From NCBI GenBank assembly GCA_001793865.1, contig MGIS01000008.1:1-37837 (forward strand): a DNA stretch of 37,837 nt, written 5' to 3'. This stretch comes from Candidatus Wolfebacteria bacterium RIFCSPLOWO2_01_FULL_47_17b. GTDB lineage: Bacteria > Patescibacteriota > Minisyncoccia > UBA6257 > JAGOQP01. The translations under genes and the position numbers were made by a program. The number at the start of each line of letters is the position of its first letter. Within the stretch, counting starts at the first letter, position 1. Positions 1-37,837 of the stretch are shown piece after piece. The notes beneath the pieces are model-generated. The model worked only from the letters and a program-made list of their open reading frames with translations, ran no database searches and was not told where the DNA came from.

Positions 1-194
1 TAGAAGAGAAGTCGCCACGCAGTCCCGTCATACGGAAGGGGCGTTTCTTGCTTTCTCTTTTCAATATGGCGCGTAACGATATTTCCCGGGTCGTATGTGG
101 CATAACTCCCTATGATATTAACGCTTGCCATATTCGCCATATCCCAAGCGACCACATGGTCGGAGTTGGGGAGACCTGGATTTGTATATCCCAT
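1..194 (-). CDS. N-terminal part of a protein running off the left edge (hypothetical)
   Basis: Minus strand reads open from ATG at 194 to the edge: MGYTNPGLPNSDHVVAWDMANMASVNIIGSYATYDPGNIVTRHIEKRKQETPLPYDGTAWRLLF. Strong SD AAGGAGG (complement of 200-206) sits 5 nt upstream. Not in the ORF track because there is no stop in the window. Confidence 0.7.
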   Translation of the reverse strand, partial: MGYTNPGLPNSDHVVAWDMANMASVNIIGSYATYDPGNIVTRHIEKRKQETPLPYDGTAWRLLF

Positions 195-219
195 TTGGTC
201 CTCCTTGTGTGCTGTGATT

Positions 220-248
220 GTTATATATTCTTTCGCGAAATATGTCAA
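220..248 (-). promoter_or_regulatory. Sigma70-type promoter for the minus-strand edge gene
   Basis: Minus strand TTGACA (248-243), 17-nt spacer, TATAAC (225-220), upstream of the gene starting at 194. Confidence 0.6.
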
Positions 249-266
249 TATTTTCTATACGCCAAT

Positions 267-295
267 TTGACAATATGCCATCTGTAAGATATTTT
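267..295 (+). promoter_or_regulatory. Sigma70-type promoter for the plus-strand operon
   Basis: TTGACA (267-272), 17-nt spacer, TATTTT (290-295), 31 bp upstream of the ATG at 327. Confidence 0.6.
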
Positions 296-326
296 ATTTC
301 TGGTTCATACTAAAAGGAAAGAACGT

Positions 327-1220
327 ATGCCTTGGTATTTCTATTCATTCATAAGTTCTCTTTCGTTCGCTGGAATGATTCTTTGCGTTCGACGGCTTCA
401 AGACCTTGGTTTCTCTTCAAAGCAGATTCTTCTCTTTCTCACGGGGTTTTCCTTTTTCGGCTTTGCTCTTTTAAATTTAATAAATCCAGGTATCCTGTGG
501 GGTTCTTCAGATGTGTGGAAATTTATTTTTGTTATGCTTTTTGCAGGAGCTTTTGCTGTGTGTGGAAATTGGGCAGATTTTGAAGGTATTCGTAGGGCAA
601 AAAATCCCGGCTATGCTGTCGCGATTCGAAATACGACAATTCTTCCCGTCGTTTTTCTTTCTGTGCTATTTTTCAATAGTTCCCTTGGTACGGCTGAACT
701 TTTCGCCGTCGTCCTTATTCTTTTCGGAATTTATTTACTGGTATTCAAAAGGACTTCAGAAGAAAAACATTCCATCCCCGAGAAAGGCGTGCACTGGTAT
801 TATTTTTCACTTCTCGCTCTTATCGCATTCACTGGTCTTGTTCTTCTTCTGAAAAGGGCAACGCTTTTTCCTGCCACATCAACAAAAGAAATCAATCTCA
901 TTCTTTTTGGATTCAATATAATCGCTTTTCTCTTTTTTTCTCGCAATAATATGAGAGAATATTTTGCGAATTTGCGGACTGAAAAAGCGTTTCTTTCGTG
1001 GGTTTTGGCGGCAGCCGGCTTCTCATTTTTGGGGAATTATGTAAGTATTCTCGCGCTGGACGCCGCGCCAAATGCGGGATATCACGAAGCTATCAAGAAT
1101 GCGAATGTTCTCTTCGTCACGCTTATTTCAATCCTTCTTATTCCTCGAACATTTGAGAAATACAAGATATTCGGGGTATGTCTCGTGACAATCGGCATTC
1201 TCGTTTTAGTTCTTTATTGA
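327..1220 (+). CDS. EamA/DMT-superfamily membrane transporter
   Basis: 297 aa, about ten hydrophobic segments, two EamA-like halves. Confidence 0.7.
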   Translation: MPWYFYSFISSLSFAGMILCVRRLQDLGFSSKQILLFLTGFSFFGFALLNLINPGILWGSSDVWKFIFVMLFAGAFAVCGNWADFEGIRRAKNPGYAVAIRNTTILPVVFLSVLFFNSSLGTAELFAVVLILFGIYLLVFKRTSEEKHSIPEKGVHWYYFSLLALIAFTGLVLLLKRATLFPATSTKEINLILFGFNIIAFLFFSRNNMREYFANLRTEKAFLSWVLAAAGFSFLGNYVSILALDAAPNAGYHEAIKNANVLFVTLISILLIPRTFEKYKIFGVCLVTIGILVLVLY

Positions 1221-1264
1221 AAAGGAAACTAGGGTAGATTTTTTGCTGTTATAGAAATGTCATT

Positions 1265-2005
1265 ATGAAGAAAGAAATTCTTGGCATTATTCCAGCCCGC
1301 GGCGGATCGAAATCGATTCCTCGGAAAAACATCAAACTATTCTTAGGGAAGCCCTTGATCGCATGGGCGATTGCGGCCTTGAAAGAGAGCGGGATTGTCT
1401 CCCGCATTGTCGTGAGTACCGACGATGATGAGATTGCCTCGGTTGCGCGCGAATACGGAGCAGAGGTTCCATTTATGCGGCCGCGCGAGCTTGCCGAGGA
1501 TAGTACGCCGACGTTGCCGGTTTTGGTACATGTGCTTTCGTGGCTCAAGGAGCATGAGAACTACGCGCCGGAATATGTCGTGCTTTTTGAACCGACGTCT
1601 GCGGCAAAGCGGTCGTACCACGTCCGGGAAATCGTTGAGAAGTTGGTCGCGACCGGAGCTGATTCGGTTATCAGTGTTGCAGAGGTTCCTGGCGTATTGA
1701 ATCCGATGTGGCAGGTGGCTATGGATGCGAACGATCGCCTTTCTATTTTTACCGGCGGACCCTTGAAGAATTTTATCCCGCAGAGACAATCGCTGCCGAA
1801 GACCTATTATCGGAATAGTTCCATCTATGCATTTAAGCCGTCGCTTTTGTTTTCTCCAGAGCCGAATATCTACGGCGATGATTCGCGCGGGTGCATCGTG
1901 GACAAGAAATTTGCTTTTGATATCGACGAGCCGCCAGATTGGGAAGCCGCAGAAGAAAAATTTAGGAAAATACTAGAAGAAGAAAACAAAAATGCACTAC
2001 CGTAG
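1265..2005 (+). CDS. neuA: Acylneuraminate (CMP-sugar) cytidylyltransferase, copy 1
   Basis: N-terminal LGIIPARGGSKSIPRKNIKLFLGKPLIAWAI, the CMP-NeuAc/KDO synthetase nucleotide-binding signature. Confidence 0.85.
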   Translation: MKKEILGIIPARGGSKSIPRKNIKLFLGKPLIAWAIAALKESGIVSRIVVSTDDDEIASVAREYGAEVPFMRPRELAEDSTPTLPVLVHVLSWLKEHENYAPEYVVLFEPTSAAKRSYHVREIVEKLVATGADSVISVAEVPGVLNPMWQVAMDANDRLSIFTGGPLKNFIPQRQSLPKTYYRNSSIYAFKPSLLFSPEPNIYGDDSRGCIVDKKFAFDIDEPPDWEAAEEKFRKILEEENKNALP

Positions 2006-2015
2006 AGGTAGAGCA

Positions 2016-2489
2016 TTATCTGGCTCGGACTATGACAATTGTAATACCCACAATTGATAGAAATATTCCAAAGAACTGATAAGGGTCGAGGGTTACTGGT
2101 TTAAAGTAATAGGGGATGTATTTTCCGAGAATCCAGGAGATAAAGAAAACGAATACGACTGAACTTCCTTGAATCGCTTGTGGAATGCCAGGATTAGGTG
2201 CGTCGGGCATAGCGCTGAAGAGAAGCGCATTTGCTCCCGTGCTAAGAGAAAATCCGATTATGAGAAATACACAGACGAGATTTAGTGATGGAATAAGTTT
2301 GGTTGTTGGACTAGTAAAAGTTATGAGCAGTGCACTACCGAGTGCAGCTGCAAGAAAATACCAAACAAGTTGTACTTCACCTCGTACTGCGAAATTCTTT
2401 TCAAAGAAGCCGAGCGCGAGCCACGCGGGTATCACGAACGCAAGGGAAAGAACTGCTTTGGGAAGCCAGGGCAATTCAAATGGGTTCAT
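2016..2489 (-). CDS. EamA/DMT-type half-transporter
   Basis: Hydrophobic protein with 4-5 TM segments. Start MNPFELPWLPK at 2489 is preceded by AAGGAGG, so it is preferred over the ORF start at 2528. Confidence 0.6.
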   Translation of the reverse strand: MNPFELPWLPKAVLSLAFVIPAWLALGFFEKNFAVRGEVQLVWYFLAAALGSALLITFTSPTTKLIPSLNLVCVFLIIGFSLSTGANALLFSAMPDAPNPGIPQAIQGSSVVFVFFISWILGKYIPYYFKPVTLDPYQFFGIFLSIVGITIVIVRAR

Positions 2490-2540
2490 GGCATATCCTC
2501 CTTGGGGGTGCTGGCATATTAGTAACATAACGGGAAATGT

Positions 2541-3584
2541 ATGTCAAAATATATTCAAATAGGAAATAGAAAAATCGGTCCTGATTATCCGCCTTTTGTG
2601 ATTGCAGAAATCGGCATTAATCATAATGGAAGTATCGCGAAAGCAAAGCGGATGATCCGCGACGCAAAGCGGGCCGGAGCAGAATGCGTAAAATTTCAGG
2701 GCCACGTTCTTGAAGATGAAATGCTCGAACGAGAAGCGCGAAAGACCATTCCGGCAAATTCAAAAGTTTCGATCTGGGAGGTGATGGAGCGCTCCGCGCT
2801 GTCGGAGGCGCAGGAGCGAGAACTCAAGCGCTATACGGAAAAACTCGGGCTCATTTTTCTCTCGACGCCGTTTTCGCGGGCCGCAGCAAATCAGCTCAAT
2901 CGTATGGGAGTCAAGGCATTTAAGATCGGATCCGGAGAATGCAATAATTATCCGTTGGTCGAGCATGTGGCGCGATTCGGAAAGCCGATGATCGTTTCAA
3001 CCGGCATGAATGATATTTCTTCCATCAGAAAGACCGTTGCGATTTTGCGAAAACATAAAGTCCCGTTTGCGCTTCTTCATTGCACCAATATGTATCCGAC
3101 ACCGTGGAACCGCATATATCTTCAGGCGATTACGAAATTGAGAAAGGCGTTTCCCGATATCGTCATAGGACTTTCAAACCACTCTGAAGGTCCGTGGGCA
3201 GCGCTTGGCGCGGTGGCGCTCGGCGCCTCAATTCTTGAAAGGCATTTTACGTCTGACCGCTCATGGCGCGGTGAAGATATTCCGGTTTCCATGGACCCCG
3301 CAGAGCTCAAAATGATTCTTCGGGGTGCGCGCGCAATTTGGGAATCGCGCGGGGACCATAAGGGTCCTTTGAAAGAGGAAAAGCCCACGATTGATTTTGC
3401 GTTTGCATCTGTGGTTACAATTGCGCCCATAAAAGCCGGAGAAAAATTTAGCATGAAGAATCTTTGGGTGAAGCGCCCGGGTACAGGCGAAATGCGGGCA
3501 GAAAAATTTAGAAGTATTCTCGGCAGGAGGGCGCGAAAAGATATTCCGAAAGATATACAGCTTCGATGGAATCACGTGATGTAA
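2541..3584 (+). CDS. neuB: N-acetylneuraminate-type synthase (canonical NeuB with C-terminal SAF domain)
   Basis: FVIAEIGINHNGSIAKAKRMIRDAKRAGAECVKFQ, KIGSGECNNYPLVEHVARFGKPMIVSTGM, and C-terminal VTIAPIKAGEKFSMKNLWVKRPG. Confidence 0.88.
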   Translation: MSKYIQIGNRKIGPDYPPFVIAEIGINHNGSIAKAKRMIRDAKRAGAECVKFQGHVLEDEMLEREARKTIPANSKVSIWEVMERSALSEAQERELKRYTEKLGLIFLSTPFSRAAANQLNRMGVKAFKIGSGECNNYPLVEHVARFGKPMIVSTGMNDISSIRKTVAILRKHKVPFALLHCTNMYPTPWNRIYLQAITKLRKAFPDIVIGLSNHSEGPWAALGAVALGASILERHFTSDRSWRGEDIPVSMDPAELKMILRGARAIWESRGDHKGPLKEEKPTIDFAFASVVTIAPIKAGEKFSMKNLWVKRPGTGEMRAEKFRSILGRRARKDIPKDIQLRWNHVM

Positions 3585-4855
3585 GAAAAAAGAAAAAAAT
3601 CTGCGTTGTCACGACGAACCGATCCGACTATGGGCGCATGAAGCCCATTATGGAGGCGATCAGGAAGCGCGACGATCTCGAGCTCCAGGTTGTTGCCGGG
3701 ACTCCTTTTTTCTTTGACCATCTTTTTTGGTATATGCGCCACGGCGAGCCGCTTTCGTTTTGGCGATCTCTTCCGTGGCATATTCGCGCCCGCACCATGG
3801 CGTTTTTCGAGAAAGATAAGGAACTTCAAAAAAAAGAGCAGCTTATGCGGCTTTTGGTCGCTGACGGGTTTCCCATTCACGCGCGTCTCCCTTTGTTTCT
3901 TGAGGGAGGGAATCTTCGCGTGATGGCGAAGACTGTTGGGCTTGCTCTCTTGGGTGTTCCCGATGTCCTTTCAAAATTGAATCCGGATATTGTGTTAATG
4001 AATGGAGATCGTTTTGAAATACTTCCAATCGCCTTTGCAACCGTTGCGTTAAATATTCCGCTTGCGCATATCGAAGGCGGCGATGTTTCTGGTACGATTG
4101 ACGAAAGTGTGCGCCACGCCATCACAAAGCTCGCGCATATCCATTTTCCCGCGACCAAAATGAGCGGGGAGCGCATTCGGGCAATGGGAGAAAACCCCGA
4201 AAGGATTATAGTTACCGGTTCCCCGGTCATCGATACGCTCGCAGGTCTTGATCTTTCCCTTGATAATTCAATTTACGACCGATACTACATCGCGGGCGAT
4301 CGCATCGATTTTACGAAGCCCTATCTTCTCATCATGCAGCATCCCGTTACCACGCGGTATGAAGAAAATAGACAGGAAATGGAAGAGATTATAGCCGCGG
4401 TTCGTGATGCGCCGATGCAAAAAATATTTCTTGATCCGAATATCGACGGGGGGTCTGATGGCGTCTCTGTGGCATTACGCACGTATCGCGACACGCATCC
4501 TTCTGGTGTCGCGTTCGGAAAATATTTCCGGCCGCATGATTTCTATCGCATTATTTCAAACGCCGCGGTTTTGGTCGGCAATTCTTCGAGTTTTATCCGT
4601 GAGTCCGCTTATCTCGGCATTCCGACTGTGCTTACGGGAGATCGGCAAGCAAAAAGAGAAAGAGGAGGGAACGTGCTCGAAGTTCCCGCAAAAATCAAGG
4701 CAATACAGGAAGGGATCAAGCGTCAGATCGCGCATGGTCGATATAAACCCGATTTTCGATTTGGGACCGGAACTTCAGCCGAACAAATTGTGCATGTCCT
4801 CTCTGGTCTTAATCTCGAAAATCTTTCTATTCAAAAAACTTTTTACGAATCATGA
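3566..4855 (+). CDS. neuC: UDP-GlcNAc 2-epimerase (hydrolysing), NeuC-like
   Basis: KKICVVTTNRSDYGRMKPIMEAI start, AHIEGGDVSGTIDESVRHAITKLAHIHFPAT, MQHPVTT, VGNSSSFIRESAYLGIPTV. Confidence 0.85.
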   Translation: MESRDVRKKKKICVVTTNRSDYGRMKPIMEAIRKRDDLELQVVAGTPFFFDHLFWYMRHGEPLSFWRSLPWHIRARTMAFFEKDKELQKKEQLMRLLVADGFPIHARLPLFLEGGNLRVMAKTVGLALLGVPDVLSKLNPDIVLMNGDRFEILPIAFATVALNIPLAHIEGGDVSGTIDESVRHAITKLAHIHFPATKMSGERIRAMGENPERIIVTGSPVIDTLAGLDLSLDNSIYDRYYIAGDRIDFTKPYLLIMQHPVTTRYEENRQEMEEIIAAVRDAPMQKIFLDPNIDGGSDGVSVALRTYRDTHPSGVAFGKYFRPHDFYRIISNAAVLVGNSSSFIRESAYLGIPTVLTGDRQAKRERGGNVLEVPAKIKAIQEGIKRQIAHGRYKPDFRFGTGTSAEQIVHVLSGLNLENLSIQKTFYES

Positions 4856-6642
4856 AATCTGATTTTTTATACTCATGTAGTGTGCTTTCTCGCACCTTCC
4901 GTGATTATAAATGGAAGATTATTTTGCTTTGTGTTTTGGGTCTTTTGAGCAGTATGCTTGCGGGAGTCGGAGTGGGTGCGATAATACCTTTGCTTTCTTT
5001 TTTCATGGCGGACGATGCTACTCAAAGCGCCGAAGGAACCATATCTCAGGCCGTTATAAAATATTTTGAGTACCTGCCATTTCATTTAACTCCCGTATTG
5101 ATGATGATTATAATAGTGGCCATGTTTTTTCTACGCGCGGTCGTGCTTTTTTTACTGAATGCCATCGGTGTTCAAATTCGAACGGAATACACAGGCCGCA
5201 CAAAAGCAAAAGTCCTATCGCATCTTCTTAATTCTTCTTGGGCGTTCTTTACCAAACAGAAGCTGGGACATATAAGCGCGACGTTGATGCAGGAGATAGG
5301 TACGACGGGTAAGCTTCTGGACGATATAGTTAACATTCTTCTTTCGGTAACTAATGTAATCGTATTTTCCTTGCTTGCTTTTGCTGTTTCGCCGATGATC
5401 ACTTCGTTTGCTCTTCTTTTCGGCGGTATGGTTTTTATTCTATTTCATAAACTATGGGCAAAAGGGAAAGAAATAGGACGAGGGATGATGTTTCTGGGTA
5501 AAGAAACCACCCAGTTTATTGTAGAGCATATATCCGGGGCAAAAACGGTTAAAAGTTTTGCGGTTGAGGACTTCGTGCGCGAACGAGGAATTGGATATTT
5601 TAAGGAGACAGAGGCCCTTTCCTTCAAAAATGGGCTTTTAACTGCTCTCTATTCTGTTTCCACCGAGCCATTAAGTATATTATTTATTGCCGGAGTTTTT
5701 TTGTCCTCCTTTTTTTCCTCAAATTTCAATCTCGGCGTTTTTGCGGCAACTCTGATTCTGGTTCAGCGCATATTCGTGTATTTGGGCTCGGCACAGCTTT
5801 CCATCCACGTGGTTAATGAAAAAATAGCGAATGCCATTCATCTGCTTGAATTTGAAAAGCTTATCGCCGATTATAGGGAAGAATCGGGAGGAAAAATGCC
5901 CTTTTCATTTCGCGATAAATTTTCTTTTGAAGAGGTGGCATTTAGTTACTCGTCCGAATCTCCGCTATTTTCCGGGTTGACTTTTGATATCAATAAAGGA
6001 GAAATGATAGGCATCATCGGCCCTTCCGGTTCCGGAAAGACCACCGCGGCGGACCTTTTTATGCGTCTGCTTGAACCTACGGCCGGCAGATTAACGCTTG
6101 ATGGAAAGGCGGCTCAAGAATTCGACCTAAAATCTTGGCGTGAGAATATAGGGTATGTTGCACAGGACCCGTTTTTACTAAATGATACCGTGGGCGTAAA
6201 TATAAAGTTTTATAAGAAGGACTTAGATGACGAGGCGGTTGCCAGTGCCGCTAAAAAAGCCCACGTGTACGATTTTATTCAGGCGCTGCCGGAAAAATTT
6301 AATACCGTGGCGGGAGATAGGGGGGTTATGCTTTCCGGCGGCCAGCGTCAGAGAATAACGCTTGCTCGGGTTCTTGCGCGAACTCCCCAGATTCTTATTT
6401 TGGATGAGGCAACAAGCGCGCTCGATAATGAATCGGAATCTCTGATACGCAGAGTCATAAAAGAGCTTAAAGGAAAAGTTACCATAATAGTTATAGCCCA
6501 CCGATTGTCTACTGTGGCGGATCTGGATAGGATTTTAGTATTGGATGGAGGAAGAATTACGGAGGAGGGAAAACCTGAAGCATTATTAAAAAATCCGAAT
6601 TCATATTTTTATCGTATGCATTATCTTTCTTCGCAGCAATGA
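4852..6642 (+). CDS. ABC transporter, fused permease/ATPase (MsbA/PglK-like flippase or exporter)
   Basis: TM domain plus Walker A GPSGSGKTT, signature LSGGQRQRITLARVLARTPQ, Walker B ILILDEATSALD. Confidence 0.9.
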   Translation: MKSDFLYSCSVLSRTFRDYKWKIILLCVLGLLSSMLAGVGVGAIIPLLSFFMADDATQSAEGTISQAVIKYFEYLPFHLTPVLMMIIIVAMFFLRAVVLFLLNAIGVQIRTEYTGRTKAKVLSHLLNSSWAFFTKQKLGHISATLMQEIGTTGKLLDDIVNILLSVTNVIVFSLLAFAVSPMITSFALLFGGMVFILFHKLWAKGKEIGRGMMFLGKETTQFIVEHISGAKTVKSFAVEDFVRERGIGYFKETEALSFKNGLLTALYSVSTEPLSILFIAGVFLSSFFSSNFNLGVFAATLILVQRIFVYLGSAQLSIHVVNEKIANAIHLLEFEKLIADYREESGGKMPFSFRDKFSFEEVAFSYSSESPLFSGLTFDINKGEMIGIIGPSGSGKTTAADLFMRLLEPTAGRLTLDGKAAQEFDLKSWRENIGYVAQDPFLLNDTVGVNIKFYKKDLDDEAVASAAKKAHVYDFIQALPEKFNTVAGDRGVMLSGGQRQRITLARVLARTPQILILDEATSALDNESESLIRRVIKELKGKVTIIVIAHRLSTVADLDRILVLDGGRITEEGKPEALLKNPNSYFYRMHYLSSQQ

Positions 6643-6674
6643 GAATAATAAAAGAATATCATTTCGTATAAGTT

Positions 6675-8060
6675 ATGTATGGGATGAAAACTTTTTTTAT
6701 TACCGTACAGCTTGGATCAGAAATAAAAAACTGGTTCTATGGCGATTTTTATCGTCTTGCGAAAGAAAATTCGGATATTCGTCTCGTGGTCTTTACGCAC
6801 CCCATCACTATTGAGGCATATCGTAAGGATTTTGGACATGAACGCTGTATATTCGAAGTCTTCCCTGATCTAAAACTTTCCAACCGGCCGCTTCGGCAAT
6901 TTTTTCGAATTGTGTCTCAGGCATCTATTCCTACAGACGTCGTGTCGTTTCGCATTTGGTATTGGTATAAAACAGGAGGATCGTTTCTTTATTTTATAGT
7001 AAAGCAAGGTGTGTGGCTTTTGAGCCACCTTTGGATCTGGAGGGCGTTTCTTCGTTTTGTGGAGTATAATTTTTTTCGAGACGAACGTGCGTGGGAATCA
7101 AGCTTTCAAAAATATAAGCCGGATGCAGTATTCGCAACAACGACGTACCGCGATTATGATACGACTTTGTTAAAGTATGCGCGGAGACATGGCATTCCGA
7201 GTGTTGGGATGCTTCGCGGGTGGGATAATATGTCATCAAAAGCGTTTTTATTGGTACATCCCGACATTCTGTGTGTACAAAACAATGTGATGGTGGATGA
7301 GGCAAAGAATTGGAATGATCTACCGCCCAATCGCGTCAAGGTGGTAGGGTTTCCGTATTTTGATCATTATGTTGATTCCGCATGGCGTATGACGCGTGAA
7401 GAAATCGGGGAAGCGATTGGAGCTGATCCTTCAAAAAAATGGATTGGGTTTTTTGTAGGTGGAATTTTTGTCGGATTTCTGCGCGCAGGGGACGGATCAT
7501 ATCATGCGGGGCTTCTTGATGATGCCGCAGCGCGGGGCGAGTTTGGAGATGCCCTTATTCTTGCGAGTATACACCCGGGATTTCGCGGCGAATGGGGATT
7601 TTCGACCGACGGCACCAAAGTTCAACAAATCCGCCTCACCACGCAGTGGAATTTTAGCCAAAACAGCATGAAAGTAATTATGAATTTGATGCGTGAGTGC
7701 GAAGTCGCTGTTGATTTTGGTTCGAGTCTTTCTCTCGAGACCGCAATCTTTGATCGACCCACGGTGTTCGTGGGATTTAACGGACCGGATGATTCGACAG
7801 TTCCGTGGTATAAAAAAATTTCTGTTGCCTACGACAGGTATACTCATTTGCGCTATATTTTTGATGCGGGTGGTGGATGGATCGCAAAAGATCCCGGGGA
7901 ACTTATATCCGCAATTAAGACATATCTTATTGAGCAATCGCTTCACCGAGAAGGAAGAGCGCAAATTGTAAAAAATCTTGTGGGCCCGCTTGACGGAAAG
8001 GCGGGGGCACGGGTTTTCCAAGTACTCTGTACGTTAGGCGACAAACCCATTCATGACTAA
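6675..8060 (+). CDS. Putative GT-B-like surface-glycan transferase (paralogue 1 of 3); start may be 6684
   Basis: MKTFFITVQLGSEIKNWFYGDFYRLA and LRGWDNMSSKAFLLVHPDILCVQNNVMVDEAKNWNDLPPNRVKVVGFPYFDHY closely parallel the 10809 protein. Confidence 0.5.
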   Translation: MYGMKTFFITVQLGSEIKNWFYGDFYRLAKENSDIRLVVFTHPITIEAYRKDFGHERCIFEVFPDLKLSNRPLRQFFRIVSQASIPTDVVSFRIWYWYKTGGSFLYFIVKQGVWLLSHLWIWRAFLRFVEYNFFRDERAWESSFQKYKPDAVFATTTYRDYDTTLLKYARRHGIPSVGMLRGWDNMSSKAFLLVHPDILCVQNNVMVDEAKNWNDLPPNRVKVVGFPYFDHYVDSAWRMTREEIGEAIGADPSKKWIGFFVGGIFVGFLRAGDGSYHAGLLDDAAARGEFGDALILASIHPGFRGEWGFSTDGTKVQQIRLTTQWNFSQNSMKVIMNLMRECEVAVDFGSSLSLETAIFDRPTVFVGFNGPDDSTVPWYKKISVAYDRYTHLRYIFDAGGGWIAKDPGELISAIKTYLIEQSLHREGRAQIVKNLVGPLDGKAGARVFQVLCTLGDKPIHD

Positions 8061-8655
8061 ACACCCGCTAATTCTTCCGTACGATACCGTGATTATTTAT
8101 GATACCGAGTATACGACGTGGAAAGGGGCTTTGGAGCGAAATTGGAGCGACCCAAATGAGTATAAAGAAATTGTTCAGATCGGGGCCGTACGGATTGAGA
8201 CACAAAATTTCAAGGAATTGGATTCATTTTCCGTTTTTGTACAACCGGTAAAAAATCCTCGCCTTTCTGATTTTTTTATTGCACTTACTGATATCACCCA
8301 GGAACAGGTGGATACCCAGGGAATGAGTTTCCCTAATGCGATTGCAAAATTTTTTGATTGGAGTAATTCATTCCATCTTTATGCATACGGAACAGACGCT
8401 GATACACTACGAGAAAATGCAAACCTTTTGGGAATTTCATTTCCTTTTGATTTTTCACGGTTCCATAATATTCGAGAGATATTTCGGGCTCATGGCATCG
8501 ATGATTCAAAATATATGTCGAGTACCATTGTAGAGGCATTCAGCCATATGTCGAATCGAAGGGGGCACGACGGCTTGAATGACGCAAGAACCATTGTTGA
8601 CGGACTTCGCCTATTGAAGGTGCGTATTGGAAAAAGTGAACGAAACCGGGGTTAG
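8053..8655 (+). CDS. DEDDh-type 3'-5' exonuclease-like protein
   Basis: VIIYDTEYTTW (DxE motif), IVQIGAVRIE, YGTDADTL, RRGHDGLNDART (Hx4D). Overlaps the upstream stop by 8 nt. Confidence 0.7.
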   Translation: MTKHPLILPYDTVIIYDTEYTTWKGALERNWSDPNEYKEIVQIGAVRIETQNFKELDSFSVFVQPVKNPRLSDFFIALTDITQEQVDTQGMSFPNAIAKFFDWSNSFHLYAYGTDADTLRENANLLGISFPFDFSRFHNIREIFRAHGIDDSKYMSSTIVEAFSHMSNRRGHDGLNDARTIVDGLRLLKVRIGKSERNRG

Positions 8656-8687
8656 CCTTTTATTGTTTTAGAGATACTACCATTGCT

Positions 8688-9863
8688 ATGAAGATCACAA
8701 ACGTAGAGATGTTCCATGCTGATGCCGGGTGGCGCCCCTGGTCATTTATTAAAATTTCGACGGATGAAGGAATTATCGGATGGAGTGAATGTACAGATTC
8801 GCATGGGTCTCCGCGCGGGATGGAGGGAGTCGTGAAGGATCTTTCTCCGCTTCTTATGGGCGAGGACCCCCGGTCTATCGAGAACCTTTTGTGGCATATG
8901 TATTCGCGTACGCGTCAAAGTCCGGGATCGATTGTTCAAAAAGCGATCGGCGGGATAGAAAACGCGCTTTGGGATATCAAGGCAAAAGCGTTGGGTGTTC
9001 CTGTGTATGAGCTTTTCGGGGGTCCGGTCCGCGACACCATTCCTCTTTATTGGTCTCATTGCGGAACATCGCGGGTTCGTGCATGGCAGATAATCGGAAA
9101 GCCCCAAATTAAAACATATGAGGATGTGAAGGAATTCGGACGTGAAGTCCGCGCGTCAGGATTTAAAACACTCAAGACGAATATTGGGGTTCTTGGCGAG
9201 AATCCGTACGTCTACATGCCTGGGTTTTTCAAAAGTCCAGGAGGTCCTGAAATGAATGCGGATTATGATATTCTTAAAGCGGTTGATGGCTGGATCGGTG
9301 GGCTCCGAGATGCGGTTGGTCGTGATGTGGATATTGCGCTTGATCTCAATTTCAATTTTAAAACCGAGGGGTATATAAAAATCGGTCGGATGCTCGAGAA
9401 GTATAATCTTTCGTGGCTTGAGATTGATTCGTACGATCCGGATGCGCTTCGGATGATTAAGGATTCAGTCAGAACTCCGATAACGTCATGCGAGAATCTC
9501 TATGGTACGCGTCAGTATCGACCGTTTTTTGAACGGCACGCCATGGACGTCGCCTCAATCGATGTTATTTGGAACGGGTTTTCGGGAGCGAAGAAAATTG
9601 CCGATATGGCGGAGCTCTACGAGATGAATGTAACGCCGCATAACTATAATGGCCATTTGTCGACATTCATTAGCGCTCAATTTTGTGCGCTCGTCCCGAA
9701 TATGCGGATTGCGGAGATCGATATTGATGACGTGCCGTGGCGCGATGAGCTTTTTACGAATCGCCCGGAAGTTGAGGATGGTGTGTTGAAGATTCCTGTC
9801 CTACCCGGATGGGGAACGGACGTGAATGAAACGGCACTTGCGGATCATAAATGGACGAAATAG
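8688..9863 (+). CDS. Enolase-superfamily (mandelate racemase/sugar-acid dehydratase) protein
   Basis: IGGIENALWDIKAKALGVPVYELFGGPVRD; metal ligands in DVDIALDLNF, SWLEIDS, ITSCENLYG; TPHNYNGHL. Confidence 0.82.
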   Translation: MKITNVEMFHADAGWRPWSFIKISTDEGIIGWSECTDSHGSPRGMEGVVKDLSPLLMGEDPRSIENLLWHMYSRTRQSPGSIVQKAIGGIENALWDIKAKALGVPVYELFGGPVRDTIPLYWSHCGTSRVRAWQIIGKPQIKTYEDVKEFGREVRASGFKTLKTNIGVLGENPYVYMPGFFKSPGGPEMNADYDILKAVDGWIGGLRDAVGRDVDIALDLNFNFKTEGYIKIGRMLEKYNLSWLEIDSYDPDALRMIKDSVRTPITSCENLYGTRQYRPFFERHAMDVASIDVIWNGFSGAKKIADMAELYEMNVTPHNYNGHLSTFISAQFCALVPNMRIAEIDIDDVPWRDELFTNRPEVEDGVLKIPVLPGWGTDVNETALADHKWTK

Positions 9864-10771
9864 AAAAAAAGATGAAAATCGGCATTCTCGGGCCAGGAGC
9901 TGTTGGCGGTTTCCTGGCTAGTTTATTTTGGAAAAGTGGAGAGCGTGTTTTGTGCATTGGAAAAGCGGGAGACGTGAGTGCGATCAAGGAGCGAGGGATT
10001 ACTATCGAAAGTCCTATTTTCGGAGATTTTGTCGCGCGGCCAGAAATAGATACAGAACTCCGCGTTCCAATTGATATTCTTTTTATTACCGTGAAGTCGT
10101 CGTTCCTGAAAGAAGCGCTTCGTGCGGTGAATAAAGAGTCAATAAAAAGCGCGGTGATCATTCCGCTTTTAAATGGTATTGGGCATGCAGAGATTATTCG
10201 GGAGATTTTGGGCACGTCGGTTGCGGCTGGAACGATCGGTCAGATTGAGGTCGTAAAGGATTTAAACGGGAGCGTGCGCCAAGTATCCCGCCAACATCCG
10301 CATATTGACATTGCGTCTGATGGTGATGTCTCATCGAGTCGCCTTGAAGAAATCGTGGATGCAATCCGTCGAGCCGGAGTATCCGCGTCTATTCTTCGGT
10401 CCGAAGCAGAAGTCATTTGGAAAAAGCTTGTGCGTCTTAATGCAACAGCATCTCTCACCGCCGCATTTCAGAAGCCGATAGGGGTTATTCGTTCTGACCC
10501 CGACCTGCGACGCCTGCTCGAGGGAATCGTACGTGAAGGAGTAGCAATCGCAGGGCGCGAAGGAACAGAGATTGACTCGGAAGAAACGATGGAAGAAATT
10601 GACCGGCTTCCCGAAACACTCATGACGTCTCTCTCACGCGATGTCGCGGCGCGCGTCCCGTCTGAGATTGATTCGATCACGGGCGGCGTGCTGAAGAAAG
10701 CGAATTTTTACGGCATACCAGTTCCTTTTCTTGAGGGTGCCTACAAGAGAATACAAAAGAGAATTTCGTAA
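9851..10771 (+). CDS. 2-dehydropantoate 2-reductase family (ApbA/PanE-like)
   Basis: KIGILGPGAVGGFLASLFWKSGERVLCIGK Rossmann start, TVKSSFLKEAL, PLLNGIGHAEIIREILG, VIWKKLVRLNATASLTA. Confidence 0.8.
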   Translation: MDEIEKKMKIGILGPGAVGGFLASLFWKSGERVLCIGKAGDVSAIKERGITIESPIFGDFVARPEIDTELRVPIDILFITVKSSFLKEALRAVNKESIKSAVIIPLLNGIGHAEIIREILGTSVAAGTIGQIEVVKDLNGSVRQVSRQHPHIDIASDGDVSSSRLEEIVDAIRRAGVSASILRSEAEVIWKKLVRLNATASLTAAFQKPIGVIRSDPDLRRLLEGIVREGVAIAGREGTEIDSEETMEEIDRLPETLMTSLSRDVAARVPSEIDSITGGVLKKANFYGIPVPFLEGAYKRIQKRIS

Positions 10772-10808
10772 ATTCGACAATGCGGATATCTATAATAATT
10801 GATTTTCT

Positions 10809-12167
10809 ATGAAAACCATTTTCATGACATGCCAACTCGGGCAGGAACTTCGCGATTTCATGGTCGGTACGTTTTACAAAATTGCCCAAGCGGACAAAGG
10901 CGTCCGTCTTATTGTATTTGCCCCGCCGAATACCATCGACGACATGCGAAAGAATTTTGCAAACGAGCACTGCATTGTAGAACCGCTCATTATCGAAAGA
11001 CCGAAAGGCCGGATGGCAAGGATGTTTTTTGGATTTATGGCGTCCTATCCCATGATTCCGACAGAAACGATTTATATCCGTCAGCGTTATGCCTATCTAA
11101 ACGGGGGGAGTTTTTCCGGTTTCGTGGTCAAGAGAATTTTATGGGTTCTGGGGCACACGTCTGTCGCGCGGAAGATCGTGCGCGCGATCTGGTATCGGTT
11201 TTTTTGTGACGATTACAAGTGGAGTGAGTATTTTGATCGGTACAAGCCCGACGTTGTGTTTGGAACGAGCGGGTTTCGCTGGTGGGATTTTACTATATTA
11301 GCGCACGCGAAGCGCCGGGGCATTCCAACGGTTCTTATGCTCCGAAGCTGGGATAATCTTTCGACCAAAGCGTTTCTTTTTGTTATTCCCGATATGCTCC
11401 TCGCACAAAATCCCGTGATGGTGACTGAGGCGATCGATTGGCATGACGTGCCGAAAGAAAAAATACGTCTTGTCGGTTCTCCTCCCTATGACCACTATGC
11501 AAATTCGTCATGGTTTTTATCGCGTGAAGAAGTTGCGCGCCGAATCGGCATTGACTTCCGAAAACGCTGGATCGGATATTTTTCCGGTCCGCTTTTTACC
11601 GGTGTCCTTGGATGCGAGGATACCGGCGAACATATAAAGATGATTCAGGACGCGATTCAGGGCGGAAGAATCCAAAACGCTGAAGTTATTGCAAGCATTC
11701 ATCCGGATAATAAATCGGTCCTCGAGGCGTATAGGGTCCATTGCCCGGTATTAAACCTTGTCAAAGGATGGAAATTTGATGTTGAGCAGACGCGGCTTCT
11801 TGCAAGTTTCATCAGGGAGTGCGGCGTCATGACGCATTTTGGTTCGACGGTGTCCTTGGATGCCGCGATTCTCGATACGCCGTCTATCATTGTCGGTTTT
11901 AACGGATATCGGGAAAAAGATTTTCCGTGGCAGAAAAAACTTTCCGTTGCGTTTGACCATACTCTCCATATGCACTATCTTCTCCGGACAAAGGGGATGA
12001 TTCGTGTAAATACTGAAACAGAATTTATAGACGCAATTAATACGTATCTGGGAAACCGCGTGCTCCACCAAGATGGGAGAGCGCGGCTCGTTAATGACCT
12101 TGTGGGACCGGTTGACGGCAGGGTCGGAGAAAGGGTATTTAACGCCGTTCTTTCGATGGCGAAATGA
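10809..12167 (+). CDS. Putative GT-B-like surface-glycan transferase (paralogue 2 of 3)
   Basis: MKTIFMTCQLGQELRDFMVGTFYKIA; LRSWDNLSTKAFLFVIPDMLLAQNPVMVTEAIDWHDVPKEKIRLVGSPPYDHY, shared with 6675. Confidence 0.5.
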   Translation: MKTIFMTCQLGQELRDFMVGTFYKIAQADKGVRLIVFAPPNTIDDMRKNFANEHCIVEPLIIERPKGRMARMFFGFMASYPMIPTETIYIRQRYAYLNGGSFSGFVVKRILWVLGHTSVARKIVRAIWYRFFCDDYKWSEYFDRYKPDVVFGTSGFRWWDFTILAHAKRRGIPTVLMLRSWDNLSTKAFLFVIPDMLLAQNPVMVTEAIDWHDVPKEKIRLVGSPPYDHYANSSWFLSREEVARRIGIDFRKRWIGYFSGPLFTGVLGCEDTGEHIKMIQDAIQGGRIQNAEVIASIHPDNKSVLEAYRVHCPVLNLVKGWKFDVEQTRLLASFIRECGVMTHFGSTVSLDAAILDTPSIIVGFNGYREKDFPWQKKLSVAFDHTLHMHYLLRTKGMIRVNTETEFIDAINTYLGNRVLHQDGRARLVNDLVGPVDGRVGERVFNAVLSMAK

Positions 12168-12215
12168 CGCGCTACCAAGGACGTTTGTGTGGAGTTATAA
12201 GGGGAGGAAAACAAT

Positions 12216-12953
12216 ATGACCTCAACGAATCCTAAGAAAATACTTGCCGTGATCGGCGCCCGCTCGGGGTCCCGGGGCGTACCCCATAAAAACATCCGTG
12301 ATTTGGGCGGCAAACCATTGATGGCGTGGATTATTGAGACTGCAAAAAAATCTCGGTATGTGAATCGAGTTGTTGTGTGTACCGATTCGGCTGAATACGC
12401 AAAAATTGCCAAGAGGTATGGCGCAGAAGTTCCATATCTTCAACCACCGGAAGTTTCTGAAGGAACAGATTTTGAATACGTACGTTATGCGCTCGCACAA
12501 TTGAAAGAAAAAGAAGGGTATGATCCTGATATTATTGTTCGGCTTATGTCAGTTGTGCCGTTTCAGAAAGCGGAGGACATTGATTCCTGTGTGGAAGAAC
12601 TCCTGCGCCACCCGGACGCTGATTCCTCTGTCGTTGTAGCGGAAGCCCGACAAAACCCTCATAAGGCCTTGAAAATCACTCCAGAGGGAAGATTGGTATC
12701 ATTTATGACGGGAGAAGGAAAAGGGGTAGAGCCTACCAAACGGCAGTGGTATGAAAAAGCGTATTTTCGCGCGAATATAGTTGCTACGTATCCACGAGTG
12801 CTTCGCGAAACCGGAACGATCGTGGGAAATCACGTACGGCATCACGCGATTCCGCAGGAGCGCGCAATTGATATTGACTCTGAAATTGATTTTGTGATTG
12901 CAGAAGCACTCTTAAAAGAGTTTGGCATGAGAAATAGTGGAGATTTTGTATAG
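12216..12953 (+). CDS. CMP-sugar (NeuA-like) cytidylyltransferase, copy 2
   Basis: LAVIGARSGSRGVPHKNIRDLGGKPLMAWIIETAKKS; RAIDIDSEIDFVIAEALL. Confidence 0.82.
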   Translation: MTSTNPKKILAVIGARSGSRGVPHKNIRDLGGKPLMAWIIETAKKSRYVNRVVVCTDSAEYAKIAKRYGAEVPYLQPPEVSEGTDFEYVRYALAQLKEKEGYDPDIIVRLMSVVPFQKAEDIDSCVEELLRHPDADSSVVVAEARQNPHKALKITPEGRLVSFMTGEGKGVEPTKRQWYEKAYFRANIVATYPRVLRETGTIVGNHVRHHAIPQERAIDIDSEIDFVIAEALLKEFGMRNSGDFV

Positions 12954-13004
12954 CTATGGAAATACGAAATAAACTGAGTATTCTATATAAGGGCGGGGTA
13001 TTTT

Positions 13005-13931
13005 ATGATTGGTGTTTCCACTATGGCGGATAGCGCCAAAAAAATCTTTATTACCGGAGCGGCGGGGTTTGTGGGTTCTTGTGTTACCCAGAAGGCGGTA
13101 GAGAAAGGATATGATGTTCATATTCTTGTCAGGGAAAATACCGATCTGAGAAGGATTGAAGGTATCAGGTCCGGTTTGAAAATCCATACCGGGAATTTAT
13201 TGGATTTTAAGGGCTTAAGAAAAATATTCCTTGATGTGAAGCCCAATGGTATAATACATTTTGCTACTTCAAATATGATGAGCGGCGTGAGAGCTTCGGA
13301 TGAAGTAGTGATCAAAACCAATATTCTGGGAATTGTTAATTTATTTAATGCGGCAGAGGATATTGCGTACGAGTTTTTTATAAATACTGGTAGTCCTTTG
13401 GAAATTGACCCTGGAGAGTTATATGGCATCACCAAACTTGCCGCGACTCTTTACGGTCAGGCGCTTGCCACGACCAAAGGTAGGCCGATTTTGACTCTGC
13501 GTCTTGCCACCCCGTACGGCCCCGGGATACAGGAAGGCCGGTTGATTTTTAATATAATAAGTCAGGCCCTCCGCAATTCGGATCTGGCGTTAAGTAGGCC
13601 CGAAGTTTCCAGGGACTTTATTTTTGTTGAGGATATAGCAGAGGTTTACTTTGAGGCCATAGAAAAATCGAAAGATTTGAAAGGAAAGATCTTTGATATC
13701 GGCAGCGGGGTCTCCACTTCCCTGAATGATCTCGCACGTCTCGTCCTTAAACTTACCGCTTCCCGAAGCAAGGTGCGCTGGGATCCTACTCTTGCTACTT
13801 CTTATGATAATCGTGTTTGGAGGACTGATACGGAGAAAACATTTGCCAATTTTGATTGGAGGCCGAGGTATTCTTTGGAGGCGGGGCTGAAGAAAACCAT
13901 AGAGTGGTTTAAGGAGATTTACCGGGTATGA
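13005..13931 (+). CDS. NAD-dependent sugar epimerase/dehydratase (extended SDR)
   Basis: KIFITGAAGFVGSCVTQKAVEKGYDVHILVRE; YGITKLAATLYGQAL; LATPYGPGIQEG. Confidence 0.8.
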   Translation: MIGVSTMADSAKKIFITGAAGFVGSCVTQKAVEKGYDVHILVRENTDLRRIEGIRSGLKIHTGNLLDFKGLRKIFLDVKPNGIIHFATSNMMSGVRASDEVVIKTNILGIVNLFNAAEDIAYEFFINTGSPLEIDPGELYGITKLAATLYGQALATTKGRPILTLRLATPYGPGIQEGRLIFNIISQALRNSDLALSRPEVSRDFIFVEDIAEVYFEAIEKSKDLKGKIFDIGSGVSTSLNDLARLVLKLTASRSKVRWDPTLATSYDNRVWRTDTEKTFANFDWRPRYSLEAGLKKTIEWFKEIYRV

Positions 13932-14995
13932 AGATAAAAAATAGCACTATAAATAAAAGCGTTTTAGTTACCGGGGGGTCGGGATTTATCGGATCAAATT
14001 TTGTCCGTCATTTTTATCATGCCTACCCGGATTATCGAGTAGTAAATTTAGATTTTTTAACGTACGCGGGAAATACGGATAATTTGAAAGATATTGAGGA
14101 GCTGGAGAAGGGCATTTTGCCGGATGAAAGGCGGTACCAGTTTGTTCAGGGAGATATATGTGATGTCGAGATTCTCGCAAAACTTTTTGAAAAATATAAT
14201 TTTGAGTTTGTTTTCAATTTCGCAGCCGAAACCCATGTAGATCGTTCAATCATGGGCATTAGTGATTTTATCCGTACGAACATAAGCGGCGTATGCGCGC
14301 TTATTGAGGCGGTGCGCCGCAATAAGACAACTCGTTTCGTTCATATTTCTACAGATGAGGTGTATGGCTCGACCGTAAGAGGCGGAGCGGATGAAGACGC
14401 ACCGTTTCGGCCTGCAAGTCCTTACGCGGCTTCAAAGGCCGCTGCGGATTTGATTGTCCAGGCATTTATGAGAACTCACAGCGTTCCCACGGTGATTTTA
14501 CGCGGATCAAATAACTATGGACCTTTTCAGTATCCGGAAAAACTTATTCCTCTCGCGATTTCCAATGTGATTGATGGGCGTAAAATTCCGGTTCACGGAA
14601 CTGGCGAGCACGTACGAAGCTGGCTTAACGTTAACGATTTTTGCCGGGCCGTGGATCTGGTAGCCAGGCGCGCGCCCGACTACGGGATTTATAACGTTTC
14701 CGGCGAGGAGATGACCAATTTAGAAATTCTTCAAAAAGTTGTTTCGCATCTTGACATCCGGCTCGCGGACCACAAAGAACATGTAAGTGACAGGCCCAAT
14801 GCCGATCTGCGTTACGCTCCGGATTCAACAAAAATACGGCGTGAGCTCGGTTGGGCGCCGGAAGAGAATGTAGAAAAATCACTCGGTAACGTAGTGGCGT
14901 GGTATCTTACGAATCAGGATTGGTTGAAAAAAATCAAGTCAAGGCGAGAGTATCAGTATATTTATGAAAAGCAGTCAAGAGGGCAGTGGTATTAA
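13928..14995 (+). CDS. rfbB: dTDP-glucose 4,6-dehydratase (RmlB/RfbB family)
   Basis: VLVTGGSGFIGSNFVRHFYHAYPDYRVVNLDFLTYAGNTDNL; AAETHVDRSI; FVHISTDEVYGS; SPYAASKAAADLIVQAF; SNNYGPFQYPEKLIPL. Confidence 0.9.
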   Translation: MKIKNSTINKSVLVTGGSGFIGSNFVRHFYHAYPDYRVVNLDFLTYAGNTDNLKDIEELEKGILPDERRYQFVQGDICDVEILAKLFEKYNFEFVFNFAAETHVDRSIMGISDFIRTNISGVCALIEAVRRNKTTRFVHISTDEVYGSTVRGGADEDAPFRPASPYAASKAAADLIVQAFMRTHSVPTVILRGSNNYGPFQYPEKLIPLAISNVIDGRKIPVHGTGEHVRSWLNVNDFCRAVDLVARRAPDYGIYNVSGEEMTNLEILQKVVSHLDIRLADHKEHVSDRPNADLRYAPDSTKIRRELGWAPEENVEKSLGNVVAWYLTNQDWLKKIKSRREYQYIYEKQSRGQWY

Positions 14996-15020
14996 TAATT
15001 AGATAGAAGCGGGAATCATC

Positions 15021-15740
15021 ATGAAAATAATTATCTTTTGCGGCGGACTGGGTACCCGCATGAAAGAAGACACCGAGTTTAAACCAAAGCCACTGGTCAA
15101 AGTGGGCGGCGTTCCTATTTTGTGGCACATCATGAAAATTTATCAGCATTATGGCTTCAACGAGTTTATCTTACCGCTGGGCTACAAAGGAGAAATGATT
15201 AAGGAATATTTTGTCAATAACCCCCACGATTTTACCGTTCACCTGGTTGATACCGGCCTTGAGAGTTTGACTGGGGAACGTATACATCGCGTGAAGCATC
15301 TTATCGGCGAAGACGAGTTTATGGTAACGTACGGTGACGGCGTTGCTGATATTGATATCCGAAAGTTGGCGGAATTCCACAGAGAGCAGGGTACCCTCGG
15401 TACTATTACCGGGGCGCATCCTTACTCAAAATACGGCCTTATTGTGAGCGACGAGAAGTCAAAATTAGTAACCGGGTTTGCGCAAAAACCCCGCCTCCAC
15501 GATTTTGTAAACGGCGGATTTATGGTGTTCCATAAGAATGCGTTTGACTATTTTGACCACGGTACGATGGAAGACGCGTTTCCAAAACTTGTTGCCGAGA
15601 AACAGCTTTCTGTCTATGAACACAAAGGGTTTTGGAAAGCGATGGATACCCATCGTGAGATGGAAGAACTTAATGAATTATGGAACACCACACGGCCCTG
15701 GGCTGTATGGGAAAAGAGCGGACAGGAGGGATATATATGA
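15021..15740 (+). CDS. rfbF: Glucose-1-phosphate cytidylyltransferase (RfbF)
   Basis: MKIIIFCGGLGTRMKEDTEFKPKPLVKVGGVPILWHIMKIYQHYGFNEFILPLGYKG; VTYGDGVADID; VNGGFMVF; GFWKAMDTHRE. Confidence 0.87.
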   Translation: MKIIIFCGGLGTRMKEDTEFKPKPLVKVGGVPILWHIMKIYQHYGFNEFILPLGYKGEMIKEYFVNNPHDFTVHLVDTGLESLTGERIHRVKHLIGEDEFMVTYGDGVADIDIRKLAEFHREQGTLGTITGAHPYSKYGLIVSDEKSKLVTGFAQKPRLHDFVNGGFMVFHKNAFDYFDHGTMEDAFPKLVAEKQLSVYEHKGFWKAMDTHREMEELNELWNTTRPWAVWEKSGQEGYI

Positions 15741-16990
15741 AAGATCCATTCCACTTTTTAAGTCATACTTCCAAAATTTGTAGAAATTGCGGCCATCCGG
15801 TTTTGCCGTTTTTTTCACTGGGCGCCATGCCGCTTGTGAACACTTTTTTGCGAAAAGAAGATATTCCTCTGGAGAAGCGATTTGATTTAACTGTAGGTTT
15901 TTGTTCTTCTTGTTTTCTTACACAGCTCATGATTACTTTATCTCCCGAAGTGCTTTTCCGTGATTATGTGTATTTTTCTTCTGTTTCCTCATCTTTTCTT
16001 TCGCATTGCAAGAAAACAGCGCGTGAATTTATCAAGCGCTTTGACTTGGGAAAAGAAAATTTAGTTTTGGAGATAGCGAGTAATGATGGCGCACTGCTTC
16101 GGTATTTTCAGGAGCAGGGAATTGGGGTTTTGGGTATAGAACCCGCAAAAAATGTGGCTGAAGCAGCAAAAACACAGGGAATCCCAACTATTCCGGAGTT
16201 TTTTAATTACGCGTTTGCCAGAAAGTTAAAAGAGGAGCAAAAAGTATCGGCGGACCTAGTCATCGGTATGAATGTTTTGGCGCACGTTCCGGAGATTTCT
16301 GATTTTCTCAAGGGAGTTTCTTATATTCTTAAGCCGCAGGGCACCGCCGTCTTTGAATTTCCATATATTGAGGGTTTATTTGAAGGAAAGTTCGATACGA
16401 TTTATCACGAGCATGTGTTTTATTTCTCGCTTCTAGCACTGCAGAACGTTTTCAAAAACGCCGGTCTCGAAATCTATGATCTCTCAATGACACCAATGCA
16501 GGGAGGATCGCTTATGATTTTTGCGGCGAAAGATGGAGTTTTTTCGGTAAACGCCAGGGTGCGAACTTTTGCGAAGCGAGAGAGCAAGTATGGCTATGAT
16601 AAATTGGCAACGTATCGCAGTATTGCCGGCAGAGCACAAAAAAACAAAACGGAATTATTAGCACTTCTTAAAAATTTAAAAAAAGAAGGAAAAAAGGTTA
16701 TCGCTTACAGCGTTCCAGCTAAGGGCATTGTTTTGCTAAATTATTGTGGCATAGGGGAAAATTACCTTGCTTTTTCGGTTGATAAATCTCCAGCCAAACA
16801 AGGTCTCTATACCCCGGGCGTTCATTTGCTTGTGCACCCGTTGGCGCAAATCTATAAGGAAAAGCCCGACTATCTTTTAATTCTTTGCTGGAATATTGCC
16901 GATGAGGTAATGGCCATGGAGGAACTCAAACCGTTCCGTGATAGAGGAGGAAAATTTATTGTGGCAGTTCCGAAGGTAAAAATATATTAA
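15737..16990 (+). CDS. Sugar C-methyltransferase (N-terminal Zn-binding domain, SAM-dependent; TylCIII/NovU-like)
   Basis: CRNCGHPVLPFFSLGAMPLVNTFL, LTVGFCSSCFLTQLM; VLEIASNDGALLRYFQEQGIGVLGIEPAKNVAEAA; YHEHVFYFSLLAL. Start at 15737 (ATGA overlap, upstream GGAGGG) preferred over ORF start 15680. Confidence 0.82.
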   Translation: MKDPFHFLSHTSKICRNCGHPVLPFFSLGAMPLVNTFLRKEDIPLEKRFDLTVGFCSSCFLTQLMITLSPEVLFRDYVYFSSVSSSFLSHCKKTAREFIKRFDLGKENLVLEIASNDGALLRYFQEQGIGVLGIEPAKNVAEAAKTQGIPTIPEFFNYAFARKLKEEQKVSADLVIGMNVLAHVPEISDFLKGVSYILKPQGTAVFEFPYIEGLFEGKFDTIYHEHVFYFSLLALQNVFKNAGLEIYDLSMTPMQGGSLMIFAAKDGVFSVNARVRTFAKRESKYGYDKLATYRSIAGRAQKNKTELLALLKNLKKEGKKVIAYSVPAKGIVLLNYCGIGENYLAFSVDKSPAKQGLYTPGVHLLVHPLAQIYKEKPDYLLILCWNIADEVMAMEELKPFRDRGGKFIVAVPKVKIY

Positions 16991-16991
16991 A

Positions 16992-18050
16992 ATGGATACA
17001 CATTCTGTATTTGCTTCCCGTGTTGAACGGGCGCGCAAAAGTCGAGAGTATCAAAATTATCTTCAAGTTCGTGATGCGGTGTTCAAGATGATGTCGTATA
17101 TGCCGGATGGAGGGGAGGCGATCCCCAGCGCCTATTGGAGAGAGGAATTGTCCGGCATGGAGTACATGTTGGATGCATCTCCCTTAATCATCGAGAAGCT
17201 CCGTCATCACTGTTACCATTTGACCGGGGTGCGGGAATATGATTATCGTCCTCATCACGCCCATCGCTCGCCTGCGCTAGAGCGTCAATTTCGGATGCTT
17301 CGTTCGCTTGACTCTAAGGGACTTTTTGTTCCGGAGCCGCCGGAACTTGGCGGTTTCGGGTATAACATTGACGGGAAGCTAATAAACACCGATACGCTCC
17401 TATTTTATAGAAGTTTACTTGTTCTTGATAAAGCGGGGCTTCTTGATCAATTCCGGGACGATCAGCAACGAAAAATTATTTTGGAGATCGGAGGAGGGTG
17501 GTGCGGATTTGCGTATCAGATGAAAACTTTGTTCCCCAACTTGACGTATATTGTTGTTGATTTGCCGGGCTCCATCCTTTTTGGCGCGACCTACATTAAG
17601 ACCTTGTTCCCTAATGCCCGCGTGCTCACGGTTGCGGACAATTTCGGCCTCCCGCCGCAAGAAACCGTTAGCGGGTATGATTTTATTTTTATTCCTCATC
17701 ACCTCTGGCCCGCGCTTAATTTCGGACGGCCGGACCTTACTGTGAATATGGCGTCTTTTCAAGAAATGACCACGGCGCAGGTTGAGTCATACGCCAAGAA
17801 AATACATTCTTGGGGGTGTTCTGCTCTTTATAGCATCAATCGCGATCACTCTCCGAATAATCCGGAGCTTACCACAGTAAGTTCAATTCTTGGACGTTAT
17901 TACGATCTTACAGAGATGCGCCTGCCGACACCGAAAGAAAAGCCGACGACGCGTGAGAGGATAGTAAAAATTGTAAAATTTATTTTAGGAAAAAGATCCG
18001 GGGTTCCATCAATACATGAATACCGGCATTTGGTTGGAAAACCGAAGTGA
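16992..18050 (+). CDS. Putative sugar O-methyltransferase-like protein
   Basis: 352 aa with SAM motif ILEIGGGWCGFAYQMKTLFPNLTYIVVDLP. Confidence 0.6.
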   Translation: MDTHSVFASRVERARKSREYQNYLQVRDAVFKMMSYMPDGGEAIPSAYWREELSGMEYMLDASPLIIEKLRHHCYHLTGVREYDYRPHHAHRSPALERQFRMLRSLDSKGLFVPEPPELGGFGYNIDGKLINTDTLLFYRSLLVLDKAGLLDQFRDDQQRKIILEIGGGWCGFAYQMKTLFPNLTYIVVDLPGSILFGATYIKTLFPNARVLTVADNFGLPPQETVSGYDFIFIPHHLWPALNFGRPDLTVNMASFQEMTTAQVESYAKKIHSWGCSALYSINRDHSPNNPELTTVSSILGRYYDLTEMRLPTPKEKPTTRERIVKIVKFILGKRSGVPSIHEYRHLVGKPK

Positions 18051-18067
18051 TAATTCTATGGGCATGA

Positions 18068-18192
18068 ATCCCACACATAACTAACACTTGGTGTGGGCTC
18101 GTTCCAGGTAAAAGGTAATACTGCACGTGTACGTCTTGCATAGACTGATAGAACTCTAAGCAAACGTTTATAGTGTTAGTTATGTGTGGGAT
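18068..18192. repeat. Perfect 21-bp inverted repeat (18068-18088 and 18172-18192) flanking 83 bp
   Basis: Left arm ATCCCACACATAACTAACACT; right arm AGTGTTAGTTATGTGTGGGAT is its exact reverse complement. Confidence 0.95.
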
Positions 18193-18730
18193 GAAATTCA
18201 TAAAAACGAAAATTGACGGGGTCTATGTGATTGAATATGAGGTGTGGAAAGATGAGCGGGGATATTTCGACCGTTTGTTTTGTAAGGACGAACTGGCTAA
18301 GTCCGGCATCCAATTTGATATCGTTCAGATAAACCACTCGTTCAGTAAGTATAAAGGGACACTGCGAGGTTTGCATTTTCAAAAAGAGCCCAAAGCACAA
18401 GACAAAATGGCGAAGTGCCTTAGGGGGGCGCTTTACGACGTTGCGGTTGATCTCCGTAAGGATTCGCCTACGTACGGCCAGTGGATTGCCGAGGAGCTTT
18501 CGGAAGAAAATAAAAAAATGCTTTTGGTTCCTAAGGGCTGCGCCCACGGATTTCAGACGCTCACCGACAATTGTGAAGTCATATATTTTATGTCTGAATT
18601 TTATTCCCCGGAACATTCTTTTGGGATCCCTTGGGATGATCCACTTTTAGGGATTGAGTGGCCGATTTTGAATCCAATTCTTTCGGAAAAAGATAAAAAC
18701 TGGAAACAGTTTGATTCCCCAAAAGCATGA
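18191..18730 (+). CDS. rfbC: dTDP-4-dehydrorhamnose 3,5-epimerase (RmlC)
   Basis: MKFIKTKIDGVYVIEYEVWKDERGYFDRLF; INHSFSKYKGTLRGLHFQ; PKGCAHGFQTL. ORF opens at 18173; 18191 (or 18182) is the likely start. Confidence 0.9.
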   Translation: MKFIKTKIDGVYVIEYEVWKDERGYFDRLFCKDELAKSGIQFDIVQINHSFSKYKGTLRGLHFQKEPKAQDKMAKCLRGALYDVAVDLRKDSPTYGQWIAEELSEENKKMLLVPKGCAHGFQTLTDNCEVIYFMSEFYSPEHSFGIPWDDPLLGIEWPILNPILSEKDKNWKQFDSPKA

Positions 18731-19605
18731 AAAAGATTTTACTTATTGGGAGTCATGGACAGCTGGGAAGAGCCGTAGCAGAAAACGCGGCGAGATTCGA
18801 TTTTGAAATTGTGGTCACTGATCGCGAGGAACTTGACGTGACAAGATATCAGGAGCTGGAACGTAAGATTAAGGATGTGTGCCCAGTGATACTGCTTAAT
18901 GCCTCGGCATATAATGCTACGACAAGAGCCGAAGAGGAGGTAGAAAAGGCGTTTTTGTTGAATTTCGAGGCAGTAAGAAGCATGGCAAAAATTTGCCGTG
19001 AGACAGGGGTCCTCTTTGTAACCTATAGTACCGACTATGTTTTTGACGGCGCCAAAGGCGCGCCGTATAGCGAAGAAGATTACCCGAACCCTTTGCAGGT
19101 TTATGGTATATCCAAACTTGCCGGAGAGTATGCAGCGCTGAATTACCATCCAGACGGCGCTCTCGTTATAAGAACATGCGGGCTTTACGGAGGAAAAGAA
19201 GGGAGTCCTGTCAAAGGCAATGTAGTGCTTAATCTCCTGAAAGAAGCAAAAGATAAGGAAGTGATAGAGGTTTCGTCTGTCGAAATAGCAAGTCCGACAT
19301 ATGCTTCACATCTGGCCGAGGCGAGTTTGAAGATGTTACAGATCGGAGTTTCGCCTGGCGTTTACCATTTGGTTAATGAAGGTTACTCGAGTTGGTCTGA
19401 TTTTGCGAAAATGCTTTTCAATCTTGCGGAATTGCCCGTGAGCGTCGTTCCGGTAGCGCGCGGCGAGAGGTTCAGCCCGATACGAAGGCCAAAGTTTTCC
19501 GCGCTTGCAAATATCAAAGCCAAAAAACTGGGGATAGCTCTTCCAACGTGGCAGGAGGGTCTGGCTGATTACGTTACATTTTTAAAAGACGCTGAAATTA
19601 TATGA
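18727..19605 (+). CDS. rfbD: dTDP-4-dehydrorhamnose reductase (RmlD)
   Basis: ILLIGSHGQLGRAVAENA; STDYVFDGAKGAPYSEEDYPNPLQVYGISKLAGEYAAL; GVYHLVNEGYSSWSDFAK. Confidence 0.88.
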   Translation: MKKILLIGSHGQLGRAVAENAARFDFEIVVTDREELDVTRYQELERKIKDVCPVILLNASAYNATTRAEEEVEKAFLLNFEAVRSMAKICRETGVLFVTYSTDYVFDGAKGAPYSEEDYPNPLQVYGISKLAGEYAALNYHPDGALVIRTCGLYGGKEGSPVKGNVVLNLLKEAKDKEVIEVSSVEIASPTYASHLAEASLKMLQIGVSPGVYHLVNEGYSSWSDFAKMLFNLAELPVSVVPVARGERFSPIRRPKFSALANIKAKKLGIALPTWQEGLADYVTFLKDAEII

Positions 19606-19609
19606 AGTT

Positions 19610-20485
19610 ATGAAGGGTGATTTACCACTAATAAGCATCGGTCTCCCGGTTTATAACAGCGCGTATACGCTTCCTCGCGTACTGGATTCGCTTCTTTCGC
19701 AGACGTACCGCAATCTTGAACTTATTATTTCCGATAATGCTTCCAGTGATGAAACGCCGATCCTTGTGGCAGAGTATGCGAAAAAAGACAGTCGCATTCG
19801 GTATATCAGGCGTGGAGAAAATCTCGGATCGGTTAACAATTTTTTTTTGGTGTTTTCCGAGGCGCGGGGAAAATATTTTATGTGGGCTGCAGGGGACGAC
19901 GGGCATGACCCGCGTTTTATTGAGTCGCTTCTTGGTCCATTGGAGAGCCATACCGATTACGGAGTTTCTATGTGTTCTTACGAAAGGATTGCTCCCGACG
20001 GAATACGCACGGAAGTGGTTTTGTCGGACCGGTATGACTTGCGTGTGTTGAATTATCATGCGGTTTTTAAAAAAATGATGCAGAAAGAACCGATTAGTAT
20101 GGCGATCTATGGCCTTTTTCGTACCGATGCGTTGCGCAAGCTTTTGGCGCGGCCCCTTCCGTATTGTATCGGGTGGGATCGTGTACTCATGTGTGAGGCG
20201 GCGCTTGCCATGCATATGTATACTATTGAGCCGGTACTTTTCTATAAATATACAAATCCTGTGCCCGTGAAGGAGCGGGGAGAAGATTCTTTGTCCCGGG
20301 TATATAATAAGTCATTTCCGAATACCAGATTTTTGTGGGATCTTCTCGTGCGACTCATAACTTCGCGAAGTATCCCCTGGCAGAGAAAATTGTTTATTCC
20401 CGTTCCCTGGCTTAGGTTTTTCTGGAGACAAAGACAGAGAGTCTTGTTAGATTTCAAGTCGGTTTTTACCATACATGGAAAATAG
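19610..20485 (+). CDS. Glycosyltransferase family 2
   Basis: ISIGLPVYNSAYTLPRVLDSLLSQTYRNLELIISDNASSDETP; WAAGDDGHDPRF. Confidence 0.88.
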   Translation: MKGDLPLISIGLPVYNSAYTLPRVLDSLLSQTYRNLELIISDNASSDETPILVAEYAKKDSRIRYIRRGENLGSVNNFFLVFSEARGKYFMWAAGDDGHDPRFIESLLGPLESHTDYGVSMCSYERIAPDGIRTEVVLSDRYDLRVLNYHAVFKKMMQKEPISMAIYGLFRTDALRKLLARPLPYCIGWDRVLMCEAALAMHMYTIEPVLFYKYTNPVPVKERGEDSLSRVYNKSFPNTRFLWDLLVRLITSRSIPWQRKLFIPVPWLRFFWRQRQRVLLDFKSVFTIHGK

Positions 20486-21860
20486 AAAATCAAAAATACT
20501 TTTTGTTTTCCGTTCGTACAATCACCTGCCGACTTTCCGAAAGTCCGTCCGGCTCCTGGCAGATAGGGGGCATGAAGTTTCAGTGCTTTTTCACGGAGGC
20601 CTGACCGATAACACCCTTGAGGAAATACGTCAATTTGAAGGTAATCCGGATAATATCACTTACGATTGGACCATGCCTTCGCAAAGAGGCGGCACGTTTG
20701 TATTTCATTCGCGGGAAGTTTTGAATTACCGCAAGCATTTGCTTAAAGCGGGCGGCCTTCAATTCTATGCTGAGCGTTGGAGGGGCTATCTTCACCCTAA
20801 GCTGCAGAAAATTTTTGCATGGAGAATAGCACGCGAATTAGTCAAAACCGGACTGGCCGGATGGTTTCTTAAACTAATTGAAAGATTAACACCGCCGCAA
20901 TCCGACGTACTATCGCACCTAAGGAATTTAAATCCTGATATAGTGGCGGTAACTCCGTTAAATCAGCGTTATTCCTCTATGGAGTTGGAATATCTCAAGG
21001 CCGCGGTTACATTGGGTGTTCCTTCTGTTCTTCTTATGGGGTCTTGGGACCACATTACCTCTAAGGGAATTTATCATATCGTGCCCGATGTTTCGTTAAT
21101 ATGGAACGAGGAGCAGGTACAAGAGATGTGGGAGCATCATAGAATACCTCGCGATAACCTGCGCATCGTGGGAGCGCCGACTCTGGATCACTGGCTTGAT
21201 TTCGATGATCCTACGCCGCGGGAAATTTTTTGTAAGAATTACCGCTTGAGACCGGATGATTCGATTATTATGTATTGCTGTTCTTCTAACGTCATTATTG
21301 GAAGCGAAACTGCGTCGGTGACTGAACTTCGCAAGATTCTGGATGAATCAGCCGACGAACGTCTCAAAAGAACGCAGATTATTTTTAGGCCCCACCCCAA
21401 AAACTTTAAAATTTATGAGAAGCTTCAACTTCCGGGTGTAACGGTTATACCGCGCGGAGATGTTCTATACGGAAAATTGGAAGGACAAAGAATTTTTTAT
21501 GATACGCTCATGCATTCTTCGCTCGTGTTTGGAATCAATACCAGCGCCATGCTGGATGCTATGCTTTTGGGAAAGCCGGTGATTGCTTTATACAAAGATC
21601 AATATACGGCAACACAGGTTGAAATGTATCATTTTAACTCGCTTTTACATATGGGAGCGATTGAGTTTGCAAAGACACCCGATGAAATTCGTAAAGCTAT
21701 TCTTGATATTTTTGAAGGGCGCGATGTAAGGAAAGAGAAACGCGAACGTTTTATACGTGATTTTATCCGGCCGCGCGGGATAAAGATATCTGCCAACGAG
21801 GTCATCGCTGATGAGATTGAAGATATACTAAAATCATCGAAACATTCTCTGCTTTTTTGA
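20475..21860 (+). CDS. Putative GT-B-like surface-glycan transferase (divergent paralogue 3 of 3)
   Basis: LLMGSWDHITSKGIYHIVPDVSLIWNEEQVQEMWEHHRIPRDNLRIVGAPTLDHW matches the motif block of 6675 and 10809; IIFRPHPKN and FGINTSAMLDAMLLGKPVIAL are GT-B-type C-terminal motifs. Confidence 0.55.
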   Translation: MENRKSKILFVFRSYNHLPTFRKSVRLLADRGHEVSVLFHGGLTDNTLEEIRQFEGNPDNITYDWTMPSQRGGTFVFHSREVLNYRKHLLKAGGLQFYAERWRGYLHPKLQKIFAWRIARELVKTGLAGWFLKLIERLTPPQSDVLSHLRNLNPDIVAVTPLNQRYSSMELEYLKAAVTLGVPSVLLMGSWDHITSKGIYHIVPDVSLIWNEEQVQEMWEHHRIPRDNLRIVGAPTLDHWLDFDDPTPREIFCKNYRLRPDDSIIMYCCSSNVIIGSETASVTELRKILDESADERLKRTQIIFRPHPKNFKIYEKLQLPGVTVIPRGDVLYGKLEGQRIFYDTLMHSSLVFGINTSAMLDAMLLGKPVIALYKDQYTATQVEMYHFNSLLHMGAIEFAKTPDEIRKAILDIFEGRDVRKEKRERFIRDFIRPRGIKISANEVIADEIEDILKSSKHSLLF

Positions 21861-21867
21861 CGTTTAA

Positions 21868-22599
21868 ATGAGTATGAAGGTTCTTGGAATAATTCCGGCA
21901 AGGGGTGGTTCAAAGGGAGTTCCCCGGAAAAATATCCGGAATCTTTGTGGTAATCCTTTGATTGCCTGGACCATTGAAGAAGCGAAAAAATCAAAACTTC
22001 TTACGCGTATAATTGTAACTACCGAGGATTCCGAAATTGCGAAGGTTGCACGCGCATATGGAGCAGAAATTCCGTTTATGCGCCCTAAAGAGCTCGCGGC
22101 AGATCTTTCAACGGATATGGATTTTCTTACTCATGCGCTTGATTGGCTCCGCGATAAGGAAGGATATGAACCCGATATTGTTGTTACGCTTCGCGTGACC
22201 GCTCCATTAAAAACAGCGGCGCATATTGATGAAGGTATTCAAAAATTGATTGACAATCCCGATGCTGATGCCGCGCGTCCTATTCACGAGTCGCCGAAGC
22301 ATCCGTACAAGATGTGGAAGATTTCAGAAGACGAAACGCATCTGGAAGAATTTTTATCAAAATCATTTACCGGATTTGACGAGCCGCATAACTTACCGCG
22401 TCAATTATTCCCAAAAGTGTATGTTCATACGGGCGCCATGGATATTATGCGTCGTCGTACTATTCAGGAGTTGAAATCTACTTCGGGAAATAAACTTGCT
22501 TACTTTTTTATGGATCCAAAGGACTCAGTAAATATTGATAGTGAGATGGATTTTCAAATGGCGGAGTTTTTAATGAGTAAGCGCTTAGAAAATAAATAA
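21868..22599 (+). CDS. CMP-sugar (NeuA-like) cytidylyltransferase, copy 3
   Basis: VLGIIPARGGSKGVPRKNIRNLCGNPLIAWTIEEAKKS; VNIDSEMDFQMAEFLM. Confidence 0.85.
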   Translation: MSMKVLGIIPARGGSKGVPRKNIRNLCGNPLIAWTIEEAKKSKLLTRIIVTTEDSEIAKVARAYGAEIPFMRPKELAADLSTDMDFLTHALDWLRDKEGYEPDIVVTLRVTAPLKTAAHIDEGIQKLIDNPDADAARPIHESPKHPYKMWKISEDETHLEEFLSKSFTGFDEPHNLPRQLFPKVYVHTGAMDIMRRRTIQELKSTSGNKLAYFFMDPKDSVNIDSEMDFQMAEFLMSKRLENK

Positions 22600-22603
22600 A
22601 CCT

Positions 22604-23365
22604 ATGTCAAAACCTCATGAAGTAGTAATTCGAGATCCCGCCGACCGATTTGATCTTTCGTATGTATTTGCAAATAACCAGCCCGCTTTGGGAACCGATC
22701 CAAATGCATTAGTAGAAATGGCGCACATTGCAAAAGAAGTGGTCCCGGGGGTGAATTGCCGTGCGGTATTGGTCCATCCGGGTGATGTCGAAGAAATGGC
22801 AAATCTTATTAAGGGTTCTCCCGTACGATTGGAAATTGTGATGGATTTTCCTGATGGGAGGGGAGGCGTCACAACAAAGAGAGAACAGGCGCGCGCCGCA
22901 AACGAGGCGGGCGCGATCGGCGGCGATATTGTAATTAATCTTCATAAAGTCCAGTTTCGAGATAAAAAAGGACTTCTAGGAGAGTTCGCAGCAGTTCGCG
23001 AGCACCTCAAAGAAGTAAAAGTAATTGCGCAGATCCCGTATTTGTGGCAGTTTGATAAGGAATCAATCCCGTGGGTTTTGGATATACTTTCCGAGGCGGG
23101 CGTATACTGTATGAAGGATTGGACGACACGGGTAGATAATTTTTTGCTTCCGGAAGGAGCCCAGCTTGATTATGCACACGAGACGAGAATGAAGTATCTT
23201 GAATTTATGGCAAGTTACATTCGTACTCACAATATGCCGCTTCTTTTGAAGGTTGCGGGGAAGGTGATTCCTGAAAACGTAAAATCATTTATTAATGCGG
23301 GAGCGGTCTTAATCGGTACGAGCTACCGGAAAGCGCCCGCGCTCCGGGAGGCGCTTCTTCAATAA
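22604..23365 (+). CDS. DeoC-like (deoxyribose-phosphate aldolase family) Schiff-base aldolase
   Basis: AVLVHPGDVEEMANLIKGSPVRLEIVMDFPDGRGGVTTKREQARAANEAGA; putative catalytic Lys in CMKDWT; LLLKVAGKV; INAGAVLIGTSYRKA. Confidence 0.7.
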   Translation: MSKPHEVVIRDPADRFDLSYVFANNQPALGTDPNALVEMAHIAKEVVPGVNCRAVLVHPGDVEEMANLIKGSPVRLEIVMDFPDGRGGVTTKREQARAANEAGAIGGDIVINLHKVQFRDKKGLLGEFAAVREHLKEVKVIAQIPYLWQFDKESIPWVLDILSEAGVYCMKDWTTRVDNFLLPEGAQLDYAHETRMKYLEFMASYIRTHNMPLLLKVAGKVIPENVKSFINAGAVLIGTSYRKAPALREALLQ

Positions 23366-23368
23366 CCA

Positions 23369-23448
23369 CTACGAATGTACGAATAGATACGAACATACGA
23401 ATAAGAAAAGAAAATTCGTAATTTCGTAAAAAATTCGTAACTTCGTAG
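23369..23448. repeat. Mirrored multi-copy palindrome: 4x TACGAA then 4x TTCGTA
   Basis: TACGAA at 23370, 23378, 23388, 23396; TTCGTA at 23415, 23423, 23434, 23442. Spacers are 2-4-2 and 2-5-2 around a 13-nt centre. Confidence 0.9.
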
Positions 23449-23456
23449 TAATAATT

Positions 23457-24467
23457 GTGACAGAAAAATTTAATTTTAAAGATTTATTTATCTTTGAGAT
23501 AGCAAATAACCATCAAGGCGTTTTTGATCATGGACTTCGCATTATTCGCGAGATGATAGGCGTTGCGCGTAAAACCGGTGTTCGCGCCGCAATAAAACTC
23601 CAATTTCGGGACCTTGATACGCTTGTGCATCCCAAGCATCGGAGGGATTCTGATGATCGGTTTATCCGCCGATTTCAGTCAACAAAGCTTCGGGATGAGC
23701 ACTTCAAGGAATACGTGAGAGAAATTCAGCACGCGGGGCTTCTTACTATGTGTACTCCATTTGATGAACCGTCTGTCCAGAGCATCCAAAAAATGGGTAT
23801 TGAAGTAATGAAAGTTGCGAGTTCTTCTTCAAATGATTGGCCGCTTTTAGAGGAAATTGCAAAGACAAAAAAACCGGTGGTGTGTTCTACGGGTGCGCTT
23901 ACGTTTGAAAAAATTGATAAGGTGGTAGACTTTTTTACAAAGCGGAATGTAGATTTTGCTCTTCTTCATTGCGTTTCGATTTATCCGACGCCCAATCATC
24001 TTCTCTCATTGAATCAAATCGAGCTTATGCGCAAACGCTACCCGAATATCACGATTGGTTTTTCCACTCACGAAGACCCGAGAAATCCACACGTGATTCG
24101 TACCGCCTATGGGAAAGGGGCTCGGCTTTTCGAAAAACATGTCGGTATTGATGCCCCCGCGATTGCTTTAAATGCCTATTCTGCAACTCCGGAGCAAGTG
24201 GAGGTGTGGATCAACGCATGGAAAGAGGCGAAAGAAGCGTCTGGCTCTGAAGAACCGCGCGTAATTCCTCCAGAAGAGGTACGAGATGCGCGCTCATTTA
24301 TGCGAGGAGTATACGTCTCTCGCGATGTGAAAAAGGGTGATGTGATAAGTCGCAAAGATGTATTTTTTTCGATCCCGGTGCTCGAAGGGCAGCTTACATC
24401 AGGGCAGTGGACCGAAGGAATGATTGCCGAAAAAGATTTTACAAAAGAGGATCCTATTATCGTCTAA
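23457..24467 (+). CDS. NeuB-family synthase, divergent second copy
   Basis: FIFEIANNHQGVFDHGLRIIREMIGVARKTGVRAAIKLQFRDLD; VMKVASSSSNDWPLLEEIAKTKKPVVCSTGAL; C-terminal SAF-like region. Apparent GTG start. Confidence 0.8.
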   Translation: MTEKFNFKDLFIFEIANNHQGVFDHGLRIIREMIGVARKTGVRAAIKLQFRDLDTLVHPKHRRDSDDRFIRRFQSTKLRDEHFKEYVREIQHAGLLTMCTPFDEPSVQSIQKMGIEVMKVASSSSNDWPLLEEIAKTKKPVVCSTGALTFEKIDKVVDFFTKRNVDFALLHCVSIYPTPNHLLSLNQIELMRKRYPNITIGFSTHEDPRNPHVIRTAYGKGARLFEKHVGIDAPAIALNAYSATPEQVEVWINAWKEAKEASGSEEPRVIPPEEVRDARSFMRGVYVSRDVKKGDVISRKDVFFSIPVLEGQLTSGQWTEGMIAEKDFTKEDPIIV

Positions 24468-24484
24468 GAGTATCTTAGTCGTGA

Positions 24485-24519
24485 ATCTAAAAATCCGCCT
24501 TTCGAGCGGATTTTTAGAT
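24485..24519. terminator. Bidirectional intrinsic terminator between convergent genes
   Basis: Perfect 14-bp stem ATCTAAAAATCCGC / GCGGATTTTTAGAT with 7-nt loop and A/T tracts on both sides. Confidence 0.8.
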
Positions 24520-25029
24520 GATTTTGAGTTCTTTGAAAAGAAAGTACATCGGGGGCTCGAGTCCGGGATGCGAAATCCAGGACGGGTCTTCATTTGTTTC
24601 TTTTACAAGGGAAGGGAGATTATCTTCGATAAGACGGATTTTTTTCTCGCGAGCAAAGTCTTCGAGTTTTTTTGAAAGCTCCTTGATCTTTTGGGGACTT
24701 GCCCAGAAATACGATTTTACTTCGCTCTCGCTTGGCCGGACATCGCCGTGCCAGTGTGTTGCTTCAAAAATTGACCAGGCGTGATGCGTTCCACCATCGC
24801 GTTTGCATGGGTTCGGAAGTATTTTCTCTACACGAAGCGTGAGTTCATCGGCAATGAGGCCTGTTTCTTCGTCGAGTTCTCGAGCTGTTCCGGCGCCTGA
24901 CGTATCGCCGTCGAGGTGCCCGGCGGGAAGCGCCATGCCGAAATTATTCTTTTTTCTTTCGATCATGAGGATATCCTCACCCTTGCGGATAAGGATACCC
25001 CCTGACGTATTGTCGCAGGCCTTTGCCAT
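24514..25029 (-). CDS. NUDIX hydrolase
   Basis: LPAGHLDGDTSGAGTARELDEETGLIADE (Nudix-box-like) within a NUDIX-type fold pattern. Confidence 0.82.
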   Translation of the reverse strand: MAKACDNTSGGILIRKGEDILMIERKKNNFGMALPAGHLDGDTSGAGTARELDEETGLIADELTLRVEKILPNPCKRDGGTHHAWSIFEATHWHGDVRPSESEVKSYFWASPQKIKELSKKLEDFAREKKIRLIEDNLPSLVKETNEDPSWISHPGLEPPMYFLFKELKII

Positions 25030-25042
25030 GAGAGCTTTTGAG

Positions 25043-25462
25043 CTAGACCAATCGCTTCACTAATTCTTCAGGTGTGTTAAGAACTTCGGTAAAGAGAATA
25101 TCCCGGCATATTTCGCCGTTGGTTTCAACTGGTTCTTGCTCAAGTGCATAGATAATCATGTTGTGCCCATGCGCAAACCCCAGTTCAAGGGTGGTGTTTA
25201 CGCCGAGGTATCCATCTTTATTGAAAATAAAACACACATCCGCTTTTCGGATTTTATTGAAATGCTCATGAACCATAGCGGGGATCTGTGCGCGATATGA
25301 CTGGTTTTTTATTCGTTCGCTTTCGTTTTTGCTGTACAGTTCTTCGTTGTGATTAAAGTTTGGTTCAAAAACAACGGGTACCCCCAGTTCTCGTAATCGT
25401 GTGGCAAACGCTTTGATCTCCTTGCCATATCGCTGGGATCCGCAAATAACAATGCTTCTCAT
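25043..25462 (-). CDS. Nucleoside 2-deoxyribosyltransferase-like protein
   Basis: RSIVICGSQRYGKEIKAFATRLRELGVPVVFEP; IRKADVCFIFNKDGYLGVNTTLELGFAHGHNMIIYAL. Lies 13 nt upstream of the NUDIX gene. Confidence 0.55.
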   Translation of the reverse strand: MRSIVICGSQRYGKEIKAFATRLRELGVPVVFEPNFNHNEELYSKNESERIKNQSYRAQIPAMVHEHFNKIRKADVCFIFNKDGYLGVNTTLELGFAHGHNMIIYALEQEPVETNGEICRDILFTEVLNTPEELVKRLV

Positions 25463-25603
25463 ATATCCGTGGATTTAGTCGTGGTGTATAATAGTATGTA
25501 TATTTTATAACTCTCGGTTTTATCGTAAAGTAACAGGCAATCCAGGAAACAAATACCCTTCACCGGGCGTTTATAATTGAGATAACCGACTAATAAAATT
25601 TAT

Positions 25604-26638
25604 ATGAAAGTAAAAGTGTTTGGAGCAGGATCTATTGGAAACCATATGGCGCAGGCCTCGCGGCGTATGGGGTGGAGTGTTTCAGTGGTTGATACGGATC
25701 CAAGAGCACTAGAGCGGATGAAAACCGATATTTATCCCAAGCGCTACGGCGCGTGGGATCCAGCGATCGAGGTCTATCAAGCGGGAAAGGATCCGAAGGG
25801 AGGGTTTGATATTATCGTAGTGGGCACGCCGCCTGATACCCATATGAGTATCGCTGCGGCAGCCATTGAGGAAAAGCCGCGACTCTTGCACATTGAAAAA
25901 CCGTTGTGTCCTCCGACATTATCCGGGGTTGATGATTTTGTTCAGCTCACGAAGGAGTATCCCGAGGTATTGGTAACTGTTGGATATGATCACGCGGTTT
26001 CCGAAGGGATTGAGGCGGTTGTTGGAATGGTACAAAAAGAAATGTTCGGGAAAATCATAACCGTTGATGTGGAATTCAGGGAACACTGGCGAGGAATTTT
26101 TGCGGCTCATCCATGGCTTGCGGGTCCCTGGGAGACGTATCTTGGATATTGGAAGCGCGGAGGAGGCGCAAGCGGGGAAAATTCGCACGCGCTTCATCTT
26201 TGGCAGCATTTTGCAGAAATTCTCGGATGGGGAAAAATTTCCGAGTCGAAATCTATGCTTTCCATGAGAGAGGAAAAAGGAGCCGAGCACGATATTATCG
26301 CCGCGTTTCTTTTGCGGACCGAAAAAGGCGGCGTGGGTCGTGTCATACAGGATGTTATCACGTATCCGGTCCGAAAGTGGGCGAAACTCCAGGGTGAAAA
26401 AGGATTCATTGAATGGCATTGCGGCGGTGCGCCCGAGGGAGACCTAATCCGATATCAGATTGACGGAGAGGTCCTTATAGAAAAAATATTTCCCAAAAAA
26501 CGTCCCGATGATTTTTATCGTGAGGTGCAGCACTACGATAAGCTTTTGAGGGGAGAAATAAAACCGGAGGATTCTCCTTTATCTTTTGAGAGAGGGCTCG
26601 CAATTATGCGTATACTTCAAAGCGCCCATTATGGATAA
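25604..26638 (+). CDS. Gfo/Idh/MocA-family oxidoreductase
   Basis: KVFGAGSIGNHMAQASRRMGWSVSVVDTDP; IIVVGTPPDTHMSIAAAAIEEKPRLLHIEKPLC. Confidence 0.82.
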   Translation: MKVKVFGAGSIGNHMAQASRRMGWSVSVVDTDPRALERMKTDIYPKRYGAWDPAIEVYQAGKDPKGGFDIIVVGTPPDTHMSIAAAAIEEKPRLLHIEKPLCPPTLSGVDDFVQLTKEYPEVLVTVGYDHAVSEGIEAVVGMVQKEMFGKIITVDVEFREHWRGIFAAHPWLAGPWETYLGYWKRGGGASGENSHALHLWQHFAEILGWGKISESKSMLSMREEKGAEHDIIAAFLLRTEKGGVGRVIQDVITYPVRKWAKLQGEKGFIEWHCGGAPEGDLIRYQIDGEVLIEKIFPKKRPDDFYREVQHYDKLLRGEIKPEDSPLSFERGLAIMRILQSAHYG

Positions 26639-27614
26639 AGGTCCGCGGCTGACGATTTGTTCGGTGTATCATTCTCCGGAAACCAAAGAGTTTTTGGAGT
26701 TAAATTGGGAATTGGTTTCCCGCCTCAATTCGGCTAAGGACTGGATATGGACGGTAATGGATAATACCCCGTCCGATAGCCGCATAACCGTTGATGAAAA
26801 AAAATTTATTGTTTATAAAGGTTTGGATATAGAGTTTTTGAGGGATGTTTTTTCATGGCCGGAAGTAGTTAGCTTTCATCATAGCATGGCGATTAACTAT
26901 CTTTTGAGGCGGGCGCGCTCCCGTTTCGTCATGTTGCTCGACAACGATTTTTTTATCGTGTATCCTGAGTGGATCAATAGCATCTTAGAACATATGATCA
27001 AGAACGACTTGGGGATATTCGGTGCGACTTACCACCCGCAATATTATAAAAAGTATAGATATTTTCCGGCCTGCAACTGCACTTTTATAGACAGCACCAA
27101 AATTGATCTGGCCACGGTCGATTTTACGCAGCAGTTTCTCGTGCATAGATTTTTAAAAATGGCGGGGGCAAAAGACAGAAAAGAATTGAACGATTCTCTG
27201 TCTCCGGCTTCTTCTTGGGAGCGGCTGTTCAGGAAAATTGTTAAGTTTTTGGGGGCGGCAACGAAGCGGACCAAGATTGGATACCTTAAAGATACGGGCT
27301 ATCTTCTCTATAAGAGATTTTATGGAAGGACGGAGGTAAAGTATGAAACGCTCCAGGCCGTTTTCCGGCCCGATATGAAATCACGGTCATCTTTAATTGA
27401 TTCATTCTTTCCCGATAGATGGTCCTACATCCCTAAAAAAAAGGATTATTATGCGACTATCGGATTCCGTGAGAAAGGGCTTTTCGATTTTAGTAATAAT
27501 GGCTTTGAGGAACATATGTGGCAGGGGAAACCGTTCGCAGTTCATGTGCGCAGGGTCTGGAAGAGAAAAGACATACCCGAGTGTACGGAGATTCTTAAAA
27601 AAACAATCCTTTAG
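26631..27614 (+). CDS. GT-A-like glycosyltransferase
   Basis: RLTICSVYHSPETKEFLELNWELV; RSRFVMLLDNDFFIVYPEWINSILEHM. Start at 26631 preferred over ORF start 26586 (overlaps upstream stop). Confidence 0.6.
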   Translation: MDKGPRLTICSVYHSPETKEFLELNWELVSRLNSAKDWIWTVMDNTPSDSRITVDEKKFIVYKGLDIEFLRDVFSWPEVVSFHHSMAINYLLRRARSRFVMLLDNDFFIVYPEWINSILEHMIKNDLGIFGATYHPQYYKKYRYFPACNCTFIDSTKIDLATVDFTQQFLVHRFLKMAGAKDRKELNDSLSPASSWERLFRKIVKFLGAATKRTKIGYLKDTGYLLYKRFYGRTEVKYETLQAVFRPDMKSRSSLIDSFFPDRWSYIPKKKDYYATIGFREKGLFDFSNNGFEEHMWQGKPFAVHVRRVWKRKDIPECTEILKKTIL

Positions 27615-27622
27615 CCGTCTAA

Positions 27623-28315
27623 ATGAGCATGCTTAAAAAAGTTTTTTATAAATTGCGCGGGTGGTGGCAAAAGGACGAGCTCTACGATAGTTTTCGGAAA
27701 ATCCGGGGCGGAAAATGGGTGATAGGATATGACGATTGGAAGAGATTGGAAAGAATCGTTACGCAATATCGCCCCAAACATATTCTTGATTTAGGAACCG
27801 GCATAGGGGGTTCGGTAACGTGCATAACGAAGGTCGCTCGGGGGGGCGCTATAATTCATACGGTTGAACAGTCGGAAAAGTGCATCCGTATTGCCAAAGA
27901 ACTGATTCCAAAGGAGTTTCAAAATCAAATTACATTCCATCATTCGGATATAGAAATAATTGAATTTTCAAAAATTCCTTTCCGTCATTTTATACAGTAC
28001 AAAAATCTGCCCCGGGGCGACTGGGATTTAATCGTAATAGACGGGCCGTGGTTAAAATTTGAAAACGAAAAATTAATTGACCTTCCTGCCTCTGATATCT
28101 TGTCTCTTTTTTCGGAACTCAAAACCGGATGCCTGATTTATCTTGACAACAGAAGAGAGCTTCGTGTGCTGATGGAACGTCATTTTTATTCATATCTGGA
28201 TATGCTGGAGAAAGACGATCGTTTTATTTTTTGGAAAAGAAATTCAAAACCTTTTTCCGATTTAGACGACGCGCTTTTCGAAAAAATAAAGGCGTACGGG
28301 TATTTTGATAGGTGA
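27623..28315 (+). CDS. Class I SAM-dependent methyltransferase
   Basis: HILDLGTGIGGSVTCITKVARGGAIIHTVEQSEKCIRIAKELIP; WDLIVIDGPWLKF. Confidence 0.7.
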   Translation: MSMLKKVFYKLRGWWQKDELYDSFRKIRGGKWVIGYDDWKRLERIVTQYRPKHILDLGTGIGGSVTCITKVARGGAIIHTVEQSEKCIRIAKELIPKEFQNQITFHHSDIEIIEFSKIPFRHFIQYKNLPRGDWDLIVIDGPWLKFENEKLIDLPASDILSLFSELKTGCLIYLDNRRELRVLMERHFYSYLDMLEKDDRFIFWKRNSKPFSDLDDALFEKIKAYGYFDR

Positions 28316-28389
28316 GAATTTTCTCATCGTCCGCTTGTATAGTATTGCGACGATCGTACGAATATTATAGTAAGTTAGTTTAACTTAGT

Positions 28390-29061
28390 ATGGATTTAGA
28401 AATAGTCAAAAAAATCAAAGTAGTGGCCTTTGACTTTGACGGCGTAATCGCCGATTCCAACCGTCTGAAGCGGAACGCGTGGTTTCAAATTTTTCCGGAA
28501 TCATTGAATATTAAACATGAAGAGATACAGGAGATTCTCGATTTTAAAGGAGGGGAAACTCGTTTTGTAATTCTTCGAGAGATTTTTACTAAGAAAGGAA
28601 TCACCAATGAAAAGGAAATTGAATCATTCGTAAATGAGTATGCACAAAAATTTGATGAGCGGGTACAAGGTGGCGCAATTTTCATGCCGGAAGTGGAGGA
28701 AATTCTTCCACGTCTTGCGTCACAAGTTATTCTTTATATCAATTCTGCAACACCAACAGAATCATTGTGTGCAATAGTAAAAAAAATGGGGATCATTCAT
28801 TATTTCAAAGATGTTCTCGGAAATCCTGGAACAAAAAATACCGAAAGCAAAAAAGACAATCTTCGGTTGATACTAGAGCTTGAGAAGGTTACTCCAGAAG
28901 AGCTTTTGTTTATTGGTGATCATCAAATTGATCGCGCGGCCGCAGAGGCGATCGGGTGTCAATTTTTGGGAGTCCCGAATGAGTTTAATAAATGGAGCGA
29001 AGAAATGGGATTTTTTCTTCTTCCCCATTTCTCCATGATTGAGTCATACCTTAAGAATTAA
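28390..29061 (+). CDS. HAD-superfamily phosphatase
   Basis: VVAFDFDGVIADSNRLKRNAW; YINSATPTESL; LLFIGDHQIDRAAAEAIGCQFLGV. Confidence 0.85.
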   Translation: MDLEIVKKIKVVAFDFDGVIADSNRLKRNAWFQIFPESLNIKHEEIQEILDFKGGETRFVILREIFTKKGITNEKEIESFVNEYAQKFDERVQGGAIFMPEVEEILPRLASQVILYINSATPTESLCAIVKKMGIIHYFKDVLGNPGTKNTESKKDNLRLILELEKVTPEELLFIGDHQIDRAAAEAIGCQFLGVPNEFNKWSEEMGFFLLPHFSMIESYLKN

Positions 29062-29067
29062 CATTTC

Positions 29068-29475
29068 ATGGCAACGCTGGTAAGAAAAAATTTTCTTGGT
29101 CAAACGCTTTCTTCCGAACCTCAACCGGGAAAGCGGCTCCTTGAGCCACTTAAATCATTTGCGATTGAACATTCGCTCCCGTTTAAAATTCTTGAGGAAA
29201 ATAATGTTGTAAATACAGCAGAGATTCATGAGTCAGAAGGGGATTTGTGGATATGCCTTGAGGGAACGGTGACGTTTATATGCGGGGGAACATTGGGAAA
29301 CCCGCAACGATTGGAAAAAGATCCCCGAGAATGGAAAGGTGATTCAATCGATGGGGGAGAGGAATTTATCTTGCATCCTGATGATATTCTGTGGATTCCC
29401 GCGCGCGAGCCGCATCTTCATAAGACAGACGGCGTTACGCGCCTCCTTATTGTAAAAATACCCGAAAGAATATAA
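29068..29475 (+). CDS. Cupin-fold small protein
   Basis: 135 aa: EIHESEGDLWICLEGTVTFICGG...FILHPDDILWIPAREPHLHKTDGVTRLLIVKIP. Confidence 0.6.
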   Translation: MATLVRKNFLGQTLSSEPQPGKRLLEPLKSFAIEHSLPFKILEENNVVNTAEIHESEGDLWICLEGTVTFICGGTLGNPQRLEKDPREWKGDSIDGGEEFILHPDDILWIPAREPHLHKTDGVTRLLIVKIPERI

Positions 29476-30311
29476 TGAAAAACGAAAAAGCGATTTTTAA
29501 TTTGTTTGATCTCACGGGGTGTGTTGCCATTGTAACTGGCGGGTTGGGTCAGCTTGGACACCAGTATGTTAAAGTGCTTGCCGATGCTGGAACGCGGGTG
29601 GCGATTTTCGATATTACAAACAAAGTGAATTCGGTTATCGCGCCGCTTCTTGACTCGGGGGAGGCATCACTCCATGTTGTTGATATCACAAAAAGGGACG
29701 ATGTACGAAGAGGATTTGAGGAAGTTGAGAAAAAGTTCGGTATTCCAACGATTCTTATAAATAATGCAGGCATTGATGCGCCGCCCGATGCTCCGGCGTC
29801 AACGACCGGCCCTTTCGAGGATTTCTCGGAGGAAGTTTGGGACGCGGTCATTGACTCGCACCTGAAAGGCATGTTCTTTATGTCGCAGGAGTTTATCCGG
29901 CATATCCGCGGTACGGGCAAGGAGGGCTCGATCATCAATGTATCATCCACATACGGAGTCGTATCGCCCGATCAATCGATCTATGAATTTAAGCGAGCGG
30001 GCGGAGAAGAATTTTTCAAGCCGGTCGCCTACAGTGTCGCGAAATCAGGCGTTTTGAATTTTACGCGCTGGCTTGCCGAGTATTGCCGGGCGCGGGGCGT
30101 CTCGGTTCGCGTAAATACCCTTGTTCCCGGCGGGGTATTCAATAGCCAGCCGCCGGAGTTCGTGGAAGAATACAACAAGCGAACAATCCTCGGCCGAATG
30201 GCGCGTGTGGATGAATACAACGCGGCAATTTTATTTCTTGCATCACACAAGGCGTCTTCGTACATGACGGGTTCTATGCTTGTGATTGATGGAGGGTGGA
30301 CGGCACGATAG
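29475..30311 (+). CDS. Short-chain dehydrogenase/reductase, copy 1
   Basis: VAIVTGGLGQLGHQYVKVLADAG, INNAGID, SYSTEM-typical YSVAKSG catalytic motif, DGGW C-terminus. Confidence 0.88.
   Translation: MKNEKAIFNLFDLTGCVAIVTGGLGQLGHQYVKVLADAGTRVAIFDITNKVNSVIAPLLDSGEASLHVVDITKRDDVRRGFEEVEKKFGIPTILINNAGIDAPPDAPASTTGPFEDFSEEVWDAVIDSHLKGMFFMSQEFIRHIRGTGKEGSIINVSSTYGVVSPDQSIYEFKRAGGEEFFKPVAYSVAKSGVLNFTRWLAEYCRARGVSVRVNTLVPGGVFNSQPPEFVEEYNKRTILGRMARVDEYNAAILFLASHKASSYMTGSMLVIDGGWTAR
30243..30301 (+). repeat. 59-bp direct repeat, copy A (3' end of SDR1)
   Basis: TCACACAAGGCGTCTTCGTACATGACGGGTTCTATGCTTGTGATTGATGGAGGGTGGAC, identical to 31963-32021. Confidence 0.95.
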
Positions 30312-30372
30312 GCACCGGGCATTAGGAATTAAGGACTCGTGTTAATTACTTGAGTCGTGATAAGATAGCGTA

Positions 30373-31122
30373 ATGAAATTTTCGCTCGTGATCCCAGCGT
30401 ATGATGAAGGTGCAACTATTGAATCCGTTGTAAGGGGCGTTGTTCGGGTTCTCCGTAGGGACAAGTTTGATTTTGAGGTTGTCGTAGTAGATAATGGATC
30501 GACCGATAATACTGCCGAAATTTTAGCCGCGCTGAAGAAAGAAATGGCGGAAGTAAAGACCGTTAGGGTATTTCCGAACAGAGGATATGGAAACGGATTT
30601 TTAACTGGACTTTCTAATTCATCGGGAGAGATTCTTGGGTGGATGCATGCCGACAGCCAAGTTGATCCAGAAAAAATTCCTGCTTTATATAATAAACTTC
30701 TTTCCGAAGACCTTGATCTCTGCAGGGCAGTGCGCATTGAAAGAAAGGAGTCATTCTTTAGGATAGTGCAAAGCCGAGCATATAATACTCTTTTCCGGCT
30801 GCTTTTCGGCGGCCGCCACCGTGACATTAACGGGTCGCCCAAGATTTTCAAACGTGCATTTTACGAACGTCTGAATCTCTTTTCCCGCGATTGGTTTCTG
30901 GATCCGGAACTTATGATAAAAGCCATGCGGATAGGAAGTAAAATCGGGGAGGTGGAAATTTATTGGGACGCAAGGAAGGGAGGTCCGTCGCATGTCTCGC
31001 TCCTTACGGCGCTTGAGTTCTTAAAAAATCTGCTTAAGTACAGATTTTTCAGCAAGGGACTTTTAAATATAAACGAAAAACAAAGATCTTTGAATTCGGC
31101 ATCCTCCTTGCGTTTTCCGTAG
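30373..31122 (+). CDS. Glycosyltransferase family 2 (dolichyl-phosphate-mannose-synthase-like)
   Basis: FSLVIPAYDEGATIESVVRGVV; VVVVDNGSTDNTAEIL; WMHADSQVDPEKIP. Confidence 0.85.
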   Translation: MKFSLVIPAYDEGATIESVVRGVVRVLRRDKFDFEVVVVDNGSTDNTAEILAALKKEMAEVKTVRVFPNRGYGNGFLTGLSNSSGEILGWMHADSQVDPEKIPALYNKLLSEDLDLCRAVRIERKESFFRIVQSRAYNTLFRLLFGGRHRDINGSPKIFKRAFYERLNLFSRDWFLDPELMIKAMRIGSKIGEVEIYWDARKGGPSHVSLLTALEFLKNLLKYRFFSKGLLNINEKQRSLNSASSLRFP

Positions 31123-31185
31123 ATCGCTGCGCGGTCGGTTATCTCCATCTCCAGCTAAAACCCTCAGGGGTTTGGAGGCGTTACA

Positions 31186-32031
31186 TTGATAATGACCAAG
31201 AGTACGATATTTGAGGACTTATTTAACTTGACGAGTGAGGTTGCGATTGTCACGGGAGGGCTGGGGCAGTTGGGGGCGGAATATGCTAAAATTCTTGCCG
31301 AAGCCGGTGCTACCGTCGCCATTTTTGACGTTAAAGATTCTTCGAGTTCAAAAGTGGAAGGACTCATCAAAGAGGGTTATAAGATATCAGTACATAAAGT
31401 TGATATAACTAAAAAAGATGAAGTGAGGCGCGCTTACGGGGAAGTGACTAAAAGTTTTGGAACGCCGACCATTTTGGTAAATAACGCTGGCATTGATAAT
31501 CCGCCAAACGCCTCCGCAGCAGATATCGGACCCCACGAAGATTACCCGGAAGAAAGTTGGGACGCGGTTATTGACTCCCATCTCAAGGGAATGTTTTTAA
31601 TGTCTCAGGAATTCATACGCCTGATAAAGCCGACCGGTAAACATGGAAGTGTTATAAATATTTCATCGACCTACGGCGTGGTTTCGCCGGACCAGTCCAT
31701 TTACGATTTCAGACGCAAACAGGGTGAGGAGTTTTATAAACCTGCGGCCTACAGCGTTGCAAAATCCGGCGTCTTAAACTTTACGCGCTGGCTCGCGGAG
31801 TACTGCAGACAGAGAAAAGTTCCCGTGAGAGTAAACACGCTTGTTCCCGGAGGGGTTTTTCAGGGTCATCCAGATATATTTATCGAGGAATGTAAAAAGA
31901 GAACTATTTTGGCGCGTATGGCCCGTGAGGATGAGTATAACGGCGCGATTTTGTTTTTAGCGTCACACAAGGCGTCTTCGTACATGACGGGTTCTATGCT
32001 TGTGATTGATGGAGGGTGGACCGCACGGTAG
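31186..32031 (+). CDS. Short-chain dehydrogenase/reductase, copy 2
   Basis: Close paralogue of the 29475 product over its full length (VAIVTGGLGQLGAEYAK, YSVAKSGVLNFTRWLAEYCR). Confidence 0.88.
   Translation: MIMTKSTIFEDLFNLTSEVAIVTGGLGQLGAEYAKILAEAGATVAIFDVKDSSSSKVEGLIKEGYKISVHKVDITKKDEVRRAYGEVTKSFGTPTILVNNAGIDNPPNASAADIGPHEDYPEESWDAVIDSHLKGMFLMSQEFIRLIKPTGKHGSVINISSTYGVVSPDQSIYDFRRKQGEEFYKPAAYSVAKSGVLNFTRWLAEYCRQRKVPVRVNTLVPGGVFQGHPDIFIEECKKRTILARMAREDEYNGAILFLASHKASSYMTGSMLVIDGGWTAR
31963..32021 (+). repeat. 59-bp direct repeat, copy B (3' end of SDR2)
   Basis: Identical to 30243-30301. Confidence 0.95.
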
Positions 32032-32046
32032 TTGACAACATAAATA

Positions 32047-33078
32047 ATGTTTATGCACTCTGGAATTTTACAAAATAATCATTCATCTGCGTTCTGGAGA
32101 AACCGTCCCGTGCTCGTTACCGGCGGGGCCGGTTTTATTGGATCATGGCTTGCGGATGGTCTTATTCGGCGCGGCGCGGATGTTACTATTCTTGATATCA
32201 AAAAAGCTCTCCCGGATGCCGGCGGCCACTATGACACTCTGCGAAGCAAGGGGAGATATATTCAGGGTGATGTTCGCGATGAAAAAGTGCTCGAGGATAT
32301 ACTCCGGCGCTACCATATCACAACCGTGTTTCATCTTGCCGCAGAAGCAATCGTGGGGAACGCCCTGAAGGATCCCGGAGAAGCGCTTGATACGAATATT
32401 CGCGGCACGTGGACCGTTCTTGAAGCTGTTAGGCGGCTCAATCCAAAGATACACGTTATCACCGCATCGTCTGACAAAGCGTATGGCGCTCACGAAACAC
32501 TTCCGTATACAGAAGAATTCTCTTTGAGCGGGAGAAATCCGTATGACTGTTCGAAGAGCTGTGCAGATCTCATTGCTCAAATGTATGGGCATACCTACGG
32601 TCTTTGTCTTGTTGTTACGCGCTGTGGGAATGTATACGGCGGAGGCGATTTGAATTTTTCCCGGCTCGTTCCCGATACTATTCGCTCGCTGTGGCACGGG
32701 AAGGCGCCCGTGATACGAAGCGACGGCATGTTTCGACGGGACTATGTATTTGTTTCTGACATCGTCTCTGCATATCTTTCTACCGCAGAAGCACTTATCG
32801 CGGGCGAGATGAAACATCACGTGTTTAATTTTGGAACAGGCGCGCCGCAGCGCGCAATTGATATGGTTTCTCGAATTACTGAGCTTATGGATACTACGCT
32901 TCAGCCCGTGATTCTTAGCGAAGCCCAGTACGAGATTAAAGATCAATATCTTGATGCCTCGCGCGCTCAGGAAACGCTTCGATGGCATCCGCGCGTAGGT
33001 CTTGAAGAAGGGTTGGTCGACACTATCGCATGGTATAAGGAGTATTTTCGACAAAGCGGAATTACCTCTTCCGAATAA
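32047..33078 (+). CDS. rfbG: CDP-glucose 4,6-dehydratase-like extended SDR (RfbG-like)
   Basis: VLVTGGAGFIGSWLADGLIRRGADVTILD; ITASSDKAYG; NPYDCSKSCADLIAQMY; GNVYGGGDLNFSRLVPDTIRSL. Confidence 0.72.
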   Translation: MFMHSGILQNNHSSAFWRNRPVLVTGGAGFIGSWLADGLIRRGADVTILDIKKALPDAGGHYDTLRSKGRYIQGDVRDEKVLEDILRRYHITTVFHLAAEAIVGNALKDPGEALDTNIRGTWTVLEAVRRLNPKIHVITASSDKAYGAHETLPYTEEFSLSGRNPYDCSKSCADLIAQMYGHTYGLCLVVTRCGNVYGGGDLNFSRLVPDTIRSLWHGKAPVIRSDGMFRRDYVFVSDIVSAYLSTAEALIAGEMKHHVFNFGTGAPQRAIDMVSRITELMDTTLQPVILSEAQYEIKDQYLDASRAQETLRWHPRVGLEEGLVDTIAWYKEYFRQSGITSSE

Positions 33079-33097
33079 GAGAGTCTTTGAAGTAGAA

Positions 33098-34573
33098 ATG
33101 TATGCAATTATGAATTATCCGAAAAAGGTATTTCATTGGATAGACGGAAAAGAGGTTCGGCCCGCCACGGGCAAATTTTTTCCGAAAATGAATCCCGCGA
33201 CCGGAGAGGTTTTGTCTTTTGTCGCCAAGGGTGACAAGCGTGACGCGGAAAAAGCACTCAAGTCGGCAGAACGGGAGTTTGCCGTGTGGTCTGAGATGAC
33301 GGTTGTAAAGCGTGCGGAAATATTGCGGGATGCGGTTTTGCAGATGCGAGAGCGGAAAGACGAACTTGCTGAGATCGTCGCGCTCGAATCCGGAAAATCA
33401 AAAAAATCATCCCTCGGAGAAGTGGATGCCGCGATAGAATGCGGATTTTTCTTCGTGGGCGAAGGGAGGCGGTTTTTCGGGATTGTTCTTCCCACCGCGG
33501 TCCCGAATCGGAGAGTCAAATTGATCCGAGAACCCGTGGGGATAGGTGCCCTTATCACGCCTTTCAATAACCCCGCCGCGGGAGTTGCATGGAAGCTCTT
33601 TCCTGCGCTACTTTGCGGAAACGCCGTTATTGTGAAGTCGCATGAATATACACCTTACGTTGCCGTCTGGTACGCAAAAATTTTTAAAGAAGCGGGGGTT
33701 CCCGCGGGAGTTATCTCGGTACTTCAAGGCACCGGGCTCGAGGTCGGTGCGCCATTGGTCGCGGATCCGAGAATCGAATTTGTGAGCGTAACCGGCTCTG
33801 CTGCGACCGGACAGAAAATTATCAGAGCAACCGCGAATCGTCTTGCAAAAGTATCCGTTGAGGCGGGCGGGAAAAATCCGTTTGTTGTGTGTGATGACGC
33901 AGACCTTGAAAAAGCGGCAACGATTGCGGTTTCTGCGGCATTTGTCGATGCGGGCCAGCGATGCGCCGCTGCAAGTCGGATTATTATTTTTGACAAAGTA
34001 TACGAAAAATTCAAAAAATTTTTTCTTCAGAAGGTGAATGCGCTTAAAGTCGGCATTGCGGATACTGATGACTATGGAGCGATTATTTCAGAGAAACGGA
34101 TGAAAGAAATTTTGAATGCTATTCACGGCGCGCAAAAACGACGGGGAGTTCTTCTTGCGGGCGGCGTGCGCCTTGCGGGCGAAGCGCACAAGAAAGGATT
34201 TTTCATAGCGCCGACCGTATTCGAGCGCGTTTCGCCGAAAGACGAAATTTCTAAAAAAGAGCTTTTTGGACCCGTTGTCGCGCTTTATCGCGTAAAAAAT
34301 CTTGATGATGCGATACGGCTCTCCAATGATTCTCAATATAAGCTTTCTGGAGCAATTCATACGTCATCAATCCATCGTGCAGAGGAATTCATACGCCGCT
34401 ACCGCGCGGGAGTTGTGCGCGTAAACGGACCTACGCACGGCTCCGAGCCCCATATGCCTTTTGGCGGCATGGGAATCTCCGGCAACGGCTGGCGCGAGCC
34501 GGGAACGCAGGCATTGGAATTTTACAGCGAGTGGAAGCAGGTGAGCGTTGACTTTGATCCTTCGCGAGTTTAA
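33098..34573 (+). CDS. Aldehyde dehydrogenase family protein
   Basis: ALITPFNNPAAGVAWKLFPALLCGNAVIVKSHEYTP; FVSVTGSAATGQKI; VSVEAGGKNPFVVCDDADLEKA; DAGQRCAAASRIII. Start 33098 or 33110 preferred over ORF start 33002. Confidence 0.88.
   Translation: MYAIMNYPKKVFHWIDGKEVRPATGKFFPKMNPATGEVLSFVAKGDKRDAEKALKSAEREFAVWSEMTVVKRAEILRDAVLQMRERKDELAEIVALESGKSKKSSLGEVDAAIECGFFFVGEGRRFFGIVLPTAVPNRRVKLIREPVGIGALITPFNNPAAGVAWKLFPALLCGNAVIVKSHEYTPYVAVWYAKIFKEAGVPAGVISVLQGTGLEVGAPLVADPRIEFVSVTGSAATGQKIIRATANRLAKVSVEAGGKNPFVVCDDADLEKAATIAVSAAFVDAGQRCAAASRIIIFDKVYEKFKKFFLQKVNALKVGIADTDDYGAIISEKRMKEILNAIHGAQKRRGVLLAGGVRLAGEAHKKGFFIAPTVFERVSPKDEISKKELFGPVVALYRVKNLDDAIRLSNDSQYKLSGAIHTSSIHRAEEFIRRYRAGVVRVNGPTHGSEPHMPFGGMGISGNGWREPGTQALEFYSEWKQVSVDFDPSRV
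34481..34551 (+). repeat. 71-bp near-identical direct repeat, copy A (inside ALDH 3' end)
   Basis: 68/71 identical to 35020-35090 by eye. Confidence 0.9.
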
Positions 34574-34583
34574 TATTATTCTT

Positions 34584-34805
34584 ATGCGTGCTATGATTGT
34601 GTTTACGCGCCACGCAGTACAGAGAATGCGAGAGCGAAATATCGCACGGTCGCAGATCGTCAATGCGCTCGCAAAACCTGATTCAGCGACTTTGGAAGAA
34701 GGAGATGTCACTCTTTTTAGAAAGCGATACGGCAAAAAAATACTTGGAGTTGTTACAGAAGTTTTTAAGCAGAAATTTATTGTTATAACAGCATACTGGG
34801 TATGA
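34584..34805 (+). CDS. DUF4258-like small protein (toxin-like)
   Basis: MRAMIVFTRHAVQRMRERNIARSQIVNALAKPDSATLEEGDVTLFRKRYGKKILGVVTEVFKQKFIVITAYWV. Stop overlaps the next start. Confidence 0.7.
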   Translation: MRAMIVFTRHAVQRMRERNIARSQIVNALAKPDSATLEEGDVTLFRKRYGKKILGVVTEVFKQKFIVITAYWV

Positions 34806-35011
34806 GATTACAATACGATAAAAGTGCGGACGCCCTCTATATTTATTTGGGCAAGGGCCGTATAAGGAAAACGATAAAAGCCGGTAAAAACATTCTTGTT
34901 GATCTCGACAAGGGCGGTCGCGTCATTGGTGTTGAGTTTTACCAGATTTCTCGGTCTGTGCCCGCAAAAGCATTACGCAGCGTTTCTGTAGAACTTCCTG
35001 TCGGGGTGTAG
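34802..35011 (+). CDS. DUF2283-like small protein
   Basis: MRLQYDKSADALYIYLGKGRIRKTIKAGKNILVDLDKGGRVIGVEFYQIS. Confidence 0.78.
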   Translation: MRLQYDKSADALYIYLGKGRIRKTIKAGKNILVDLDKGGRVIGVEFYQISRSVPAKALRSVSVELPVGV

Positions 35012-35019
35012 AATTTTTT

Positions 35020-35112
35020 GGCAACGGCTGGCGCGAGCCGGGTACGCAGGTATTAGAATTTTACAGCGAGTGGAAGCAGGTGAGCGTTGATTACGGTTCG
35101 GAAAAAATATAA
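35020..35112 (+). pseudogene. Remnant 3' end of an aldehyde dehydrogenase gene
   Basis: Reads in frame GNGWREPGTQVLEFYSEWKQVSVDYGSEKI-stop, matching the ALDH C-terminus GNGWREPGTQALEFYSEWKQVSVD. Confidence 0.85.
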
Positions 35113-35175
35113 AACTGTTGACAGAGATTATTTTTCGCGGTACAAATCCAAAGGAGATCTTTTTGGGAGGAAGCG

Positions 35176-35859
35176 ATGGCAGTGATGAGGCGGCTCGAAG
35201 TCCTTGAAATCATGCGCGCGCACGGGCTTGTTCCTACGGTGAATGCCGGGAGCGTTTCTGACTATCTCCGGGTGGGAGAGGCGCTTCTTGAAGGCGGAAT
35301 CCCGTTCATAGAGATTCTTCTCCGTCCGTACGGAAACATACCCCCGCGCGTGAATACCGATGCGATCTATGAAGCGCGTAAGCACTTCGGGGACGCACTG
35401 ATCGTTGGAGCTGGCACGGTTCAGACCTCTGAACGGGCGCAAATCGCAATTGACGCGGGTGCGGAATTCATCGTGAGCAATCTCACGGATGAAGGAGTTA
35501 TCAAGATTGCGAATCTGAACGGCGTTCTCGTAATCCCCGGCGCTCGCGATGATAGCCAGGTACGAATTGCGATGGGCCTTGGCGTCATGGTGGTGAAGCT
35601 TTTCATGCCAATGCCTTCGCTGGGAATCAAAGCAAATCTCAAGTTCTTGAGCGAGTTTCGCGGGATATTCCCGAGGATGGAATTCATCGTGACGGGCGGC
35701 GTGGATATTGATGTTATTGGCGCGTTTCTCCGCGCGGGATATCTCTTTGTTGTGCCGAGTCTCGGCATCTCTGAAGCGGTGAAGTCAAGCGACTGGGCGA
35801 GCGTCACGCAAAACGCAAAGCTCGCGGTTTCCGAGGCAGTCGAAGCCCGTGCGCAATAG
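35176..35859 (+). CDS. KDPG/KHG-type aldolase
   Basis: VGEALLEGGIPFIEILLRP; LIVGAGTVQTSERAQIAIDAGAEFIVSN; VVKLFMPMPSLGIKANLKFLSEFRGIFP; VTGGVDID. Confidence 0.8.
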   Translation: MAVMRRLEVLEIMRAHGLVPTVNAGSVSDYLRVGEALLEGGIPFIEILLRPYGNIPPRVNTDAIYEARKHFGDALIVGAGTVQTSERAQIAIDAGAEFIVSNLTDEGVIKIANLNGVLVIPGARDDSQVRIAMGLGVMVVKLFMPMPSLGIKANLKFLSEFRGIFPRMEFIVTGGVDIDVIGAFLRAGYLFVVPSLGISEAVKSSDWASVTQNAKLAVSEAVEARAQ

Positions 35860-35872
35860 ACAAATCTCGATT

Positions 35873-35898
35873 TCCGGCGCGTACGCACCGGATTTTTT
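35873..35898 (+). terminator. Intrinsic terminator after the KDPG-type aldolase
   Basis: TCCGGcGCGtaCGCaCCGGA hairpin followed by TTTTTT. Confidence 0.7.
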
Positions 35899-35899
35899 C

Positions 35900-35927
35900 T
35901 TGACTTTTTCTGGAGAATTTGTATACT
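35900..35927 (+). promoter_or_regulatory. Sigma70-type promoter for the 35990 gene
   Basis: TTGACT (35900-35905), 16-nt spacer, TATACT (35922-35927). Confidence 0.65.
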
Positions 35928-35934
35928 ATATTCT

Positions 35935-35950
35935 GCTAGAATCCTCTAGC
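35935..35950 (+). promoter_or_regulatory. Small perfect inverted repeat at the predicted transcript 5' end
   Basis: GCTAGA-atcc-TCTAGC, 8-23 nt after the -10 box. Confidence 0.55.
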
Positions 35951-35989
35951 TAGTTCCAAACTCGAACCCGAACAACAAGGAGGCGGGAG

Positions 35990-37087
35990 ATGGCGAAGAG
36001 AGTGGCGGTGTGCTTCGGAGACGCAGGAACAACGGATTGTATCGGTGAGTCCGTGAATCAGCTTCTCGCCGAGGGCTATCCGATCGAGGTCTTCCTCGAC
36101 CCCAAGGGCGCCGGACGGAAGGCGCTCACTCGCCTCGGAATTCCGTTCACCGAGGCAACCGAGATCGACATCGACCAGTACGGTCTCGTGATCTCCGGCA
36201 CGAACGGCAAGGCGCAGACCCTCTGGGTCAGTGCCACGAAGGCCGCACTCGATCGGAATGTCCCGGTCATCTGGTGTGGGGACTTCTACATGTCGGGGTG
36301 TGAGGCCGCGGTGCGAGATCTCGTCCCGACCTGGCTCACTACGCTCGACGAGTCCGCGCGCAAGCTCGCGCTCCGCGCGCGGCCAGATCTTGGTCCTGAC
36401 AGCGTGGTCGCGCTCGGCAATGCTTCATTCGATAACGTTGCCGATTTCCTATCTCCATCGTATCGCTTGGCGGTTCGCAAGGAGATGCGGCGTTGTCTCA
36501 ACAGCGCGACGATCGTCTACTTCGCCGCGTCCTCCTCGAATCAGTTCAAGAGAGAGGAGATGGATGCAACGATTCACGCACTCGTCACATCAGTCCGGAA
36601 CTTCATTCCGCCTCCACATGTCATCGTGTCCTTCCATCCTGCTGACCCTGCGAAGGACGAGCTCGAGGCGCTCGCGCGCGATCTTCTCGAGAATGCGGAT
36701 GTCCCTCACACCATCGGTGAGCGCGTCATGTCGGGCGTCCCCGACTACGTCGGTGCAGACGCCGCGGTGGTGCAGTATTCGACCGAGGGTGTGAAGTCGT
36801 CGCTCGTCGTTCCTACCGCGTTCGTTCTCTTGCCTTCGATGCGCGCCTATCAGCGAACGCGCGGAGGCAAGTGGCCATTCTTCCCGCAGATCGCTCGCGG
36901 CGCTGCAGAGGTGGTGTGGCACGTGGACGCGTTCGACTCGACTCTTGAGCGCATGCTCGAGGGCGAGGACGACTACTTCACGGCCCTGTGCGAGGCCAGC
37001 CAGGAGCACTTCAGCGGGCTCATAGATGGCGGCTCAACTGGCCGCCTCAAGAAGTTCCTCAAGCAGAAGATCAACGACATCAAGTAG
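35990..37087 (+). CDS. Hypothetical protein, possibly GT-B/epimerase-like fold
   Basis: 365 aa, SD AGGAGG. HVIVSFHPADP and ADAAVVQYSTEGVKSSLVVPTAFVLLPSM loosely resemble GT-B/2-epimerase C-terminal motifs. Composition clearly unlike the neighbours. Confidence 0.6.
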   Translation: MAKRVAVCFGDAGTTDCIGESVNQLLAEGYPIEVFLDPKGAGRKALTRLGIPFTEATEIDIDQYGLVISGTNGKAQTLWVSATKAALDRNVPVIWCGDFYMSGCEAAVRDLVPTWLTTLDESARKLALRARPDLGPDSVVALGNASFDNVADFLSPSYRLAVRKEMRRCLNSATIVYFAASSSNQFKREEMDATIHALVTSVRNFIPPPHVIVSFHPADPAKDELEALARDLLENADVPHTIGERVMSGVPDYVGADAAVVQYSTEGVKSSLVVPTAFVLLPSMRAYQRTRGGKWPFFPQIARGAAEVVWHVDAFDSTLERMLEGEDDYFTALCEASQEHFSGLIDGGSTGRLKKFLKQKINDIK

Positions 37088-37113
37088 GCAAGGAGGGTTT
37101 TATCGAAGACCGA

Positions 37114-37145
37114 GGGGTTCTCGCGCATGCGGGACCCCCTTTTTG
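37114..37145 (+). terminator. Intrinsic terminator after the 35990 gene
   Basis: GGGGttctCGC-gcat-GCGgGaCCCC imperfect hairpin followed by a T tract. Confidence 0.65.
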
Positions 37146-37181
37146 AAACTATAAAAGCAATAAATTCGTTCTAAATATACA

Positions 37182-37837
37182 ATGATAAACTCGCTTTTCC
37201 GCGTTCCAATACATGAAATTGAAAGGGTAAGAAAAAGTATTTCTGATGCGTTTTTGCGCGCGGAAATTCTTGCCGATATATTCCGGATAAACGCGCTCTA
37301 TATGATTCGTTATACCGGCTCCGGGCATCCGGGCTCGACTTTCAGCTGTATGGATATCGCAACCTGGCTCTGGACCGAGGAGATGACAAATCCGAACGAA
37401 GAGGGGAACAATCATTCTGATATTTATTTTTCTTCAAAAGGACATGATGTGCCTGCGCTCTACGCAATCTTGATCGGCCTCGGGAAACTGCCGTATGAAA
37501 TGATGCAAAAGCTTCGTCGGCTTGGCGGGCTTCCCGGGCACCCGGACAGGCAGACGCCCTACTTGGTGACAAATACCGGCTCTCTTGGCATGGGAATTTC
37601 AAAAGCGCGGGGCATGGCCAAAGGAAAACGCCTTCAAGGAAAGACCGGAAGAGTCTATGTCCTTACGGGCGACGGAGAACTTCAAGAAGGGCAGATTTGG
37701 GAATCGCTTCAGCCAACCGCAAACGGGAAATTCTCGGAGATCACGGTTATCGTGGATCACAACAAAATTCAATCAGATACTCACGTGAAAGATACGTCGG
37801 ACCTCGGCGAAATCGAAAATAAATTTAAAGCATTTGG
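37182..37837 (+). CDS. Transketolase, N-terminal (TPP-binding) part, truncated by window edge
   Basis: Own translation: MINSLFRVPIHEIERVRKSISDAFLRAEILADIFRINALYMIRYTGSGHPGSTFSCMDIATWLW...TNTGSLGMGISKARGMAKGKRLQGKTGRVYVLTGDGELQEGQIWESLQ...VIVDHNKIQSDT. Not in the ORF track (no stop). Confidence 0.88.
   Translation, partial: MINSLFRVPIHEIERVRKSISDAFLRAEILADIFRINALYMIRYTGSGHPGSTFSCMDIATWLWTEEMTNPNEEGNNHSDIYFSSKGHDVPALYAILIGLGKLPYEMMQKLRRLGGLPGHPDRQTPYLVTNTGSLGMGISKARGMAKGKRLQGKTGRVYVLTGDGELQEGQIWESLQPTANGKFSEITVIVDHNKIQSDTHVKDTSDLGEIENKFKAF

Follow-up and report, generated by a model that had tools for sequence, protein, structure and literature searches.

A stand-alone gene for a GT-B-fold protein in a Candidatus Wolfebacteria sugar cluster, and its conserved codon dialect

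One gene of a Candidatus Wolfebacteria surface-sugar cluster has its own transcription signals and a codon usage that sets it apart from the rest of its genome, and a syntenic ortholog has kept both over long divergence. Tentatively, we read it as a private transcription unit for a GT-B glycosyltransferase, with a codon dialect kept by selection and a message shaped for long life. The window, by which we mean the whole stretch of DNA analysed, is a complete contig (C8) of 37,837 bases from a genome of 730 kb in 25 contigs. Genes of outlying composition are routinely assigned either to foreign DNA or to the highly expressed set; this gene, on the evidence below, is neither.

The coding sequence starts with ATG, runs from 35990 to 37087 on the forward strand and encodes 365 amino acids, with a GC content of 0.61 and a GC3 of 0.762. 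We compared it with codon statistics from sampled stretches of the genome (337 kb of the 730 kb, 308 ORFs). Its GC3 of 0.76 is the highest of the 309 ORFs (the 308 others have a mean of 0.50, sd 0.084 and a maximum of 0.69; z = 3.1), and all 46 of its Lys, Glu and Gln codons end in G (a fraction of 1.00, against a mean of 0.41, sd 0.11 and a maximum of 0.76 in the other ORFs). Lys is always AAG (16/16), Glu GAG (21/21), Gln CAG (9/9) and Phe TTC (17/17), CTC accounts for 24 of 32 codons, and the effective number of codons (41.2) falls below the lowest value among 121 sampled genes of the genome (43.2). A reading made from the sequence alone had described the gene as G/C-rich with codon usage unlike that of its AT-leaning neighbours. 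Comparison with the genome average bears out the distinct codon usage, and the description of the neighbours holds in part: they are about 40-50% GC, the remaining window genes range in GC3 from 0.35 to 0.62, and the gene directly upstream (35176-35859) stands at 0.62.

The signals around the gene form a compact series on the forward strand. The intrinsic terminator of the upstream aldolase-like gene (35873-35898; stem-loop and T-run, fold z -2.6) abuts a promoter of the form TTGACT-N16-TATACT (35900-35927). A 5' hairpin, GCTAGA-ATCC-TCTAGC, lies at the predicted transcript start (35935-35950) and is followed by an A/C-rich leader (35951-35989) with the Shine-Dalgarno sequence AAGGAGG (35977-35983; AGGAGG core 35978-35983). 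Beyond the coding sequence stands a strong intrinsic terminator, a hairpin with a T-run (37112-37143; fold -24.7 kcal/mol, z -3.4). A simple promoter scan was not significant by itself (27 sites found against 23.8 expected), and the fold energy of the 5' hairpin alone was no better than that of shuffles (z -0.6). We hold the private signals to be real because the ortholog from a Candidatus Nomurabacteria genome (L025) has conserved every one of them, promoter, leader hairpin, Shine-Dalgarno sequence and terminator; its promoter reads TTGACT..TATAGT, and its 5' stem persists despite two pair changes, a compensatory one from A-T to G-C and another from G-C to G-U. The leader word AACAACAAGGAG is identical in the ortholog and unique in the window genome, and the pattern TTGACTTTTT-N5-14-TRTANWATA occurs a single time in that whole genome. 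An Rfam search of this unit and of the leaders of the orphan gene P0002, described below, returned tRNAs only and no known RNA element. The gene is thus well described as a self-contained transcription unit; the further statement that it alone has such private signals is true within the window and fails elsewhere in the class, where other such units exist. Between the terminator and the transketolase start, positions 37144-37181 are nearly identical in the ortholog despite the diverged synonymous sites of both neighbours, and this stretch is a possible promoter or leader of the transketolase gene.

The ortholog also bears on the origin of the composition, for which recent horizontal acquisition had been one suggestion; on that view the gene would still carry the codon usage of a GC-rich donor, decaying toward that of the host. 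The gene is certainly a compositional outlier, and its subfamily is rare and patchy, with three known members: an order-wide search of 243 other genomes found no further one, and a phylum sample held, besides the gene itself, only one distant homolog. The best named relatives come from Candidatus Nomurabacteria and Candidatus Sungiibacteriota, in keeping with a Parcubacteria-type (Patescibacteria) genome. The Nomurabacteria ortholog shares 72% amino acid identity, a GC3 of 0.76 and G-ending Lys/Glu/Gln codons (50/53), and a 36% homolog, from a Sungbacteria cluster that also holds NeuA, SDR, aldehyde dehydrogenase, transketolase and NeuB, has a GC3 of 0.74 and 48/59 such codons; the other genes of these two genomes have a mean GC3 of 0.51 and 0.54, respectively. 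The order SDR, aldehyde dehydrogenase, 365-aa gene, transketolase is common to the window and the Nomurabacteria locus, with only the gene directly upstream differing.

Since the split the two copies have changed at 50 of 104 fourfold sites (48%), with a dS of about 0.8 (NG86), like the flanks; among the Biopython estimates for the gene, YN00 gave 2.0 against 0.77-0.81 by two other methods, and we used the lower values as the conservative choice. Over the same interval the third bases of Lys, Glu and Gln codons stayed frozen, differing at 1 of 30 positions in the gene against 42 of 122 in the flanking SDR, aldehyde dehydrogenase and transketolase genes (Fisher p 2.5e-4). Two-state drift starting from 100% G at the split predicts 74% G, whereas 46/46 (p 8e-7) and 50/53 (p 1e-4) are observed. 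Additionally, the ortholog precedes the same transketolase, which is of ordinary composition in both genomes, and the intergenic stretch is nearly identical; therefore the unit was part of such a genome by the time the lineages split, and a recent transfer is unsupported. Nor do the Asp, Asn, His, Tyr and Cys codons or the fourfold sites look like those of a GC-rich genome, being only mildly GC-rich. With codons shared at this divergence, recent acquisition is contradicted as an explanation and we regard it as very improbable. A viral or plasmid origin was rejected as well: phage and plasmid records held no homolog of the gene, IMG/VR searches with it, with P0002 and with an orphan found between ftsA and ftsZ were empty, and PHROGs gave nothing significant. 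As a contrast, the same genome carries a compositional outlier of the mobile type, a GC-rich IS3-like transposase gene on contig C1 (L027, 4141-5131).

The other conventional account is that the gene is under the classic selection on translation seen in highly expressed genes, such as those for ribosomal proteins and elongation factors. The strong promoter, Shine-Dalgarno sequence and terminator would suit it, as would the low effective number of codons, and the C-ending codons overlap partly with those of EF-Tu. However, the codon adaptation index of the gene against the ribosomal-protein and elongation-factor set is 0.61, which is just the window average, and the preference for Glu and Lys codons runs opposite to that of the highly expressed genes. 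The ribosomal proteins, EF-G and EF-Tu of the window genome favour GAA (104/140) and AAA (103/159), so that GAG makes up 36 of 140 Glu codons in them and 21 of 21 in the gene, and EF-Tu retains mostly A-ending Lys, Glu and Gln codons in all three genomes. This explanation is accordingly quite unlikely. The suggestion of expression-driven codon selection thus survives in one respect: there is selection on synonymous sites, but not of the expression-driven kind.

What is selected appears to reach beyond codon identity. NAG and NTC codons carry a strong bias, NAY codons and fourfold boxes a weak one. When codon usage was held fixed by shuffling, the codon junctions of the three subfamily members showed observed/expected ratios of 0.43 for T|A, 0.64 for T|T, 0.66 for C|C and 1.65 for T|C, against 0.87, 1.19, 0.76 and 1.03 in the window genome, with which only a milder avoidance of C|C is common. 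Runs of A/T are likewise scarce: in synonymous simulations with matched GC3, the window gene has 4 runs of at least four A/T against 16 expected and none of at least five against 6 expected, while control genes (the aldehyde dehydrogenase, the transketolase, another glycosyltransferase and EF-Tu) are at expectation. As these rules hold at fixed codons and fixed GC3, they argue for selection on the nucleic acid itself. An overlapping or antisense gene as the cause of the bias was rejected, no alternative frame being consistently longer than its counterpart in codon-shuffled controls. In the open-access literature we found no description of the dialect for Patescibacteria.

Two further explanations take up particular features of this pattern. 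The NAG/NTC bias leaves room for a tRNA-based rule, in the form of codon-specific translational control, by which codons read by G34 or C34 tRNAs (NAG and NTC in weak-middle boxes) would keep the message translatable while U34-modified tRNAs run short or suffer damage. The avoidance is indeed codon-like, with A-ending codons at 0 of 46 Lys/Glu/Gln positions against 13-14% at fourfold sites, and the genome has C34 tRNAs for Lys and Gln; tRNA choice alone, however, would be insufficient for the T|A, T|C and C|C junction rules, which are strong at fixed codon usage, and we consider such control unlikely. Alternatively, DNA, and not only RNA, could be the target of the rule, as the depletion of AA and TT is about equal and roughly strand-symmetric, with TA depleted and AT not. 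A-tracts and TpA steps would then be avoided so that a nucleoid or silencing protein is evaded or cryptic promoters do not arise, for instance in a mobile cassette, and the similar unit between ftsA and ftsZ would fit. The promoters of the units are themselves A/T-rich, though, and no mobility genes were seen at the units, which leaves a DNA-level rule with a similarly small probability.

The preferred reading, a dialect kept by selection on the message, draws on a wider set of genes. The only other TTGACTTTTT..TRTANWATA promoter site in the Nomurabacteria genome precedes an unrelated orphan gene, P0002, that has the same dialect. Relatives of P0002, collected by protein similarity only (P0002 itself was first spotted by its codons), were found in 69 of 384 class genomes. 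Stand-alone copies exceed their neighbours by 0.19 in GC3 on average (16 loci, p 6e-4) and by 0.28 in G-ending Lys/Glu/Gln (p 0.002), most have long leaders and a terminator-like hairpin, and pooled they show the same codon signature as the window gene; where the P0002 domain lies within proteins of about 640 residues, the GC3 excess is absent (13 loci, -0.005). The pooled stand-alone copies have junction ratios of 0.58 for T|A, 1.44 for T|C and 0.76 for C|C, against 0.90, 0.98 and 0.99 in their neighbours. The T|T avoidance of the window gene's family is not common to P0002, and there are exceptions among the copies, such as that in the window's own genome (L085), which has no dialect (GC3 0.48). 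The window gene shows the features by which we would define the class, namely its own promoter and terminator together with NAG/NTC codons, avoidance of T|A and C|C and an excess of T|C. We are evenly balanced on whether Parcubacteria carry such a class: scattered, self-contained single-gene units of unrelated families, the window glycosyltransferase included, sharing a codon and junction dialect that is kept by nucleic-acid selection and matches neither the genome average nor the highly expressed genes.

Several observations on these and similar loci may be recorded here. The 5' leaders of stand-alone members of the P0002 family (L067:12565-13227, homologs L082-L102) are conserved and structured-looking, with the pattern CCTCGGG..AGAGG..CCGAC..GTCGGAGAAGGAG, and past the stop codon the copies have A-poor tails in which the words CCTTGG and TCTTTGA are repeated; Rfam had no match. 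The P0002 domain also forms the end of the proteins of about 640 residues. On contig C11 of the window genome (G000), a dialect-like orphan of 106 amino acids lies between ftsA and ftsZ (L036, complement 3234-3554), with G/C-ending codons, promoter-like and terminator-like sequences of its own and no Pfam match. In another genome (G934, contig C28; L069, about 4060-4800), a GC-rich orphan has a strong promoter; a long 5' hairpin comes directly after it, then an A/C-rich leader carrying a Shine-Dalgarno sequence.

How the parts of the window unit might work together can be set out as follows. Transcribed alone from its strong private promoter, the gene would give a short mRNA with a hairpin at its 5' end, an open A/C-rich leader with a strong Shine-Dalgarno sequence and a strong 3' hairpin. 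Selection would hold the coding sequence to the dialect typical of the stand-alone units of Parcubacteria (Paceibacteria-like genomes), which avoids A/T runs by using NAG and NTC codons, by placing T ahead of C and by making little use of T|A, T|T and C|C junctions. With its ends protected and A/U-rich cleavage sites scarce, the message could then be long-lived and cleanly translated in slow-growing cells. We propose this because such a message would be expected to combine just these features: a private promoter, a 5' hairpin, an open leader, a strong 3' hairpin and a coding sequence freed of A/T runs; that mRNA stability is the selected property and that the product is abundant are our best guesses. 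Against the proposal stand the 5' hairpin energy, the near-equal AA and TT depletion, the opposition of the Lys/Glu dialect to EF-Tu and ribosomal genes, the P0002 copy lacking the dialect, the missing T|T avoidance in P0002 and a subfamily of three.

The protein itself had been credited with vague GT-B/epimerase-like motifs. It had no Pfam match (E up to 10), no match to PDB sequences and no meaningful NCBIfam match, and its AlphaFold model (pLDDT 88.9, pTM 0.86) shows two Rossmann-like domains in a GT-B fold. Foldseek with this model matched GT-B proteins, among them UDP-GlcNAc 2-epimerase (E 7e-11) and TarL (E 7e-10), confirming the fold. A protein search of the 384 class genomes gathered a divergent family, and some of its 14 aligned members match CDP-glycerol glycerophosphotransferases, UDP-GlcNAc 2-epimerases or BFO_1060-type glycosyltransferases; the family profile matched 2-epimerase and TarL chains in the PDB. 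In hhalign the family also matched the three other GT-B genes of the cluster (99%, E 5e-19), and where the neighbourhood of a distant homolog was read, it was mostly a surface-sugar cluster with NeuA/NeuB-like genes. The protein is most likely a surface-glycan glycosyltransferase, a new yet unsurprising GT-B member. The profile tie to cluster glycosyltransferases beside NeuA-like genes, together with the homologs in NeuA/NeuB clusters, suggests that its donor is a cytidylyl-activated sugar, probably a CMP-ulosonic acid made by the cluster, which the enzyme would move onto a surface glycan.

Contig C8 is almost wholly a surface-sugar cluster of the nonulosonate (NeuA/NeuB) type. It holds three PseF/NeuA-type cytidylyltransferase genes, two NeuB-type synthases, a NeuC-type epimerase, an enolase-superfamily dehydratase, two similar SDRs, an aldehyde dehydrogenase (33002-34573; PF00171 5e-141, 83% identity to L025 and 62% to the Sungbacteria locus L015), a KDPG/KHG aldolase-like gene (35176-35859; PF01081 1.5e-24), absent at the corresponding place in L025, and the N-terminal part of a transketolase cut at the contig end (37182-37837; PF00456 5e-26, 85% identical in L025), these three on the forward strand. 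Also on the forward strand are the three related GT-B glycosyltransferases with profile matches to the gene's family: a BFO_1060-like one in the NeuA/NeuB/NeuC part (6675-8060; NF046086 1e-11, below the cut-off), one adjoining the NeuA-like gene at 12216-12953 (10809-12167) and one adjoining that at 21868-22599 (20475-21860). The set of SDR, aldehyde dehydrogenase and transketolase is found again with NeuA/NeuB in Sungbacteria (L015), and the cluster (1265-37837) may make an undescribed ulosonic acid. At 24468-25603 the longest ORFs are on the minus strand (24514-25029 and 25043-25462). Elsewhere in the window genome, tRNA genes for Lys (CTT), Gln (CTG), Leu (TAA) and Cys (GCA) are apparently duplicated (L030, L032, L033, L054, L058), with contigs C6 and C7 both carrying Leu-TAA adjoining Cys-GCA or nearly so, perhaps through strain mixture or bin contamination.

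The interest of the gene lies in the maintained, shared codon dialect of stand-alone units: an outlier composition has persisted across long divergence, and an unrelated stand-alone family follows the same rule in many bacteria with small genomes. Should the class prove real, a codon dialect would amount to a layer of regulation or stability legible from sequence, pointing to orphan genes given special treatment by reduced-genome bacteria and cautioning against labelling such genes horizontally acquired.

Conditional codon programmes have been reported for mycobacteria and yeast (PMC6307160). The codon-biased transcript families described there, under changed tRNA modification, resemble the window gene in departing, at several codons, from the genome average and from the 'optimal' codons alike; the window rule, however, also covers codon junctions and A/T runs and is a mark of stand-alone units, and no link to stress is known for it. 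Among enzymes, the BFO_1060 family (NF046086) and its relatives in this cluster share the GT-B architecture, an HP motif and NeuA-like neighbours and align with the gene's family at 99% in hhalign, and 5 of the 14 family members weakly match the NF046086 model, but the gene itself has no match to that model and is related by profile-profile comparison only. TagF/TarL proteins (PF04464) share the fold, with the Foldseek match noted above and PF04464 matches in 3 of the 14 family members, whereas the gene has no Pfam match and no teichoic-acid genes were recognised in the window. The non-hydrolysing UDP-GlcNAc 2-epimerases (WecB/NeuC, PF02350) give the best structural match (TM about 0.6-0.67), yet the gene matches neither their Pfam nor NCBIfam models and the cluster has a NeuC of its own (3566-4855). 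Compared with the cluster's other glycosyltransferases, finally, the protein is about 100 residues shorter, and its gene differs in forming a separate transcription unit with its own codon dialect.
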